Source: Candidatus Jordarchaeales archaeon (GTDB lineage Archaea > Asgardarchaeota > Jordiarchaeia > Jordiarchaeales > Freyrarchaeaceae). Taken from it: a stretch of DNA of 64,000 bases. The position numbers were made by a program, and so were the translations under genes. The notes beneath the pieces were generated by a model that was not told the DNA's origin, did no database searches, and was given only the letters and a program-made list of their open reading frames with translations. Below, piece after piece: positions 1-64,000 of the stretch (position 1 is its first letter; each line of letters begins with the position of its first letter). The DNA is taken from positions 62,001-126,000 of the forward strand of contig JAWAHN010000001.1 in NCBI GenBank assembly GCA_038889235.1, in the 5' to 3' direction.

Positions 1-75
1 AACTATAAAATTTACGTGTAATTTCAGAGCATGTCGTAAATTTTCCGAAATATATTATCCATGAATGGGAATATT

Positions 76-1068
76 TTAACTCCCCTCCACTTTTAGCAAG
101 AGCTCCCTAATTTTAACGAACACTACTAGTAATATGAGTGAGCCAGTGACCAGCTTGAAAACGAGTAGGAGGAACGTAAGGGGCACCGTGCTGATCACTA
201 AAACCGCGTTACACACAAGGGAGGATGCGTAAACACCCGCTGCAAAGAGAGCATAGAGGTTCTCGACTTCGTGTGATGGAAGCTGGAGGAAAGATAGAGT
301 TGCAAGCCCGATTGAAAGCAGAAGGAGGGCCGCTCCTTCTATGCGTGGGTCGCCGCCGAAAAGAGAGGAAGGAAGTATCATGTAGCCTGCATTAAGCTCT
401 CTAAAGGCGAAAGAGTAGGGTGAGAGAAACTCTGAGAGGGATGCCAGGATCGAGGATATGGTGCCTGTGATGTAGAAAACTTTTTTGTCGATGCCCCACC
501 CTTTCAGGAAAGAAGATAGTGTTGCAAGAAGACCCAATAAGAGGAGGAAGAGAGAGGAGGCGAGCAGGAGGTTGCCGCTTAGAGTTGAAAACTGGAATTC
601 AGCTTTCAGTCCAAGGGATGCACCGTACCCTGATGGGGGAGAAAACTGGATGACTAGGGTTAAGGCGGCCTCATATATGCTCGCTGGGAGAGCTGAAAAA
701 AGCGTGATGGCTTTCGTTAAGGCTATCGCTGTCGACAGTTCGCTCCTCGCTAGCGAAGTGGAGAAAAGGTAGAGGGCGGCTAGCAGGAAGGATATTACGA
801 GTATCTTTTCCTTGAACATCGAAGCTTTAGTGTAGTTTGCCACTACATATAGAACCATAACACACCCGGTTACTCCTAACAGGGATAAAGTCGCCGTGAT
901 CGTGGGAGAGGAGGCTGCTTGCAGGAGAATGAGGGCAGGAAAGCCGGTGACGAGGAGATAGTATAACATCGATGTGGAAGTTGATGCAAAAGCGACTATT
1001 GCTTCGAGCGCGAACATGGCCCCGACGAAACCAATAGTCAGATGCCAGTGCCTACTAACAATGGACAT
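76..1068 (-). CDS. Polytopic membrane protein, unknown function
   Basis: A 330-residue protein made almost entirely of hydrophobic stretches. By eye there are about nine membrane segments joined by short loops, and no soluble domain. The ATG start is supported by GGAGGT seven bases upstream. I recognise no family signature, transporter motif or charged catalytic residue set. The gene lies alone, with a 254-base gap upstream that would form its leader if it has its own promoter. What it carries or anchors cannot be said from sequence. Confidence 0.75.
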   Translation of the reverse strand: MSIVSRHWHLTIGFVGAMFALEAIVAFASTSTSMLYYLLVTGFPALILLQAASSPTITATLSLLGVTGCVMVLYVVANYTKASMFKEKILVISFLLAALYLFSTSLARSELSTAIALTKAITLFSALPASIYEAALTLVIQFSPPSGYGASLGLKAEFQFSTLSGNLLLASSLFLLLLGLLATLSSFLKGWGIDKKVFYITGTISSILASLSEFLSPYSFAFRELNAGYMILPSSLFGGDPRIEGAALLLLSIGLATLSFLQLPSHEVENLYALFAAGVYASSLVCNAVLVISTVPLTFLLLVFKLVTGSLILLVVFVKIRELLLKVEGS

Positions 1069-1130
1069 TATCGAAACCTCCTACTAACACCCCAACCCCC
1101 TTTGGAGGGGGTCCGCCTCGCTCAACGGGT

Positions 1131-1164
1131 AATCTAAGCTGCAGTGCACGAAGCAGTGCAGATT
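1131..1164 (-). other. Imperfect hairpin in the leader of the membrane protein
   Basis: AATCT at 1131-1135 pairs with AGATT at 1160-1164. Inside it, CTGCAGTGC pairs with GCAGTGCAG around an ACGAA loop, with one G/G mismatch and a three-base bulge. A second hairpin, CCCCC-TTTGG-AGGGGG, follows at about 1096-1111. Both lie between two leftward genes. They could be the terminator of the phosphoesterase or structured leader of the membrane protein. The 1069-1322 gap holds no other feature I can support. Confidence 0.3.
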
Positions 1165-1322
1165 CCACGTAACATTAGATGTTCATGCTACTTAGTTGCG
1201 ACGCTGTCAGAGTAACTTTTAGGCTTGGGGTTGCAAGGGAAGGCATTGAGCACCGAAGTTACCGCGAATTAATCAAATCAGTTAGGTGGTGGTTTAATAG
1301 ATAAATATTGTGTTTTTCAGAT

Positions 1323-1928
1323 CTAGATGAGAGTTACCTCAACCGACCCTTTGTCTATGGTTGCGACGGCGCCCCCCTCAGAGCACTTGCCAACGTTTAC
1401 CACGATCGTATTGCCTAGCTGGCAGCGCCCCCGGGACTCGTGCACGTGGCCGCAGAAAACTATGTCCGGCATAACTGACTCCACGAAAGACTTGAGATAC
1501 TTGTTTCCAATGTTCATCCCATTCCAGGCTTTGTCGCAGCACCCTCTTGGAGGCTCGTGGGAAACGACGACCATAGGCTTCTCGCCTTTCTGTATCGAGG
1601 AAAGGATTTTGGGGTCGAAATTAGCGCTGAGACCGACGAAGTCTACTCCCTTGAAGCTCACCACTTTCCCGTGAATGCACTCCATGCCCTCTAGTGGGAG
1701 CTGCAGGTTGCGGCCCACGGAGTCCATGTTACCCCAGACATAGTACACGCGGAGACCCTCTAACACCTTTAAAACTTGTAGTGCGACCTCAGCTCCCCCA
1801 AGATGGGTTATGTCTCCACACAAAACGACGACGTCCGGCTCAACCCGGTTAATAATTCTTTCCCTTGCATCCCTCAGCACGGCGACATTTCCGTGAATGT
1901 CGGAGAAAGCCACCACCTTCATCAGCAC
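1323..1928 (-). CDS. Metallophosphoesterase, YfcE/MJ0936-like
   Basis: Calcineurin-like phosphoesterase of 201 residues, the usual length for the small archaeal YfcE/MJ0936 group, which hydrolyse phosphodiesters with a dinuclear metal centre. All family motifs are visible in order: FSDIHGN near the N-terminus (residues 8-14), GDITHLGG, GNMDS, SHEPPRG and CGHVHESRG. These supply the Asp, His and Asn metal ligands. The start could be the first ATG or the Met two codons later. It is a single gene between unrelated neighbours and the physiological substrate is unknown. Confidence 0.9.
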   Translation of the reverse strand: MLMKVVAFSDIHGNVAVLRDARERIINRVEPDVVVLCGDITHLGGAEVALQVLKVLEGLRVYYVWGNMDSVGRNLQLPLEGMECIHGKVVSFKGVDFVGLSANFDPKILSSIQKGEKPMVVVSHEPPRGCCDKAWNGMNIGNKYLKSFVESVMPDIVFCGHVHESRGRCQLGNTIVVNVGKCSEGGAVATIDKGSVEVTLI

Positions 1929-2123
1929 ACCTCACCGGAAAATGATAGTTCGAAGTTAATAACTTTTTAGGGAGACTTCAAAAAGGCACGCTCTCCAGCA
2001 TTTACATCCTTCGAGGGGCGACGCGTGGTGATGAACGTTAAAGGAAAGCGCCGGTGGCCGAGGAGGCTAATGGACACTTTGACGGCGAAATCCTGAGGTC
2101 TGGCTGCGCTGCTGGTTTTTAGA

Positions 2124-2130
2124 TTTAAAA
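2124..2130 (+). promoter_or_regulatory. TATA box for the YjbQ gene
   Basis: TTTAAAA lies about 33-39 bases before the TTG start at 2163. Transcription would begin near 2155, giving a leader only about ten bases long that just contains the GGTGG ribosome-binding site. Confidence 0.5.
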
Positions 2131-2162
2131 GGAGCTACACCTTTTGTTTTCTGGTGGTATAC

Positions 2163-2576
2163 TTGGAGGTTTACTCGTCGAGGATAGAGGTTAGAAGTAA
2201 AAAGAGGATTGAAGTTCAAGACATAACTAACGAGGTCCAGGCTAAGCTTAGGGAGTCGGGTATAAAGGATGGCGTCTTGTTTCTCTTTAGCCTCCACACA
2301 ACTAACACTCTCGTGTTGAACGAGGGTGAACCTGGGCTAATGGGTGATTTGGAAAGGTGGGTTGGGGAGACATTCGCTAGGCCCGATTATAAGCATGACT
2401 TGATAGACAGAAATGCCGCAGCGCACATAGCGGCTAGCATAACGGGGAACTCCTTGGTACTCCCCGTTGAGGATGGAAGACTCGTACTGGGGGCGTGGCA
2501 GAGGATACTTCACCTAGAGCTAGATGGGCCTAGAACGAGGACGCTGCTCGTGAAAGTGATTGGAAAGGAAGGTTAA
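2163..2576 (+). CDS. YjbQ/UPF0047 family protein
   Basis: About 137 residues, the standard size of the YjbQ (UPF0047) family. Members are small trimeric proteins in all domains with a weak secondary thiamine-phosphate synthase activity; the true role is unsettled. Conserved features seen are the SLHTTNTLVLNE segment, the HDLIDRNAAAHIAASI segment with its metal-site histidines, and GAWQRILHLELDGPR near the end. I place the start at TTG 2163, preceded by GGTGG. An in-frame GTG at 2154 overlaps that site and is less likely. Confidence 0.9.
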   Translation: MEVYSSRIEVRSKKRIEVQDITNEVQAKLRESGIKDGVLFLFSLHTTNTLVLNEGEPGLMGDLERWVGETFARPDYKHDLIDRNAAAHIAASITGNSLVLPVEDGRLVLGAWQRILHLELDGPRTRTLLVKVIGKEG

Positions 2577-2620
2577 GCGTTTCTCGTGGTGAACAGTTAG
2601 CGTCACTGGAGGGATAGGAT

Positions 2621-3511
2621 TTGAGGTTCGTTAAAGAGCCAGGATGGATATGTGAGGACTGCTTGCTTATAGATGCTTACGGCTGGCAGATTAAGGGGGC
2701 TACATGCGTTTTGGCGGTTAAGGGTTTAGGGGAGGGTGTGCTCATAGAGGCAGCCCACAAGGGGTCAGCTCCTTACGTGCTAGAGGAACTGAAGGAACTT
2801 GGCGGGGTGAAGTGGGTTTTAGTGACGCACAGACATGTTGACCACGCGGGGGGAGTTGCACCGATACTAGAAGCGGTCCCGGGTGTGAGGGTTGCAGCTC
2901 ACCCTGTGACGTTGAGGAACATCGTAGACCCTTCTCGGATAAACGAGGCGACGCGGAGGATGTGGGGGGAGTACGCGGACACCATGAGCCCGGTGGGAAG
3001 CCTTGACAGGCTGGTTGAGCTCGGCGACGGAGACTCTGTTGAAGTGGAAGGAGGGGTGGTGGTTGAGGCGGTGCATACGCCGGGGCACTCATCAGATCAC
3101 CAGGCTTATTACGTCTCCGAGCGCGAGCTCGTTTACCTCGGTGATGCTGGGGGACTTTTATCGTGTGAAACGGGGGTTGTTATTCCAGCGGCTTTCCCGT
3201 CAAGCTTCAACTTTAAAGAGTACTTTAGGTCGCTGGACAGGTTGATGAGCTATGAGCCCAAGGTGTTGGTGTTTTCCCACTTTGGAGCCGTGGTGGGGGG
3301 CGACGCGGTGAAAGCGATCGAGGCATGTGCTGAGACCCTTGAAGACTGGAGGAAACTAGCGTGCGAGCTTGACACACCGGCTTTAGCTGACGAGCTGAAG
3401 AAGAGGTATCTTGGGAAGTTCGCTCTCTTCGAGACAAACGTTAGGAGCTTGATGTTTGACATAATAGCGGTTGGTCTCATCAACGCCCTGAAGAAAGAAG
3501 GAGAAAGGTGA
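2621..3511 (+). CDS. MBL-fold metallohydrolase
   Basis: Metallo-beta-lactamase-fold hydrolase of 296 residues. The metal-binding signature THRHVDHAGG (HxHxDH) is present, followed by HTPGHSSDH, the bridging Asp in YLGDAGG, and a final His in FSHFG. The C-terminal third is helical, as in glyoxalase II-like and LACTB2-like archaeal members. The TTG start follows GGAGGGATAGGA. It sits 44 bases after the YjbQ gene and may be cotranscribed with it. The substrate cannot be deduced. Confidence 0.9.
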   Translation: MRFVKEPGWICEDCLLIDAYGWQIKGATCVLAVKGLGEGVLIEAAHKGSAPYVLEELKELGGVKWVLVTHRHVDHAGGVAPILEAVPGVRVAAHPVTLRNIVDPSRINEATRRMWGEYADTMSPVGSLDRLVELGDGDSVEVEGGVVVEAVHTPGHSSDHQAYYVSERELVYLGDAGGLLSCETGVVIPAAFPSSFNFKEYFRSLDRLMSYEPKVLVFSHFGAVVGGDAVKAIEACAETLEDWRKLACELDTPALADELKKRYLGKFALFETNVRSLMFDIIAVGLINALKKEGER

Positions 3512-3680
3512 CAGTTACTCTAATGCGTCTGCAGTAACCCGCACACTCTTTCACCTAAAATCTAGGCGGCGAACGCGTCATCCACAAGATGGTGTGAAGC
3601 CCAGTTAGTAAAGGAGCCCTAATACTCGCAAAAAATGTTGAGAACTGAAGGAGAGAGAACCAAAAAAAAGAAGATATCTT

Positions 3681-4268
3681 TCACTCTATTTTTATCGGTT
3701 GTCCCTTTGGTTTTTCCTCTTTCTTCTTCAGCGTTACTTCTAGTATGCCGTTCTTGTACGATGATTTAGCCTGCTGCGGGTCAACCTTGCACGGCAGCTT
3801 TACCTCCTTGTGGTACTTACGCTGCGGTGTGTCAACGGAGACTGTCAACGTGTCCTCTGTTCCATAGAGTTTAATGTCGTCTTTCTCGACGCCTGGAAGT
3901 TCGACGACAACCCTAACTTCGTCGTCTGTTTCGATGACATCAGTCAATGGTTCCCTGTACTCCTGGAACCCTATGCGCGGGCGCCCTGGACCCATTTCTG
4001 GTTTCACGTTGCCGAACTCTTCCACGTGTGGCCTGCCGTCGGGGCCTATGGTTACCCTATATCCGTAGACGAATGGACCCCACTCTCTAACCTTAGTTCC
4101 ATCAGGTAGTGTTCTTTCTCTTACAAGATCTTTCGGAACCCTCCTGGACATCTCCTCAAACTCTTCCCTTATGAAGTCCTCCATATCTCTCATGAAGTTC
4201 TCTATGTCCTCGAAAAGCCACCTGAAGGGGCTTCTTCTCCTAAACCACCTAGACCACCAGTCCTCCAT
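3681..4268 (-). CDS. Small heat shock protein, Hsp20/alpha-crystallin
   Basis: ATP-independent holdase chaperone of 195 residues. The first 60 residues are rich in Trp, Arg and acidic residues (WWSRWFRRR, then Met/Glu-rich helices). The alpha-crystallin domain follows at about 105-190, with VVVELPGVEKDDIKLYG and the closing NGILEVTLKK (G-x-L motif), and there is a short basic tail. The start is ATG 4268 after a GGGGGG tract; a GTG six bases upstream is too close to that tract. A perfect 16-base palindrome lies in the promoter region. Confidence 0.93.
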   Translation of the reverse strand: MEDWWSRWFRRRSPFRWLFEDIENFMRDMEDFIREEFEEMSRRVPKDLVRERTLPDGTKVREWGPFVYGYRVTIGPDGRPHVEEFGNVKPEMGPGRPRIGFQEYREPLTDVIETDDEVRVVVELPGVEKDDIKLYGTEDTLTVSVDTPQRKYHKEVKLPCKVDPQQAKSSYKNGILEVTLKKKEEKPKGQPIKIE

Positions 4269-4301
4269 TTGCACGTCCCCCCTTCCTATAAAAAGGACAC
4301 G

Positions 4302-4317
4302 AAAGAATTAATTCTTT
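4302..4317. promoter_or_regulatory. 16-bp perfect palindrome ahead of hsp20
   Basis: AAAGAATTAATTCTTT is a perfect inverted repeat 34-49 bases upstream of the hsp20 ATG. It is followed on the minus strand by a TTTTTATA run at about 4286-4293. It overlaps or adjoins the core promoter, the position of a repressor operator. It does not match the Pyrococcus Phr consensus that I remember, so the regulator is unknown. Confidence 0.45.
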
Positions 4318-4438
4318 TTGGTTTGGAAAAGTGAGAGAACTTGAAGTGTATGCGTGAAGGCGGCGAATAATTAAAGTTTCTGGGAGATTATCTAAAGTTT
4401 AAATGGAAGAACAACCGAGGTTTATGTTGTGGTGGTTT

Positions 4439-5086
4439 ATGGAGAGAGAAAAAGTTATTCTTGAAAGATTAAAGGAGGCTATAGTAAGTCTCGACATCGA
4501 GGGCGTTAAGAAGGCATGTAGAGAGGCGATTGATGCCGGCATACCTGCATATAAGTGTATCAGTGAGGCTATGGCTAAGGGGCTTGAAGTAGTGGGCGAG
4601 AAGTATGAAAGAGGAGAATACTTCTTGGCGGACTTAGTTGTTGCAGGCGAAGCCATGAAGGAGGGAATAAAGATACTTGAGCCCTACTTGAGAACTGGTG
4701 AGGCTGAGAGGTTGGGGAAGGTTGTCATTGGAACTGTTAGGGGGGACATGCACGATATAGGTAAGAATATTGTCGCCACGCTTCTCAGCGGGGCTGGTTT
4801 TGAAGTTATCGACTTGGGAGTTGACGTGCCGACGGAAGCGTTCGTAGAAGCGGTTAGGAAACACAAACCTCACATAGTTGGAATGTCAGCGCTGCTTACG
4901 ACGACCATGGTTGAAATGGAAAACGTTATCAAAGCTCTTGAGCATGCGGGGTTAAGAAACAAAGTTAAGATAATAATCGGCGGGGCTCCTGTGTCGAAAG
5001 AGTATGCCGAAAAAATAGGGGCGGACGCTTACGCTAAAGACGCCGTTGAAGGAGTATCTATCTGCAAGTCGTGGGTTTTAAAGTGA
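4439..5086 (+). CDS. Corrinoid protein, methyl carrier (MtbC/MttC-like)
   Basis: Cobalamin-binding methyl carrier of about 215 residues. A helical B12-binding-2 domain (about 1-85) caps the corrin. A Rossmann-type B12 domain follows, with the base-off ligand motif DMHDIGKN (Asp-x-His-x-x-Gly), SALLTTTM, and the GGAPVS loop. In this family a substrate-specific MtxB enzyme methylates the Co(I) centre and an MtxA enzyme transfers the methyl onward. The start is ATG 4439 after GGTGG; the upstream ATG at 4403 lies in the TATA-like TTTAAA region. It converges with a UroD-type methyltransferase gene, the expected MtxA partner. No MtxB is visible nearby. Confidence 0.9.
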   Translation: MEREKVILERLKEAIVSLDIEGVKKACREAIDAGIPAYKCISEAMAKGLEVVGEKYERGEYFLADLVVAGEAMKEGIKILEPYLRTGEAERLGKVVIGTVRGDMHDIGKNIVATLLSGAGFEVIDLGVDVPTEAFVEAVRKHKPHIVGMSALLTTTMVEMENVIKALEHAGLRNKVKIIIGGAPVSKEYAEKIGADAYAKDAVEGVSICKSWVLK

Positions 5087-5125
5087 GAGATAACCGCACT
5101 TTAAACTCCTTTTTTCTCACTTACT

Positions 5126-6277
5126 TCACGGCTTCCACTTCAAACCCTCTTCTAGCATTGCCAGGTAGTTTTCTATTGGAACGTAATTTGTGACGCTGTT
5201 TCCTGAGCCTAGGGCATACCTTCCTCGGGGCATGCACTTGTCTAATATGCTTTTCACGTATGCTCTAAGCTGGCTGGTCTCGTAGCGTGCAAGCTTGTCG
5301 ACGTCTACGCCTCCCAGCACAGCAACTCTGTCACCATACTTCTCCTGGAACTTCCATACGGGCATTATTTCGTCTTGAAACGAGTGGAAGGCATCTATCT
5401 TGACGTCTTCTATTAGGTCTTCCATAACGGCCTCAATGTTTCCGCACGAATGGTACCAGTACATTTTACCATGCCGGTGGGCTAGCTGGGCATACTTCTT
5501 AAACCACGGGAAAACCATTTCCCTGTAAATATCCGGGTTTACCATGGTTCCCTTCTTGTAGCCTAAGTCGTCGGAATGAAATATAGCGCCAACACAGTCG
5601 AATTCAACAACGATCTTGTACTCCTTGTAAAGTCTCTCCGCAACCCAGTCTATGACCGCTTTAACGAGGTCAGGGTCTTCGCGAAGCTTCCTGAAAAGGT
5701 TAACGTAACCCATGATGCGTTCTAAAGCCATCTCCCATATTGTCCCCCCTGCAACCGCCACCTTCATTCCTCCCGGGAGAATTTTCGAGACGAATTCGTA
5801 GGTCTCCTTTATGGGGAGCTCGAGGAAACGCTGCGACTTGAACCGCTCAAACTCCTCCCAAGACGAGACCAAACCCTCCCTTTCCTCGACCCAAACCCTC
5901 TTATACCCCGGCTCGGCAAGTAAGGCGGTGTCATCTGCAAGCCTACGTTTTCCGAAGATTGCCAAGTGGACAAGGAGTCCGACGCCGGGTGAACATACAA
6001 AGTTTTGAACGTAGTCGTAACCCATGTAGTAGTAGAATTTTACGTTAGATCTAGCCATCTCGAAAATATCTATTGGCTGACTTTGTAGCTCGTCTGGTCT
6101 GTAGCGGAGCACGTTTGGGATAGGCTTCATGTCTATCTTCAGCCGTTCAGCTACGGCGTTCATTACTTCAGAGTCAATTGCATACTCTGCAAAGTGGACT
6201 TTTCTGGGCTTTTCCTCCCCCAACAAAACCTCCTTAAACAGCTCAAAGTCGGGTTGGGGTCTTTCTAATGGCAACAT
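5126..6277 (-). CDS. Uroporphyrinogen-decarboxylase-family methyltransferase (MtaA/MtbA-like)
   Basis: A 383-residue TIM-barrel protein of the UroD superfamily. It is best read as a corrinoid-dependent methyltransferase (MtxA type) rather than a haem enzyme, because a corrinoid protein lies immediately opposite it. The YWYHSCGN segment, with His and Cys for zinc, is typical of the methyltransferase branch. GVDVDKLARYE and ALGSGNSVTNYVP follow in the C-terminal half. The ATG at 6277 is preceded by GAGGGTG; a GTG nine bases upstream overlaps that site. The methyl acceptor (coenzyme M, tetrahydrofolate or other) is not determinable. Confidence 0.82.
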   Translation of the reverse strand: MLPLERPQPDFELFKEVLLGEEKPRKVHFAEYAIDSEVMNAVAERLKIDMKPIPNVLRYRPDELQSQPIDIFEMARSNVKFYYYMGYDYVQNFVCSPGVGLLVHLAIFGKRRLADDTALLAEPGYKRVWVEEREGLVSSWEEFERFKSQRFLELPIKETYEFVSKILPGGMKVAVAGGTIWEMALERIMGYVNLFRKLREDPDLVKAVIDWVAERLYKEYKIVVEFDCVGAIFHSDDLGYKKGTMVNPDIYREMVFPWFKKYAQLAHRHGKMYWYHSCGNIEAVMEDLIEDVKIDAFHSFQDEIMPVWKFQEKYGDRVAVLGGVDVDKLARYETSQLRAYVKSILDKCMPRGRYALGSGNSVTNYVPIENYLAMLEEGLKWKP

Positions 6278-6392
6278 GAGCAACACCCTCTAAAACCTTG
6301 AAACCACCAACATTTAACTTTGAGTGAAACGAGAGATAAAAATGCCTTCCCTCTTTGTGGTAAAAGCTAGACTGAGGGTGGGGGGTGGGGTG

Positions 6393-6404
6393 AAAAATTT
6401 AAAA
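6393..6404 (+). promoter_or_regulatory. TATA/BRE-like promoter for the MFS gene
   Basis: A run of A followed by TTTAAAA lies about 55-65 bases ahead of the TTG start at 6460. It would give a leader of about 30 bases. The 6278-6459 gap is a divergent promoter region with no gene. Confidence 0.45.
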
Positions 6405-6459
6405 GGAAAGAGCTGCTACTTTTCTGTCGTTCTTTTTTCATGAATGAGATGATGGAAAG

Positions 6460-7728
6460 TTGAAGAGCACGGTCTCTCGCTACGCCAATGCTAAACTATT
6501 AACCTTGTACTTTGCGGGGTTCGTGGGCCCCCTATCCGCTAACACTGTTTTAGCTCTTGTTCCAGTTTTAGAGACAACTTTCGGAGTCGATGTCGGAACA
6601 GTTCTTCTAGCGATACCTTCCCTAATGCTTCCCTTTGCCTTCTTCCAGCTTTTCAGCGGAGCTCTCTCGGATAATTACGGTAGGAGACGCATGCTAGCCT
6701 TAGGCTTCCTTATTTACGGGTCCGGGCTCTTAGTTATAGGGTTCAGCCCGAAGTTCGGCTTTTGGTCCTTTCTCTTGGCAAGGTTCGTGTGCGGAGTGGG
6801 CTACGCGTTCATAGGGCCAGTCCTCCCCGCAGCCATAGGAGATCTCACCGAGTTCAATTATAGAGGGAAGGTTATGGGGATCTATTCGTCGGTTAACACG
6901 TCAGCCATAGCTCTCGGACCGCTGCTCGCCGGCTTTTTCGCCCACTCATGGTGGAACATATACTTTGCGATAAGCGCCATGGCATACACCTCAATGCTTC
7001 TAGTCTGGTTCACTTTAAAAGATTCCAAGCCCAGGAACAACAACTACACGCTTAAACAGGCTTTTTTAGACCTAAGGGAAGTCTGCGTTCTGAAGAGCGC
7101 GATTGCACTGAGCGCTGCCGGCTTCATGGGATTTTTCAGCTTCATGGGCGTTAACTCGTTCGTCTCCGATGCGCTCTCACGTCCACCATTCAACTTCCAG
7201 CCGAGCACTGTGGGCCTGATACTCTCGGTGGGTGGGGGTATAGGCATAGTTCTCTCCCCGGTAAGCGGCTACCTGACCGACAGGTTTGGAAGAGGGAGAA
7301 TAGCATACACCGGTTTAGCCACATGTATTTTCTCCTTGCTACTCATGCTGACCGCGAAAGACTTTGTGACTTTCATTACGTCGATGGCGTTGTTCGGCAT
7401 TGGGAGCAACCTTTTCTGGCTCCCCTTGAACGCTCTCTCAGTTGAACTTAAGCCGGAAAAGAGGGGGACTGTCTCGTCCCTGTTCAACAGCGTTAGATTC
7501 TTTGGCTACGCTCTCGCACCCTACTTTCTAACACCAATATACGAGGATTGGGGGACAGCAGTTCTTTCAGGTTTCCAGTTGGTAATTTTGTTAAGCATAG
7601 TGGTGGGGCTCGCAGTCATACCCATCGTCAGATACTTGGGGCGGCAGGAGCTACCGGAGCGCTTAAAGGCCCCTGAGGTGGAGAAGGCGGCGTTGCCAGA
7701 GGGAGAAAAGTTACCGCCAACCGTGTGA
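6460..7728 (+). CDS. Major facilitator superfamily transporter
   Basis: Twelve-helix MFS carrier of 422 residues in the cytoplasmic membrane. MFS motif A is clear after helix 2 (GALSDNYGRRRML) and repeats in weaker form in the second half (GYLTDRFGRGRIA), as expected from the internal duplication. The overall look is of the drug/small-molecule efflux group, but the substrate cannot be assigned. The TTG start is preceded by GATGG. The C-terminal 30 residues form a short charged cytoplasmic tail. A second MFS gene of the window (33385-34569) is only distantly similar. Confidence 0.9.
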   Translation: MKSTVSRYANAKLLTLYFAGFVGPLSANTVLALVPVLETTFGVDVGTVLLAIPSLMLPFAFFQLFSGALSDNYGRRRMLALGFLIYGSGLLVIGFSPKFGFWSFLLARFVCGVGYAFIGPVLPAAIGDLTEFNYRGKVMGIYSSVNTSAIALGPLLAGFFAHSWWNIYFAISAMAYTSMLLVWFTLKDSKPRNNNYTLKQAFLDLREVCVLKSAIALSAAGFMGFFSFMGVNSFVSDALSRPPFNFQPSTVGLILSVGGGIGIVLSPVSGYLTDRFGRGRIAYTGLATCIFSLLLMLTAKDFVTFITSMALFGIGSNLFWLPLNALSVELKPEKRGTVSSLFNSVRFFGYALAPYFLTPIYEDWGTAVLSGFQLVILLSIVVGLAVIPIVRYLGRQELPERLKAPEVEKAALPEGEKLPPTV

Positions 7729-7766
7729 GGTGAAAAGTAGGAGAGTCGTGTTTTAAAGGGGAATCT

Positions 7767-7997
7767 TCAGTTAGAGGTTTTCCTAGGCTTTAGAGCCCCG
7801 TAAAAACACCATTTAACACATTCGAAGCACCCCTTACATCCTGGCAGGAATTCTATGCTGACTTTAGTTCCAAGCCTTGAGACCTTTATCATAGACTTCG
7901 AGGGGCTGAAGAACCCGTAGTTCTTGAAGGAGCAGGCGAGCTGGCAGGACAGGCATGCCGTACACTTTTCGGGGTGAACTTCAATGGGTGTCTCCAT
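7767..7997 (-). CDS. Small 2x[4Fe-4S] ferredoxin-like protein
   Basis: About 76 residues with two cysteine clusters: CTACLSCQLAC and CKGCFECVKWC. This is the arrangement of a dicluster ferredoxin or of the polyferredoxin subunit of a larger redox enzyme. The first cluster is followed by SFKNYGFFSPSKS, a spacing seen in aldehyde ferredoxin oxidoreductase- and HycB-type electron-transfer subunits. I use ATG 7997, with GGTGG just upstream, instead of the TTG at 8009. No partner oxidoreductase lies next to it. Confidence 0.85.
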   Translation of the reverse strand: METPIEVHPEKCTACLSCQLACSFKNYGFFSPSKSMIKVSRLGTKVSIEFLPGCKGCFECVKWCFYGALKPRKTSN

Positions 7998-8083
7998 CAG
8001 CCCACCCAACTCAAATCCGAAGCTGGCTACTGCAATTTACATTTCATACTGCGAAAATCTAATATGTTTTAGGCGGATTCAGC

Positions 8084-8089
8084 TTTAAA
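8084..8089 (+). promoter_or_regulatory. TATA box deciding the speE start
   Basis: TTTAAA here predicts transcription from about 8110-8115. That lies downstream of the in-frame GTG at 8096 and supports the TTG at 8123, which follows GGAAGGGGG. Confidence 0.45.
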
Positions 8090-8122
8090 GGCTAAGTGCT
8101 TTTAGCTGGAAGGGGGTTTTCT

Positions 8123-9031
8123 TTGGACGAAGAATATGACGGAGCCTTGTGGTTTGCAAGCCTGCGAGGCGAGGGCAGAATTTTCATGATGAAGGTTAGA
8201 CCCGTCCACGTCAGGGTTTCCAAGTATCAGAGGATAGAGGTTTACGACTCGGACTACTATGGTAGGATCTTGGTTCTTAACGGAGAGATACAGCTCGCCT
8301 CCCGCTTCAACGCGTATATACACGAGAGCATGGTCCATCCGGCTTTACTCACACATCCAAATCCAAGGAAGGTGCTGATAATAGGTGGAGGGGACGGAGG
8401 TTCGACCACTGAGGCTTTGAAGCACGGAGTGGAGAGCGTGACGGTGGTTGAAATAGACGAGGAAGTAGTGAAGGTGGCTAGGGAGTTCCTGCCTGAGATA
8501 TCTTCAGGTTTCTCCGACCCGAGGGTTAGGCTGGTCTTCGACGACGGACGACACTTCCTCGAAGAGTGCGAAGAAAGGTTCGACGTGATAATAAACGACA
8601 TGTCCGACCCCGTTGGCCCAGCCAAGTCCGTCTTCACCGAGGAGTTCTTCAGACTGGTATACGAGCACTTAGAAGGCGACGGCTTGTTTGCGACACACGT
8701 TGAGTCACCAGACTCTTGTGAAGAATTCTTCTATAGGGCGATCGTCACATTGAAAGCTGTTTTCCCGCTCGTCAGGCCGTACAGAGTTTGGACGCCGCCG
8801 TACGCAGAGTACTGGGGGAGAGTGGTGGCCTCGAAGCTCTACGACCCCTTGAAGTTGAGCATTGGGGAGCTGGACGACAGAATAAGGAGTAGGAAAGTGG
8901 AATTACGGTGGCTGACCCCTGAACTCTATTTTTCGCTCTTCAACTCACTGTCCAAAGATGTCCTGGAGAAAATGGATTCTAGGTGGAAGCCTTTAACTGA
9001 CGCAGACTTCCCGAAGTTTAAAAGAAGGTGA
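8123..9031 (+). CDS. speE: Spermidine synthase-family aminopropyltransferase
   Basis: Aminopropyltransferase of about 302 residues that transfers the aminopropyl group of decarboxylated AdoMet to a polyamine acceptor (putrescine, agmatine or longer amines in thermophilic archaea). The N-terminal beta domain (about 1-60) is followed by the Rossmann domain with IIGGGDGGS (AdoMet loop), VVEIDEEVV, and IINDMSDP. The last carries the catalytic Asp; the commoner form is D-S/T-DP. The family's PPYAEYWG substrate segment is near the end. The start is discussed under the TATA box at 8084. Confidence 0.9.
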   Translation: MDEEYDGALWFASLRGEGRIFMMKVRPVHVRVSKYQRIEVYDSDYYGRILVLNGEIQLASRFNAYIHESMVHPALLTHPNPRKVLIIGGGDGGSTTEALKHGVESVTVVEIDEEVVKVAREFLPEISSGFSDPRVRLVFDDGRHFLEECEERFDVIINDMSDPVGPAKSVFTEEFFRLVYEHLEGDGLFATHVESPDSCEEFFYRAIVTLKAVFPLVRPYRVWTPPYAEYWGRVVASKLYDPLKLSIGELDDRIRSRKVELRWLTPELYFSLFNSLSKDVLEKMDSRWKPLTDADFPKFKRR

Positions 9032-9034
9032 AAA

Positions 9035-9406
9035 CTACACTTTACCGCGTAACAGTTCAGTCACATGCATAATCTTCTTTTCCCACTCTTTCCAGTCGCC
9101 CTTCCTCATAATCTTAACAAATTCTGCAGCGCTCATTGGAAGCTTGAAGAAATTGATGAAAGAGCTTATGAGGAGGTACAAGTAACTGTTAGCCACTATA
9201 GGGGAACCAATGTCTTCCATAACGGCATTATAGAAGATTTGAGGGTTTAGGAAAGTTTTAAAAATTACATCGTCAACAGAGCTGGCGCCAAGCCTTTCCT
9301 GAACTGATGAGAGGTACATGTAGAACCCTGGAATGGTTTTACTCGCCCACTCTGTAAAAGTTTTAAGAGCCTTTGAGAGAATTTCAGTGTCAATTCTGTC
9401 AGTCAT
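9035..9406 (-). CDS. Hypothetical 123-residue helical protein
   Basis: Mostly amphipathic helices, with a hydrophobic central stretch (YLYLLISSFINFF) that is more likely a buried helix than a membrane span. It ends four bases from the end of the convergent speE gene. I do not recognise a family and see no conserved metal or nucleotide motif. The reading frame looks coding because it is rich in Glu and Lys helices and is free of clustered rare codons. Confidence 0.55.
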   Translation of the reverse strand: MTDRIDTEILSKALKTFTEWASKTIPGFYMYLSSVQERLGASSVDDVIFKTFLNPQIFYNAVMEDIGSPIVANSYLYLLISSFINFFKLPMSAAEFVKIMRKGDWKEWEKKIMHVTELLRGKV

Positions 9407-9668
9407 TGAAGGTCACACATTGAACAATAGTTAAAGCAATTTTTGCAATATGACGGTAATAAAAATTTTGGAAGAACATTATTTCTCTTTTTATAGTCCT
9501 AGCTTTTGGATTGAGGCTGAAAGGTCTTTGGCTGCTCATCAAGCTAGTCGCTTTCGTTTAAAGCTCTCCACTTTGAGTCGTTTTTGAGCAAGTTCCAGCG
9601 GAACTTCGTGCTTTTAAACCACCTGACATCTACTTGTCGTAGTTGGGGGGTTCTCCCGCTGTCTCGAG
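9407..9668. other. Intergenic region, no supported gene
   Basis: The A/T-rich stretch at 9430-9500 can serve as promoter for the leftward 123-residue gene. The remainder, downstream of the radical SAM gene, shows no ribosome-binding site with an open frame longer than about 45 codons. One short leftward frame near 9550-9640 is rich in Trp, Arg and Lys codons, but it has no start and no recognisable relative. Confidence 0.4.
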
Positions 9669-10643
9669 CTAGAGGGGGCATAGTGGGTCCGGGGTGGAGA
9701 ACGAGCCGTGCGTTAAGTATGATCTGGCCTTACACCCTCCCCTACAGGTTTGCTTGAAAGTGCAAGTTTTACATTTTCCAACTAGTTTTGAGACGTCTTT
9801 GAATTCCTTGTAGACCGGGTTGGCTCTCATCTTTCTCCAGGCTTGTTTTCCGCCCTCTTCCAGCACGTTCCCCAGCTTAAAGTCTAGGACGTCACAGAGG
9901 AGGACGTTTCCAAGGGGGTCTACGTCCATCGAGAGGTCGCTGCACGATCCCGGGTGGACGTACGGGGAGTTCACGAAGGCTTGAGCAAACGGCGTACACC
10001 ACAAGCTGACGGAAATGCCATTCTCCTCGGCTGCGTCCTCAACGCTCTTCACCGCTGATACAATGTTTGAAGGTGTAGGCATTAGGCGGACGCTAGCGTT
10101 CCCGGACGGTATGAGGGGTATCAGGGAGGCGTGATTGCTTCCGAGCTCTGCTGACAACCTAACGAAGTCGCCTGCTTCGTGGAAGTTTAGCGAAGTGATG
10201 GTCATAACCGGGTTAAATGGAACATCGCACTCCTTCAGGAAACGGGCTGCCGCCATGATTTTGTCCCAGGCACCTTGACCTCTTATGAGCTCGCATGTCT
10301 CTTTGGTGGCAGCGTCAAAGCTCAACGAAACATAGACGTCAAGCCTGTTTAGGCGTGCTGCAACTTCTCTGTCTAAGAGGCTTCCATTGGTGACTATTCC
10401 AACGTAGGGGCCCATATTCCTAATGTACCCTAGCAAGTGGAATATGTCGTCTCTGACTAGGGGTTCTCCCCCCGTGACTGAAATGAATCCTGGTCTTAGG
10501 CTAACCATCTCTTCTATAAGCCTTTCGGCTTCCCTTGTCCCAAGCTCAGCTGAAAATCTCCCCCGCACGTAGCAGTGAAAACAACTGCGGTTACACCTTG
10601 CGGTGCAAAGCCAAACAATAAATCCAGGACGCGCCGTAATCAC
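9669..10643 (-). CDS. Radical SAM/SPASM protein
   Basis: Radical AdoMet enzyme of 324 residues. The core 4Fe-4S motif CNRSCFHC lies at about residues 17-24 and is followed by SVTGGEPL. The C-terminal SPASM-type region has a Cys in HPGSCSD, VLLCDVL, and the terminal CKTCTFKQTCRGGC set with a last Cys near the end, enough for one or two auxiliary clusters. This architecture occurs in haem d1/haem b maturases (NirJ, AhbD) and in peptide-modifying maturases. No precursor peptide or haem gene is adjacent, so the substrate is open. The GTG start follows AGGAGG. Confidence 0.88.
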   Translation of the reverse strand: MITARPGFIVWLCTARCNRSCFHCYVRGRFSAELGTREAERLIEEMVSLRPGFISVTGGEPLVRDDIFHLLGYIRNMGPYVGIVTNGSLLDREVAARLNRLDVYVSLSFDAATKETCELIRGQGAWDKIMAAARFLKECDVPFNPVMTITSLNFHEAGDFVRLSAELGSNHASLIPLIPSGNASVRLMPTPSNIVSAVKSVEDAAEENGISVSLWCTPFAQAFVNSPYVHPGSCSDLSMDVDPLGNVLLCDVLDFKLGNVLEEGGKQAWRKMRANPVYKEFKDVSKLVGKCKTCTFKQTCRGGCKARSYLTHGSFSTPDPLCPL

Positions 10644-10870
10644 CTATCCTCCTAAGGGAGAGCACTTACATCCTCTCACTAAACGGTTGAATTGAGGGTT
10701 TAAAATAGGTTTCTAGGAGGAACCAATTAGATCTCAGGCTGATTTTAGGCCTTCAACTCTTGCTTTAAGTGGTGACGGTGAGGTGAAAATGGTGTATGCA
10801 TTGTTGAAAAAGTTTAAACGGCACGCACCTTTTCTTATCTGTAACATGTCCACCCATTGAGGGGTTGGCC

Positions 10871-13800
10871 TTGGTTCTAGATGAGATTAAGAGGAAGTAT
10901 GGGTCGCTGTGTATCCTGGTTGGTGACGGCGGAACGGGTATAGCTGTCTTCACCGCTGGTAGTGCGGGAACAGACCCCGATATGACCGCTGCTCTCGTTT
11001 ACGGTCTGGAGCAAGCTATGAGGGAGCACTCAACGTCGGCTAGGGATGTCTTCTTCGGCGGCTTGTCCCCTCAAGGTGGGTTAAGCTGGTGCGTCAGAAA
11101 GGTCGACATTAGGGGTGAGAGTAGAGAGCTATACGTGGGCGTCATATTGTCTCCGGGTGAGATGTACACGTATGATGTTAACATACTTAACCAGGATGAC
11201 GAAAAAAGGGGGTGGTTCTTCAGGTTTTTAAGGGAAAGCTTGCTGAGTGAGGTCGCCGACGCTGTCGGGGGAGCGGCTGAAGAGGGTTTCGACAAGTTCC
11301 TTAGTAGTGGCCGGAAGCTTGGAGCATCGAAAGAGGTTAAACTGCTCAGGGGAGTCGACGAGTTAGGGGAGACGTACAAGATTCTCTCTAGGGCATATAA
11401 AAAGTTCCAGGAGAGGGAGGAGGGGGTCATGCTCGACGCTTTGACGCGTGAAGGAAAAAGGGTTGACGGGGAGAGAGTTGTTGCTGAGGCAGCTAGAGAG
11501 TTTCTTGAAGCAATCTTCGACGCGCAGGATGTAGATGACGAGGGGGGTGTTTTAGCCGCGCTAAGGGGATTTAGGGATGCTGATGAAGCTTTCACTCACG
11601 TGTGGCTTTCCTGTGCCGAGGCGCTCTGTGAAGCTAACCCGGCTTTCCTATTACTGGCTGGTGGAGAAGAGGAATACCTCGAACTCTTGAAGAGGGCACT
11701 GGAAGAGGCTCTAAAAAATTGGAGGAGTAGAGCGGCGAGAATATTGCTTGACAAGAGGTTTGGGGAGAGCTTCATATTGGATGGTAAAATTACAGTTAGC
11801 CGCGAGAAGCTTGGTGATGTAGGGAGCGTACTGGTTGAGGTAGCGTCAGGACTGGAAGAGGGGCTGCGCAAGAATTTCCCTCTTGTGGCTTTAACCTTCG
11901 AGGTGGCTGGAAGGGGACTTTTAGAGGAACTTGCCGACTACGTTTTCTCACTCGTTCAACATATCCAGGAGAATGTCTTCAGCAATTTCAAGACTAAGGT
12001 CCTTGAGGAGCTTAACGTGGAGAGAATTAGGCTGCTTTACCATGGTTTAACGTTCGAGGAGATTAAAGCAAAAGTTGAGGAATACGTATATGATCGTATG
12101 AGGGAGTTCGAGGAGCAGCTTTACTTCATCAGTAACCTGCTTGTGCTTTCAAGCCCCGTCTTAGAAAGAGCTGGGAGAGAGCTTAGAGATAACGTCTTGG
12201 AGAAGGTTGTCTCGACGGTTATGAAGGGAGAGGTTCCCGTTCTCCTCACAGCGATAAAGCACGTTAAGAGCGCTGTTAAGGACCTGAGGGGCAGGATTTT
12301 TTTGGACGTTGCGGAGGCGTTTCTAAAAGAGGCGGGTGGAGGAGTTATGGCAGCGTTGCCTGCGTTAGGATACATGTTAGAGGAGGCTGGAATGCTTGAC
12401 GCTTTCACCGGGAAGGTGAAGGCCACATGTGAGGAGATGAAGGCACCCCTCGACGTGGAGGGGATCACTGCTAGGCTTATGGAGAGGGGGGCGTTCCTGT
12501 CAGGGTGTGTTGAGGATATCCAGATAGCGGGGAGCGCTTTTATGAGGGGGCTTAAGAAGAGCATAGCTTCGTGGATAGGTAGGATCCTATTGGACGAGCA
12601 TGGCAGGCCGCCCGTTGTCAGGCTTTTGTACAACTCTTACCTTGACCTAGGTGCGAGGGTTAATGGCGCGCGGCTGGCGTTCAAGGTGTTGAGCACGATA
12701 GTCTCCGAGCTAAGAAGAGAGGGTGTTTTTGGAGCTAGAGAGTTAGCTGAGGCAGTTGAAGAGGTGTACGAAACTGTTGTGAAGGAGTTGAGGAGGTTTA
12801 AGGAGGAGGATAAAGCGAGAAAGCTACTTGATAAGGTTTCCAGGAAGGTTGGTGTATCTTTCAGCTCTGTGAAGCAGCTCTCGTCGTACCTAGCTAAGAG
12901 GAAGAGCACGGTTTGGGGTTGGGTGCTCGGGAAGGGTGAGGGAGATGTCATGCTGGTACCCCAGGTTTCGCTAGACCCCAATTACTTGGCTGCATTTTAC
13001 ACGAGGATTTCCGACGTGATCTCTGAGGATGTTTCTCTTTTCAGGGAGATTGTGTCGCTGCTTAAAGGCGCTGGTGTAAACGTTGAGGAAAAGGTTAGGG
13101 ACGCATTGAACCTCCTTGCTGGTGAAGCTAGGAAGCTTAAGGGGATGCGTGGTGTCAAGAGGAGAGTTGAGGAGCTTTTGAAGGAGAAAAGTGTGGGCAT
13201 CTTTAGGCGTCCCGAACCCTTCGAGGAAATTGTTGAAAGGTGGAGAGTTGACCCCTTCTTTGGGGGGCGTGAGGAGTTCTTGGAAGGTTATGTCAGCTGC
13301 ACTTTTTGGGAGGATAAGGATTTGGTGACTTTGCTCGTCGACCGCGCCATTAAGCGTCTCACAGGTCTTAAAGACGAATCCGAACTGGTAAACAAGGTTG
13401 CAGATTCTTTCAAGAGACAGAAGGAGACGTTTAAATTGGCGTTCAAAGTTCTATCTGAGCATTTCTCCCAGTTCACACAGTACTTAGAGTTGCAGAGTAT
13501 CCTAGTTGAACTCTCATTCCTCTCAAACAGCGAGGTTAAGTTCCTGAAGAAACTCGGCTACCCGGACCTCAAAATGGAGTTGAAGACAGTGGAGGAGAAG
13601 GCTGTTAGAGTTGAAGTAGAAGAGGGGAAGCCGTTCGTGGTTCTCGGAGAAGTTGACGGATCGTTTTTCCCAAGGGGTGGGGAGGACGTCAAAGAGTGCC
13701 TTAAAAACTTTGGAGAGTTTAAAGTTAAAAGCGGCGATTCAAAGCTCACTGTCTTATTTGAGCTGCCCGGCTTCGGGGGAGAGGTGGCCAATGTTGCCGA

Positions 13801-13957
13801 GGTAGCTAGAGCGAGCGCGTGGGAGACTTTCATGAAGGAAAACGAAGAGTACTTCAAGGTTTTCAGAGAGGTGTTGGGGCCTGTGGGTCCAGGGGCTCAG
13901 CAGGAGCTTGACATGTTGAAGGAATTCCTAAAATTTAACGTGTTTAAAGCCAAGTGA
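10871..13957 (+). CDS. Giant helical protein with a possible N-terminal longin-like domain
   Basis: About 1,028 residues of unknown function. Residues 1-130 look like a small alpha/beta domain: strand pair CILVGDGGTGIAVFTA, a helix, then three strands including DVFFGGLSPQGGLSWCV and ELYVGVILSPG. That strand-helix-strand order resembles longin/roadblock folds. The middle 750 residues are charged amphipathic helices rich in Glu, Lys, Arg and Leu. A small beta-rich segment (about 900-975) with PFVVLGEVDGSFF and TVLFELPGFGG precedes the helical end. There is no signal peptide, membrane span, P-loop or Cys cluster. TTG 10871 is favoured because GAGGGG lies six bases upstream; TTTAAA at 10813 is the likely TATA box. 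It forms no operon. Confidence 0.7.
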   Translation: MVLDEIKRKYGSLCILVGDGGTGIAVFTAGSAGTDPDMTAALVYGLEQAMREHSTSARDVFFGGLSPQGGLSWCVRKVDIRGESRELYVGVILSPGEMYTYDVNILNQDDEKRGWFFRFLRESLLSEVADAVGGAAEEGFDKFLSSGRKLGASKEVKLLRGVDELGETYKILSRAYKKFQEREEGVMLDALTREGKRVDGERVVAEAAREFLEAIFDAQDVDDEGGVLAALRGFRDADEAFTHVWLSCAEALCEANPAFLLLAGGEEEYLELLKRALEEALKNWRSRAARILLDKRFGESFILDGKITVSREKLGDVGSVLVEVASGLEEGLRKNFPLVALTFEVAGRGLLEELADYVFSLVQHIQENVFSNFKTKVLEELNVERIRLLYHGLTFEEIKAKVEEYVYDRMREFEEQLYFISNLLVLSSPVLERAGRELRDNVLEKVVSTVMKGEVPVLLTAIKHVKSAVKDLRGRIFLDVAEAFLKEAGGGVMAALPALGYMLEEAGMLDAFTGKVKATCEEMKAPLDVEGITARLMERGAFLSGCVEDIQIAGSAFMRGLKKSIASWIGRILLDEHGRPPVVRLLYNSYLDLGARVNGARLAFKVLSTIVSELRREGVFGARELAEAVEEVYETVVKELRRFKEEDKARKLLDKVSRKVGVSFSSVKQLSSYLAKRKSTVWGWVLGKGEGDVMLVPQVSLDPNYLAAFYTRISDVISEDVSLFREIVSLLKGAGVNVEEKVRDALNLLAGEARKLKGMRGVKRRVEELLKEKSVGIFRRPEPFEEIVERWRVDPFFGGREEFLEGYVSCTFWEDKDLVTLLVDRAIKRLTGLKDESELVNKVADSFKRQKETFKLAFKVLSEHFSQFTQYLELQSILVELSFLSNSEVKFLKKLGYPDLKMELKTVEEKAVRVEVEEGKPFVVLGEVDGSFFPRGGEDVKECLKNFGEFKVKSGDSKLTVLFELPGFGGEVANVAEVARASAWETFMKENEEYFKVFREVLGPVGPGAQQELDMLKEFLKFNVFKAK

Positions 13958-14118
13958 ATAAGTCCAAACCGAGGGGTTCTAAAAAGCCGCCTTCAGCCAC
14001 ACTTTTCGGAATAGTTTTGGAAAAGGACGTTTTTTAAGCAAAAAGAGCCTATTCTTTCAAGTCGTGAATGGTTCTTGGTTCCTTTACCACCATGGCCTTG
14101 AACAATCCCGGTCGTGTG

Positions 14119-14478
14119 TTAAGGGGGTTTCTTTTTGGAGGCGGGGACGAAACCTTCGGACAGTATATTGAAGAGGCATTGCGTGCATAGCGACGGGTCT
14201 ACGAACACTAGTTTTACCGCGTTGTAGACTTCGCTAAAGACCTTGCCCTTGACTTTTCTTCCCTTAATCTTCACGTGCTTTCCCGTTGATGGGCAGAGTA
14301 GATACCCGTCTTTTCCTTCAATAACGGCGTTGTAACAGATTTTTTGCTCTCCAGAGAGAGAGCGAAATTCCTTGCTGTTCACGAGAAAAACTTCTGTGAG
14401 TTCTGCTTCGTTAAGGCAGAAACTGTTATCGCTGTCGCGTAACAGGCATGGGCAGCCGCTATAGATTTTAATGTCCAA
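14119..14478 (-). CDS. Cys-rich 119-residue protein next to the V4R fusion
   Basis: A small soluble protein with Cys-Pro-Cys near the N-terminus (GCPCLL), further Cys at FCLNE, ICYN and LLCP, and a final CTQC pair. This pattern suggests a metal- or cluster-binding role, but no family is recognised. The TTG start is preceded by GGAGG. It lies 67 bases downstream of the thioredoxin-V4R gene on the same strand and is probably cotranscribed with it. Confidence 0.6.
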   Translation of the reverse strand: MDIKIYSGCPCLLRDSDNSFCLNEAELTEVFLVNSKEFRSLSGEQKICYNAVIEGKDGYLLCPSTGKHVKIKGRKVKGKVFSEVYNAVKLVFVDPSLCTQCLFNILSEGFVPASKKKPP

Positions 14479-14545
14479 CTAGATGCCTCCAGGTATTCAG
14501 CGCTCTTATTTTACGAGCTAAGGGACTATAAAGATTCTAAGAAAA

Positions 14546-15994
14546 TCATTCCATTTCAACGTGGAACTTGCAGTGCTGGTATCCGAGACCCCAACACTCG
14601 ACTTCCTTGGACGAGAAAGGCTTACCAGTTGACTGCTCCATGAACCCCTCTATGAAGCCTTTCTCTAGCCCGCACAAGCTGACACCTATGTTTTCCTGCC
14701 CAGAGGCGAGGGCGCAAGAGTCTACTGTTACGAGGAATGACTTGTCGCTGAGCACCTCCACGTTGCAGTTCGAGTGTATACCGCTCATTAGCATGAATGG
14801 GGAGTTCATGATGTTCTTTAGCTCTATTATCGCTTCTCTGGCTTCCATTTCCTCGCTCGGAGCCAAGAGCTTGCCTAGCCTTTTTCCTGCAAGTCTCAGG
14901 AAGAAGTCCGCGACAGGGTCTGCCAGCTTTATCGAAGTTACTTGCTGCTGTAGGTTCATTATGTGAGTGTAGTCTGAGATGCCAACTCTTATTTTACGTC
15001 CTTCCAGTATGCTTTGCACCATGTTTCTGAAGAGAGTCTTTATGAGGCGGTTGAACGATTCCTCCCTATCAACCCCCTTCCTGGCCGGGTGCGCGGCGGT
15101 CTTTCTGCCTTCAAGCATCTCTTCGTTTAGGGAGAGCTCGAACTCACAGTAAGACGCGCCTAAACCCCAACAGTCCCTCTCGACGACGTATACGCTTTCC
15201 CCCAAAATTGCCTCTGCAAGCCCGCTGAGCATCCCCGCAGTGAAACAGCAGAGAGGCTCGCCTATTACTGGTACGCCAACTGCCGTTGCCAACTCGTAGA
15301 TTCTTACGCGCCCGTAGCACTCGCCTTCCTCCACGACTTCCGCGTTCCTAGCGTCGAAGACCCCTAACTGGTTCTGCTTCAAGTGAAACCTGTCTATGGC
15401 GGTTAAGAAGTTGCTGAACTTCTTCCTGATAGACATGTAGGGGTCTCCCAGTTCCGGTTTTATGTCGTAAAGGAGGCTTGTGAAGGCGCCCATCTTCCCT
15501 GCGAGCTTCCCTATAGAGTAGAGGAGGTTTCCGGCGCTCGCATCCAGCGAGAGGAGGGATATTGTGGCGAGTTGAAGGTTGCTTATGTGGACGTAGTCTC
15601 CTATGTTCTTCCTTATCCTCTCCTTGGAATTTATGCTTTTAACGAAGTTTAGGTTCGCCTCTATGAAAACCTGCTTCGCGCCTACTTCAAGCCTTTCGGC
15701 TCGGGATGGAGCGCTGCGCAGCACACCTTTCATCAGTGCTTCTTCAACCTCTTTCTCGTCCACCATGCCGGATATCACGGGAACGTCGTCAACTATGACA
15801 TATGGCAGGCTCGTAATGTTGTACTCGTCGATAAGCTCATCATGCTCGTCTACGTCGAATACATTCACTGTTACAAACTCATCTCCGAAAAAGCGGGAAA
15901 CAGCTTTCCTAACCATCCGCTCTACGGGGGCACAGAATGCACAATTCTTACTCTTAAAGAAAAGTATCCTTATCGGGACAGACTCCAATATCAT
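14546..15994 (-). CDS. Thioredoxin-like domain fused to two V4R domains
   Basis: A 482-residue soluble protein with three parts. Residues 1-90 form a thioredoxin/glutaredoxin-like domain with C18-A-F-C21 and the cis-Pro segment SLPYVIVDD. Residues about 120-290 and 320-482 are two V4R (4-vinyl reductase/XylR-type) domains. The repeats are recognisable from DYVHISNLQ versus DYTHIMNLQ and from ERDCWGLGASYCEFE versus EVECWGLGYQHCKFH. V4R domains bind hydrophobic small molecules or haem/tetrapyrrole-like ligands in known cases and occur in BchJ, Bet3 (TRAPP) and sensor proteins. The fusion suggests a redox-gated sensor or carrier. The function is not established. Confidence 0.8.
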   Translation of the reverse strand: MILESVPIRILFFKSKNCAFCAPVERMVRKAVSRFFGDEFVTVNVFDVDEHDELIDEYNITSLPYVIVDDVPVISGMVDEKEVEEALMKGVLRSAPSRAERLEVGAKQVFIEANLNFVKSINSKERIRKNIGDYVHISNLQLATISLLSLDASAGNLLYSIGKLAGKMGAFTSLLYDIKPELGDPYMSIRKKFSNFLTAIDRFHLKQNQLGVFDARNAEVVEEGECYGRVRIYELATAVGVPVIGEPLCCFTAGMLSGLAEAILGESVYVVERDCWGLGASYCEFELSLNEEMLEGRKTAAHPARKGVDREESFNRLIKTLFRNMVQSILEGRKIRVGISDYTHIMNLQQQVTSIKLADPVADFFLRLAGKRLGKLLAPSEEMEAREAIIELKNIMNSPFMLMSGIHSNCNVEVLSDKSFLVTVDSCALASGQENIGVSLCGLEKGFIEGFMEQSTGKPFSSKEVECWGLGYQHCKFHVEME

Positions 15995-16096
15995 CGCCCT
16001 TAAAGCAACCTCGCAACTAATTAGGGAAGAGAAGACCTTTAACTTTTTTCTCCCCTACTACCCGGCTGCAAAAAAGGGTTAAGAGTGTTTAGGTCG

Positions 16097-16753
16097 CTAG
16101 GTCACGTATTTCAATATCTCTTTTATGTCAAATGGGTTGACGGTGAACATCACGTGCCTTCTAGCTTCCGGCGTCGGGTTTACTCCTATCGTTAACCCAG
16201 CAATCTTAAACATTGGAACGTCTAAGATGTCGTTTCCTATAGCCGCGCACTCCGTGGGCGTTACTCCTTCCCTCCTGGCTATCATGGCTAAGACTTCGGC
16301 TTTCCTCTCCGGCGTCATAGGATTACCAACAATTCTACCGGTTAAGACACCATTCCTAGACTCTACTGGGTTACTGTAAACGTAGTGTATGCCCAAACGT
16401 CTCTTTATGGGGAGGAAGCCTATGTTGCTGCCACCGCAGCTCACCAGCGCCGTCCTGTAACCCAAACTTCTCAAAGTAGCGAAGACCTCGTCGACGCCAG
16501 GTCTGAGCTTTAGCTGTGCCATCATCCTCTTGACGAACTCGACGGGAACCCCGCGCCATAGCTCGGCTCCACGCCTTAAACCCTCTTCAAACCCTATCTC
16601 CCCCTTTGCCATGGCGCTGTACAGTTTGCGCGCAGCGTCGCCAAACCCGAGCTCTTCGGCGAAACGAATGCTATGCTCGCCGTCGTAAAGCACACCGTCA
16701 AAGTCGAATACTACGACTTTCACGTCAATTTTTCTCTGGCGCAAGCTTTGCAT
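16097..16753 (-). CDS. HAD-superfamily phosphatase, SerB-like
   Basis: Haloacid dehalogenase-type phosphatase of about 218 residues. Motif I is FDFDGVLYDGE (nucleophile and acid Asp), motif II VSCGGSN, motif III the Lys in ERKAEVLA, and motif IV GNDILDVPMF. A helical cap of about 55 residues lies between motifs I and II, giving the C1-cap layout of phosphoserine phosphatase. The exact substrate is uncertain. The ATG at 16753 is preceded by GAGGGTG; the in-frame GTG at 16771 overlaps that region. The gene is divergent from the SDR gene across a shared promoter region. Confidence 0.85.
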   Translation of the reverse strand: MQSLRQRKIDVKVVVFDFDGVLYDGEHSIRFAEELGFGDAARKLYSAMAKGEIGFEEGLRRGAELWRGVPVEFVKRMMAQLKLRPGVDEVFATLRSLGYRTALVSCGGSNIGFLPIKRRLGIHYVYSNPVESRNGVLTGRIVGNPMTPERKAEVLAMIARREGVTPTECAAIGNDILDVPMFKIAGLTIGVNPTPEARRHVMFTVNPFDIKEILKYVT

Positions 16754-16870
16754 GCAGGTGCACCCTCTCACTAAGAATAACGTAGAACCTTATGCGCCGA
16801 GTAGTTTAAAACCCTTTTCGAACAGTGGAGTCGCTTCACCAACCGTGGAGGTTCATTTTAAACGAAAGGC

Positions 16871-16878
16871 TTATACTT
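16871..16878 (+). promoter_or_regulatory. TATA box for the SDR gene
   Basis: TTATACTT lies about 55 bases ahead of the TTG start at 16930. Transcription from about 16900 would leave a 30-base leader that contains GGAGG and GGAG. Confidence 0.4.
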
Positions 16879-16929
16879 GTGGATCAAGCTCTCTAGTCCA
16901 TTGAAAAGTGGAAGTGGAGGTTAGGAGTT

Positions 16930-17874
16930 TTGGCTGGCCTTCTGAAGGGTAAAGTGGCCATCGTTACCGGTGCCGGGAGAGGTATAGGAAGGGAGGAAGC
17001 GTTGGCGCTGGCCAAAGAAGGAGCTAAAGTCGTCGTCAACGATCTAGGTGGAGGCTTCGACGGGAAAGGGGAGCATCACGGCCCAGCAGACAACGTCGTT
17101 AAGGAGATAAAGGAGATGGGGGGCGAGGCTGTACCGAACTACGATGACGTGTCTAACTTCAACGCGGCGAAGAGAATAATTGACACCGCGATAGAAGCTT
17201 TTGGAAAGCTGGACATACTCGTCAATAACGCCGGGATTCTGCGCGACAGGATGATTTTCAACATGACGGAGGAAGAGTGGGATGCGGTAATAAATGTCCA
17301 TCTTAAGGGTACGTTCAACTGTACTAGGCACGCGTGCGCCTATTGGAGGGAGGAGGCTAAGGCTGGCAAGCCTGTGGCCGGTAGGATAATAAATACCGCT
17401 TCTGACGCCGGCTTGCTGTACAACCCCGGTCAAAGCAACTATGGGGCTGCAAAGGCTGGAATAGTAGCGTTTACCTTGATAGTGGCTAAAGAGATGGCCA
17501 GGTATGGTGTGACTGCGAACGTGATAGTGCCGCTTGCTAGAACAAGACTAACCACGGATGCAACCCCCTCGCTCAAGCCCCTTATGAGTACTCCTGAAGA
17601 GATGACTAAGAAGTATGGCTACGACGTTTTGAGCCCGTATAGCGTGGCGCCCCTAGTAGTGTATCTGGCATCAGATGACGCTAAGGACATAACGGGGCAG
17701 GTTATCAGAGTAGTTGGAGGAAACATGTGGGTGTTGCAGAGCTGGACGTCAATAGGTCCTGTGACTAAGAAGGGGTTCTTCACTCCTGAAGAGATAGGAC
17801 AGAGGTTGCGGGAGTTGTTAGCGAAGCTGCCGCCTAGGGAGGAGATGGCGCACTTGTTCATGAAGCTGCAGTAA
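16930..17874 (+). CDS. Short-chain dehydrogenase, MFE2/hydroxyacyl-CoA type
   Basis: NAD(P)-dependent short-chain dehydrogenase/reductase of 314 residues. The cofactor loop TGAGRGIG is at about 13-20 and is followed by VVVNDLGGGFDGKG. That sequence is characteristic of the (3R)-hydroxyacyl-CoA dehydrogenase branch (multifunctional enzyme 2-like) and gives NAD preference through the Asp. NNAGILRD, NTASDAG (catalytic Ser) and the YGAAK catalytic pair are present. The C-terminal 60 residues exceed the normal FabG length. With the acyl-CoA enzymes elsewhere in the window it fits a beta-oxidation step. The TTG start follows GGAGG and GGAG. Confidence 0.88.
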   Translation: MAGLLKGKVAIVTGAGRGIGREEALALAKEGAKVVVNDLGGGFDGKGEHHGPADNVVKEIKEMGGEAVPNYDDVSNFNAAKRIIDTAIEAFGKLDILVNNAGILRDRMIFNMTEEEWDAVINVHLKGTFNCTRHACAYWREEAKAGKPVAGRIINTASDAGLLYNPGQSNYGAAKAGIVAFTLIVAKEMARYGVTANVIVPLARTRLTTDATPSLKPLMSTPEEMTKKYGYDVLSPYSVAPLVVYLASDDAKDITGQVIRVVGGNMWVLQSWTSIGPVTKKGFFTPEEIGQRLRELLAKLPPREEMAHLFMKLQ

Positions 17875-17995
17875 TCTTTCGCCACATCCTTTTCTTTTTC
17901 AACTCCTGATTAGAGAGACAGGGTTATATCTTTACAGTTTTACTTTTAGCTGGCTGTTGCTAGATGCCGTGTTATTCGTGATGTGTGGTGATATT

Positions 17996-18973
17996 TTGGA
18001 AGAGGTTGCCGCTAACATTTACAAGCTGACTGTGCCGATTCCATTCAGGGGGACTGACTATCTCAACATTTACCTTTTGAAGGAGGATAGGCCGGCTATA
18101 ATTGACACAGGGATCGGCGACCAAGTATCTATTGAGAAGATAGTTAGGGGAATTGAGAGCGTAGGGATTAAGATTGACGACGTTGAGTACATAATCACTA
18201 CGCACGAGCACGTTGAACATTTTGGAGGAAATAAGGATTTAAAGGACATTTCGGGGGCCAAGGTTTTCGCACACGAGGTGGCGGCGGACTCAATAGAGGG
18301 GTTCCACAACGCGGTCTTGGAGCTCGGGAAGATAATTGACTCGATGGAGATACCTGCACCGGAGAAGGAGCGACTGAAAATCATCATGCGCTTCAACCTC
18401 ATGATAAAGGTGACCAAAGTTGACAGGAGATTGAGGGACGGAGACAGGATAGACTTGGGGTCGCGCGAGTTGAGGGTGATACATACGCCGGGGCACGCCC
18501 TTGGCCACATATGTCTTTACGACGAGGAGCGAAGGATACTTTTTACAGGCGACCACGTGTTGGGGGAGGGCACGCCCTTCGTCGGATCGGGATTCGGCGG
18601 CATGTTTTACGCTGCCAGTACGGGGAAAAAATGGTGGTTTGAAGGAGACGTCGACCTTTACATCAAGTCCCTGGAAAGACTTTTGAGCCTGGAGTTAGAC
18701 GCCATTCTCCCAGCTCACGGCCCTGTGTCAACAAATCCGTACGAGAGGATCACTGAAACCTTGAAGAGGAAAAAGTTTAGGGAGAGAAAACTAGTCGAAA
18801 TTCTTCAAAAAGGTAGAATGGACCTCGACACTGTGGTAAGGGAACTTTACGGGGAGACTGACGACATATATCTCGTGAGGGGTGCCACTCTAGGCTACTT
18901 GGGCAAGCTCGTCAAGGAGGGCAGGGCGAAGGTTGTTAGGGAGGGAGGAAAGCTCTACTTTGAGCCGGCTTAG
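17996..18973 (+). CDS. MBL-fold hydrolase with HxHxEH motif and C-terminal winged helix
   Basis: About 325 residues. The N-terminal MBL domain has TTHEHVEHFGG, in which the usual Asp of HxHxDH is Glu. It continues with HTPGHALGH, FTGDHVLGEG and LPAHGPV. The last 80 residues (from RKKFRERK) form a winged helix like that of LACTB2/glyoxalase II-like hydrolases. TTG 17996 is chosen because GGTGAT lies just upstream; the upstream in-frame TTG at 17957 has no site. The end overlaps the convergent CoA ligase gene by four bases. Confidence 0.85.
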   Translation: MEEVAANIYKLTVPIPFRGTDYLNIYLLKEDRPAIIDTGIGDQVSIEKIVRGIESVGIKIDDVEYIITTHEHVEHFGGNKDLKDISGAKVFAHEVAADSIEGFHNAVLELGKIIDSMEIPAPEKERLKIIMRFNLMIKVTKVDRRLRDGDRIDLGSRELRVIHTPGHALGHICLYDEERRILFTGDHVLGEGTPFVGSGFGGMFYAASTGKKWWFEGDVDLYIKSLERLLSLELDAILPAHGPVSTNPYERITETLKRKKFRERKLVEILQKGRMDLDTVVRELYGETDDIYLVRGATLGYLGKLVKEGRAKVVREGGKLYFEPA

Positions 18974-20424
18974 CGGGACTGTGGCTCTAGGCACTCTGAC
19001 GTAGAGTAGGCGGCTGAGCCGCCTCTGGTGTAGTAGCTTATGATGTTTTTGAGTGCGTTGGCAGCTCTTTCAACGCTTGGGAAAACCGGGATCTTTGCCT
19101 GCACGAACAGGTCGCGCACGTATCTTTGAGCATCCTCGTATGCCACTTGGGGTATCGCGATGAGCACTGGCTTCGCCTCCTTGACCTTCAAGCACTCCTC
19201 GACGAGCATGTTGTAAAATGTCACAGAGAGCGAGGGGTTGTCTATGAAGTCAGCGTAGAAGGAAGGATATTGAACCGCCAGCTCGAAGATCACAGAGTCT
19301 ATTACGCTTTCCTCTTTCAAGGTTTCGAAAACCGTTTTTATGGCGTTCATATTCATGAAGGAGCCGGCTAAGTCTATGGGGTTCGCCACACTAGTCCCAA
19401 CGCTCTGAACCGCCTTAGATAGTTTCGCTCTCGCACCTTCACTCAGCTGCGGTACTTCAAGTCCCACCTCTGAACAGTAGTCAGAGTTAACTACACTAGA
19501 ACCACCGCTAATCGACACCAGTCCAACCCGCCGCCCCTCAACTCTTGGGCAGAACGTGAACGCGAGCACCGTGTCAACCATCTCGTAGAAGCTTTTGACG
19601 GGAATAGCATTACACTGCCTTATCACAGAGTCCCATATCTTAGGCGACCCTGCCAGGGAGCCTGTGTGCGAGGCGGCAGCCCTACCGCCAACCTCAGTTC
19701 TCCCACCCTTCCAAACGACAACAGGCTTCCTAGCTGCAGCCCTCCTCAAAGAGTTGAAGAAGCGCCGGCCGTCGCGCACCCCCTCGATGTAGACTGCTAT
19801 TATCTTGGTTTTAGGGTCCTCGGCCAAGTAGTCTAAGATTTCGGCCGCGTCAACATCGCACCCGTTTCCAAAGCTCACGACAGTGCTAAACCTCAACCCT
19901 GTGACCTTGCCCATGAGCGCGAAGTTTATGGCGTGCCCCCCGCTTTGGGAGACGAAGCCAACCGGTCCCGGGTCGCGGGGTAAATCGGGCCTGAAAGCCA
20001 GCCCGTGCTCGGGATGGTATATCCCCAGGCAGTTCGGGCCTATTATCCTGACCCCGCCGTCCCTAGCTATCCTCACGATTTCCCTTTCCAGCCGCACGCC
20101 TTCCTCTGTTCCAGATTCACTAAACCCTGAAGCGAAAACCACGACGCACTTCACCTCTTTCTTGATGCACTCCTCCATTATTTTTGGTGTCACGCGGGCG
20201 GGGACCTCGGATATCACCAGGTCGACTTTGTCAGGAACGTCGAGGAGACTCGGGTAGAACTTGTACCCGAAGGCTGCCTTAACGTTGGGGTTGACGGGGT
20301 ATATTGCCCCTTTAAATCCGGCTGAAACGAGCGAGCGGAGGAAATAGAATCTGTTCCTGCTCGTCGAGCCAACCACGGCGACGGATTCGGGGTTAAGCAA
20401 ATCTTTAAACTCGTGCTTCCTCAT
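18970..20424 (-). CDS. ADP-forming acyl-CoA synthetase, alpha-type subunit
   Basis: A 484-residue CoA-binding/ligase-CoA protein like the alpha subunit of archaeal acetate-CoA ligase (ADP-forming), which makes ATP from acyl-CoA. Seen in order are the CoA-binding domain (SVAVVGST, YPVNPN), GPNCLGIYHPEHGLAF, SQSGGHAINF, SFGNGCDVDAAE, and SHTGSLAG with the phospho-His. The ligase domain follows, with VSISGGSSVVNSD. The ATP-grasp beta subunit is not fused and is not in the window, so it must be encoded elsewhere. The ATG start lies directly after a short A-rich leader. Confidence 0.88.
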   Translation of the reverse strand: MRKHEFKDLLNPESVAVVGSTSRNRFYFLRSLVSAGFKGAIYPVNPNVKAAFGYKFYPSLLDVPDKVDLVISEVPARVTPKIMEECIKKEVKCVVVFASGFSESGTEEGVRLEREIVRIARDGGVRIIGPNCLGIYHPEHGLAFRPDLPRDPGPVGFVSQSGGHAINFALMGKVTGLRFSTVVSFGNGCDVDAAEILDYLAEDPKTKIIAVYIEGVRDGRRFFNSLRRAAARKPVVVWKGGRTEVGGRAAASHTGSLAGSPKIWDSVIRQCNAIPVKSFYEMVDTVLAFTFCPRVEGRRVGLVSISGGSSVVNSDYCSEVGLEVPQLSEGARAKLSKAVQSVGTSVANPIDLAGSFMNMNAIKTVFETLKEESVIDSVIFELAVQYPSFYADFIDNPSLSVTFYNMLVEECLKVKEAKPVLIAIPQVAYEDAQRYVRDLFVQAKIPVFPSVERAANALKNIISYYTRGGSAAYSTSECLEPQSR

Positions 20425-20551
20425 TTTTTAAGCACCATCAGGCGAAATTGTTTAGAACTTGAAAAAATTCAGTTTAAATTAAATTTTTCGCATTAAAAAA
20501 GGGTGAGAATTGAGGTAAAAATAGTGAGCTCTGTAAAGCCATGGTAGCAAG

Positions 20552-21808
20552 TTAATCCGCCGCTGAACTTCTGTCTCTTCTAATCCACCTCTTTTTTCTG
20601 ACTTCATCGGCTAGGCGGCGTGTCATTACTAGCGCTGCGACACCTGCAAGAAGGGACACTGGTCCCGTGGCTATGCCACTTAGCAGGTTAGGGAGGAAGT
20701 CTATTGAGGGCGCGGATATGCAAAGAGCCGTCGCCAGCGGCCCAACTGTGAGAGATAGTAGGACTGCGGCGTGAACCAGTGTGCTCGCCTTTGAAAAACC
20801 GTTCTCAGGTTTCTCCACGAAGCCGAGAGCTACGGGTATCGTTAGGTACGGTATGTAGACGCCGGCGATCTCTATTGTCACATCGAACAGGTATGTGATG
20901 CACGCCTTGTAGAGGTCTGCTGGGAACACTACTAGGACGGGAAGCGCCGTGTGGTAGAATGGTATTACAAGCGGTAGCCCGTAACTCACCCAGAGAGACC
21001 TCACAAGTGACTGTACTGGGTCAAGGAGGGTGATAGACGCAGATGCGAAGTCAAAGCCCGCGAAGGGTATGGGTACTCCCACCCATCTTCTGAAGCCGAA
21101 CTGTTGCGGGATGAGGGTGAAGCATAGGGCGTAGTAGGCTATGTAAAGGAAGTAGTGTGTCGTGAATATCCAGAAGCCTCTGCCATTCACGCGTGCGAGT
21201 ATTGCTAGCCCTATGGCGGTCATTATGAGTAAACCGCCCACTGAAACTGGGTTGAAAATCCATCTCAGGCTGTATGTTGAGTTCCACACCGGGATTCCTA
21301 GCAGTCCTATAGATGGGTGAAGCACGCCGGCTACGACTCCTATGCTCTCAACGCCTCTCTCGATTGCTAGGAAAAACGGTGTAAAGAGGAGCACTAGAAG
21401 TAAAGCTGCACGCTTCCTTAGCTTTAGAAACCTAGCGAAAATGTATCCTAGGAGGGCTGGTAGGGCTCCGTCCGTTATGCCTCGCATCACCGCCGGGAGC
21501 CATGTTGGAAGCCATACTCCCCCCATTAGCATTAGGGGGTTGACCGCCCTTATGCCTGACAGTGCAATGTATACCTCAACGGTCGTCCAGGCGACCGCCG
21601 ACATGAGGAAAACCCAGGCGGCCCCTAGTTCACCTTTCCGGAGTAGGTATGCGAGGAGGGCAAACGTTATGGCGATGACCACCAGCGAGCCCGTGTAGAA
21701 GTAACCGTTACTCGTCCTCACAATGTACATCTGGTTCGACAGAACTTGGTATGCTAAAAGGTATAAAGAGTCAGCCGACAAGCGACTCGACCCCCCAAGT
21801 ATTCTCAT
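20552..21808 (-). CDS. Membrane protein, paralogue A of a divergent pair
   Basis: About 418 residues with ten or so membrane helices. It is a clear paralogue of the protein encoded at 21961-23124: both have YIVRT-NGYFYTG near the N-terminus, LMGGV, RG-TDGALP, GVLHP, FNP-SVGGLL, RWVGVP-PF and FFDVTIE/LFDVTIE-AGVY-P. About half the residues match by eye. No known transporter or enzyme motif is seen. A TATA-like CTTAAATAAAG lies 25 bases before the ATG, so that ATG may be leaderless. A TTG nine codons in, after GGGGGG, is the alternative start. Confidence 0.8.
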   Translation of the reverse strand: MRILGGSSRLSADSLYLLAYQVLSNQMYIVRTSNGYFYTGSLVVIAITFALLAYLLRKGELGAAWVFLMSAVAWTTVEVYIALSGIRAVNPLMLMGGVWLPTWLPAVMRGITDGALPALLGYIFARFLKLRKRAALLLVLLFTPFFLAIERGVESIGVVAGVLHPSIGLLGIPVWNSTYSLRWIFNPVSVGGLLIMTAIGLAILARVNGRGFWIFTTHYFLYIAYYALCFTLIPQQFGFRRWVGVPIPFAGFDFASASITLLDPVQSLVRSLWVSYGLPLVIPFYHTALPVLVVFPADLYKACITYLFDVTIEIAGVYIPYLTIPVALGFVEKPENGFSKASTLVHAAVLLSLTVGPLATALCISAPSIDFLPNLLSGIATGPVSLLAGVAALVMTRRLADEVRKKRWIRRDRSSAAD

Positions 21809-21960
21809 CTCTTTCTTTCTGGCTTTATTTAAGCGTTCCTACCGGCTGGAGACTGAAGTCGAAGGGAAAGTTTTATGACTTACTGGAAGATATATGGAGG
21901 GGTGATTCTTTCCCATGCTTTAGAGTTTGGCGGAGTGTACTGGTTGGAGGTGAGGGGTGA

Positions 21961-23124
21961 ATGCTCGACCTCCTATCCAACTTGGTATACATTGTGAGGA
22001 CGGCAAACGGCTACTTCTATACTGGTGCAATAATAGTCGTGGCCTTGACTGTCCTCCTCTTGGTTCACGTGGTTAGGAAGGGCTACAGGGGGGCTTTATG
22101 GGTTTTCCTATTGTCCCTAGTGTCTTGGTCGCTCAGTGAGGTTTACTGGGTTGTTTCAGGGGGGCGGCTTGTAACCCCGGTCCAGCTAATGGGTGGGGTG
22201 GTTGTTCCCGAGCTTGTTCCAGCCCTACTCAGGGGTGTGACTGACGGAGCGCTGCCGGTGCTCTTAGCCTATCTATTCGCCGTGAACCTCCACGAGAAGA
22301 GGTTTAGGTGGGTTGCTGGAGTATTGGGTTTCATGGTCCTCTACCTCTTCATTGAGGGGTTCTTTGAAACGATAGGGGCGCGAATAGGCGTTCTTCACCC
22401 TGCCATGATATTGCTGGGGGTTCCTGTCTGGAATGCGACGTACAGCGTTAGATGGGTGTTTAACCCTTTGTCCGTTGGGGGCTTATTGTCCATGACCGTG
22501 CTTGGCTTGGCTGTGACTGCTTGGAGAAGGAGCTACTTGCTGTGGAAGGTTACCTCGCACTACTTCGTCTACCTCGTGATATACACGACGTACGCTTCAC
22601 TTATGGGGCAACTCGTCGGGTTTAAGCGGTGGGTTGGCGTTCCGCTGCCGTTCATAGGCTTCAACCCCGCTAGCATGGCAATCTCCACACTGGACCCACT
22701 TCAATCCTTGCTGAGGCTTGCATGGGTGAGCTACGGTTTGCCCACCATATTCTCCGTGTATCCACTAGCATTCCCCGTTCTACTCGTGGTTCCAGCCAAC
22801 ATTTATGGAGCCTTCTTAGGATACTTCTTCGACGTCACCATAGAGGTTGCAGGGGTGTACCTTCCGTTCATCGCCTTTCCCGTTATGCTGGGACTCGTCG
22901 AACTTCCAGGTAAAGAAGTTGCGAGGTCTGCAGCTCTGCCGCATACGGCCATCCTTTTATCCTTGACAGCTGTGCCACTCGTCCTGGGGGTCTGGTTATC
23001 TTCGAAGGCGCCGCACTTCCCATCATCTTTCGCTCAGGGAGCTATAGGCTTCCTGGCGTTTCTAGCAGTTGGGTTAGTAGTTCTAGTTGTTGTGAAAGCG
23101 CTGAGGGGGAAAAGCGTAGGTTGA
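21961..23124 (+). CDS. Membrane protein, paralogue B of a divergent pair
   Basis: A 387-residue polytopic membrane protein, paralogous to the protein at 20552-21808 and transcribed away from it across a 152-base gap. Its first residues align with residue 20 or so of paralogue A, so the shared family begins there. Membrane helices are evenly spaced and loops are short. Conserved aromatic and Gly residues cluster in the RWVGVP and FNP segments. The ATG follows GGAGGTGAGGGG. The probable selenoprotein gene starts 72 bases after it and could be in the same transcript. Confidence 0.8.
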   Translation: MLDLLSNLVYIVRTANGYFYTGAIIVVALTVLLLVHVVRKGYRGALWVFLLSLVSWSLSEVYWVVSGGRLVTPVQLMGGVVVPELVPALLRGVTDGALPVLLAYLFAVNLHEKRFRWVAGVLGFMVLYLFIEGFFETIGARIGVLHPAMILLGVPVWNATYSVRWVFNPLSVGGLLSMTVLGLAVTAWRRSYLLWKVTSHYFVYLVIYTTYASLMGQLVGFKRWVGVPLPFIGFNPASMAISTLDPLQSLLRLAWVSYGLPTIFSVYPLAFPVLLVVPANIYGAFLGYFFDVTIEVAGVYLPFIAFPVMLGLVELPGKEVARSAALPHTAILLSLTAVPLVLGVWLSSKAPHFPSSFAQGAIGFLAFLAVGLVVLVVVKALRGKSVG

Positions 23125-23196
23125 AGTGAGAAGGGGAAAGTATTTGGGGAGGGAGCCGGAAATATCGAAAATGAGAATAGCCTAGTGGGATCCGGT

Positions 23197-23535
23197 ATGA
23201 GGTTTGTACTAACCGAGAAGGCGCGGACCTATATTGCTTCAGAGGCAGAGAGGATATCCAGAGAGAACGGTACACCTGTCCTAGCTGTTTGGGCAGAGGA
23301 AGTCTACTCTTGAAGAGGAAGCAGGATTGAGGTGCGTGCAGGAGTGCATTACGAGAGAAAGGTTTTGGAGGCAGGTGGCTTCAAAGAAGAGGAGCCCGTT
23401 GACGGGTTGAAGGTCTACGTGCACGAGGAAGCATACAAGTACCTTCCAAGCGAGGTTCACTTGGACTACTTAGGTTACTGGAGAGGGCTGCGCGTCACGA
23501 ACTACGTCTCCGTGAGGCGCGATGGGACCTGTTAA
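23197..23535 (+). CDS. Probable HesB-like selenoprotein with in-frame TGA (Sec)
   Basis: A 112-codon frame from ATG 23197 to TAA 23533-23535, broken only by TGA at 23311-23313 (codon 39). The part before (MRFVLTEKARTYI...) and the part after (...VDGLKVYVHEEA, then VHLDYLGY and LRVTNY) read as one small HesB/IscA-related domain in a single frame. Families of this type include known selenoproteins with Sec at the HesB cysteine. The TGA sits between VYS and RGS, the expected position of that cysteine. A SECIS-like hairpin follows the stop by twelve bases. The alternatives are a Cys-to-stop mutation, a sequencing error, or a bicistron with GTG 23332. Selenocysteine genes are not in the window. 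Confidence 0.72.
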
Positions 23536-23546
23536 AGTTGTGTGAG

Positions 23547-23583
23547 ATGACCCGCCTCCATAAAGAGTGGCGGGGGCGGTGAT
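23547..23583 (+). promoter_or_regulatory. SECIS-like element, eukaryotic/Asgard layout
   Basis: ATGA at 23547-23550 and TGAT at 23580-23583 can form the tandem G.A quartet (T48.T83, G49.A82, A50.G81, C51.T80). Above it is an uninterrupted 8-bp helix, CCGCCTCC (23552-23559) with GGGGGCGG (23572-23579), containing one G.T pair. The 12-base apical loop has AAA at 23562-23564, on its 5' side. This is the order of eukaryotic SECIS elements and of those reported in Asgard archaea, not the usual archaeal GAA/A form. The lower helix I is weak here. Confidence 0.65.
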
Positions 23584-23585
23584 CT

Positions 23586-23602
23586 GGCGGTAATGCACCG
23601 CC
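23586..23602 (+). terminator. GC hairpin after the SECIS-like element
   Basis: GGCGGT pairs perfectly with ACCGCC around the loop AATGC, and a T-rich tract follows at 23606-23640. It may stop the selenoprotein transcript, or it may compete with SECIS helix I. Confidence 0.45.
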
Positions 23603-23709
23603 AACCTTCCTTTCATTCTTTGGGGTTTCTTGGATTTCCGTCCTTTGTTGTTTGAGCGGATGCCCCCTTTTTGCGAGATTTGATTGCACTGCATGTTTTT
23701 AGGTAAACG

Positions 23710-23717
23710 TTTTTTAA
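23710..23717 (+). promoter_or_regulatory. TATA box for the sirtuin gene
   Basis: TTTTTTAA predicts transcription from about 23740. That excludes the upstream ATG at 23684 and supports TTG 23753 preceded by GGTGG. Confidence 0.45.
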
Positions 23718-23752
23718 CCTTCTTTGCCACTTTAGTTCCTTCGGTGGTCTCC

Positions 23753-24607
23753 TTGTTGGATGAGGAGAGGGAGAGGTTGATTAAGCAGGCTGCCAAGGAC
23801 ATAGTTAAGGCGAACAGAGTTGTCGCTTTAACTGGGGCGGGGATTTCTACTGAGAGCGGAATACCCGACTTTAGAGGGCCTAGCGGCTTGTGGAAGAAAT
23901 ATGACCCAGAGGAGTTCACTTTCTCTCGCTTCTTAAGCGATCCGGCCAGATTTTGGAGTGTTCAAATAAGCATAGCTATGGATGGGTTTTCCCTGTTTTC
24001 CGCTGAGCCTAATCCGGCCCACTACGCGCTTGCAAGATTAGAGGAGCTAGGCAAGCTTAACTGCATAATAACGCAGAACATTGACGGATTGCACCAGAAA
24101 GCTGGTAGTAAGAACGTGATAGAGTTTCATGGTAACGTTAGGGAGGCTGTTTGCATAAGGTGTAACAGCATTTTCCCGATAGAAAAGGCTGTCACGAAAG
24201 TCATGGAGGGTGAGTTGCCTCCGTGCTGTGACTACTGTGGAGGCGTTTTGAAGCCGAATGCTGTCCTTTTCGGTGAGCCAATACCCAGGGATGCGCTTTT
24301 GAGGGCTGAAGAGGAGGCGATGCTCTGCGACCTAATGCTGGTGATAGGCACTTCAGCTGTAGTGTACCCCGCAGCCGACCTACCGCGGATAGCTAAGGAG
24401 AAGACGGGGTATGGGTGGAGCATTATGGGCTACCGACCCCAGGTGCTGGGTAAGTATGGAGCGAAGGTGATAGAAATAAACGGGGAGCCCACCCCTCTCA
24501 CTGGGGTGATATCAGACTATATAATAGAGGGAAGGATAGGGGAAATCCTTCCTCGGGTGGTTGAGGAAGTCGAGAGAATGTTGAAGAAGAAAGAGAAGAA
24601 GCCTTAG
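23753..24607 (+). CDS. Sir2 family NAD-dependent protein deacylase
   Basis: Sirtuin of about 284 residues. It removes acyl groups from lysines using NAD, giving nicotinamide and O-acyl-ADP-ribose. Visible motifs are TGAGISTESGIPDFRG, TQNIDGLH, the catalytic His in EFHGN, the zinc cysteines CIRC and CCDYC, and GTSAVVYPAA near the end. The N-terminal 20 residues of the longer open frame are hydrophobic but precede the predicted transcription start, so they are excluded. In archaea sirtuins act on chromatin protein Alba and on acyl-CoA synthetases. The latter would fit the acyl-CoA genes here, but the link is inference. Confidence 0.93.
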   Translation: MLDEERERLIKQAAKDIVKANRVVALTGAGISTESGIPDFRGPSGLWKKYDPEEFTFSRFLSDPARFWSVQISIAMDGFSLFSAEPNPAHYALARLEELGKLNCIITQNIDGLHQKAGSKNVIEFHGNVREAVCIRCNSIFPIEKAVTKVMEGELPPCCDYCGGVLKPNAVLFGEPIPRDALLRAEEEAMLCDLMLVIGTSAVVYPAADLPRIAKEKTGYGWSIMGYRPQVLGKYGAKVIEINGEPTPLTGVISDYIIEGRIGEILPRVVEEVERMLKKKEKKP

Positions 24608-25013
24608 GACCTGCGTCGAGCGCAGTTCCCCCAAGCAGACTGTTAATGGTTGTAGCAGGTAGTCTCTGAACGATACTTTTTAATCTCGCGTTTTTGAGGA
24701 TTTTAAGTGGGATGAGGAGGTTGAGAGTCATGGGAGCTTTCGCGATGACCGGAAGTAGCCTCCGACTGCTTAAGCGCCATTGAAAACGTTCTTGTTCACT
24801 TTGTCGTGTGTGCAACCAGGTGGTGAAGATTTTTCCATGTGCTGCATTTCGAAAGCCGCTGTAGTTGTGAATTAGACGGGGCGCTACTTCTGACAGGTAA
24901 GTTTTCAGAGACACTGGTGGCTGGACGCTGAATGATGCTTCCGTGGGAGATTTTCTTAAATATGTTCTCAGCTAGTATTCTTTGAGGTTTCTGTGCGGTA
25001 AGGGGGACTGTGC
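24608..25013. other. 406-base gap with an orphan promoter-like site
   Basis: CTTTTTAATC at 24676-24685 is a fair TATA box pointing right. It is more than 300 bases before nrdJ, so it either gives a long leader or drives a short RNA. The segment from about 24705 contains two RTGA-like boxes (GGATGAGG, GCGATGACC), but no clean C/D-box pair. I see no open frame with a start and ribosome-binding site. Confidence 0.35.
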
Positions 25014-27101
25014 TTGCCTATTTCGAAGGTGAGGAAGCGCGACGGTAGGATAGTTGACTTCGATGCTTCTAAGATTGCTGAAGCGATAAGGAAGGCCTTC
25101 GTGGCTGTTGGTAGGGAGGACGGTGACGCCGCCTGGAGGCTGGCTAGGCAGGTTGTTGAGAGACTTGAGAGAAAGTTTGTGGATAGTATTCCTGGGGTAG
25201 AGGACATTCAGGACGTGGTTGAGGACGTGCTCATAAAGAACGGGTTAACTGATGTGGCGAAGGCGTACATATTGTACAGGAACCAGCGGACTGAGCTCAG
25301 GGAGGCCAAGAGGTTTCTGGGCGTCTGGGATGACTTGAAACTATCTCTTAACGCTGTTAGGGTTTTGGAGAAAAGGTATCTTTTAAAGGACGAGAAAGGG
25401 CGCGTCATCGAAACTCCGTCTGAAATGTTCCAGAGGGTTGCTAGGAGCGTAGCGGTGGCGGACAAGAAGTATGGTGGAGACGTTGACGAGACTGCTAGGC
25501 GCTTCTATAGGGCGATGGTTAACTTGGAGTTCCTGCCTAATTCACCCACCCTTATGAACGCAGGGACCGACATTGGTCAGCTTTCAGCGTGCTTCGTCAT
25601 CCCCGTTGAGGACTCCATTGAGGGGATATTTGACGCGTTGAAATACATGGCTTTGATCCACAAGTCTGGGGGAGGAACAGGTTTCTCTTTCTCCCGCCTG
25701 AGACCTAAAGGGGATGTCGTAAAGTCGACTGGCGGGGTTGCCAGTGGACCTGTATCCTTTATGAGGATTTTCGACGTGGCAACGGAGGTTATAAAGCAGG
25801 GCGGGAGGAGGAGGGGGGCGAACATGGGGATCCTGAGGGTCGACCACCCCGATATAATGGAGTTCGTGACTGCTAAGAGCGAGGAGGGCGTGCTTTCGAA
25901 CTTCAACATTTCAGTTGGCGTGACTGACGAGTTCATGGAGAAAGTTGAGAGGGATGAGGAGTACGACTTGATTAATCCGAGGAACGGTGAGGTCGTGAGG
26001 ACTGTTAGGGCAAGGGATGTCTTCGAGCTCATAGTGGCGAATGCCTGGAAGACAGGCGACCCTGGACTCATTTTCCTGGATGAGATAAACAGGAAGAATC
26101 CGACGCCGAGCCTTGGAGTTATAGAGGCGACTAATCCCTGCGGGGAGGTGCCCTTGCTCCCGTACGAGTCGTGCAACTTAGGGTCTGTTAACCTTTCAAG
26201 GATGGTTTCTAAGGGGGACGTGGACTGGGAGCGTTTAAGTGAAACTGTTAGGCTCGGAGTCCACTTCCTGGATAACGTAATAGACGTCAACAACTACCCG
26301 CTTCCACAGATAGAGACTATGACGAAGGCTAACAGAAAAATCGGCTTAGGCGTTATGGGCTTCGCCGAGATGCTAATACAACTCGAAATACCCTACGACT
26401 CGAAGGAAGCACTTGAAATGGCCAGGAAGGTTATGAGGTTTATCTCTGAGGAGGCGAGAAGGAAGTCTGTAGAGCTCGGGGAGGAGAGGGGATCGTTCCC
26501 GAACTTCGAGAAAAGCGTGTGGGCTAAAAGTTACAGCAGCATGAGGAACGCGACGGTCACCTCTATTGCACCAACGGGGACCATAAGTATAATAGCTGGC
26601 ACTTCAAGTGGCATAGAGCCGCTGTTTGCCGTCGCCTTCGTTAGGAACGTTATAGGCACCAGGCTTATTGAGGTAAATCACTTGTTCGAGAAGATAGCTA
26701 GGGAGAGAGGGTTCTACAGCAGGGAGCTTATGCTCAGGATAGCTAAGGCTGGAACACTGCAGAACGTTGACGGAGTGCCGGACGACGTTAAAAGACTGTT
26801 CGTCACAGCGCTAGACGTAACGCCAGAGTGGCATGTGAGAATGCAGGCAGCGTTCCAGGAGTACGTGGACAACGCGGTTTCGAAGACAGTCAACCTACCC
26901 CACGAAGCGACGCTTGAAGACGTGAGAAAAATCTTCATACTAGCCTACAAGCTGAAGTGTAAGGGTATAACTGTTTACCGCTATGGCAGCAAGAGGGAGC
27001 AAGTACTCTACTTGGGCGTGGCGCCGGGCGAGGAAGAGGAGTACGTGGTGGCGGACTCAGAATATTCGGGCGGCTGCCCGGCATCAGTGTGCCCATTCTG
27101 A
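25014..27101 (+). CDS. nrdJ: Adenosylcobalamin-dependent ribonucleotide reductase (class II)
   Basis: Class II ribonucleotide reductase of 695 residues that reduces ribonucleoside phosphates to deoxy forms with a radical from adenosylcobalamin. An N-terminal ATP-cone (about 1-90, KVRKRDGRIVDF) provides allosteric control. Catalytic elements are C193 in QLSACF, the N374-P-C376-G-E378 active-site triad, partner C387, and the SIAPTGTIS phosphate loop. The C-terminal GGCPASVC pair (C688, C693) re-reduces the active site. The TTG start is preceded by AAGGGGG. The cobalamin adenosyltransferase gene follows at once and would supply the cofactor. Confidence 0.95.
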   Translation: MPISKVRKRDGRIVDFDASKIAEAIRKAFVAVGREDGDAAWRLARQVVERLERKFVDSIPGVEDIQDVVEDVLIKNGLTDVAKAYILYRNQRTELREAKRFLGVWDDLKLSLNAVRVLEKRYLLKDEKGRVIETPSEMFQRVARSVAVADKKYGGDVDETARRFYRAMVNLEFLPNSPTLMNAGTDIGQLSACFVIPVEDSIEGIFDALKYMALIHKSGGGTGFSFSRLRPKGDVVKSTGGVASGPVSFMRIFDVATEVIKQGGRRRGANMGILRVDHPDIMEFVTAKSEEGVLSNFNISVGVTDEFMEKVERDEEYDLINPRNGEVVRTVRARDVFELIVANAWKTGDPGLIFLDEINRKNPTPSLGVIEATNPCGEVPLLPYESCNLGSVNLSRMVSKGDVDWERLSETVRLGVHFLDNVIDVNNYPLPQIETMTKANRKIGLGVMGFAEMLIQLEIPYDSKEALEMARKVMRFISEEARRKSVELGEERGSFPNFEKSVWAKSYSSMRNATVTSIAPTGTISIIAGTSSGIEPLFAVAFVRNVIGTRLIEVNHLFEKIARERGFYSRELMLRIAKAGTLQNVDGVPDDVKRLFVTALDVTPEWHVRMQAAFQEYVDNAVSKTVNLPHEATLEDVRKIFILAYKLKCKGITVYRYGSKREQVLYLGVAPGEEEEYVVADSEYSGGCPASVCPF

Positions 27102-27112
27102 GGTGCAACATT

Positions 27113-27637
27113 TTGAGGCGGTGCTACGTCCACATTTACACTGGAAGCGGAGAGGGGAAAACGCTGACAGCTATGGGAGCGGCCATCAGAGCCATTGGGC
27201 ACGGGTTCAAAGTGATCATTGTGCAGTTCATGAAGGGGAGGAAGGATGTTGGAGAGTACATGTTCATGAAGCGTTTGAAGCCCGAGTGCGAAGTGTACCA
27301 GTTTGGACGGAAGGAGTTCATAGACCTCCACAACCCCCAACCCGTAGACTATGAACTTGCAAAAGCTGGTTTAGAGTTCGCCAGGAGAATTGTCAAGAGG
27401 AAGAAGCCCGATGTGCTAATACTGGATGAAATCAACCTAGCGGTTGCCATAGGACTGCTGAAGGCTGGAGAAGTCCTCCAGCTACTGGAGGAGGCGAAAA
27501 GCTGTATGCTCGTCATCTTAACTGGCAGAGGAGCCCCAAAAGAGCTCGTAGAAGCAGCAGATCTCGTGACGGAAATGCTTGAAGTGAAGCATCCACTAAA
27601 GTTGGGGATCGAAGCGAGAAAGGGGATAGACTACTAA
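27113..27637 (+). CDS. cobO: Cob(I)alamin adenosyltransferase, CobA/BtuR type
   Basis: About 174 residues. The P-loop GSGEGKT lies in the first 20 residues, FMKGR follows, and VLILDEIN carries the Walker B-like Asp. This matches the CobA/CobO/BtuR family, which adenosylates corrinoids using ATP. The family's RG-P motif appears as TGRGAPKEL. TTG 27113 begins 11 bases after the nrdJ stop, with GAGGTG across that stop, so the two genes form a tight functional pair. An in-frame GTG at 27089 overlaps nrdJ and lacks a site. Confidence 0.92.
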   Translation: MRRCYVHIYTGSGEGKTLTAMGAAIRAIGHGFKVIIVQFMKGRKDVGEYMFMKRLKPECEVYQFGRKEFIDLHNPQPVDYELAKAGLEFARRIVKRKKPDVLILDEINLAVAIGLLKAGEVLQLLEEAKSCMLVILTGRGAPKELVEAADLVTEMLEVKHPLKLGIEARKGIDY

Positions 27638-27718
27638 GCTCAACTTAGAAGCGCCGCTTGGGCGACCAAGGGAGCACACATTTACAGGAACACCTTTTGT
27701 TGAAGGGAAATAGACGCG

Positions 27719-27780
27719 GTCCTGTCGGTTCGACCGGACGGGCTAGAAGCACCTAACCGTCTTCACAGATCTGCTCTGTG
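27719..27780 (+). other. Two consecutive stable hairpins downstream of cobO
   Basis: Hairpin one is GTCC-t-GTCG-GTT-CGAC-c-GGAC at 27719-27739. Hairpin two is CACAGA-TCTGC-TCTGTG at 27764-27780, with a T-containing tract after it. They lie 80-140 bases beyond cobO. They may be a terminator or part of an untranslated RNA. They do not match a tRNA T-arm or the cobalamin riboswitch B12 box. Confidence 0.35.
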
Positions 27781-27799
27781 TAACTTGCCTGTTTATCTG

Positions 27800-27945
27800 C
27801 ACCAAGTTTTATATGAAGTTTCGCTTAATTTTTAAGTTTAAATTTTATTTAAAAAATTGTTGAAATATTACAATTTCTAATTATGATTGAATATCTAAGC
27901 TTTTTCCATTTTTAGAAAATCTTTTTCATTTATGAAAGGCATAGC
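27800..27945. other. AT-rich tract
   Basis: About 145 bases of strongly A/T-rich DNA with runs such as TTTAAATTTTATTTAAAA. It stands out against the GC-balanced surroundings. It could be a promoter, an unwinding element, or the edge of inserted DNA. I see no origin-recognition-box repeats beside it. Confidence 0.35.
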
Positions 27946-27967
27946 GGTAATACCGGAGCATAAGAGA

Positions 27968-27976
27968 TTGCCTTCA
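27968..27976 (+). repeat. Single upstream copy of TTGCCTTCA
   Basis: This copy matches the four repeats at 28807-28859 on the far side of the winged-helix gene and is likewise followed by AAAAAT. It could mark the left edge of a small element. Confidence 0.4.
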
Positions 27977-28099
27977 AAAATCGATGAAATAGAGGAAAAA
28001 GGAAGAGGAGCACCTCTAGTGTAGATGGAAGGAAGGGTTAATAGAGGAGCGGCGTCCGTGCTCGCATGCGGCTCTCTCTAGCATGGAGCCCCGTTTTTC

Positions 28100-28464
28100 T
28101 AATGCTCGAAGCCTCTTCTCAGGGGGGTTTCACGGTAACTGCGTGTTTCCCCCGGGGACGGCGCGTGTTGAAGGGAGCCCGTTTCTCTTTTCCGGGTTTG
28201 ACGTTGTGCGTTGGCCTGTTTCCCTGTCCTGGCGCGTAATATGCTAGTGTCATCTTGGTGGTATCTAGGTATTTTTGTGGGTGTTACGTTGTATACTCTG
28301 TTTTTGAGTACGGATTCTCGATGCACTCTCCGGAAGACCTCGTATCGTACTCGGTTTCTGCGTATGATGGCGTTTATTCGTGGGCAATCCCCATTCTTTC
28401 CTGTTTTTCATGCCGGTTAGCGATATATACTTGGATTCTGTGTTATGGTACTTGGTGTCTGGGT
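28100..28464. other. Region with atypical composition upstream of the winged-helix gene
   Basis: The DNA is rich in T and G with recurring GGTAT, GTACT and TGGGTAT words. The reading frame that continues from the winged-helix gene through this segment encodes an implausible Cys/Trp/Tyr-rich string, so I do not treat it as coding. A possible promoter lies near 28400-28430 (GCGATATATACTT). Confidence 0.35.
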
Positions 28465-28806
28465 ATGGTCTGGATACGTGTGGTTAGGAGGCCTAGGCTG
28501 CTTGACCCGCGTCACTTTCTTCAGTATTGTTTTAGGACTGAGGAGCAGGTTCAGCAGGCTAGGAAGATTTTGAGGGAGATTGCGGCGAGAGGGGAGGTAC
28601 CTGATAGTGAGTGGAGGTGCTTCCTGATTTCGAGTCCAGGGCTTTACACTAAGGTTATGAAGGCTTTGAGGGAGTTGGGGTTGGTTGAGAAAAGGGAGAG
28701 GCGGTTTGTGCTTAGTAAGGAATTTTCCGCTAGTTTGAGGAGGCTTGCCGACTACTGGGAAGAGTTGTACGAGAGTGTAAAGCGTGGTGAAGTTGTCGAG
28801 TTTTAA
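28465..28806 (+). CDS. Winged-helix DNA-binding protein, accessory
   Basis: About 113 residues. The C-terminal 100 contain two helices (EEQVQQARKILREIAA), then SSPGLYTKVMKALRELGLV and a wing (EKRERRFVLS), and end in a long helix. This is a winged helix of the small archaeal regulators found near plasmid- or virus-derived DNA. The start is uncertain: ATG 28465 is used, but GTG 28480 is possible. It is flanked by TTGCCTTC repeats that begin right after its stop codon and may be its binding sites. Composition differs from the neighbours, which suggests acquired DNA. Confidence 0.55.
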   Translation: MVWIRVVRRPRLLDPRHFLQYCFRTEEQVQQARKILREIAARGEVPDSEWRCFLISSPGLYTKVMKALRELGLVEKRERRFVLSKEFSASLRRLADYWEELYESVKRGEVVEF

Positions 28807-28859
28807 TTGCCTTCATTTGCCTTCAATATGTTACTTTTCTTGCCTTCGAGTGCCTTCGA
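28807..28859 (+). repeat. Four TTGCCTTC direct repeats in two 10-bp-spaced pairs
   Basis: Copies start at 28807, 28817, 28840 and 28850: two end in A, two in G, and the last begins with G instead of T. Within each pair the repeat distance is ten bases, one helical turn. The array begins at the base after the winged-helix stop codon. Confidence 0.7.
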
Positions 28860-28939
28860 AAAATAGAAAAAGTTTTTCATAAAGAGGAAATAGGTGAGAG
28901 TTGACTGAGAGTTTTTGGTTTAAAATGTAAACTGAGAGT

Positions 28940-30388
28940 TTATGTGAGACTGTCGAAGGACGCTAGGTCGTCCAGTACTTTGAGGTCGCGTGGTTTCCTC
29001 AGCGCGGCCGCTAGGATGAGAGCGCAGAGTGCTGAGGTGCACGCGAAAAGTAGCCGGTTGCTTTCCGGCTCTGCGGTCATGCCGTTTAAGTAGAAGAGCT
29101 GCAAAATGAAATAGAGGTGTTCCAGGGTGATGTCGGGCACTCCACCTGCATTATTTCCATTTGAGACCACGTTGTAGGTTATGGATGTCGTGGCGATGTT
29201 ATCCGCCATGTCAACTGCTGCTATGTTTAAGCTGTAAGTTCCTTCTTTCGACGGGGCGTTAAGGGACAGTGTCCAGACTTCGCCGTTTCTGTATGCATTA
29301 ACTCCGTTTACTCTAACGACGGTAACCCCCGTTTCGTCGACTGCTTCCACTATGACTTTTATAGGCTCCCCGGGTCTCGGCGTTGGGTTACTTATATATG
29401 CGATAGCTCTTGGAGGTGTTGCGTCAACGTATATGTTGACAGTTGCGAAACACTCTCCCCCGTTCCCTACAGCGCATATCTGAAGTGTATAGTTCCCCTG
29501 CGCTTGCGGAGCGACAATTACAGCCTCCCAGAGACTTACACTAACGTTGAGCATAGATGTACCGTTTATCGTTACGAGGCCCACTGTCCCATTAGTCTCA
29601 ACTGTAACCTTGATGCTGGCTCCCGGTTTAACTATTGACTTGTTGAGCGAAACGCGCGTTATAACAGGATTTTCGACTTTCGGAACAACTTCAACTTCTA
29701 ATGTTAGTGACGCAGGGGAATATGTCTCGCTTCCAAGGTACTCAATCGTTAAATTGTGCATTCCGGGGGCGGCAAGTTTGGGAACCACGAACAATAGCCT
29801 TTGCGTGTCTGAACCATTAGTTCTTCCAACCGCAACGAGCATGTCGTCAAAATACAGATATACAAGCTGATTTGGAATAGGGTTCTTAAGATTGTCTTTC
29901 AGGCAGAATGTTACACTGTACTGTGAGCCTACGAACACGCTTGTGGGATAAGAGATAACCTCAATCGACGCCCTCGAAATTATTTTGAGAACTACGGATG
30001 AGGGGATTGCCGTGTAGCTTACATTCACCGCAATGAAACGTATAGTAGTTTCTCCTAGCGGGTAATCCTTAGGAATAATCCAGTAGAAGACAGCATACCC
30101 TGTTCCGTTAGATTTTACGGATAAAATAGACTTGTTATTTGTTTCATCATAGAGAGTTACGATGACGTTCGCAGCGGGGCTTCCATTTGAATCGTAAGCC
30201 CTTGTCAACAGTGTGATAGGTTCTCCTCTATAAGCGATTAAATCACTCTTAACATCAGCGTCATGCGAAGAAGAAACTGTAATGTACAGTAGCTGAGCAC
30301 CCGTGTAAAATTCACAGGGCGTGAAGACCGACGAGAAGAGCGCGATTAGCACGACAGCCGTCAAGAGCATTTTTCCGGCGCGCAACAA
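28940..30388 (-). CDS. Surface-anchored Ig-like domain protein
   Basis: 482 residues. The N-terminal hydrophobic segment (MLLTAVVLIALFSSVF) is a signal peptide or anchor. It is followed by four Ig/CARDB-like beta-sandwich repeats with the typical GEPI-L, GLV-I and APS-GTYSLNI patterns and Asn-x-Ser/Thr sites. One membrane helix (FACTSALCALILAAAL) and a short cytoplasmic tail with Arg/Lys close the protein. It would sit outside the membrane as a cell-surface or S-layer-associated protein. No enzymatic motif or sorting signal other than the C-terminal helix is seen. Confidence 0.8.
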   Translation of the reverse strand: MLRAGKMLLTAVVLIALFSSVFTPCEFYTGAQLLYITVSSSHDADVKSDLIAYRGEPITLLTRAYDSNGSPAANVIVTLYDETNNKSILSVKSNGTGYAVFYWIIPKDYPLGETTIRFIAVNVSYTAIPSSVVLKIISRASIEVISYPTSVFVGSQYSVTFCLKDNLKNPIPNQLVYLYFDDMLVAVGRTNGSDTQRLLFVVPKLAAPGMHNLTIEYLGSETYSPASLTLEVEVVPKVENPVITRVSLNKSIVKPGASIKVTVETNGTVGLVTINGTSMLNVSVSLWEAVIVAPQAQGNYTLQICAVGNGGECFATVNIYVDATPPRAIAYISNPTPRPGEPIKVIVEAVDETGVTVVRVNGVNAYRNGEVWTLSLNAPSKEGTYSLNIAAVDMADNIATTSITYNVVSNGNNAGGVPDITLEHLYFILQLFYLNGMTAEPESNRLLFACTSALCALILAAALRKPRDLKVLDDLASFDSLT

Positions 30389-30616
30389 GAGCCCCCTCTC
30401 TTTTTGACGAGTTCAGTGGGACTCGTAATCAAAGTTTAACCACGCAATAAAAACCCAACACTCAAAACCACATTAATTCCTCCTAAGAACGGTTCCTACT
30501 CTTCTCGCAGAGAACAAAACCCATTTGCGGGGTCGCTGGAGCCACCTGCTAGAGGCTGTGAAGGGACGCGCGTTAAGTCAGAGAGCTGCAATCTTTGAGA
30601 GAGGGTTACTGGAAAG

Positions 30617-30623
30617 ATTTATT
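30617..30623 (+). promoter_or_regulatory. TATA box for thiI
   Basis: ATTTATT predicts transcription from about 30645. The upstream in-frame start at 30595 would then be untranscribed, which supports TTG 30673 after AGGGGAG. Confidence 0.4.
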
Positions 30624-30672
30624 CTCTTTCCCTTCCCTCCTTTTCCGTGAGCCTTTGAAGGGGAGAAGTATT

Positions 30673-31896
30673 TTGCAGGAAGCAAAGAAAAGAGAGAACA
30701 TCTACAACACAGTGATAGTCCGATTTGGGTGCGAAGTGGGAGTTAAAAGTGCAAGGACGCGGCTGAAATATGAAAGGGAAGTTTGCAGGCAAATAAGAAA
30801 ACTACTGGAAAGGGAAGGTATAAGGCATTTGGTCAAATACTCTTTTGGAAGAGCATACGTGGCCGCAGAGGATGCTGTCAAGGCGGCAAGTGTAATAGCA
30901 CGCATATTCGGTGTCTCCTCAACGTCTCCCGCGCTGGAAACCAGTTCAGACATGAATGACATTAAAAAGGCGGCTTTGAAAGTTGCGGAGACCGTCATGA
31001 GCAGCAAAAAAACATTTGCCGTCAGGTGCAGGAGGAGCGGAAGCCACCCCTATACAAGCATCGACGTGTGTAGAGAAGTCGGGGGAATCATATTACGCCA
31101 CTTTAAGGATGACAATTTAAGAGTTAACTTGGAAAACCCCGAGGTAACGATCAAGGTAGAAGTCAGGGACGACAGAGCATACATATATACTGAGGAGTAC
31201 GAAGGGCCGGGAGGATTTCCACTGGGAGTTCAAGGAAAAGTGGTATGCTTGCTCAGCGGGGGAATAGACTCGCCCGTGGCTTGTTGGCTCGCAATGAGGA
31301 GAGGAGCAGCCATCGTTCCAGTGTACTTCGATGCAAGCCCGACGTTTTCCGACGAACTGAGCAGGGAAAAGGCTCTTGCATGCGCCCGCATACTGTTCGA
31401 GTGGACTCCGGAGAAGAGGGGTAAAGTCTACATAGCCCCCCACGAGCACACTTTAGCTGCAATAAAGGAGCATTGCCCCGAGAAGTACACGTGCGTGCTG
31501 TGTAAGCGGGTAATGTACCGCGTAGCTGAAAGAATAGCTGAGATGGAGGAAGCATACGGAATAGTTACGGGAGAGGCCTTGGGGGAACAGGCTAGTCAAA
31601 CGCTCGCTAACCTCAGGGTTCTTGACGAAGCCGCCAAAAAGTACCCGGTTCACAGGCCGCTGTTGTGTTTTGATAAGACTGAAACGGAGAGGTTAGCTAG
31701 GAGAATAGGCACATACGAAGTTTCAGCGAGAAAAAGTATAGACTGCACTGCGGCCCCAAAACACCCCATACTTAGAGCGAGACTGGAAAAGGTTCTGGAA
31801 TTTGAGCAGAAGATTGGGGTAAATGAGCTCGTTGAAGAGACGTTAAATGGGTTGAAAGAGGTAGAAGTTCAATGCTCTGACCCGACTTCAAATTAA
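30673..31896 (+). CDS. thiI: ThiI-type tRNA 4-thiouridine synthase
   Basis: About 407 residues. An N-terminal ferredoxin-like/THUMP region (about 15-165) precedes the PP-loop ATPase with CLLSGGIDSPVACWLA. ThiI adenylates U8 of tRNA and inserts sulfur, and can also serve thiamine synthesis. Family segments GEALGEQASQTLANL and RPLLCFDKTE are present. There is no C-terminal rhodanese domain, as is normal for archaeal forms. The CVLCK pair lies in the catalytic domain. The gene is followed 77 bases later by purN on the same strand. Confidence 0.93.
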   Translation: MQEAKKRENIYNTVIVRFGCEVGVKSARTRLKYEREVCRQIRKLLEREGIRHLVKYSFGRAYVAAEDAVKAASVIARIFGVSSTSPALETSSDMNDIKKAALKVAETVMSSKKTFAVRCRRSGSHPYTSIDVCREVGGIILRHFKDDNLRVNLENPEVTIKVEVRDDRAYIYTEEYEGPGGFPLGVQGKVVCLLSGGIDSPVACWLAMRRGAAIVPVYFDASPTFSDELSREKALACARILFEWTPEKRGKVYIAPHEHTLAAIKEHCPEKYTCVLCKRVMYRVAERIAEMEEAYGIVTGEALGEQASQTLANLRVLDEAAKKYPVHRPLLCFDKTETERLARRIGTYEVSARKSIDCTAAPKHPILRARLEKVLEFEQKIGVNELVEETLNGLKEVEVQCSDPTSN

Positions 31897-31973
31897 AAAA
31901 CTTTTCCAGAGGTCAGTATATGGGAAGGTTAAAGAAGGGCTAGAATTCTTGAAAACAAGGGAGGGGTGTTGAA

Positions 31974-32684
31974 ATGGGCGAAAGAACAGTAAACATTGGG
32001 ATACTTGTATCGGGCAGGGGGACGAACATGGAAGCGATAATCAAGAAGATTGAAGAGGGATACATAAAAAACGCAAGAGTCGTTGTTGTCATAAGTAGCA
32101 GGAAAGATGCACCGGCACTTGAAAAAGCCAGAGCACATGGCATAGAAGCGATTTTCGTAGACCCAAACGACTTCTGGAAGGAGCCAGATCCAGAAAAGAG
32201 AGAAAAACTCAGGGAAGAGTATGACAAAAAAATAATCGCAGAACTGGAGAAGAGAAATGTCGACTTAATCTTACTAGCAGGCTACATGCTTAAGCTCAGC
32301 CCGTACTTTGTGAGAAAGTACAAAGGAAGAATAATGAACATTCATCCGTCACTCCTCCCCGCCTTCCCGGGGCTAAATGCACAGAAACAGGCACTCGAAT
32401 ATGGTGTAAAATACACCGGTTGCACAGTCCACTTCGTTGACGAAGAAGTAGACCATGGACCAATCATACTCCAGGCTGTTGTTCCAGTACACGACGATGA
32501 CACCGTAGAAACACTCTCTCAGAGAATCCTCGAGAAAGAACATGAAATATACCCGGAAGCCGTCAAACTCTACGTCGAGGGAAAACTAAGGGTGGAAGGG
32601 AGAAGGGTGAAGATCGAAAGAAAGCAAAACACTGGAGACTCAAACCCACACTATTCTCTCGTCTTTCATGAGGAAGCGTCTTAA
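31974..32684 (+). CDS. purN: Phosphoribosylglycinamide formyltransferase
   Basis: PurN of 236 residues. It transfers a formyl group from 10-formyltetrahydrofolate to GAR in de novo purine synthesis. The N-terminal ILVSGRGTNMEAII loop, the catalytic IMNIHPSLLPAFPG segment, and TVHFVDEEVDHGPII are typical. An insert after DPNDF (EPDPEKREKLREEYDKK) and a 20-residue C-terminal tail make it slightly long. The tail overlaps the convergent regulator gene by 45 bases, so the last residues may be unconserved. No other purine gene except the IMPDH-family gene is in the window. Confidence 0.94.
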   Translation: MGERTVNIGILVSGRGTNMEAIIKKIEEGYIKNARVVVVISSRKDAPALEKARAHGIEAIFVDPNDFWKEPDPEKREKLREEYDKKIIAELEKRNVDLILLAGYMLKLSPYFVRKYKGRIMNIHPSLLPAFPGLNAQKQALEYGVKYTGCTVHFVDEEVDHGPIILQAVVPVHDDDTVETLSQRILEKEHEIYPEAVKLYVEGKLRVEGRRVKIERKQNTGDSNPHYSLVFHEEAS

Positions 32685-33233
32685 ACCATACTTTTCGCCA
32701 AGCTTCATCAATAATATGGTGGTAGAGCGGGGAGCGGTCGAGAGATCTATCACCGGCTCAACATTGTAGATTTCATCCTCAACTATCCTCTCGAGCAACT
32801 CAAACGCCTTTTCAAGGTTATCAGAGTCCACGGTCACAAGCACGCCACCACGCTTCTCAACAACGTCCCTCAACTTCTCAGCCTTGTTCATGTTAACCAC
32901 GTATAAAACCTTAGTAGGCTTTATGCCGGCTTTGCCTGCAGCTTTCTCGACCACATTAATGTCGCCCTCCGAATCAACACCAGTGAACAAAATGTGTTCA
33001 GCTTTAATGTTAAACTTGTTCCTAAGGTACTGTACCTTTTCAGGGCTTACTCTATACCCCCTCTCCGTGGCCTCAACAATTTGCTCTCTCCTCAACACTC
33101 TCAAGTGAAAGTCCAAGGTGGTAACGGGAATCCTAACTAGCAAATCCCTGAAAGACGCTTCACGCATTTCCAACAAATTACGTAATATTTTTCCTCTTAT
33201 CGCATGTTTTGCCTCTTTGTCTAATATCAGCAA
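32640..33233 (-). CDS. wHTH regulator with CARF-like sensor domain
   Basis: A 197-residue protein. Residues 1-70 are an ArsR-like winged helix (ILRNLLEMREASFRDLL, then LDFHLRVLRREQIV and a RGYRVS wing). Residues 80-197 form a Rossmann-like alpha/beta domain: strand EHILFTGVDSEGD, strand VLYVVNMNK, strand VLVTVDSDN, then PVIDLSTAPRSTTILLMKLG. The last resembles the D-x-T-G-G/R loop of CARF domains, which bind cyclic oligoadenylate or other nucleotides. CARF regulators usually have the HTH at the other end. No CRISPR array or cas gene is in the window. The TTG start follows AGGAGG. Confidence 0.7.
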   Translation of the reverse strand: MLILDKEAKHAIRGKILRNLLEMREASFRDLLVRIPVTTLDFHLRVLRREQIVEATERGYRVSPEKVQYLRNKFNIKAEHILFTGVDSEGDINVVEKAAGKAGIKPTKVLYVVNMNKAEKLRDVVEKRGGVLVTVDSDNLEKAFELLERIVEDEIYNVEPVIDLSTAPRSTTILLMKLGEKYGLRRFLMKDERIVWV

Positions 33234-33384
33234 TTGTTATCCTCCTGTGACATTTAGTTACTAATACATACTTCAAATTATTTTATAAAATTTTCTTCTT
33301 AATGTGAAAAATGTTTAGCTAAAAAACCAGAACAATGTAATTTTTACAAAGAAATATTGCAGAATTAAGGATAAAACTTCTATA

Positions 33385-34569
33385 TCACAAAGATTTTTCT
33401 TGAAGAATTTTTATCGATAACAGGCCTACGATGGCCAGCAGCATTGATTGAAGCATGAAGAGTCTTGAGAAACCCAAGTAAGCGGCAACTAGTCCCCCTG
33501 TAATCGGGGCAATTGAGTATCCACTGCTCCAAGCTATGCCGAACATGCTGGAAGTTAAACCGTAGTTTTTGAGGGAGGCTTCGTCGAGGGAGTCCAAGAC
33601 GAAAGGAATTAACGGGGCAAAAGATATGGCTGATGCTAGCCCGTTGAGGCACAGGATCATGTATACTTGGAATTTGTCGCTCGCCAAAGGTATCAAGGCG
33701 ACTGAGACGGCGAGAGCCAAGTATCCTGAGACTATGAAGGGGCGTCTTCCATACTTATCTGAGAGACGGCCTGCAATTGGTTGAAATACCGTGAACATAA
33801 GTGAGGATAAGCTTATTGCTAATCCTATTTCCGTCGTCGACATTAGCAGACGGCTACTGAGATAGGATGGGAGGAGGGGTTCCATTGCCCCGTAGAGGGA
33901 CGATATGGCGGCTTCCGCTATGAGAAGGAAGAGTATGCTGCGTATAGAAAGAACATTCCTTATCGCAGATAGTGGGGGCGTTGACGGCAGTCTTGTCGCA
34001 GGTGCTTCAAGCTTTAGTGCCATGAAACATCCCAAGATGAACGAGGCCGCTGCGACAACTAGGAATGGGGCTTCGAAGCTTATTTCTGCGAGGACGCCGC
34101 CAAGTGTTGGCCCTATTATTGAGCCGCTGGCTGCGAAGGCATTGAAAAAGCCTATCTTTTCCCCTCGCCCTTCCTTGTAGACGTCTGCGACGAGGGCGCT
34201 GATTGAGGACCACATCAGTGATGCGGCCAGACCCTGTAGCGCTCTGAAGGCTATGAGGGACTGGATGCTTTTGGCTAGGGGGAACAACGCGAAGGAAGCT
34301 GACAAGAGCAGTATGCCTGAAATTATGAAGGGACGCCTTCCATATCTATCTGAGAGGAAGCCGAAAAACAGCACTGTCGTAAGGTGAACTATGGCGTACG
34401 AGGAGAAAATCAACGTTAGGTCTATCTCGTTTGCGCCGAGCGTTATGGCGTACGTTGGCAACAATGGGACTATTATACCGTAGCCTAGGTAATCGATAAA
34501 TCCAGAAGCAGAGCACAGTACGAGTATTAGTCTCTTGGAAGAGTGGGTCAAGTAATCTCCCCGCTTCAC
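33385..34569 (-). CDS. Major facilitator superfamily transporter
   Basis: 394 residues with twelve membrane helices. Motif A occurs after helix 2 (GFLSDRYGRRPFI) and again in the second half (GRLSDKYGRRPFIV), a near-exact repeat that marks the internal duplication. This is the pattern of the multidrug/sugar efflux (DHA1-like) group. The GTG start overlaps the ThrRS stop (GTGA), so it is translationally coupled to thrS, an unusual partner. The substrate is unknown. Confidence 0.9.
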   Translation of the reverse strand: MKRGDYLTHSSKRLILVLCSASGFIDYLGYGIIVPLLPTYAITLGANEIDLTLIFSSYAIVHLTTVLFFGFLSDRYGRRPFIISGILLLSASFALFPLAKSIQSLIAFRALQGLAASLMWSSISALVADVYKEGRGEKIGFFNAFAASGSIIGPTLGGVLAEISFEAPFLVVAAASFILGCFMALKLEAPATRLPSTPPLSAIRNVLSIRSILFLLIAEAAISSLYGAMEPLLPSYLSSRLLMSTTEIGLAISLSSLMFTVFQPIAGRLSDKYGRRPFIVSGYLALAVSVALIPLASDKFQVYMILCLNGLASAISFAPLIPFVLDSLDEASLKNYGLTSSMFGIAWSSGYSIAPITGGLVAAYLGFSRLFMLQSMLLAIVGLLSIKILQEKSL

Positions 34570-36407
34570 GCTGCAAAAACAGGTCTTTGAGATAGTCGTT
34601 TAGGGTATGGCAATGGTTTGAACGGTTTTCCTTTAATGTCGGATCTCAACCGTTCTCTTAGCTCTTCGAGAGTCATCTCTCTTTCGGCGCGTTCAGCCCT
34701 AACTCTAACCCTTAACTTTCCCCCCTCAACCTCCCTGTCACCTATAACTACTATGTAGGGCACCCATTCCTCCTCCGCTTGTCTCACTTTCCTGCTTACA
34801 GTTTCCCCTCTATCGTCTACGTCAACCCTGAACTCTTTGAGCTCGTCAGCAACTTTCTCAGAGTACTCGATGTGTCTATCTGACACAGGAATCAACCTGA
34901 CTTGTACTGGAGACAGCCAGACGGGGAGCATAGGCGCCTTACCCTCCCGCTTCATTTTTATCGCTGTGTCGAAGAGCGTGTAGAGGTAGCGCTCGATGGA
35001 GCCGATTATCGCCGTGTGGATTATGTAGGGGTACTTTTCGCTTCCGTCAACGTCAGTGTACTTTATTCCGAACCTTTTACTGTTACCGAAATCCATTTGA
35101 ACCGTGCCTATCTCCCTAGGTCTCCCCAACTCGTCTAAGATGTGGTACTCGACGTTTATAGACCAGTAGTAGTTTGCTCCGGGGGGATAGAAGCAGAGGA
35201 GGAGGTTTTTCTCACGGCCCTCCACTAGCTTTAATATTTCAGCCTTATTTCGCCTGTAGAACTCCTCTGAGGTCAGGTTCACCAGAACTTCGTAGTTCCG
35301 ACCGAGACACTCCATTTCCTTGAATATTCTCTCGTTCACCTTGTGAAGCCACTCCCAGGCTTCCTTTTCGTCGCGACAAACTATGTGCAAGTCTGGCATG
35401 TGAAGCTTACGAGTCCTAAAGCACAGTAGGAGCTCGCCGCTCTGCTCAAGCCTGTAGCTGTCGGCTACCTCGAAAACCCCAAAGGGAAGGTTCTTGTAGC
35501 TTATAACCCAGTCTTTAAGCATGGAGAACTGCTGGTGGCAGGCGGCGTACCTCATAACGTACATCCTCCTGTCTACCTCAAGCTGGTAGAGCCTGTCGCC
35601 GAAAAGCTCAGCATGCTCCCTCACAGGCTTTCTAGATAAGTCGAACATGTTAGTGCCCCTGACAAAGTACACTGGTATGCCCAGCTCCCTGACTATTTGG
35701 CTCGAGTATTCGGCAACTAGGCTGAAAAGTAGGTCTCCCGCCGGACCAAACCTCATGTGTCCTCTGTCAGAGAACTCCTCCCAGTTCATCTGGAACTTCT
35801 TGACAACAGATATGAACTCAGGCTCCTCTTGAAGGGTGCCTCCACCTTTTCCGAGAGCCTCCCGCTCTACGAGCACGGCGAACTCATCTCTAGACGCCAC
35901 GGCTAGGTATTCTTCAGGGCTCATTTCCTCCCCACTCTGGGTCACCACGACGAAGCGCTTAACGCCCTTGACAGCTTTAGCTTCTTCTCTCGGCCTAACC
36001 TCCCTCGACAGCTCTGAAAGGGGGTGCCCTTTACATACAAGGTTGAAGGACTTGTAGTAGCCGAAAGGTGCTCGGGTTACCGAGTAGTGTTTCGAGAGGG
36101 CCTCACTTACTCCTTTAAGAACCTTAACCGCGGTGTCGGGGTCTGAAAGGTTTGGTGAAAGGTGAGCGTATGGATAAACTACTATTCTTTTGGCTCCAAC
36201 CTGCTCTGCTACGCGTCTAATTTCTTCGACAGCTTGGCTAATTACATCGTCAACATTCTTCTCGTCTCCCCTCTCAACAGTAGAGAATACAACGAGGCAG
36301 TCTTCGGAAAAACCCTTCTTAGCCTCCTCTTCGACATCCTCAGCTAGAGGGGTCTTCTCGGTCACTTCGTACGAAAACCTGTCAGCGTGTATCAGCAACA
36401 TGCGCAT
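34566..36407 (-). CDS. thrS: Threonyl-tRNA synthetase, archaeal type
   Basis: Class II aminoacyl-tRNA synthetase of 613 residues. The first 145 or so form the archaeal editing domain (D-aminoacyl-tRNA-deacylase fold; MLLIHADRFSYEV at the start and YPYAHLS), which removes serine. The catalytic core has the zinc/active-site regions YAACHQQFSML and HTAIIGSIERYLY. The anticodon-binding domain ends with the VRLIPVSD to IVVIGDREVEGGKLRVR segment. The ATG start follows GGGGGTG. It is cotranscribed with the downstream MFS gene. Confidence 0.95.
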   Translation of the reverse strand: MRMLLIHADRFSYEVTEKTPLAEDVEEEAKKGFSEDCLVVFSTVERGDEKNVDDVISQAVEEIRRVAEQVGAKRIVVYPYAHLSPNLSDPDTAVKVLKGVSEALSKHYSVTRAPFGYYKSFNLVCKGHPLSELSREVRPREEAKAVKGVKRFVVVTQSGEEMSPEEYLAVASRDEFAVLVEREALGKGGGTLQEEPEFISVVKKFQMNWEEFSDRGHMRFGPAGDLLFSLVAEYSSQIVRELGIPVYFVRGTNMFDLSRKPVREHAELFGDRLYQLEVDRRMYVMRYAACHQQFSMLKDWVISYKNLPFGVFEVADSYRLEQSGELLLCFRTRKLHMPDLHIVCRDEKEAWEWLHKVNERIFKEMECLGRNYEVLVNLTSEEFYRRNKAEILKLVEGREKNLLLCFYPPGANYYWSINVEYHILDELGRPREIGTVQMDFGNSKRFGIKYTDVDGSEKYPYIIHTAIIGSIERYLYTLFDTAIKMKREGKAPMLPVWLSPVQVRLIPVSDRHIEYSEKVADELKEFRVDVDDRGETVSRKVRQAEEEWVPYIVVIGDREVEGGKLRVRVRAERAEREMTLEELRERLRSDIKGKPFKPLPYPKRLSQRPVFAA

Positions 36408-36589
36408 TTAGAGCACCCCCGACGAGGAGCTTAAACCTCAAGAAGCATGCAAACCTTATAAATGTTAAGCAGAAAACAATCATAAAAATTAAGCGAGACA
36501 ACTTTTTTAGTCTGAGAAGTGAGACGAGCTACTGGTGAGAGACTGGATTTCGAAGAAGGGGGCGGCGAGCGCTGATATCGGAGGGGAAA

Positions 36590-37342
36590 ATGGTAAAGGT
36601 TAGATACACTTTTAAGAGGTCTAACGTCGTTGTTGTGACGGACTCACATGAAGCTGTCAGGGAAGCAGTTAGGTCGATTAAGAGAAACGTCACGCTTCTC
36701 GAGAAATACCTTGAACGCCACCCTGCTTTCTTTTACTCACTGGAGCCCGTGGAGGCGCGGAAGGACGCTCCAGAAGTAGCTAAGCATATGGCTGAAGCCG
36801 CATTCGAGACTGGAGTTGGACCCATGGCAGCTGTCGCCGGAGCTTTAGCTGATATGGCAGTTGAAGCTATGCTCCCTAAGGCCAAGGTGGCCGTAGTTGA
36901 GAATGGGGGTGAGGTTTCCGCAAACTCGGAGAGAGCTGTAACGGTAGGCATCTTAGCTGGGAGCTCGCCGCTTTCTGGGAAGCTTGCTTTTCAGCTGTCG
37001 AAGGAGGACATGCCGCTTGGTATTGGTACAAGCTCGGGAACTGTTGGACGTGGCTTCAGTTTTGGAATAGCTGACGCTGCGACTGTGGTTGCTAGGAACG
37101 CGGCACTAGCGGATGCAGCGGCAACCGCTGTGGGTAACGCTGTTAGAGGCAAAGACCCCGAAAGAGCTGTTCAAGCGGGGTTAGAGGTGGCTGAGGGGAT
37201 AAGGGGGGTGCGAGGCGCCTTAGTCATAGTCGGGGAGCATGTCGGCATGGTTGGGAAGCTGCCGAAAATAGTGAGGGTAAAGGGAAACCTTGTTGAAGTT
37301 GTTAGTGATGTAGAGGAGTACCTTCCGCCGAGGATGGTTTAG
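36590..37342 (+). CDS. UPF0280 family protein
   Basis: A 250-residue member of UPF0280, a mostly archaeal family related to the ApbE/T-fold flavin transferase group, with unproven function. Typical segments are GVGPMAAVAGALAD, VENGGEVS, PLGIGTSSGTVGRGFS-GIADAATVVA and VGNAV. The glycine-rich repeats of small residues are the hallmark of the family. The ATG follows GGAGGGG. It diverges from thrS across a 180-base gap with TATA-like boxes (TTTATAAGG reading left near 36455; an A/T run near 36485 reading right). Confidence 0.88.
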   Translation: MVKVRYTFKRSNVVVVTDSHEAVREAVRSIKRNVTLLEKYLERHPAFFYSLEPVEARKDAPEVAKHMAEAAFETGVGPMAAVAGALADMAVEAMLPKAKVAVVENGGEVSANSERAVTVGILAGSSPLSGKLAFQLSKEDMPLGIGTSSGTVGRGFSFGIADAATVVARNAALADAAATAVGNAVRGKDPERAVQAGLEVAEGIRGVRGALVIVGEHVGMVGKLPKIVRVKGNLVEVVSDVEEYLPPRMV

Positions 37343-37378
37343 CACGCCTGCAGAGAAAGGGGGGTTAAGATTGAATGT

Positions 37379-38704
37379 TTAGAGTAAGCCCCTCTTCTTC
37401 ATTTCATCTATTTCCTTAAATTTTTGGGGGAGATACTCGTCAACGACGTACGTCAGCCCATACCTACTGAAGGACTGCTGTTCCGCCTTCTTGTTCAATT
37501 CGAGGAACTTTTTCAGTTCTTTCTGCCAGAAAGGTGTTTGATATCTTGGGTCTCTTAGGAGCTCTTTGCACCTTTTTATGTCGATTTCCGTAAGCTTGTC
37601 CGTTGGGAGATTGTAGCGTTCTATGTCCGACGCCCAGACTCCCATCCAGATAGCGCTGGGTGTTGCTAATCCTACCAGGTGGGCTGCGGCGGCACTGCCG
37701 CTTATTATCACCATTGCTATGTGCGCCCCCCATGGGTCGCCATCCGTGAATATGTAAACTGGAAGTCCTAGCTCGTAGTGGAGGCGTCTTATGAAGCGCC
37801 TAGTGGAACGGGGAGCTTGCCCCGCGGTGTGTATTAATATCGCGTTAAACTTTTCGTGAACTTCTTCTTCAACGAACCTCGTGAACATGCCGCCACACTC
37901 TATGGCTATCACTTTGTCGGCGCTTGTGCGTATGAACTTCGCATTCACCAAGTGGGGCCCTATCATTACGCCGTCAGGGTTCTCGTTCATGGTAACCCTC
38001 TTGCCAGCGTACTTGGATGGCGTCGTATACTCTACGACGAGGTCGCCGTAAACGGCGCTCCGCTCCTCGGGGAATATTCTGAAGTCCTCGCGCGGTATCC
38101 TCATAACTGCCTCTACTTCAGTTATACAAGTGTCAGACTCCTGCTGGTCCTTAAACTTTATACCGAAGGCCTCGCTACTATAGTAGACGTCTCTTAGCGT
38201 GCTGCTTTTACCCATCCTGATGAGTTCCTTAACGAACCTCATAACCCAAATTAATTGCGAGAAGCTTCTAATTTGCCCGAGACTTTTAGCGGTTCTGAGT
38301 ATTTTCTTGTCCCCCAGAACGTATTGCCCGAGCTCTTCGTCAAAAACTATGTTCGAAGTGCTCCTGCTTGGTATCTCTATCGATGGAAACTCACCTTTCA
38401 AGAGCTCCTCGTAAAGCCTTTTGCCGATAAGCGTAAGGTTTTCCTCTATTTTGTTCCTGAGCTCCACCTCTTTTTCGTATTCTTCCTTCTCCCGCTCTAT
38501 CATCTTTCTGCGCCTTGCCTCGGCTGCAGTGAGCCTCCAGAAGGTTACACCGTCCTTAACCGTAGACTCAACTAGTCCTTCGGCTGCAAGCTCCTCCAGC
38601 ATTTTAAGGACTACGTCAGCGCTAGCTCCAACCTTCTTAGCTACGCTGTCAACCTTACTCCAACTTCTCGACAAAGCAGAGAGAATAGTTGCAGCCTCAA
38701 CCAT
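37379..38704 (-). CDS. top6A: DNA topoisomerase VI subunit A with extra N-terminal winged helix
   Basis: The DNA-cutting subunit of type IIB topoisomerase VI (Spo11 family), 441 residues. The catalytic tyrosine lies in STLRDVYYSSEAF; the Toprim domain has VIAIECGGMF and FTDGDPWG. Typical archaeal Top6A proteins are about 360-390 residues; here roughly 60 extra N-terminal residues form a separate winged helix (SKVDSVAKKVGASADVVLKMLEELAAEGLV) followed by a basic/acidic linker helix. It starts six bases after top6B, so the two are a transcription unit. Confidence 0.93.
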   Translation of the reverse strand: MVEAATILSALSRSWSKVDSVAKKVGASADVVLKMLEELAAEGLVESTVKDGVTFWRLTAAEARRRKMIEREKEEYEKEVELRNKIEENLTLIGKRLYEELLKGEFPSIEIPSRSTSNIVFDEELGQYVLGDKKILRTAKSLGQIRSFSQLIWVMRFVKELIRMGKSSTLRDVYYSSEAFGIKFKDQQESDTCITEVEAVMRIPREDFRIFPEERSAVYGDLVVEYTTPSKYAGKRVTMNENPDGVMIGPHLVNAKFIRTSADKVIAIECGGMFTRFVEEEVHEKFNAILIHTAGQAPRSTRRFIRRLHYELGLPVYIFTDGDPWGAHIAMVIISGSAAAAHLVGLATPSAIWMGVWASDIERYNLPTDKLTEIDIKRCKELLRDPRYQTPFWQKELKKFLELNKKAEQQSFSRYGLTYVVDEYLPQKFKEIDEMKKRGLL

Positions 38705-38710
38705 CCTTCA

Positions 38711-40666
38711 TCACTCTCCGCCTTCCTCACTTTTCTTAGATTTTCTAGCCCGCTTAGTTTCTTTACCGCTTTTGGATGGGGCCATATGTTGCCTCTTAGC
38801 TTTGGAAGACGACTTCTTTCCCTTCTTGATGGCCTCCTCTTCCTCTCTTTCTTCCTCCGCCTTCTTTTTCCTTCTTCCAGCCGCCTTTCTGCGAGGCTCT
38901 TCTGCAAACTCTGCTTCGGAGTGCACTCCGGGGTTATCTGTGAGTACCTCACTTTCCTCCATCACCTTGAGCTCCTCGACGCCCTCTATGTGTGCTTCCG
39001 TTTCAAGAGATGCTTCGCCAAGTGACTCGCTGACTTCTCCAACGTTTTCTCCACCTTCAACGAGAAGATCCATTTCTGCCGCTACACCCTTCTCCTCAAG
39101 CTCTTCAAGTAAGGGCAGTTCTTCTTCCTCAACAGCTTCTTTGGCAGCCTCTTCACCTACAATTCTCCTGTACTTTTCGAGTAGCACGCTGTAGTCCGGC
39201 TCTTTCTCTTCGTCGGCTAGGACAGTTATGTCTCTCACTATTAATGGTAGGAACTTTTCGTATATGCTGAGTCTCAGCTTTTCCCTAGCAACGCGTTCTT
39301 TCTTCTGGAGGAAACGCATCAATGCGCGGGCGCATTCCAGAATGCCGCGCCTTATTTCAACCTCTATCTCTGGACGGTCTGCGATAAACTCTTTTCCGGC
39401 AGTCTTGAACGGTATGTTGGTGCTGACCAAGTGGACGAAGATCGCTATGGGCATCCCCGGCTTTATCTTGTACCTTGACCACTTTATCGACCTTATCACT
39501 TTAGCGGAGACGTCCTTGTACTCGTCGAAAAGGAGGGGGATCTTGTTCGCAAACCTGTAGAGGATTATTTCTTCACTGCGCGGCACGTTTCCACCATAAG
39601 CTATACCGACTTCGACTATGAATGGGTGGCCACCGTATGACGATGGCGGGCGCTGAACCACCTTAACGAAGTCCGGGTTGAGCTCCTTTCGTATGCCCGC
39701 CTCCAGTAACTCCTCCCCCAATGGTGAGAGACACTTGGCGTCCGGTGGGAGAAAACCCTTATAAGTCTTCATCTTTCTCGCCAACAGCACTATCTCGTCC
39801 GGACTAAGCTCCTTTGGGTCCTTGTCCTTACTTATCCCGATTTCCTCCAGGAATTTTTCAGCTATCTTCTTACCGACTCTGTGAAAGTGCGTTTTGAGGA
39901 ATGAGACCATGTCACGAGTCTGGGTCTCACTTATTATCCGTCTTAGCTGTTCAACGTCAACTCCTCGTGGGTGGGGGAGGACCTCCGTTGGAGGGGGTGG
40001 CATTTTATCAACGCTTCTTGGGAAGAAGTACAGAACCCCGTCGGGGTCAACAAAAGTTATAGTTGCATATGGAGTTATTAGGGCTGTCTGTCTTACGTAT
40101 TCGAGGACGTAGCGCTTAGCCCTAACCCAATCTCCTTCTATCTGAAACTCCACAGCGAGCCCATGCCACCCTTTTTTCCCCTTCCTGCGAGTCCACTCGA
40201 GAAGAACCGGCTTATTGTTTTGGATGTCTATTCTCAAAGTTACATCGTAGACCCATTCGTCCCCTATAGGGGCTGAAATCACGCGAAGAGGTTGATGCGT
40301 CGTGATCTGCCCATAGAGGAACGCCATTTTTCCTCCTAGCCCAAACCTCCCTCTAGCCTGCTTGTGAGTGTACTTGGATCCGTAAAGTATCTGGCCGAAG
40401 CAGCTCTGGATGTTATCTCTCGGTACGCCTATCCCATTGTCTATAACAGTTAGCCTGAAAGTGTTCTCGCCTAAATCTTCAACGGAGGCAAATATTTCTG
40501 GAAGTATCCTTCCGTCCTCACAAGCATCCAGACTGTTTTCGATGAGCTCCCTCACTGCAGTATACAGTGCCCTCATCGGGTTGTCGAAACCGGCTATATC
40601 TCTGTTCCTATAGAAGAAGTCTGCTGGACTAATAGCTTCAAACTTCGTTTCGACAGCAGCGTCCAT
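38711..40666 (-). CDS. top6B: DNA topoisomerase VI subunit B with long charged tail
   Basis: The GHKL ATPase and transducer subunit of topoisomerase VI, about 651 residues. Motifs are RELIENSLDACEDG (N box), DNGIGVP, GSKYTHKQARGRFGLGG, and the switch-region Lys in the transducer. Usual length is near 530. Here the C-terminus adds about 120 residues: an acidic part rich in Glu (from EEAAKEAVEEEE) followed by a Lys/Arg/Ser-rich part (RRKAAGRRKKKAEEE and KRARKSKK). ATG 40666 after GTGGGTG is preferred over the TTG six bases upstream. Confidence 0.94.
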   Translation of the reverse strand: MDAAVETKFEAISPADFFYRNRDIAGFDNPMRALYTAVRELIENSLDACEDGRILPEIFASVEDLGENTFRLTVIDNGIGVPRDNIQSCFGQILYGSKYTHKQARGRFGLGGKMAFLYGQITTHQPLRVISAPIGDEWVYDVTLRIDIQNNKPVLLEWTRRKGKKGWHGLAVEFQIEGDWVRAKRYVLEYVRQTALITPYATITFVDPDGVLYFFPRSVDKMPPPPTEVLPHPRGVDVEQLRRIISETQTRDMVSFLKTHFHRVGKKIAEKFLEEIGISKDKDPKELSPDEIVLLARKMKTYKGFLPPDAKCLSPLGEELLEAGIRKELNPDFVKVVQRPPSSYGGHPFIVEVGIAYGGNVPRSEEIILYRFANKIPLLFDEYKDVSAKVIRSIKWSRYKIKPGMPIAIFVHLVSTNIPFKTAGKEFIADRPEIEVEIRRGILECARALMRFLQKKERVAREKLRLSIYEKFLPLIVRDITVLADEEKEPDYSVLLEKYRRIVGEEAAKEAVEEEELPLLEELEEKGVAAEMDLLVEGGENVGEVSESLGEASLETEAHIEGVEELKVMEESEVLTDNPGVHSEAEFAEEPRRKAAGRRKKKAEEEREEEEAIKKGKKSSSKAKRQHMAPSKSGKETKRARKSKKSEEGGE

Positions 40667-41009
40667 CTTCAAACACCCACAAGCAACAAGTGAAGAGCTA
40701 CATGCACCTTAAACACGTATCAGACAAAGCACAAAGCATCAATTTTACTTTCAGCGTCACTCTACAGAAAATGTTTAACAAAGATTATATAAATTCACCT
40801 GTTATTTGCGAAGCACTTAAAGTAACAGTCGGGTCGCACGAGTAACGTGAGGGAAGCTTGAACAATTACTTCAAAAGTTGTTTGCTTTTTATTTGTAACC
40901 TGCAACGTTCAAATAAACGTTCTTAAAACTTGAGCCCTCATATTATGCAGATTTGCAAACTTACAAGCTGGTAAGTAATGGGAGCTGGAGACGCTTTGTA
41001 CTTCTTCCT
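40667..41009. other. Promoter region of the topoisomerase VI unit
   Basis: No gene is seen. TTTATATAAT reading left near 40785-40797 and GTTTAAGG near 40710 are candidate TATA boxes for top6B. The left part holds two AACGTT palindromes 12 bases apart (near 40905-40923), of unknown meaning. Confidence 0.4.
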
Positions 41010-41684
41010 TTAGGCATGCGTTAAAGCGCCAGCAAGACTGTGGAGCGCAGAGTAAATAGGGAATGCTGGATTCCACTGCGGGTAGAGTAGGAGGCAGACG
41101 GCTAGTGTTATAAGCGAAGATAATACCGCGCCGGCGACCGACTGCAGCAACGTGTGGGCTTCAAGCTTCACCCTAGCCCATATCAGGGCTGCAACCAGGA
41201 TGAAGGAGAGGGAGCCAACTAGCCCGTAGATGTAAGTGAACGAGGTCGCCGGTCCCCCTATTCCAGCCGTGTGGACACTTATTTTCCACTTAAAATTGAC
41301 CAGCGCGCACGCCAACGTCACAAAAAAGTATGATAGAGCTAAAAGCAGCATTATAGTCGAAGCGTAGTAGGCGAAAACAATGGAGGCTAATCCGTATCCA
41401 ATAAGCCCTATCGCGTAAAATATTCGGCGTTTCTCCTTCTCTGTCCTATTAAAGGAGATTATTCCTTTCCAGAGAGCATATAATAACGGTATCCCTGGAA
41501 GTAGCACCATGGTTGCTATGCCTATTATTGCGCAGTGTAATGGTGTAAGATATGGTCCGGTTCCTATTGGTGAAAAGAAGGAGTAGACGAAAACAGCAAT
41601 AGCCGTCACGTTCTGAGCGGGGAAGAGTTTCGAGAGAATGTTTGCAAGCGTCACGCCGAGGTCCTTTTTTTCCACGAAGACCAC
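41010..41684 (-). CDS. PAP2-superfamily-like membrane protein
   Basis: 224 residues with six membrane helices. KISVHTAGIGGP and WARVKLEAHTLLQSVAGA resemble the second and third phosphatase motifs of PAP2/undecaprenyl-diphosphatase-like proteins (K-x-S-x-H and R-x-x-x-x-H). The first Lys/Arg motif is not clear, so activity is doubtful. It is last in a leftward operon with ModE and molbindin, 57 bases after the small membrane protein. The start at GTG 41684 has only a weak GTGG site. Confidence 0.6.
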   Translation of the reverse strand: MVFVEKKDLGVTLANILSKLFPAQNVTAIAVFVYSFFSPIGTGPYLTPLHCAIIGIATMVLLPGIPLLYALWKGIISFNRTEKEKRRIFYAIGLIGYGLASIVFAYYASTIMLLLALSYFFVTLACALVNFKWKISVHTAGIGGPATSFTYIYGLVGSLSFILVAALIWARVKLEAHTLLQSVAGAVLSSLITLAVCLLLYPQWNPAFPIYSALHSLAGALTHA

Positions 41685-41741
41685 GATCCACTAAGCTGGG
41701 GACATTTTTTAAAAGTTTTTGTTTTTTGTTGCTGGCGTTGC

Positions 41742-42182
41742 CTACTTGTGCTTTAAGCTCTCGTTCAAATATACTAGTACCGGTAGGGATACGAGTGCGC
41801 AGGCTAGGTATGCTACGGAGTGGTAGAAGGTGGTATCCGGGAAGAGAAACGCGACAAGCAAGAGCAACACCTGTCCAGGCTGGCTGGACGCTAAGAAGGA
41901 CGCGAAGCGTGACGAGACGAAGAGAACTATGTGAGCGCTTGGGAAAGCAGCGCTCCGCTTAAAGAGGGTGAACGCCAAGAGGGAGACCAGCCCTAGAATT
42001 CCCGAGAGTAGTGGAAGAAGAACTCTAGCAAGGGCAAGCTGTTGTAGGAGCAAAGTATTCGTGTACATACCGGGTTGACCAGTATTAAAGGGAGGAGAGA
42101 GGAGGTTTATGAAGGCTGAGGAGAGGGGGAGAACGGATAAAAGAGACAAGTAAAGGATAACAAGGAGGAGGCCACGCTTCAT
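41742..42182 (-). CDS. Small membrane protein of the ModE operon
   Basis: 146 residues with four hydrophobic segments. The first looks like a signal anchor (LLLVILYLSLLSVLPLSSAF). No known motif is seen. Its ribosome-binding site GGGTGA covers the stop of the upstream molbindin gene, so the genes are coupled. A role with the following PAP2-like protein in the membrane is possible but unsupported. Confidence 0.6.
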   Translation of the reverse strand: MKRGLLLVILYLSLLSVLPLSSAFINLLSPPFNTGQPGMYTNTLLLQQLALARVLLPLLSGILGLVSLLAFTLFKRSAAFPSAHIVLFVSSRFASFLASSQPGQVLLLLVAFLFPDTTFYHSVAYLACALVSLPVLVYLNESLKHK

Positions 42183-42191
42183 TCTCGAAGT

Positions 42192-42401
42192 TCACCCTTT
42201 TACCACTATGACTTCCGTTGCTTTAAATATCACGTCCACTTCATCCCCTTCTTTTAGTTCAAGTTCTATTGCAGCCTCACTAGTTATTAGAGCGGTTACC
42301 TCTTCAACTTTCTCCACCTTCACCCAAACTTTGGTCAAAGCACCATCCTGCTCGACTCTTGCTACGCGTCCGGTGAACACGTTTCTAGCGCTAACCTTCA
42401 C
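42192..42401 (-). CDS. Molbindin (TOBE/Mop domain protein)
   Basis: About 69 residues, one TOBE/Mop domain: MKVSARNVFTGRV at the start, ALITSEAAIELELKEGDEV in the middle, and FKATEVIV at the end. Such proteins assemble into hexamers that bind molybdate or tungstate. The GTG at 42401 preceded by GAGGTG matches the family's usual first residues; the upstream GTG at 42410 lies inside that site. The nearby ModE has the same domain at its C-terminus. Confidence 0.88.
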   Translation of the reverse strand: MKVSARNVFTGRVARVEQDGALTKVWVKVEKVEEVTALITSEAAIELELKEGDEVDVIFKATEVIVVKG

Positions 42402-42434
42402 GGCTAACACCTCAAGCGCATTTAACCGGCGGCT

Positions 42435-42989
42435 CTAGAGTGGTTCCTCCTTATTGATGGCTACCTCCGTCGCCTTCACTAGAAGTTTTACTTCGTCCCC
42501 AGGCTTCAGGTTGAGCTCTTCTGCTGACATGGAAGATATGGCGGCGACAATTTCCGTGGGGCGGTTAACCTCAACTTTGACGACAGCTGTCGAGCCGTTT
42601 ATCCCAACTAGCTTAACTCTTCCGTGAAGAACATTCTTGTCTGGGATTGAAAGTCCGCACGCCTCCCACATCTCCGGGTTTTTCAAGACGTTATCTATGA
42701 AGCGGCTGAAGCGCATGTACTTCGAAAGTAGGCGCTTGCCTTCCTCGGTCAAACGTGTTCCCCCCTTCTCACGCCCACCCCTAGTCGACACGACGATTCT
42801 TATGCCGAGTTTGCTTTCAATCCTCCTGAGATATTTCCAAGCATACTTGTACGAGACGCCAAGTCGCCTAGCCGCAGAGCTAAGGCTTCCCTTTTCGTTT
42901 ATCCCCTTCAGCAGCTCTGCCCCCCCTCTTCCGATTACGCTTTCACCGCGGTATTCAAGCCAAACTTTCACTTTGGGTTTAACACTCAA
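42435..42989 (-). CDS. modE: ModE-type molybdate/tungstate-responsive regulator
   Basis: About 184 residues. An N-terminal LysR-like winged helix (GRGGAELLKGINEKGSLSSAARRLG, then KYAWKYLRRIE) is followed by a C-terminal TOBE domain (NVLHGRVKLVGI, then LKPGDEVKLLVKATEVAI). ModE senses molybdate or tungstate and represses or activates transport and cofactor genes. Archaeal versions have one TOBE domain, as here. TTG 42989, with GGAGG eight bases upstream, matches the usual family start; the longer frame begins at 43019. No molybdate transporter or cofactor gene is in the window. Confidence 0.88.
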   Translation of the reverse strand: MSVKPKVKVWLEYRGESVIGRGGAELLKGINEKGSLSSAARRLGVSYKYAWKYLRRIESKLGIRIVVSTRGGREKGGTRLTEEGKRLLSKYMRFSRFIDNVLKNPEMWEACGLSIPDKNVLHGRVKLVGINGSTAVVKVEVNRPTEIVAAISSMSAEELNLKPGDEVKLLVKATEVAINKEEPL

Positions 42990-43023
42990 GTTGGAAGCCT
43001 CCAAGAGTTGTGATCCCACGCTT

Positions 43024-44436
43024 CTAGATACGTGTTATCGTGCCAGAAACTGTGCTGCCGACAACATCCATACTGGAGTGATCATCCCTTTTAACATTAC
43101 TCGTTTGAAACTCTACAATTTTGTTTGCGTCATCTATTTTACCTTGCAGGCTACCAGAGGCGAATAACTCTTCGAGCATTTTAACCAGAAGCCTTTCGCT
43201 TACACCAACTTTCTCAGCAATGCTTTCCGTACGGATGCGCGAGTAGACTTTCGCCAGCTCGCTTATCCTCTTCCGAACAAAGTCGAGGGAGACTAAACGG
43301 TTTCCATCCATAACCCCCCTAAAGCCCTCCCGCACCATCTCTTCGAAAACAGAAACAATATCTTCGTCCCTTATCACGGGGCGCCCCTTAAAACTAGCCT
43401 TTGGGACGTCTTCAAGAGAGACAACACCCTTCAATTCGAGAAGTTCTCTAAGCACGCCGCTAAGGTTTTGAAGAGCCTTGGCCCGCTCAGCTCCCATCAA
43501 ATCCAACTCTTTTGCCAGCTCTTCGAGTTTTTCTTCTTCCTTTTCGAAAATATTTAGGCCCCATCCCCCAGTCTTAACTATCTGGAACTTAAGTTCCTCG
43601 GCGAACTCATCAAGTTCCACCAGACATTTGTCAGCAGTCTTCATGTCGCCGCTCTCTAAAGCACTCTCTAACTCCTTTAAACGCCGTCTAAAATCCTCTA
43701 GCGCGTTAAACACGTTAACGCTTAGTTCAATCCATTCACCTTCGTTGCCGGAAAAACCGAACCTTCTCGCAAAAGACTCAAGAACACGCTTCGCCTCAGC
43801 CCTAATCTCAGGCTCGCCGGAGTTTAAGAGGGGTATCACGTGTATTATCGCTTCGTGCAACCCCATCTCGCGTATGGTTTTCAAAGAAGCGTAAACCACG
43901 TCTACACTCTCGTCTTTGAGGGTTGTGATCAAGTGGGGCAAAACATCCTCTTTCCTAAATAATTCCAGAGATCTAACAGCCGCAACTCTCACAATAGGGT
44001 CACTGTTACGTAAAGCTTTCACTAAACCATGTAAACCCGACTCGTTTCTCAAACGTTTGAGAGCGTTAACAGCCTCCAGCCTAACTTCTATAGATGGATC
44101 TTCCAGTGCTTCTACAAAGTATGGCGCCAGCTTTGAGTCCCCAACTTCTCCCAAGATTACAATGGCTATTAATCTTAGGCTAGGATCTGCATCCTTCATT
44201 AAATCAACCAGTTGAAGCGTGAAAGAACGGCTACCGACAATACTGGTCAGTCTAGCTAGGAAAAGCGGCAAATAAAAGCTGGGGAACTTAAGTCTCCTTA
44301 AAAAGCTAGTAAAAGTCTCCGGGTCCACCCTAACAAGGAAGCGAAGACATTCCCGGACGTTCAGAGGGGGCCTCCTTAACAGGCCAACCAGCTTTTTAAC
44401 GAGCTCCCTATCGCCAATCTTACTTTGCAAATGCAA
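43024..44436 (-). CDS. HEAT-repeat protein with C-terminal winged helix
   Basis: 470 residues. Residues about 60-225 are five or six HEAT repeats of 30-35 residues (ADPSLRLIAIVILGEVGD, PSIEVRLEAVNALKRL, SDPIVRVAAVRSLELF). A coiled coil (FNALEDFRRRLKELESALES onward) occupies about 240-340, and the last 90 residues contain a winged helix (LAKVYSRIRTESIAEKVGVSE, then LVKMLEELFASG). TTG 44436 follows GGAGGAGGGA. It heads the ModE operon, four to thirty bases before modE. The architecture suggests a scaffold that binds DNA or protein; function unknown. Confidence 0.75.
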   Translation of the reverse strand: MHLQSKIGDRELVKKLVGLLRRPPLNVRECLRFLVRVDPETFTSFLRRLKFPSFYLPLFLARLTSIVGSRSFTLQLVDLMKDADPSLRLIAIVILGEVGDSKLAPYFVEALEDPSIEVRLEAVNALKRLRNESGLHGLVKALRNSDPIVRVAAVRSLELFRKEDVLPHLITTLKDESVDVVYASLKTIREMGLHEAIIHVIPLLNSGEPEIRAEAKRVLESFARRFGFSGNEGEWIELSVNVFNALEDFRRRLKELESALESGDMKTADKCLVELDEFAEELKFQIVKTGGWGLNIFEKEEEKLEELAKELDLMGAERAKALQNLSGVLRELLELKGVVSLEDVPKASFKGRPVIRDEDIVSVFEEMVREGFRGVMDGNRLVSLDFVRKRISELAKVYSRIRTESIAEKVGVSERLLVKMLEELFASGSLQGKIDDANKIVEFQTSNVKRDDHSSMDVVGSTVSGTITRI

Positions 44437-44684
44437 GCAGTCTCCCTCCTCCCAAAAAAGAGATTAGAAATGTGTAAGTTCAAAGAGACAAAGACATATT
44501 AGAATTTTTTGGTGTCCCGGTAATTGGCAAGAACAATACATACGTCTTAAAATTTAGATAAAAATGTGGTTTTTAGAGGTGCGCCTTGGAAGTTTAATGG
44601 CGTTTAATTTTAGGAGGTGTTGAAGAACAGCGGTGTGAAGTTACCTTTAGAAGTGTGCTAAACAAAAATTTGGGTGGTGATGGT

Positions 44685-44711
44685 AAGGAATAGATTTAAA
44701 TATCATTCCTT
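44685..44711. promoter_or_regulatory. Inverted repeat around a TATA box
   Basis: AAGGAAT (44685-44691) and ATTCCTT (44705-44711) are a perfect inverted repeat with 13 bases between them that contain ATTTAAATA. This is a classical repressor-over-TATA layout. The nearest rightward gene is the kinase-like one. A second TATA-like run lies at 44767-44785. Confidence 0.5.
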
Positions 44712-44952
44712 CCTCTAGAGTCTATGCGAAACGTGAGATGTCTCATGTGGTGTTTTTGCGAAAAATTCTATTTAAAAAGATAATATTGTGAAAATCACGA
44801 AAAAGGGTGATTGAAGAGTTTGCTTTTGCCACTGCCGTTGTAGTTTAACTTGTTGAATCGTCGTCCTCGGGGTTGGATACTTTATGCTGCCGCAAAAATC
44901 TCGTAACTGTTTCAGGAAGTTGTTATCCCCCCCTAAACTAGAGGGGTCAGGG

Positions 44953-45828
44953 ATGGTTGAGTGGAATGGAGGACACCTGAAGGAGGAAGGCTCCTTCCTT
45001 GAACTTCCAATAAATCTTGGTAGTCTAGCTGACAGAATAACATTCTTTAGAGAGTTTGGCGGGCTTCTTGGTATAAGAGGAGAAGTGATTTATGTTGAGG
45101 TCAAACCTTTAGGAACCTTCTTGAACGAAGTTGACCGTGTGACTGTAATTACGACTAAAGGGGACTACGACTTCGTTCTAAAAACCTTTTCTTCCTGGGG
45201 GTTCTTGAAGTGGTTCCCGCTTTGGGTTGCTTCTTATGCCAGGGCGAACTTTAGCATAAGCGGGAAGAGCAGGCTGAAAAACGAGTTGAGGGCGCGTGTG
45301 GTGTTAGCGAAAACCGGGGTTAAAATACCTGACCTCTACTGCTACGACATGAAAAACATGAAAATACTGTATGAGTTCGTTGACGGTGAGAATCTCGACG
45401 AGAAAGTGAAGGCATCTAGGAGCAATGGTAATGCAGAAGATTTAGAGAACATTTACAGAAGGGTTGGATTAGAGATTTCTAGGATCCACTCTTCAGGTTT
45501 TGCTCTAGGGGACTGTAAGCCAGCAAACATCATTCATTCAAACGACGGGCAACTCTACTACGTAGACTTAGAGCAGGCGAAAAGCGGCAACTTAAGGCTT
45601 GCGGGATGGGATATCTGTGAGTTCCTAATGTTCACGGGGCGTTTCTTCCTGCTTCCGGGAAAAGCAAGGAGGCTCTGCGAGGCCTTTGTCCAAGGCTACC
45701 TGGAGGAGGGAGACAAAAGGGCATTAAGGGAGGCGGCATCCATAAAGATGAGCCAGCCTTTCATGGGTTTCGTCTCCCCCGCGGTCATACAAGTTATTAG
45801 GAACCTCATGCTGGAATACTCCGAGTGA
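44953..45828 (+). CDS. Protein-kinase-like fold protein (RIO/WaaP-type)
   Basis: About 291 residues. Kinase-fold motifs are the Lys in DFVLKTF, the catalytic loop LGDCKPANII (Asp and Asn), and YVDLEQA in place of DFG. This is the pattern of RIO, Bud32 and lipopolysaccharide-kinase-like small kinases. FLLPGKARRLCEAFVQGY and what follows form the helical C-lobe. The substrate is unknown. ATG 44953 after GAGGGGT is used; an upstream ATG at 44884 with GGGGTTGGA is also possible and would add 23 residues. Confidence 0.75.
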   Translation: MVEWNGGHLKEEGSFLELPINLGSLADRITFFREFGGLLGIRGEVIYVEVKPLGTFLNEVDRVTVITTKGDYDFVLKTFSSWGFLKWFPLWVASYARANFSISGKSRLKNELRARVVLAKTGVKIPDLYCYDMKNMKILYEFVDGENLDEKVKASRSNGNAEDLENIYRRVGLEISRIHSSGFALGDCKPANIIHSNDGQLYYVDLEQAKSGNLRLAGWDICEFLMFTGRFFLLPGKARRLCEAFVQGYLEEGDKRALREAASIKMSQPFMGFVSPAVIQVIRNLMLEYSE

Positions 45829-45830
45829 AG

Positions 45831-46370
45831 TCAATCAGTAGGCTGGTTACCGTACTTCTCCCAGTGCAAAATTTCCTTCAAGGGTCTTCGAGGAGGAGGA
45901 TTCGGGTTCTCTGAAGGATATCCTAAGGCGATTATGGCGAAGGGTTCCAGGTTTTCAGGCAATTCGATGAGCTCTCTAACCTTATTTTTGTCGAAAACCG
46001 AGTCCCAGCAGGTTCCTAGACCGAGACTGTATGCAGCAAGCATCATGTTCTGTATAGCCACAGCCGCGTCTAAGGGAGCGAAGTAGGTTACGCCAAGCTC
46101 ACCATAACGGGACCGAGCCCTGGAAAGATTGATACACACTACAAGGGCGACTGGTGCCTCTTTCAGGTACTTCGCATATCCCGAAACATCAGCCATTATA
46201 GCCCGTTTTTCGGGATCCGTGACTACTACAACCTCAACTGGTTGGGTGTTCCCCGAGGATGGTGCCCACCTTCCAGCGTCAACCACCTTCTCGATAAGCT
46301 CACGTGCAACAGGTGTAGGAGCATACTTCCTTATGCTTCTCCTACCCTTAATAGCGCTGAAAACATCCAT
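45831..46370 (-). CDS. Nitroreductase-family FMN protein
   Basis: 179 residues. The N-terminal RRSIRKYAPTPV segment with its FMN-binding Arg pair, APSSGNTQPV, and GLGTCWDS are standard for the nitroreductase/NADH oxidase fold, usually an FMN homodimer. Reactions vary from nitro or quinone reduction to flavin-dependent dehalogenation, so only the fold is assigned. It ends two bases from the convergent kinase-like gene. Confidence 0.9.
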   Translation of the reverse strand: MDVFSAIKGRRSIRKYAPTPVARELIEKVVDAGRWAPSSGNTQPVEVVVVTDPEKRAIMADVSGYAKYLKEAPVALVVCINLSRARSRYGELGVTYFAPLDAAVAIQNMMLAAYSLGLGTCWDSVFDKNKVRELIELPENLEPFAIIALGYPSENPNPPPRRPLKEILHWEKYGNQPTD

Positions 46371-46433
46371 AAAGAATCCACAGAAAAAATTTTAGACGGA
46401 AAAGCAAATAAAAAGGAGAGAAGTGGTTAAAAC

Positions 46434-48128
46434 TTAGCCTCCTTTTGCTTTTTCTCTTAGCAATCTTCTTAGTATCTTCCCTGCAGCGCTCTTAGGCATC
46501 TGGTCTATGAACTCTATCATCCTCGGATACTTGTATGCTGCGAGTCTCTCCTTGCACCAGTTAATGAGTTCTTGCTCTGTAACCTTGCCCTTGTACTCTG
46601 GTTTGAGCACCACGTAGGCTTTAATGTTCTCGCCTGCTTCTGGATCTGGGACACCCACAACGGCGGCTTCTAGGATCGCTGGGTGCTGGTAGAGTATTTC
46701 TTCAACTTCCCTTGGATACACCGAGTGACCCTTGTACTTTATTATGTCCTTGACTCTGTCAATGATCCAGAAGTAGCCGTCCTCGTCCATCTTAGCTATG
46801 TCACCTGTCCTGAGCCACTTGTACCCTCCAGCCTCGAAGAACACTTTTTCTGTCTCTTCAGGCCTGTTCCAGTAACCCTTCATTACTTGAGGACCACTCA
46901 CGACTAATTCTCCTTCCTTGCCAGGAGGCAGCCACTCGAGCGTCTCCGGGTCTATGATGCCAGCGAGGGTACTCGGTATAGGTGTTCCTATGGAGCCAAT
47001 CTTTCTCTTCAGCAAGGGTGACGTTGTGTGGGTCACCGGGCTGGCCTCAGAGAGACCATAACCCTCAACTATTGGTACTCCGACAACTTCATCCCACTTC
47101 TTGACCACCTCAACTGGAATGGAAGTAGCACCATTGTTGACGTAAACCAGGCAGGACATGTCAACCTCCTTGATTTTTGGATGGTTCAAGAGCGCCACGA
47201 AAATCGGTGTGACACCGAAGAAGTAGTTCGGCCTATACTTCTGTATAGCATCTAGTATCTCGCCTGGGTCAAATCTTGGGAACACTATTCCCATGCTGCC
47301 AAAAGCCATACCCATTATCAAGTCCACTGTCTGGCCGTAAATGTGGTACCATGGAAGAATACTTATGCCGATGACTCTTTCTATCTTGAACTTCTTCTTC
47401 ACCCCATCGTTGTAGGGCTGGCACTGGTAGACGTTCGCCACGATGTTTCTGTGCGTTAACATAGCAGCCTTCGGCAACCCGGTTGTTCCTCCAGTATACT
47501 GGAGGACCGCTAAGTCCTCCTGGGTTATTCCCGGGTTTAACTCCTCCCAGGACTTGGGCTCTGTTTCCGCAATCAACTTTGACATGTCGTGAACGTCTTC
47601 TCCGTCTTGTATCTGCGGTTTCTGGCCGAGTATGTTGAAAGCTATTACTCTTTCAACTTCTGTTTCTTCCTTAACCGCCTTGAAGTGCGGGTAGAACATG
47701 TCCATTACAACTAGCGTCTTACTCTTACTGTCCTTGAGCTGGTATCCAACCTCTCTAGCTACGAAGAGTGGGCTGAGCGCCGTGACAACAGCTCCTATAC
47801 TGTGGGCGGCGAAGTAGGCTATGGCGAACTGTGGGCAGTTTGGCGCGTGTATGGCTAATGTTTCACCTTTCTCTACTCCAAGCTTCTTGAGCGCTGTCGC
47901 AAAGCGCCTTATCAGGTTATCCATTTGGGTGTATGTGAATTCTCGCCCATAGAAGACCATGGAAACCATGTCACCATACTTCTTGGCTGCAGAAGCCGCT
48001 ATTGACGCTATTGTTTCGTTCTCAGGTATCTCTACTTCTGCGGGTAGTTCAGGCGGGTACGACTTAAGCCATATCCTTTTCTTGATATAGTCCGGTAGCT
48101 CCCCACTGACTTTAGTTATCTTACTCAT
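46434..48128 (-). CDS. AMP-forming acyl-CoA synthetase
   Basis: ANL-superfamily ligase of 564 residues that activates a carboxylic acid to acyl-CoA through an acyl-AMP. The phosphate loop YTGGTTGLPKAAM (about 212-224), GYGLSEASPV, the hinge Asp/Lys segment WLRTGDIAKMDEDGY and RVKDIIKYKG, and the catalytic C-terminal Lys in PKSAAGKILRR are all present. It is closest in look to medium/long-chain fatty-acid or 4-coumarate-type ligases; chain length cannot be read. Together with the acyl-CoA dehydrogenase and ETF genes it suggests acid degradation. The ATG follows GGAGGGAGAGGG. Confidence 0.93.
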   Translation of the reverse strand: MSKITKVSGELPDYIKKRIWLKSYPPELPAEVEIPENETIASIAASAAKKYGDMVSMVFYGREFTYTQMDNLIRRFATALKKLGVEKGETLAIHAPNCPQFAIAYFAAHSIGAVVTALSPLFVAREVGYQLKDSKSKTLVVMDMFYPHFKAVKEETEVERVIAFNILGQKPQIQDGEDVHDMSKLIAETEPKSWEELNPGITQEDLAVLQYTGGTTGLPKAAMLTHRNIVANVYQCQPYNDGVKKKFKIERVIGISILPWYHIYGQTVDLIMGMAFGSMGIVFPRFDPGEILDAIQKYRPNYFFGVTPIFVALLNHPKIKEVDMSCLVYVNNGATSIPVEVVKKWDEVVGVPIVEGYGLSEASPVTHTTSPLLKRKIGSIGTPIPSTLAGIIDPETLEWLPPGKEGELVVSGPQVMKGYWNRPEETEKVFFEAGGYKWLRTGDIAKMDEDGYFWIIDRVKDIIKYKGHSVYPREVEEILYQHPAILEAAVVGVPDPEAGENIKAYVVLKPEYKGKVTEQELINWCKERLAAYKYPRMIEFIDQMPKSAAGKILRRLLREKAKGG

Positions 48129-48293
48129 TTAATCCCTCTCCCTCCATCCCTCTTCTAGAAGAAGAAAAACTTTACTTTTTTAAAAATTTTTCCCTAACTC
48201 TCTGCAAGAAACTCCCAGGGTAAGAGTAAAGTTGATATAGGTTTTAATCTGTTTTTATGATGACTTCCGGCTGGTCAGTGGGTGGGGTTTCTT

Positions 48294-49427
48294 TTGGAAG
48301 ACGATTTTGCAAAGTTGCGAGAGGGGTTGAGGGGGTTCTTAAGCTGCTTCGTTGAATACGTTGGACATGTCATCTATACTATAAGGTCGTCAGGGCTAGG
48401 TAGTCTCTGGAGTTTCAGGGAGGACCTACCTTCCTTTTACTCGGAGATGAGTTCTCTGTTTAGAAAGTTGACTGATTTTGCCGAGTCATATATTAGAACC
48501 GTAGGTAAATTCCTGGTGCTTTTCTACGAGTTGTCTCAAGTTATCGGCGTGAGTGACGTGCAGGAACTGTTTTCAAAAAAATCGTATAGTGTAAACGTGG
48601 ACTGTGATTTTTTGAAGTACCATGTGAAGTACACAGTCGATCTTCTTTTGCCTCCAGTAGACGAGCATTTTCTCAACACCATGAAGAAAATAAGTGTCCT
48701 TGCGAGGGCGCAGCGCCTATTAAAGTCAGAGACTGTGAAGAAGTTTAAGGAGGAAATATATCTCCAGGCAGCTGAGTGGCTGAAAATTAGGAAAGTTCTC
48801 TATGATCTATACGTAAAGGCCCTAGATGGAAAATTGACAATAGACGACTATATGAGAACGCTTCAGCAAATAAGGAGTGCGGCAAAAGAGGCGTCTATTC
48901 GTCTTTCGCTGATAAGTGGTTTGAACGCTGGGAAGTATCTTTTGATGGACCCCGAGAGTATCATAGAGGAGTTTGCTGTGTTTGCTGACGACGTGACTAA
49001 ATTCTTCGAGAACGAGCAGAGGTTTTACTTTGCGCTCCTCAACGTTCTAAACTACGTGGTGAGGGCGCTTTGGGGCCGCGAAAAAGGGGGAACGTTCACG
49101 AAAATTGTTAGGGGGGAAGCCGACGTTGAGGCTTTAATACCTGAAACGTTGCGGGTAGACGAAATCGGCTTTGCAGCCGGCATGGCGAAACTAGAACTGG
49201 AGCAAGTGTGGGACTCTTTGTATGAGTCAAAGCAACTTGCTCAGAGCCTCCTATTAGTGGCGGAAGTGCTGAGAAGTGAAGAGCTTAAGAAGATTTACGG
49301 ATACTATGTGAATGCAATCTCAGTAAGAGAAAGATATTGGGATCTATTATGGAAGCACCTTACACGTCTCCAGGAATTGGTGGGACACCTCTCGATAAAC
49401 ACTGGCTCCGTTAAATCTATAATATGA
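48294..49427 (+). CDS. Uncharacterised helical protein
   Basis: About 377 residues, nearly all helix. There is no signal peptide; there are several amphipathic helices rich in Phe, Tyr and Leu (DFAESYIRTVGKFLVLFYEL) and a long central helix pair. I recognise no family. The TTG start follows GGTGGGG; the earlier in-frame GTG is inside that site. A divergent acyl-CoA synthetase lies upstream and a membrane wHTH protein lies 180 bases downstream on the same strand. Confidence 0.6.
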   Translation: MEDDFAKLREGLRGFLSCFVEYVGHVIYTIRSSGLGSLWSFREDLPSFYSEMSSLFRKLTDFAESYIRTVGKFLVLFYELSQVIGVSDVQELFSKKSYSVNVDCDFLKYHVKYTVDLLLPPVDEHFLNTMKKISVLARAQRLLKSETVKKFKEEIYLQAAEWLKIRKVLYDLYVKALDGKLTIDDYMRTLQQIRSAAKEASIRLSLISGLNAGKYLLMDPESIIEEFAVFADDVTKFFENEQRFYFALLNVLNYVVRALWGREKGGTFTKIVRGEADVEALIPETLRVDEIGFAAGMAKLELEQVWDSLYESKQLAQSLLLVAEVLRSEELKKIYGYYVNAISVRERYWDLLWKHLTRLQELVGHLSINTGSVKSII

Positions 49428-49605
49428 GTTGACTTACCCTTTTTTAGGGGTTCAATGTGAAGGTTCTGGATTTCTTAGGATGGTTAAAAAGCTTGGCGTG
49501 TAGACTGGTGGGGTGCAAATGTTGTGGGGAAAGGTTTTTGAGTTGCGTGAAGCCTAAATTTGCCAAGTGCTAGTGACTCTAAACTTTTTCTTGGAGGCTT
49601 CGCGT

Positions 49606-50505
49606 ATGGGTAGTAGGCGTGATAACAGAATGTTTGCTGCGTCGATGATCCTGCTTGTTGGGGAGATTATAGTGCTTATAACCTCACTCGTTGTACCATG
49701 GAAGGTTAACGTCATCCCCTATATAGGCGGCGTTATCTTTCAGCAGATTAAAGGCATCTCTACTGATGTCTTCTTCTATGGGGTCACGCCGCCAGACCCC
49801 TTGTGGATTATTGCCGTTTATGGAAGCGTATGGACCCCTCTCACCTGGCCTCTCGTGCCGCTCTGCATAGGAGCTAAAGTAATCTTTCTGAGTAGGGCGA
49901 AGTTCAATGAATGCGTGGCCGCCGACTTTGCCTGCCTCATATACCTACTGGAGCGCTATGTGAGCTTCCAGTACTATTCCAGCCTCCCCCAGATTACGAG
50001 TTCCCTTGTTCATGGAATTTTCCCACACGGTGGCGTTGGAGTTTACAGCTTCCTGCTAGGTCTCCTGCTTGGACTCTTCAGTACAAACTATTTCTTCTCC
50101 TCCATCCTGAACCCAGCGATAGTAGAAGTGCTAAACAGGGTGAGAAGTAAAGGTGAAGCTTCACTGGAGGAGCTGGCCTCAGAGATGAGGATCCCCAAAA
50201 AGCTGCTTTACGAGCTGCTTTCGAGGACAGCCGTGCAAGGTGTCTTAACCATCGTAGTCACAACAGAGAAAGTGTATCCTATAAATTCTGATGAAGGTAG
50301 GAAAGTGATAGTATCGTTTTTCTCTAAAGCCCTTTTGGCAAAGGGAAAAGTGAACATGAACCGGATGAAGAAGCTCATGAAGGAGAACGACATATGGTTT
50401 AAGGCGAGTAAGAAAGTGGTGCAGGAAATTCTTCAGGAAGCGATAGAGAGGGGGGAGATAAAAGCTGTGGTAGATGGAGCCTGGATTAAGAGTGCGAGTA
50501 GCTAG
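49606..50505 (+). CDS. Membrane protein with C-terminal winged-helix domains
   Basis: About 299 residues. The first 180 carry four membrane helices (ASMILLVGEIIVLITSLVV and so on). The cytoplasmic remainder has a winged helix with GEASLEELASEMRIPKKLLYELLSRTA, a beta wing (GVLTIVVTTEKVYPIN), and a second similar region near the end (KASKKVVQEILQEAIERGEIKAV). This is the layout of a membrane-tethered transcription regulator. ATG 49606 with GGAGG upstream is used rather than the frame's earlier GTG. The sensed signal is unknown. Confidence 0.7.
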   Translation: MGSRRDNRMFAASMILLVGEIIVLITSLVVPWKVNVIPYIGGVIFQQIKGISTDVFFYGVTPPDPLWIIAVYGSVWTPLTWPLVPLCIGAKVIFLSRAKFNECVAADFACLIYLLERYVSFQYYSSLPQITSSLVHGIFPHGGVGVYSFLLGLLLGLFSTNYFFSSILNPAIVEVLNRVRSKGEASLEELASEMRIPKKLLYELLSRTAVQGVLTIVVTTEKVYPINSDEGRKVIVSFFSKALLAKGKVNMNRMKKLMKENDIWFKASKKVVQEILQEAIERGEIKAVVDGAWIKSASS

Positions 50506-50713
50506 CGAAATCCCAACCTCCAGTCCTTCTTGCTTCGATGACGACCTTTCTCGTGGTGGGCTCCGGGATAGATGGGAAGTTATCACCTGAAAATGTAATG
50601 ATTAGGTTTTCGTTGTAAGCACGTTGGCGGTATAAGCTTCGTTTTTAATGCAAAAGTCTTAAATCCTCCTTTTGTTTTAGGCGGTAAGTAAGAATTTGTA
50701 GGGGACTTCATTT

Positions 50714-52231
50714 ATGTTCGCTGAGAAGCTAGGCATAGATTACGAGCGTAAGTTTAACGAGTTTTTATCATTCGACGACGTCTCGCTCCTGCCTTCTGAG
50801 AGCAATGTAGAACCCTACGAAGTTGACCTTTCAACGTGGCTGACGCCTGAACATATGCTGGCTGTCCCAATACTCTCAGCACCCATGGACAGAGTAACCG
50901 AGGCTGAAATGTGTATAGCACTAGCTAGGGAGGGGGGGCTAGGCGTCCTACACAGAAATTGCCCTATAGAGAAAGAAGTTGAAATGGTTAAAAGGGTTAA
51001 GAGAGAGGAAATTTCGGGGATAATCCGCGACCCTATTACAACCACCCCTGACACTCTGATATCGACGGTCATTAAAATAATGCAGGAGAAGAGGGTTTCA
51101 GGGCTCCCGGTGATCGACAGGTCGGGTGAACTGGTCGGGATAATAACGAGGAGAGACGTGCTAGCAGCCAAGCCAGATGCACTCGTAAAGGACGAAATGA
51201 CGCCGAAAGAGAAACTAATAACTTGTCTTGAGAGCGAGATTCTAGTGAATGGCAAGCTGATGACCGACAAGGTGAAGAAGATACTGCACTCGAACAGGAT
51301 AGAGAAGCTTCTGGTGGTTAACTCAGAGGGACGCTTAACCGGGCTGGTTACGCTCAAAGACATACTGAGACTTGAAGAAAACCCGCATGTTTCGAGGGAT
51401 TCTGAGGGGCGTCTTCTAGTTGGAGCAGCTATAAGTCCGTTTGACAGGAAGAGGGCGCTCGCCTTAGACGCTGCTGGCGTGGACATACTCGTGGTGGATG
51501 TGGCACACGGCTTAAACCTAAATGCGCTTTCGTCCATGGAGAAGATATCGAAGGAGGTCAACGCGTGGATAATCTATGGAAATATAGCCACGAAGGAGGC
51601 TGCGGAAGAGGTAATAACAAGCGATATAGAGAACCTTGCCGGACTCAGAGTTGGACTTGGAGGCGGAAGTATATGCCTAACTACGCACGTCACAGGGGTC
51701 GGGGTGCCTACATTGACGGCTACAGCCCTCGTCGCCGACGCTGTGCATGAGTACAACGCGAAGCTCAGCGTTATAGCCGATGGTGGGATAAGGAATAGCG
51801 GAGACATAGTGAAAGCGCTGGGTGCTGGTGCGAACGCCGTGATGTGCGGCTATCTCTTCGCCGGGACCGATGAAGCTCCGAGCGAGAAGGTTTACATTAG
51901 AGGGGTTCCCATGAAGAGGTACAGGGGGATGGCGTCCCCTTCAGCGATCAGAGACAGGTATGCCAGTGACAGGTATGCTAGGAAGGTTAAGGAGGTGCCA
52001 GAGGGGATTGAGGGGGTTGTGCCTTACAGAGGATCCGTGAAGACCGTTGTAAAAGACCTCGTAGCAGCCATACAAGCAGGGTTCGGCTACGTGGGGGCGA
52101 GGAACATAGAGGAACTGTGGAAGAAAGCCGCCTTCAGCAAGAGGACGCTGGTCGGCTTGCGTGAAGCACTTCCACACGACGTAATCCCAGAAACACCATT
52201 CCCCGAGAAGTACGAAAACCCCTGGCTCTAG
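50714..52231 (+). CDS. IMP dehydrogenase family protein with CBS pair
   Basis: 505 residues. The IMPDH/GMPR TIM barrel contains FDDVSLLP, SAPMDRVTE, VDVAHG, YGNIAT, and the catalytic Cys in GGSICLTTHVTGVG. The common form of that loop is GPGSICTT. A CBS domain pair occupies about 95-225 (ITTTPDTLISTVIKIMQEKRVSGLP). The flap YRGMASPSA has Ala where YRGMGS is usual. With a Cys and CBS domains, IMPDH (IMP to XMP) is the best guess, but the deviations mean substrate is uncertain. The next gene follows 18 bases later. Confidence 0.82.
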   Translation: MFAEKLGIDYERKFNEFLSFDDVSLLPSESNVEPYEVDLSTWLTPEHMLAVPILSAPMDRVTEAEMCIALAREGGLGVLHRNCPIEKEVEMVKRVKREEISGIIRDPITTTPDTLISTVIKIMQEKRVSGLPVIDRSGELVGIITRRDVLAAKPDALVKDEMTPKEKLITCLESEILVNGKLMTDKVKKILHSNRIEKLLVVNSEGRLTGLVTLKDILRLEENPHVSRDSEGRLLVGAAISPFDRKRALALDAAGVDILVVDVAHGLNLNALSSMEKISKEVNAWIIYGNIATKEAAEEVITSDIENLAGLRVGLGGGSICLTTHVTGVGVPTLTATALVADAVHEYNAKLSVIADGGIRNSGDIVKALGAGANAVMCGYLFAGTDEAPSEKVYIRGVPMKRYRGMASPSAIRDRYASDRYARKVKEVPEGIEGVVPYRGSVKTVVKDLVAAIQAGFGYVGARNIEELWKKAAFSKRTLVGLREALPHDVIPETPFPEKYENPWL

Positions 52232-52249
52232 CACGATGGTGAAAGCCGC

Positions 52250-53104
52250 GTGGAGTTCCAGAATATACTGGAAAAAGTTTTACCACCAGAGTTGCTGCCG
52301 CACGCTCCGAAGAGGTTTGAAATAGTAGGAGACATACTGGTTTTAAGACTCAAAGAAGACATACTCCCCTATGCCTCAAAAATAGGGGAAGCAATACTAA
52401 AGGAGAACCCCTCGGTTAAGGTGGTGGCGGTTAGAGTTGGCCTGACGTCAGGTGAGGAGAGGGTTGCACCCATAATCGTGGTCGCAGGCGAGCGCAGGAC
52501 TGAGACTATTCACAGGGAGTACGGGTGCCTCTTCAAAGTCGACCTCTCTAAGGTTTATTTCACCACTAAGTTGTCGTTTGAACATCAGAGGGTTGCATCG
52601 CAAGTGAAGGATGGCGAGACTGTTTTGAACATGTTTTCGGGCGTCGGCGGCTTCTCCATACCCATAGCGAGGAGGGTGAGCTGCAGAGTTTACTCCGTCG
52701 ACGTTAACCCGTACGCCATAATGTACCTCGAGGAGAACATAAAGCTTAACAAGGTTGAGGGGAGAGTTATACCCGTCCTAGGTGACGCCGCCACTTTTAC
52801 CCCTCCTGTCCCCGTAGATAGGGTTCTAATGCCGCTCCCATTGAAGGCCTACAACTACCTTGAGCACGCCGTAAGAACCATTAAAAATGGCGGCATAATA
52901 CACTACTACGATGTAGTGGTGGAGAAAAGTGGGAACCCACTTGAAGAGTTGAAGCACAAGGTTACACGCAGGCTTAAAGAGCTTGGAGTTGAGGGTGAAG
53001 TGGTTTATTGCAGGAAAATGAGAAGTATAGCCCCCAGAAAAAGCCTCGCGGTTCTTGACGTTAAGGTGAGCTTTTCCTCCTTGAGGGGATGCAGGATTGG
53101 ATAA
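52250..53104 (+). CDS. Trm5-family tRNA methyltransferase
   Basis: A 284-residue class I AdoMet methyltransferase. EHQRVASQV, the AdoMet loop VLNMFSGVGGFSIPIA, SVDVNPYAI and DRVLMPLPLKAYNYL place it in the Trm5/Taw22/TYW2 group, which modifies G37 of tRNA-Phe (m1G or wyosine derivatives). The N-terminal domain that contacts tRNA is the short archaeal type. TYW2 and Trm5 cannot be separated with confidence here. The GTG start has a weak GATGGTG site. It is probably an operon with the IMPDH-family gene and the GTPase. Confidence 0.85.
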   Translation: MEFQNILEKVLPPELLPHAPKRFEIVGDILVLRLKEDILPYASKIGEAILKENPSVKVVAVRVGLTSGEERVAPIIVVAGERRTETIHREYGCLFKVDLSKVYFTTKLSFEHQRVASQVKDGETVLNMFSGVGGFSIPIARRVSCRVYSVDVNPYAIMYLEENIKLNKVEGRVIPVLGDAATFTPPVPVDRVLMPLPLKAYNYLEHAVRTIKNGGIIHYYDVVVEKSGNPLEELKHKVTRRLKELGVEGEVVYCRKMRSIAPRKSLAVLDVKVSFSSLRGCRIG

Positions 53105-54755
53105 AGAAATACAGGAATTATACTCCCTCCTGAAAGTAGGAGAGGGACCGAACATCGAATTCAAAAGGAGACTTACCGAGGAAGACTTGAGCGAGGATAA
53201 AAAGCAGAAGATTTTGGCAAGGTTAAGGTTGTTGACGAGTGAGGGTGAGGGCGTCCTAGTAGTTGGCGTCAGCGACATAAGGGGGGAGAAGTGGGAGGTT
53301 TACGGGTTAAAGGACAGAGAGGTTAAGAGCAGTGATAGAGTTGTGTGGAGGCTGTGCAGAGAAGCAGGTGTCAAGGTTAAAGAGAGGAAAGTTTACCGGA
53401 CAGAGAAGGGGCTGGTAGTGAAGTACGTACTAGAAAGGGAGGAGGTGTGCGTCGGCGAGCACATATCTCTCAGCTTCGCCGGCAGAGTTAACGCTGGAAA
53501 AAGCACGCTTATAGGAGTGCTCATTGGAGGAAAGCTCGACGACGGCAAAGGAGGGGCGAGAGCTTACCTGCTCAAACACCCCCAAGAGTTGAGGAAGGGA
53601 CAGACCACCGACGTACACTACGCTTTCATAGGGTTCGATAGAAGGGGCGAAATCATAGAGTGCAACGACCCCCTTAGCAAAGAGGGGAGTGCCATGATTC
53701 TGGACAGAGCGAAAAGGATCGTAACTCTCGTGGACGCACCCGGACATGCCGAGTACCTTAAAAGCATGATAAGATCCATTCTGGGCGCGGACTCACAGTA
53801 CGGCGTCATACTTATACCCGCAAGGGACGAATACGAGCTAATAGTGGCGGAGGAAAGCAGAAGAGGGGTTGCTAAGCTCGACGACATAACGCGTGAACAC
53901 ATGCTCTTAATGGCGAGCAACGAGACACCCTTCATCATCATTATATCAAAAGTAGACTCAGCGAAACCCGAAGAGCTCGAGAAGGTTAGGAGCGTGGTCA
54001 GGAGGACTATAAAGGATATAGGACGCGTTCCATTCTGGGTGAGGGAGAAAGAAGACGTTGAAGTTGTGAAAAGGGAGATCGTTCACAGAGTGCTTGTTCC
54101 GGTAGTTGAAGTTAGCTGCACCACAGGTGAAGGGTTAGACGTCTTCAAGAGGATGCTCTCCTCTCTTCCTGTGATGGTGTCCGACGAGTTAGCCTACAAG
54201 CCTGCGCTCGCTTACATAGATAAAGTGTACAAGGGAATTAAGGGAACCAACGTGGTGGTCACAGGCACAGTTAAGCAGGGGGTCTTCAAGCCCGAGCAGA
54301 ACGTCAAAGTCGGACCGGACGGGGCCGGAGAGTTTCGTAGAGGTTGGATATCCTCCATAGAGGTGTTCCGTGAACGCGTCTCTCGAGTCAAACCCGGGGA
54401 GATGTTCGGCTTTAACATTAAAAAAGTAGACCCTAACATAGTTAGAAGGGGACAAGTAGTAGCTGACGTCGACATGGAGCTGAGCGCGTGCAGAGAGTTC
54501 TGGGCCAAAATAGTTGTCACTCGGCATCCAACTAGGATAACTCCAGGGTACTCCCCGGTCCTCCACTGCAATACGATAAGTCAAACAGTAGTCTTTGAGG
54601 AGATAAAGGGCAAGGACTACCTTGTAGTCGGAGACTATGCCGAAGTCAGGTTGCGGCTGAAGTATCACCCAGAGTACATAGTTGCAGGGGACAGAATAGT
54701 GACGCGCGAAGGAAGCACGAGAACTATAGGAAGGGTGACAGAAATAGTTGAGTAA
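53097..54755 (+). CDS. GTPBP1-type translational GTPase with N-terminal AlbA_2-like region
   Basis: 552 residues. The first 115 resemble the AlbA_2/Schlafen-type domain (GEGPNIEFKRRL, then LVVGVSD). The GTPase core has AGRVNAGKST (129-138), DAPGHAEY (213-220) and SKVD in place of NKxD, and ends with SCTTGEGLDVF. The EF-Tu-like beta domains follow (TVKQGVFKPEQNV, FRERVSRVKPGEMFGF). GTPBP1/GTPBP2-like GTPases resemble elongation factors and are linked to ribosome and mRNA quality control. The TTG start overlaps the trm5 gene by eight bases. Confidence 0.85.
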   Translation: MDKEIQELYSLLKVGEGPNIEFKRRLTEEDLSEDKKQKILARLRLLTSEGEGVLVVGVSDIRGEKWEVYGLKDREVKSSDRVVWRLCREAGVKVKERKVYRTEKGLVVKYVLEREEVCVGEHISLSFAGRVNAGKSTLIGVLIGGKLDDGKGGARAYLLKHPQELRKGQTTDVHYAFIGFDRRGEIIECNDPLSKEGSAMILDRAKRIVTLVDAPGHAEYLKSMIRSILGADSQYGVILIPARDEYELIVAEESRRGVAKLDDITREHMLLMASNETPFIIIISKVDSAKPEELEKVRSVVRRTIKDIGRVPFWVREKEDVEVVKREIVHRVLVPVVEVSCTTGEGLDVFKRMLSSLPVMVSDELAYKPALAYIDKVYKGIKGTNVVVTGTVKQGVFKPEQNVKVGPDGAGEFRRGWISSIEVFRERVSRVKPGEMFGFNIKKVDPNIVRRGQVVADVDMELSACREFWAKIVVTRHPTRITPGYSPVLHCNTISQTVVFEEIKGKDYLVVGDYAEVRLRLKYHPEYIVAGDRIVTREGSTRTIGRVTEIVE

Positions 54756-55338
54756 ACTCGCACTAAAATGCCCCCTTCAGTCCTTCAAGTAATAGGCGAC
54801 GAGTCGAGACACCGTACAATGGGAAGTTAAAGCCAAAGGGAACCTTTGCTGAAGACCCCCTGAAACAAGCCGGAAACTACAGCGCTCGAAACGCAGAATA
54901 CCTTGTCTGTTTTAAGGCTTTGTAGTGGTCTAGGCGATTCAAGAATGTCTGGGAAAAAAACCTTGACAATGGAGGAGGCCGAAGCCGTTTTATCGCCAAG
55001 CACGAGGTGTTGAAAAGATTCTTCAGCTGGCTTCTGCACACTGCAACAATTTAAACGTACTATTTTGCACCTCGCTGGAGGAATAAATCAATTAATTGAG
55101 ATACAGGGGTAAGGTAAACATCTAGGAGCGGCTTTGTGCCCGATCGGTTTAGTGTTTTTAAAGTTTTTAAAAACTGAAACACGTTGATGTTTGTAGAATT
55201 ATAAAATTATCATATTTATTTGTTGTTTTTTACACGATTATCTAGAACTATGTTTTTGTCGCAAACTTAATATCCTTTGGTTAACTGCTAGGAATCTAGC
55301 GACAGCAAGAGGGGAGCTTGCAGCATAAGTGAGCGGAG
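54756..55338. other. 583-base gap, no supported gene
   Basis: Nothing recognisable is coded here. A 70-codon leftward frame at 54827-55039 has no ribosome-binding site or family signature. The right half (55130-55270) is A/T-rich with TTTTTAAAG and TTTTAAAAACTG runs, suitable as promoter for the amidohydrolase. A structured RNA is possible at 54840-54960, but I see no RNase P, SRP or C/D-box consensus. Confidence 0.4.
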
Positions 55339-56265
55339 GTGAACAGTTTTAAGGCGATAGATTTTCATATCCACCCATTTGTACATGTTTCTCCTTCTGA
55401 AATCCTTAGTGCTATGGACAACGCAGAGGTCGAAAAGGCGGTATTAATAGGTTTAGATATTGACCCCACCGACATCGACATTAAAAGAGTGAGGAGCCGT
55501 ATAGAGATTGCGCTCCTAAACTTAACGATGGGGCTAGTCTATATACCATTCGAGGAGCTGAGGAAGGAAGCTTACGATCTCATGCCGCAGTTTAGGATAG
55601 ATAATGAGCATGTGGCCAAGCTTGTTAAGTTGTGGCCTGAAAGGTTTGTGGGCTTTGGCTCTATCGACGTTTGTAAAGGGAAGAGGTACATAGAGAGGAC
55701 TGTCAGGAAAATTAAAAAACTTGGGCTTAAAGGAGTCAAAGTGCTGCCGACAGCACAGTTCTTCCACCCTGTCCTGGATAGGGAACTGGTCGACTTACTG
55801 TTTTCTCTTTGCGAGAAAGAGAAACTGGCAGTAATATATCACACGGGGTGCGACGTTGGGGCGTTTGAGCTCCCCCATCTCTCCGAAAGCGCGAACCCTA
55901 TACTACTCAATAACATCCTCGAAAACTACCCAAACCTGAAGATAATCCTTTCCCACTTCGGCAGCTATTCGGCGAAATATCCCAAAATATGGTTTAAAGA
56001 GTGCGTTGAGATAATGAAAAAGTACGACAACACGTATGCTGACACGGCCGCGGTTCCATATATTTTGGATGACGAGAAGGCTGTGGCAAAGATAAGGGCG
56101 GAGGTCGGCTTTGAAAGAGTGTTCTTCGGATCAGACTATCCGGCAGTTCTGTTCGTGACCATAAAGGATGAGAAAGAACTTATTGAAAACTCGTCACTTT
56201 TAACCGCTGAGGAAAAAGAGCTTGTTCTCTACGAAAATGCTGAAGAGTTCCTTAAAAGCCTTTGA
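55339..56265 (+). CDS. Amidohydrolase-family TIM-barrel hydrolase
   Basis: 308 residues of the amidohydrolase_2 (ACMSD-like) group. Metal ligands are visible as DFHIHP, then HTGCDVG, LSHFGS, and the conserved Asp in FFGSDYP. Members hydrolyse or decarboxylate aromatic and other carboxylic substrates. The substrate cannot be inferred. GTG 55339 follows GAGCGGAG. The MBL-type UPF0282 gene begins twelve bases after its stop. Confidence 0.88.
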   Translation: MNSFKAIDFHIHPFVHVSPSEILSAMDNAEVEKAVLIGLDIDPTDIDIKRVRSRIEIALLNLTMGLVYIPFEELRKEAYDLMPQFRIDNEHVAKLVKLWPERFVGFGSIDVCKGKRYIERTVRKIKKLGLKGVKVLPTAQFFHPVLDRELVDLLFSLCEKEKLAVIYHTGCDVGAFELPHLSESANPILLNNILENYPNLKIILSHFGSYSAKYPKIWFKECVEIMKKYDNTYADTAAVPYILDDEKAVAKIRAEVGFERVFFGSDYPAVLFVTIKDEKELIENSSLLTAEEKELVLYENAEEFLKSL

Positions 56266-56277
56266 GGTTGATGGGAA

Positions 56278-57141
56278 GTGGAGGTAACTTTCCTGGCTTC
56301 TGAGAGCCTCGGAACAAGAAGTATGTCTACGGTCGTTAAGGCTGGCCGTTTAACCATACTCATAGACCCGGGAGTGGCCTTGGCTCCGAGGAGGTATGGG
56401 CTCCCGCCTCACCCCATCGAACTGGAAAGAATGAACGAACACTGGGGGAAGATAAAGGAGGCTGCCGCGACCGCTGACGTCATCATAGTTACACATTACC
56501 ACTACGACCATCACAATCCACATGACCCCTCCATATACAAGGATAAAATTGTTCTCGTTAAGCATCCAACGAAGAAAATCAACGCCAGCCAAAAGAGGAG
56601 GGCGGCGTTTTTCCTGGAACAAGTTAAACCATTCGCGGGGGTTATAGAGTACTCTGATGGTAGAGAGTTCAGCTTCGACGATGTCACCCTGAGGTTTTCG
56701 CAGCCTGTCTTTCATGGAACAAACGAGAAGCTTGGATACGTGACAGAGGTGTCGATATCGAGGGGGGGACGCACACTGGTTTTCACTTCTGATGTCGAGG
56801 GGCCAAGTTTGGAGGAGCAGGCGAAGTTCATATTGCAGGAGGACCCGGACATATTGGTTTGCGATGGCCCGGTAACGTACATGCTCGGTTACCGTTACAT
56901 GTATGAAAGTCTCGAACAAAGCCTATTTTACGCTTCAAAAATACTTCACGAAACTAAGGTGAAAGACTTCATTTTAGAGCATCACCTTCTGAGGGATCTA
57001 GAGTGGAGGGATAGGATTAAGCCACTGCTCCTTGAAGCCGAGGAGTGCGGGGTGAATGTTAGGACTGCCGCAGAGTACATGGGCCTTGAAAACGATTTCC
57101 TGGAGGCTAACAGGAAGAATCTCTGGGGGCGTACCACGTGA
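56278..57141 (+). CDS. UPF0282 family MBL-fold protein
   Basis: 287 residues of the archaeal UPF0282 family, metallo-beta-lactamase-like proteins of unknown role. The metal signature HYHYDHHNPHD is present and is followed by a long helical insertion, FTSDVEGP, and EHHLLRD near the end. Length fits the family. It is cotranscribed with the amidohydrolase and converges on the endonuclease V gene with one base between them. GTG 56278 is preceded by GATGGG. Confidence 0.9.
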   Translation: MEVTFLASESLGTRSMSTVVKAGRLTILIDPGVALAPRRYGLPPHPIELERMNEHWGKIKEAAATADVIIVTHYHYDHHNPHDPSIYKDKIVLVKHPTKKINASQKRRAAFFLEQVKPFAGVIEYSDGREFSFDDVTLRFSQPVFHGTNEKLGYVTEVSISRGGRTLVFTSDVEGPSLEEQAKFILQEDPDILVCDGPVTYMLGYRYMYESLEQSLFYASKILHETKVKDFILEHHLLRDLEWRDRIKPLLLEAEECGVNVRTAAEYMGLENDFLEANRKNLWGRTT

Positions 57142-57142
57142 C

Positions 57143-57814
57143 TCAAGAGGTTAGAAGTGTCTGTACGTAACTTCTTGAGACGGAGTGCGCCATTCTTATT
57201 GGCTCAGGGGTACGGTTCTTCGAGGTTTCAACAACCAGTTTGATAGCCGTGTTTAAGGATACCTTGTGCCCTACGCTGACATAGACTGGTTTTAACCTTT
57301 TAATGGAGACCGCTGCGCCGGCGACTCTACCCCTTACAACTATGGGAGTTACCGTTACGCGTTCTCCAAGTTTAATTGGATCTAGGAGCTCGCCGCAAAG
57401 TAGGCTTTTAGCGACTCCAACTGTAGGTTTGTCGAGCAGCACTCCTAGGTGGGACGCTGCCCCGAGAAAGTACGGGTGAAGCACGCCATTCGCATCCACC
57501 ATAAAGACGTCCACTCTTTCTTTGAGGCGCTTGACAGCCTTCATTAGGATGGGTGTTTCTCTAAACGATAGGAAGGTCGGGATGTACGGGAAGTACACTT
57601 TTGATGGGATCACAACTGTTTCGACCTCTTCTAACCCATCAAGTTTGAGAGTAACCGCGCACGCTACAGCCATTTCTCCCCTATACGAGACGTCGAGGCC
57701 GCAGACGTTTTCGAGTTTATCGAAGCAGTCTCTCTCAATGACTCTTTCTGCAAGCTTCAACTGTATTGCCCTCAGTTTCTCGAGACTAACTCTATGTGGC
57801 GCTTCCCTTTTCAA
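57143..57814 (-). CDS. nfi: Endonuclease V
   Basis: About 223 residues. Motifs are GLDVSYRG (catalytic Asp), YIPTFLSFRE, VDANGVLHP (the usual DGNG or DGHG loop has Ala here), and VGVAKSLLCG. EndoV cuts the second phosphodiester 3' of deoxyinosine, or inosine in RNA. The TTG at 57814 with GAGGGTG eight bases upstream lies after the stop of the longin-like gene. The open frame's earlier TTG at 57862 would overlap that gene by 38 bases. Confidence 0.9.
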   Translation of the reverse strand: MKREAPHRVSLEKLRAIQLKLAERVIERDCFDKLENVCGLDVSYRGEMAVACAVTLKLDGLEEVETVVIPSKVYFPYIPTFLSFRETPILMKAVKRLKERVDVFMVDANGVLHPYFLGAASHLGVLLDKPTVGVAKSLLCGELLDPIKLGERVTVTPIVVRGRVAGAAVSIKRLKPVYVSVGHKVSLNTAIKLVVETSKNRTPEPIRMAHSVSRSYVQTLLTS

Positions 57815-57824
57815 GAAGACACCC

Positions 57825-58640
57825 TCACGGGAGGTCGTATTGTTCGGGGGTGAAGTCTTCAACTAGAGGGGAGCTTGTCGCAATTTGTTCAAGGCTTGCT
57901 ACCATGTTGTTAAATACGAGCTCGAAGAGACCCCTGGCACCCTCCCCCACGGACACCCTCACAAATATGAAGAGGGAGCTGCTACCTATTCTTTTAAGGC
58001 GCCACTCCTCGACGCTCTTCTTCCCCTTGCTTGACAGACTTAACACGACTCCGGGTGCATTGGGTAGCGCCTTCAACATGTTGAAGCACGCCTGCCTTAT
58101 TTTGACGTCGGGCTTCTTCCCAGGCTCCCAACTGGCGATTATACCTCTCTCCATCGATAAGAGGTACACGTTGTGGACAACTATGTTGAGATTACTCCTG
58201 TTGGTGAGCTGCTGCCTGATTTTTTGGTCGAGTAGCCGCGTAAACCCCCTCGGAACACCTTCTGGTGAAAGTATCTTGAGTAGGAGTTTTTTCGTGTTTT
58301 CGTCTATTGGGAGATGAGGGGTTTTCAAGGCCTGTGAAAAGTCACAGTTTTTCTCAAGGAGCTTCACAGCGGTGGAAACCTTGTAGTACACCAGATCAGA
58401 GTTGTCCGTGGAGTCGTGTACGCAAACCCACAGACCGCGTAAGGTCTCAACTAGGGTCAGCGCGTAGGGCGCTATTTCAACCTCACGGTACCACTGTTTC
58501 TTACCAAATATTTCAGTGAGAAACCTGTTTAAAGCGTGGACCATGCCAGAAAAAAGCGTGTACTCTATCTTCCCCGTGCCGTCGTCATAAGCAATCCTTC
58601 CAATGCCATCCTCCCCTATGAAAAGTAGCACATGAATCAT
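57825..58640 (-). CDS. Longin/roadblock-like protein upstream of nfi
   Basis: 271 residues. Residues 1-100 read as a longin/roadblock-type sensor domain: strand VLLFIGEDGIGRIAYDDG, helix LFSGMVHALNRFLTEIFG, strands VEIAPYALTLVE and LWVCVHDSTD, then a closing helix. Such domains partner small GTPases in archaea and eukaryotes. The rest (about 110-271) is mixed helix and strand with IIASWEPGKKPDV and no catalytic motif. The ATG follows GAGGGAGAAAG. No small Ras-like GTPase is in the window. Confidence 0.6.
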   Translation of the reverse strand: MIHVLLFIGEDGIGRIAYDDGTGKIEYTLFSGMVHALNRFLTEIFGKKQWYREVEIAPYALTLVETLRGLWVCVHDSTDNSDLVYYKVSTAVKLLEKNCDFSQALKTPHLPIDENTKKLLLKILSPEGVPRGFTRLLDQKIRQQLTNRSNLNIVVHNVYLLSMERGIIASWEPGKKPDVKIRQACFNMLKALPNAPGVVLSLSSKGKKSVEEWRLKRIGSSSLFIFVRVSVGEGARGLFELVFNNMVASLEQIATSSPLVEDFTPEQYDLP

Positions 58641-58740
58641 CTTTCTCCCTCTAAAATTAGAAACTGGGAGATAAAGGATAAAACGCTAACGCAAAAAAGT
58701 TTTCTAGATTACCTGGTGAGCGATTTTAGGGGGGAGTTTC

Positions 58741-59877
58741 TTGGAATTTGAGCTCACTGAGGAACAGAAAATGGTTAGACGGGTCACTAGGGAGTTCGCG
58801 GAGAAAGAGATAGCTCCAAAGGCGAGGGAGTATGATGAAAGAGAGGAGCTACCATGGGAGGTCATAAAAAAGCTCTTCGAACAGGGAATAATGGGGTCCA
58901 TGATACCTGAGAAGTATGGTGGCTCCGGGCTGGACAGCGTCGCCCAGACAATAACGATAGAGGAAGTGGCGAGAGTTTGCGCTTCAACAGCCATGACGGT
59001 TTCAATACACAGCTCCCTGTGCTCTTACGCCATACTGAAGTTCGGCTCTGAGGAGCAGAAGGAGGAATACCTCCCCCGGCTTGCGAGAGACACCCTAGCG
59101 GCTTTCTCCCTTACCGAAGCAGAGGCTGGCTCCGATCCTTCGGGGATAAAGACGAATGCAACGCTGGACGGGGACGAATACGTTTTAAACGGAACCAAGA
59201 CGTTTGTCACTAACGGCGAGGAGGCGGGGTTAATAATAGTCTTTGCCCGGACAGGGGGTGGCGACACGAAAAAGGCTCTAACCGCCTTCCTGGTTGAGAA
59301 GGGGACCCCTGGTCTGAGGGTGGGAAAGAGGGAGAGGAAGCTTGGAGTGAGGGCGGCTAGCCTAACCGAGCTCATCTTCGAGGACTGCAGGGTTCCCAAG
59401 GAGAATGTGCTTGGGGGCGTTGGGGAGGGCTATAAGGTTGCTCTAGCAAGCCTTGACTCGGGGAGGATAGGCATAGCGTCGCAAGCTGTAGGAATAGCTC
59501 AGGCGTCACTTGAGGCATCCATAAGACACGCTAAAGAGAGAGTGCAGTTCGGCGTCCCAATAGCCAGTTTTCAAGCGATACAGTGGATGATAGCGGACAT
59601 GGCAACCGAGATAGAGGCTGCACGGTTGCTCACATATAGGGCAGCCTACCTGAGGGGTAAGGGGGTGAGGTTCACGTTAGAGGCTTCCATGGCTAAGCTT
59701 TACGCTTCAGAAGTGGCAATGAAAGCCGCGAGGAACGCCGTCCAGATATTTGGAGGTTATGGTTTAACGAGAGACTACCCTGTAGAAAGGTTTTTCAGAG
59801 ATGCTAAATGCACCGAGATCTACGAAGGAACGAGCGAAATTCAGCGCTTAATTATAGCCAGCCAGCTTTTGAGGTAA
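58741..59877 (+). CDS. Acyl-CoA dehydrogenase
   Basis: FAD enzyme of 378 residues that makes the 2,3-double bond of acyl-CoA and passes electrons to ETF. It has the [19 protein letters not shown] start, [38 protein letters not shown], and the catalytic Glu segment [13 protein letters not shown] near the end. That places it with short/medium-chain enzymes. Etf genes follow directly, as in many beta-oxidation and butyryl-CoA gene sets. The TTG start follows GGGGGGAG. Confidence 0.95.
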
Positions 59878-59882
59878 TAGGC

Positions 59883-60668
59883 ATGCACGTCATAGTCTGC
59901 GTGAAGCAGGTTCCAAGTGTGGAAGAGGTAAAGGTCGATGCTGAGACAGGCAGGATTCTTAGGGAAGAGCTACCGCTTATGGTGAACCCTAACGACAGGA
60001 ACGCCATAGAGGCCGCCCTAAGACTAAGGGATGAAGTTGGGGGAACGGTCACCGCGGTGAGTATGGGCCCCCCTCAAGCGGAGGAGGCATTGAGAGAGGC
60101 CATGGCTATGGGAGTAAACAGAGCCGTCCTGATATCTGACCCTGCGTTGGCTGGCTCGGACGCCTTCGTTACATCTAAAGTTCTCGCTAAGGCGGCGTTA
60201 AAGCTTGCACCTTTTGACCTCATAGTGTGTGGCAGCCGCTCGGCGGATGGTGAGACAGGAATTGTCGGCGTGCAAATAGCTGAGGAGCTCAACCTGCCAC
60301 AGATCACATGGGTATTAGAGTTGAAAGTTGAAGGAGAAGTTGTCAGGGCGAAGCGGAGCATAGACGGCGGCTATGAGATCGTCGAGGCGTGCCTACCTGC
60401 AGTTGTAACTGTGACTAGGGACGCGAATAAGCCGAGATACCCGACTATGAGGAGTATCGTTGAGGCTTGCAGGAGGCCCATAGAACGATTGAGCCTGAAA
60501 GATCTGGGTCTAAGCCCGGAGGAGGTTGGGTTCAAAGGTTCCCCAACTAGGATTGAGCGGGTCTTCCAGGCTGAGAGAAAGAGGAGGGCAACTATCATAA
60601 GTAAGCCTGTCGAGGAGGCGGCGAGAGAAGTAGCCTTAATGATATTGAGGGAGTTGGGCAAAGTTTAA
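59883..60668 (+). CDS. etfB: Electron transfer flavoprotein beta subunit
   Basis: About 261 residues. It starts MHVIVCVKQVP and has VKVDAETGRILRE, MVNPNDRNAIEAALRL, GSRSADGETG (AMP or FAD-phosphate loop) and the C-terminal recognition loop region. It accepts electrons from acyl-CoA dehydrogenase. The ATG at 59883 is six bases after the dehydrogenase stop, with GAGGT across that stop. The longer open frame beginning at 59808 lies inside the dehydrogenase gene and is not coding. Confidence 0.95.
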   Translation: MHVIVCVKQVPSVEEVKVDAETGRILREELPLMVNPNDRNAIEAALRLRDEVGGTVTAVSMGPPQAEEALREAMAMGVNRAVLISDPALAGSDAFVTSKVLAKAALKLAPFDLIVCGSRSADGETGIVGVQIAEELNLPQITWVLELKVEGEVVRAKRSIDGGYEIVEACLPAVVTVTRDANKPRYPTMRSIVEACRRPIERLSLKDLGLSPEEVGFKGSPTRIERVFQAERKRRATIISKPVEEAAREVALMILRELGKV

Positions 60669-60698
60669 GTATCTAGCCGATGGCTGGGGGTTTGCTGG

Positions 60699-61694
60699 TT
60701 GGAGAGGGCGTGTGGCGAGTGCTGGGTTTTCGTCGAGCACAAGGATGGAAGGATTAAACAGGCCTCTCTTGAGCTCATGGCTAAGGGCAGGGAGGTTGCA
60801 GACGGGCTTTCTAGGGAGCTTGCAGCAGTAGTTTTGGGCTGGAATATTGGGAACGTTGCGGTGGAGCTTGCCCGTCACGGTGCCGACAAGGTTTACCTGG
60901 TGGAGCACCCTCTTCTTGAGCGCTACCAAGTGGACTTGTACTGTAAGGCGGTCTCAGATCTTGCTTCTGAAGTTAAGCCAGATGTGATCCTGTTCAGTTC
61001 TACCCGTGTGGGGTGCGAGCTTGCGCCTAAAGTGGCTAAAAGATTAAGGACTGGCATGACGGCTGACTGCCTGGATCTAAGAGTGGATGCAAGCAGGGGG
61101 CTCGTTAAACAGGTTAAGGCAAGTTTCGGGGGGAACGTGATGGTGGAGGTGGTCACACCCTTCCACAGGCCCCAGATAGCTACAGTTAAGCCCGGTGTAG
61201 CTACTCCGGTCGTGAAGGAGAGGAGAGAGGTTGTAGTAAGGGTTACACCGAAATTGGATGAACGTGAGGTTAAGGTGCGCGTGGTTGAGAAGTTGGAGAC
61301 GCAGAAGGAAGACAACTTGGAGTTGGCTGAAGTGGTGGTGGCTGGAGGGCGGGGGGCTGGAGAGGAAGGTTTTAGACTTATCCGGAGGCTGGCAGAAATT
61401 TTGGGAGGGGAGATCGGGGGAACCAGGCCAGCGGCAGATGAGGGGTGGATTCCTAGGGAGAGACAAATAGGGCAATCGGGGAGAATAGTTTCGCCGAAAA
61501 TTTACATTTCACTCGGCGCTTCGGGTGCACTTCAGCATGTTGTGGGTTTTAGGAGGGCGGGGTTGGTCATTGCTGTGAACAAGGATCCTAAGGCGCCAAT
61601 ATTCGACCACGCAGACGTGGGAGTTGTCGCCGACGTTAAAGAGTTCTTGGAAGCACTCATACAGGAGCTAGAAAAATATCTGAATGCTAGATGA
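60699..61694 (+). CDS. etfA: Electron transfer flavoprotein alpha subunit
   Basis: 331 residues. The FAD-binding C-terminal domain has AGGRGAGEEGF, EIGGTRPAADEGW, QIGQSGR, SLGASGALQHVVGF and VNKDPKAPIF, all standard. It forms the dimer with EtfB. The N-terminal residues contain CGECW. The TTG start follows GGGGG. Its end overlaps the convergent NAD kinase gene by eight bases. Whether the pair is a normal or an electron-bifurcating ETF cannot be told by eye. Confidence 0.94.
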   Translation: MERACGECWVFVEHKDGRIKQASLELMAKGREVADGLSRELAAVVLGWNIGNVAVELARHGADKVYLVEHPLLERYQVDLYCKAVSDLASEVKPDVILFSSTRVGCELAPKVAKRLRTGMTADCLDLRVDASRGLVKQVKASFGGNVMVEVVTPFHRPQIATVKPGVATPVVKERREVVVRVTPKLDEREVKVRVVEKLETQKEDNLELAEVVVAGGRGAGEEGFRLIRRLAEILGGEIGGTRPAADEGWIPRERQIGQSGRIVSPKIYISLGASGALQHVVGFRRAGLVIAVNKDPKAPIFDHADVGVVADVKEFLEALIQELEKYLNAR

Positions 61695-62508
61695 AGTTCA
61701 AGTTGTTGAGAAGCTTTTTGCTCAACCTGTCGTAAAAGTTCCACCGCGTGTATATCAGCTTGAAGCCCCTGTTCGACGACGTCACCTTTAGCGTGCATCC
61801 TTTGCTGACCGTGCCTTTTTCACCTATCAATAGCCCGTCTGTTATAACGTATGCTGGCTCCTCTCCTATGTTTGAGAGGGAAATCTCTGTCTCCATTGGG
61901 AGCACCATCGGAGGGATGCGTGAGCCGTAGAATTGCGCCACAAATGACAAGGATATGGCTTTCAAGTGTGGGTGGATTATGGAGCCTCCAGCTGAAAGGT
62001 TGTAAGCCGTGGAGCCGAGAGAGGAGGACACTATCACCTTGTCCGCCCTAACAGAGGCGACTGGGTGGCCGTCGAGACTTATCCTGCAATTTAGAAGTTT
62101 TCCATAGGGCCCGCTTAAGGCCACCTCGTTGACCGCGAAGCCGATTTGTTCGTTTTCTAAGAAGGCGTCGAGAACCTTGAACTCCAATGTTTGAAAGCAT
62201 CCTTCGAGTATCTTAGCTATCTCTGGAATTGCTTCCGATGCGTTAACCTCGGCTAAGAAGCCGAGCCTGCCAGAGTTTATCGGGAATATTGGGATGTCTA
62301 GCCCGCGTTCTACAACCATTCGGGCTGTGTGAATAACGGTTCCGTCGCCCCCATTCGAAACAATGAAACTCATATCTTCAACTATGTCGGATGGAGAGTT
62401 AACTATGACAGCTTCATGCCCTCTAGACTTCAGGAAATCAATGATACTCCGAGTGGTGGAGGCGGCCTCGCTAGATGCACGCTTGACGACGAAGCCCACT
62501 AAAACCAT
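61687..62508 (-). CDS. nadK: NAD kinase
   Basis: 273 residues. It phosphorylates NAD to NADP, using ATP or polyphosphate. The GGDGTVIHTAR catalytic motif, FPINSGRLGFLAEV, EVALSGPYGKLL and SSLGSTAYNLSAGG are present. It ends in a short basic tail. The ATG follows GGGGTTA. The A/T-rich gap 62509-62622 is its promoter region and also the end of the neighbouring Fe-S protein gene. Confidence 0.95.
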   Translation of the reverse strand: MVLVGFVVKRASSEAASTTRSIIDFLKSRGHEAVIVNSPSDIVEDMSFIVSNGGDGTVIHTARMVVERGLDIPIFPINSGRLGFLAEVNASEAIPEIAKILEGCFQTLEFKVLDAFLENEQIGFAVNEVALSGPYGKLLNCRISLDGHPVASVRADKVIVSSSLGSTAYNLSAGGSIIHPHLKAISLSFVAQFYGSRIPPMVLPMETEISLSNIGEEPAYVITDGLLIGEKGTVSKGCTLKVTSSNRGFKLIYTRWNFYDRLSKKLLNNLNFI

Positions 62509-62622
62509 GAGATAACCCCGTACAATCCCTTGAAACCATCAAAGAAAAGGTAACAATAAATATTTTTTTAATGATTCGAAAAATTCGAAAAGAAGGGGGC
62601 GATATCCTAAACCACAAGGGGC

Positions 62623-63831
62623 CTACTTCCTTTTCAAGTGTCTTTTGACGAAACTCACGACGTCTTCTACTTGGAGTTTGGTCGACGGTTTATAGCTTCT
62701 CGCATCTGAAAGGTTTCTCTCGCAGAATGGGCACGCTGACAGCAGGACTTGTGCCCCGGTCTCTTCAGCTTGGGAAAGCCTCTCTCTTGCTATCGAAAGC
62801 GCGAGCTCTGGGAAGGCGCTTCTAACACCTCCCCCAGCCCCGCAACAAAGAGCCCCATCTCTATTCCTCTTCATCTCGACAAGCTTAACTCCTGGGATAG
62901 ACTTTACAATTTTCCTAGGCTCGTCGTACACGTTGCAGTGTCTTCCAAGGTGGCACGGGTCATGATATGTTACGGTTAGACTGCTTTCAGCCAGTTCAAG
63001 CCTGCCTTCCTCAATCAGCCTGGCAAGGAGCTCCGTTACATGAATAACTTCGAAGGGCATGCTCCCGAGGATTTCAGGGTAATCTTTCTTAAGTGTGCGG
63101 TAGCAGCCTGCACAGTGCGTCACCACGGTTCTAGCTCCTGCTTTTTCGAAGACCTCAAGGTTGTGTCTAGCCAGGCTTTCGGCAAGCTTTCTGTCGCCAA
63201 CCCTTAACGCTATGGAACCGCAACACCACTCTTCTGGCGACATGACGAGGTTAACCCCTGCAGCTGCAGCCACTTCGTAGACGTCTCTACAAACTTCGGG
63301 CATCCTATACGGCCCGGTACAGCCGACGAAGAAGAACATGTCACCTTTAGCCTTCAAACTGTACCCGCCAGCCCACGCAAGCCTGTCACCGTGCTTTTCC
63401 ATGTAAGGGTTGTGTTCTCTGCTAATCCAGTTAAGTATTTCTTTGTGCCTCGGCATGGGTCCAAGCCCCAGTTCCACGAGGTCCGCTCTGAGAGCTTCGA
63501 AGAGACGAGTGTGGTCTATGAATTTGCTCGTCGGCCAAGTTATGCAACTTACTCCTGAAACGTGGCAGACGGCTTTACAGGCGCCGCACAACGTGCACTG
63601 GTACATTACGCGTGCAAAGCTCCCGCTAGGCTCAAACTTTCCCTCTAAGAGCCCCCTAATCGCTCTCATCTTGCCCCTGGCATAGTATGGTTCAAATCCG
63701 GGAGTGTGGTCGACCATGGGGCAGACACCGTACCATCCGAGGGCTTGCCTGTAGGCCGTCCTACAGTCTCCTATTCCGCTACATGATTGAGCCATGCTTG
63801 AAAGGGCTTTAACGTGCTTCAGCTCCACCAT
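62623..63831 (-). CDS. CCG-domain Fe-S oxidoreductase (HdrD/GlpC-like)
   Basis: About 402 residues. One ferredoxin-type cluster set is visible as CSGIGDC and CTLCGACKAVC with preceding CPM. Two CCG domains follow: GC-x-G-PY with WCCGS and THCAGCYRT, then HDPCHLGRH with LCCGAGGG and ACPFCE. This is the layout of HdrD, GlpC and the electron-acceptor subunit next to FAD-linked oxidases. ATG 63831 follows AGGAGGTG, so the longer frame's first 19 residues are not translated. It starts 13 bases after the FAD oxidase stop. Confidence 0.93.
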   Translation of the reverse strand: MVELKHVKALSSMAQSCSGIGDCRTAYRQALGWYGVCPMVDHTPGFEPYYARGKMRAIRGLLEGKFEPSGSFARVMYQCTLCGACKAVCHVSGVSCITWPTSKFIDHTRLFEALRADLVELGLGPMPRHKEILNWISREHNPYMEKHGDRLAWAGGYSLKAKGDMFFFVGCTGPYRMPEVCRDVYEVAAAAGVNLVMSPEEWCCGSIALRVGDRKLAESLARHNLEVFEKAGARTVVTHCAGCYRTLKKDYPEILGSMPFEVIHVTELLARLIEEGRLELAESSLTVTYHDPCHLGRHCNVYDEPRKIVKSIPGVKLVEMKRNRDGALCCGAGGGVRSAFPELALSIARERLSQAEETGAQVLLSACPFCERNLSDARSYKPSTKLQVEDVVSFVKRHLKRK

Positions 63832-63844
63832 GGACGCACACCTC

Positions 63845-64000
63845 CTATAGCCTGTACTTTCCGGGGCTGAGTATCCTGTTTGGGTCAAGTGTTCTCTTCA
63901 GCGTCCTTAGAAGCTCGAAGTATGGTTCAGGGAATGCTGCGGTGTCGACGAGCGCTTGGCTGTATAATTCCCCGGTCATGTACGGCATCCCCCCGTTCTT
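63845..64000 (-). CDS. FAD-linked oxidase (GlcD-type), C-terminal end
   Basis: Partial gene running off the right edge: 51 codons from base 64000 to TAG 63847-63845. The encoded tail ends ...LKRTLDPNRILSPGKYRL, the classic last residues of FAD-linked oxidase C-terminal domains (GlcD/lactate dehydrogenase-like). It is upstream of and tightly linked to the CCG Fe-S gene. The pair probably forms a 2-hydroxyacid or acyl-CoA-linked electron-transfer complex. Confidence 0.85.
   Translation of the reverse strand, partial: KNGGMPYMTGELYSQALVDTAAFPEPYFELLRTLKRTLDPNRILSPGKYRL

Follow-up and report, generated by a model that had tools for sequence, protein, structure and literature searches.

A predicted selenoprotein of the HesB/IscA fold in Asgard archaea and the RNA element behind its gene

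Described HesB-like selenoproteins and the Jordarchaeales locus

IscA, one of the HesB/IscA proteins covered by the Pfam family PF01521 (Fe-S_biosyn), carries a C-terminal C-G-C motif. Among related selenoproteins, the HesB-like family modelled by TIGR01911 occurs in methanogens and bacteria; mutagenesis and 75Se labelling identified its M. maripaludis member (MMJJ_08070), which has no known function, as a selenoprotein (PMC11097638). Another family, the CC/Se motif proteins of Moorella type (NF041239), is characterized by the motif CxxU (PMC13188914). For Asgard archaea, a 2024 survey of 409 metagenome-assembled genomes (MAGs) reported seven selenoprotein families and selenocysteine (Sec) use in only four subdivisions, the other clades appearing to be without Sec (PMC11227280), and a 2026 review counted 11 archaeal selenoprotein families, with only Prx-like, AhpF-N and DsbA-like ones exclusive to Asgard archaea (PMC13188914). 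HesB-like selenoproteins of Asgard archaea appear in neither of these two sources. Sun et al. (2021) described a tRNA-Sec in a Jordarchaeia MAG and argued that Jordarchaeia decode Sec (PMC9723677).

The locus studied here lies in a 64,000-nucleotide stretch (hereafter the window; GCA_038889235.1, contig JAWAHN010000001.1, positions 62,001–126,000, forward strand) of a Candidatus Jordarchaeales genome of 2.14 Mb in 8 contigs, ~95% complete. The frame opens with ATG at 23197, ends with TAA at 23533–23535, has the TGA of codon 39 as its sole internal stop and translates as M-RFVLTEKARTYI...VYS-U-RGSRIEV...VDGLKVYV...VHLDYLGY...DGTC-stop. An earlier sequence-only reading had described a 112-codon frame interrupted at codon 39 only, with coordinates and translation that proved exact, and the motifs it had singled out on both sides of the TGA (TEKARTYI before; VDGLKVYV and VHLDYLGY after) are indeed there. 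It had also proposed that TGA39 is read as Sec. We agree with high confidence that the product of the gene is very probably a small Asgard selenoprotein with a HesB/IscA fold, because the UGA is conserved (19/19 homologous frames), coding constraint (dN/dS) acts on both sides of it, a SECIS follows the stop codon and the archaeal Sec pathway is complete, all of this being genomic evidence (Table 1). Also in the window is a divergent pair of membrane-protein paralogues of ~400 aa each (20552–21808 on the minus strand and 21961–23124 on the plus strand), for which a Pfam search gave no match.

Table 1 Features of the predicted selenoprotein locus (window coordinates) and of the Sec machinery of the host genome (contig C1 or locus L028 coordinates)
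Feature	Position	Strand	Details
Predicted selenoprotein CDS, HesB/IscA fold	23197..23535	+	112 aa; UGA39 probably read as Sec; stop TAA
Predicted Sec codon (in-frame TGA, codon 39)	23311..23313	+	Invariant column among aligned members
Codon 112, C-terminal Cys (GxC-stop)	23530..23532	+	Alignment of members
SECIS	23547..23583	+	AUGA 23547-23550; UGAU 23580-23583; apical loop with AAA
SECIS upper stem, 8 bp	23552-23559 with 23572-23579	+	
Second hairpin	23586..23602	+	GGCGG-UAAUGCA-CCGCC; loop motif GC[A/G]
Whole 3'UTR element	23535..23608	+	R1 match 79.4 bits; locus is an R1 training sequence
selB	L028 10532-11977 (C1 about 350.5-352.0 kb)		GTP_EFTU, domain 2 and aSelB_III domains
sepsecS	C1:352151-353269 by profile		E=1e-123
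PSTK	C1:374773-375516		E=8e-57
selD	C1:553189-554101		Own UGA, HG-U-ACK
tRNA-Sec	C1 near 336032	-	Anticodon TCA (UCA)

Conservation of the UGA codon and relation to HesB/IscA

When 228 Asgard genomes were searched with a profile, 17 of them, from several families, yielded a total of 19 homologous frames. All 19 contain an in-frame TGA; Cys, Trp or any other sense codon occupies the Sec position in none of them, and TGG, TGC or TGT was never found in place of codon 39. In the aligned members the TGA forms one and the same invariant column, a property that few other columns share, and it recurs in independent assemblies of other species. The initial search, in 99 related genomes, had yielded single-TGA homologues in three species of the same genus (64–70% identity), four homologues from the same order (35–42% identity, one TGA each) and two of Borrarchaeum type (~30% identity, one TGA each). 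The sequence-only reading had pointed to relatives without both Cys and TGA as possible contrary evidence; the TGA is kept throughout. Between the host genome (G000) and its genus mates (together G000–G003), dN/dS was 0.11–0.14 before the TGA and 0.11–0.23 after it, ranges that omit one saturated comparison.

These results bear on the possibility that a once-open frame was broken by the TGA, either in a pseudogene or through an assembly error. The data do come from MAGs, and two copies are visibly damaged: that of G002 (L003 near 1820–1840) has a frame-shifting indel close ahead of the C-terminal GxC that is probably due to misassembly, and the distant copy of G141 contains an additional in-frame TAA and may be a broken gene. 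Nevertheless, the presence of the same TGA in independent assemblies from several families across the phylum, the purifying selection on both sides of it and the conservation of the SECIS leave this explanation with a vanishingly small probability.

Other variation among the predicted selenoprotein genes concerns the C-terminal Cys112, which Jordarchaeia (other than G002, with its indel), the main Borrarchaeum-type copies, G142 and G143 have kept; it is missing from the Lokiarchaeia-type (f3) copies and from the second copies. In the second copies of the Borrarchaeum-type genomes G028 and G041, the TAG listed is where the frame itself terminates. Other Asgard families also have divergent HesB-fold frames, each with a single TGA (L095, L097 and L098, of Lokiarchaeia type, and L094, L096, L099, L100 and L101), among them the second paralogue in G028 and G041. 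AUGA-type SECIS-like structures come after most of the divergent frames (L094–L101), which are absent from the published list of Asgard selenoproteins. Viral contigs encoded no relative of the selenoprotein. The gene neighbourhood differs between the two Jordarchaeia families and, therefore, provides no functional hint.

The relation to HesB appears, on the evidence of relatives and a structural model, to be real but distant, at the level of the fold. The host protein alone had no Pfam match, the PF01521 profile found nothing in the host genome and sequence searches of the PDB returned chance matches only. Its best NCBIfam match was NF041239 (22.2 bits over residues 5–101, under the cut-off of 40). 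When ten members were examined, NF041239 matched seven weakly and PF01521 matched six, in all cases below cut-off (the best PF01521 score was 19.8 bits vs. a cut-off of 26.3), and these matches were mostly in co-linear register, residues 1–95 corresponding to positions 1–88 of the PF01521 profile. The homologue of G143 reads RG-U-SGAY and matches TIGR00049 over the GCSG region, which aligns Sec with the first Cys conserved in IscA. An AlphaFold2 model of the protein (pLDDT 90.1) found its best Foldseek match among 350,542 PDB chains in 2P2E, a putative Fe-S biosynthesis protein (probability 1.00, 109 columns, TM 0.56, E 0.015), the other matches looking like noise; this comparison points with moderate strength to a HesB/IscA fold. 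TIGR01911 had no match in the host genome at E<=0.01, and its matches in other Asgard genomes are stop-free proteins that do not include the locus. Given this mismatch, we treat the locus as a variant of the HesB/IscA fold in its own right, one that uses only Sec.

The qualifier 'HesB-like' used in the sequence-only reading stands for the fold match to 2P2E and the sub-cut-off PF01521 matches of the six members, and does not extend to membership in TIGR01911 or to a Pfam match of the query itself. Its proposal that the TGA occupies the site of the HesB Cys agrees with the G143 homologue, the correspondence between the two positions being drawn solely through distant profiles. One might also imagine a true selenoprotein unrelated to HesB/IscA with a merely convergent likeness, as the low profile scores, the missing Pfam and TIGR01911 matches and the Foldseek E value of 0.015 would allow. 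This is unlikely, since six of the ten members match PF01521 co-linearly, one homologue matches TIGR00049 over the GCSG region and the sole high-probability fold match is a Fe-S biosynthesis protein.

If the Asgard proteins are distant members of the HesB/IscA fold, as we favour, they resemble the TIGR01911 selenoproteins in being small and HesB/IscA-related with one Sec, and the methanogen ones in having an archaeal SECIS in the 3'UTR. However, the motif is UxGP in TIGR01911 and UxGS or UxSS here, the methanogen SECIS is of GAA_A type whereas here it is of the Asgard eSECIS type, and the Asgard members found here all use Sec. NF041239, although the best profile match of the query, differs by its CxxU motif, missing here, and by a bacterial SECIS located inside the coding region instead of the 3'UTR. 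Finally, PF01521 proteins, including 2P2E, are alike in predicted fold, with Sec at the GC[S/A]G turn, but most members here possess a lone GxC instead of the C-terminal C-G-C of IscA and score below the PF01521 threshold.

Selenocysteine pathway of the host genome

A search for the Sec machinery, which the sequence-only reading had recommended, returned the complete set: selB, PSTK, sepsecS, selD and tRNA-Sec. The selB gene is directly upstream of sepsecS, which overlaps its end. The tRNA-Sec gene was located by its anticodon/T-arm pattern and was missed both by ARAGORN (run on the window and the machinery loci) and by the Rfam tRNA-Sec model. It contains two inserts, one of 12 nt 3' of the anticodon loop and one in the T loop, and such inserts are probably the reason why both tools miss the tRNA-Sec of Jordarchaeia. 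With the two removed, it folds at −62.3 kcal/mol (z=−3.8) into a 9-bp acceptor, 7-bp D stem, 6-bp anticodon stem, 6-bp variable arm and 4-bp T stem. A weak Rfam tRNA-Sec match at C2:40794 was not accepted, the real gene being the one found by pattern. Two or three inserts interrupt each of the Jordarchaeia tRNA-Sec genes (L057, which is the host gene, L071 and L077), at sites 3' of the anticodon (host genome), in the T loop and probably in the D loop; a T-arm intron was already known in Loki tRNA-Sec (PMC9499178).

The selD gene is interrupted at one shared place, after DVY and before A-x-G-x-T, in each of the seven Jordarchaeia for which this region was recovered (L043 about 1461–1510 in the host gene; L038, L044, L039, L036, L037 and L040). 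The interrupting segment, of 30, 31 or 34 nt, contains a stop or shifts the frame, and can be folded into a short helix, a 3-nt bulge and a long helix with full compensation (GCAGCC/GGCUGC vs. GUAAAUC/GAUUUAC). From its sequence, the segment resembles a very short intron of the archaeal splicing-endonuclease kind lying within a protein gene. None of the other Asgard selD genes listed has this extra stop.

The SECIS and the adjacent second hairpin

Of most interest at the locus is the RNA element downstream of the gene, on which the sequence-only reading was silent. Right after the stop codon comes AUGA-(C)-CCGCCUCC-AUAAAGAGUGGC-GGGGGCGG-(U)-GAU, a eukaryote-type SECIS with an AUGA_GA core in the host genome and AUGA_AA in the sister family, a variation already reported for Asgard SECIS (PMC11227280). 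It conforms to the Asgard type I eSECIS (GA_[G/A]A core, upper stem of 7–15 bp, loop of 8–20 nt with adenines) and shares with those of Huang et al. (2024; PMC11227280) the AUGA_[G/A]A core, the 8-bp upper stem and the unpaired loop adenines; in the main text of that study, however, the models end at core, upper stem and apical loop, whereas a second hairpin follows here. No Rfam family matches the 3'UTR element. In eight Jordarchaeia sequences, 97.5% of the cells of the upper stem, the short lower stem and the second hairpin are paired and 14 cells are double changes, vs. 4.8 in shuffles (0/500 shuffles reach 14), the paired share falling to about 55% or less in slid registers. Independent folds of most relatives show an outer helix of 7–10 bp that closes both arms into a three-way junction. 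That of the host genome has only ~3 bp (GUU 23537–23539 with AAC 23603–23605), and the minimum-energy fold of the host element alone is modestly better than shuffles (z=−1.7).

The second hairpin, close after the SECIS core and with GCA or GCG in its loop, is found in the 3'UTRs of the hesB-like genes, vhuU and selD, a pattern common to three unrelated genes and to several lineages. Its loops vary (UAAUGCA, AAAAGCA, AAUGCA, AGCA, CGCAA, UGCGA, etc.) and its stem sequences are quite different. A script counted it in 44 of 48 Asgard selenoprotein 3'UTRs, where dinucleotide shuffling of the tested stretches predicts 6.6 (z=16); this z is overstated because related sequences are not independent, the motif was picked after viewing the data and the start of the tested stretch was hand-set in five of the 48.

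A covariance model (R1), built from eight Jordarchaeia 3'UTRs of the HesB-like gene only, was run on 59 genomes. Beyond the training loci, it found one extra match in each of G000–G003 (21.9–31.5 bits), directly behind a ~50-aa frame (MVELDPKLLNLIEVIMRAYD-C-U-LGC...) standing after a long frame. From the known DCULGC motif, we take the short frame to be vhuU, an established selenoprotein gene, whose 3'UTR is the second R1 match of the host genome; the long one can be read, from its sequence, as a putative hydrogenase large subunit. VhuU, the selenopeptide of the F420-non-reducing hydrogenase, is unrelated as a protein to the HesB-fold one and has the composite 3'UTR element in common with it. 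R1 also recognized the 3'UTRs of three more distant homologues, that of G143 at 26.8 bits and those of G196 and G152 weakly. The Borrarchaeum copies, which fit by inspection, were not found; a second-hairpin loop shorter by one base is the probable cause. A weak match in G015, lying across an open frame that belongs to a different gene, is probably due to chance.

This shared element also bears on whether UGA39 is read as an ordinary residue (Cys or Trp) by readthrough or reassignment, and not as Sec. The gene upstream ends with TGA (23122–23124), the homologues found never have TGG, TGC or TGT at the codon, the genome has a SECIS behind the gene and a complete Sec pathway, and the RNA element recurs behind vhuU and, as a two-hairpin layout, behind selD; all this makes such decoding very improbable. 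For Sec insertion, PSTK would phosphorylate Ser-tRNA-Sec, SepSecS would convert it with selenophosphate from SelD and SelB would carry the resulting Sec-tRNA-Sec to UGA39, the SECIS and the adjacent GC[A/G]-loop hairpin marking the mRNA for recoding. Sec39 would lie in the beta-turn that bears the first conserved Cys of IscA/HesB (cf. GC[S/A]G in IscA), with the C-terminal Cys as its possible partner, either in a metal/Fe-S ligand pair or in a selenenylsulfide redox pair.

Selenoproteins, HesB-like selenoproteins and the Asgard eSECIS are already known kinds. As far as the literature consulted shows, the HesB-fold selenoproteins predicted in Jordarchaeia, Borrarchaeum and, more distantly, other Asgard lineages are new, and they would add a selenoprotein family to those of Asgard archaea; they also provide independent support for Sec decoding in Jordarchaeia, in line with Sun et al. 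2021 (PMC9723677). The conserved second hairpin appears new as well, by comparison with the main text of Huang et al. 2024 (PMC11227280), in which we found no mention of it. We give even chances to the proposal that the Asgard SECIS is a two-part element, with a kink-turn hairpin followed by a GC[A/G]-loop hairpin inside a three-way junction, across unrelated genes and several Asgard lineages, the latter hairpin serving as an additional recognition site, for SelB perhaps or for a factor replacing SBP2, that eukaryotes have since lost or replaced. SBP2 is lacking in Asgard archaea, the closest relatives of eukaryotes; the second hairpin offers a concrete candidate site for recognition of their SECIS, assayable by the published Methanococcus reporter (PMC9622424) or by binding.
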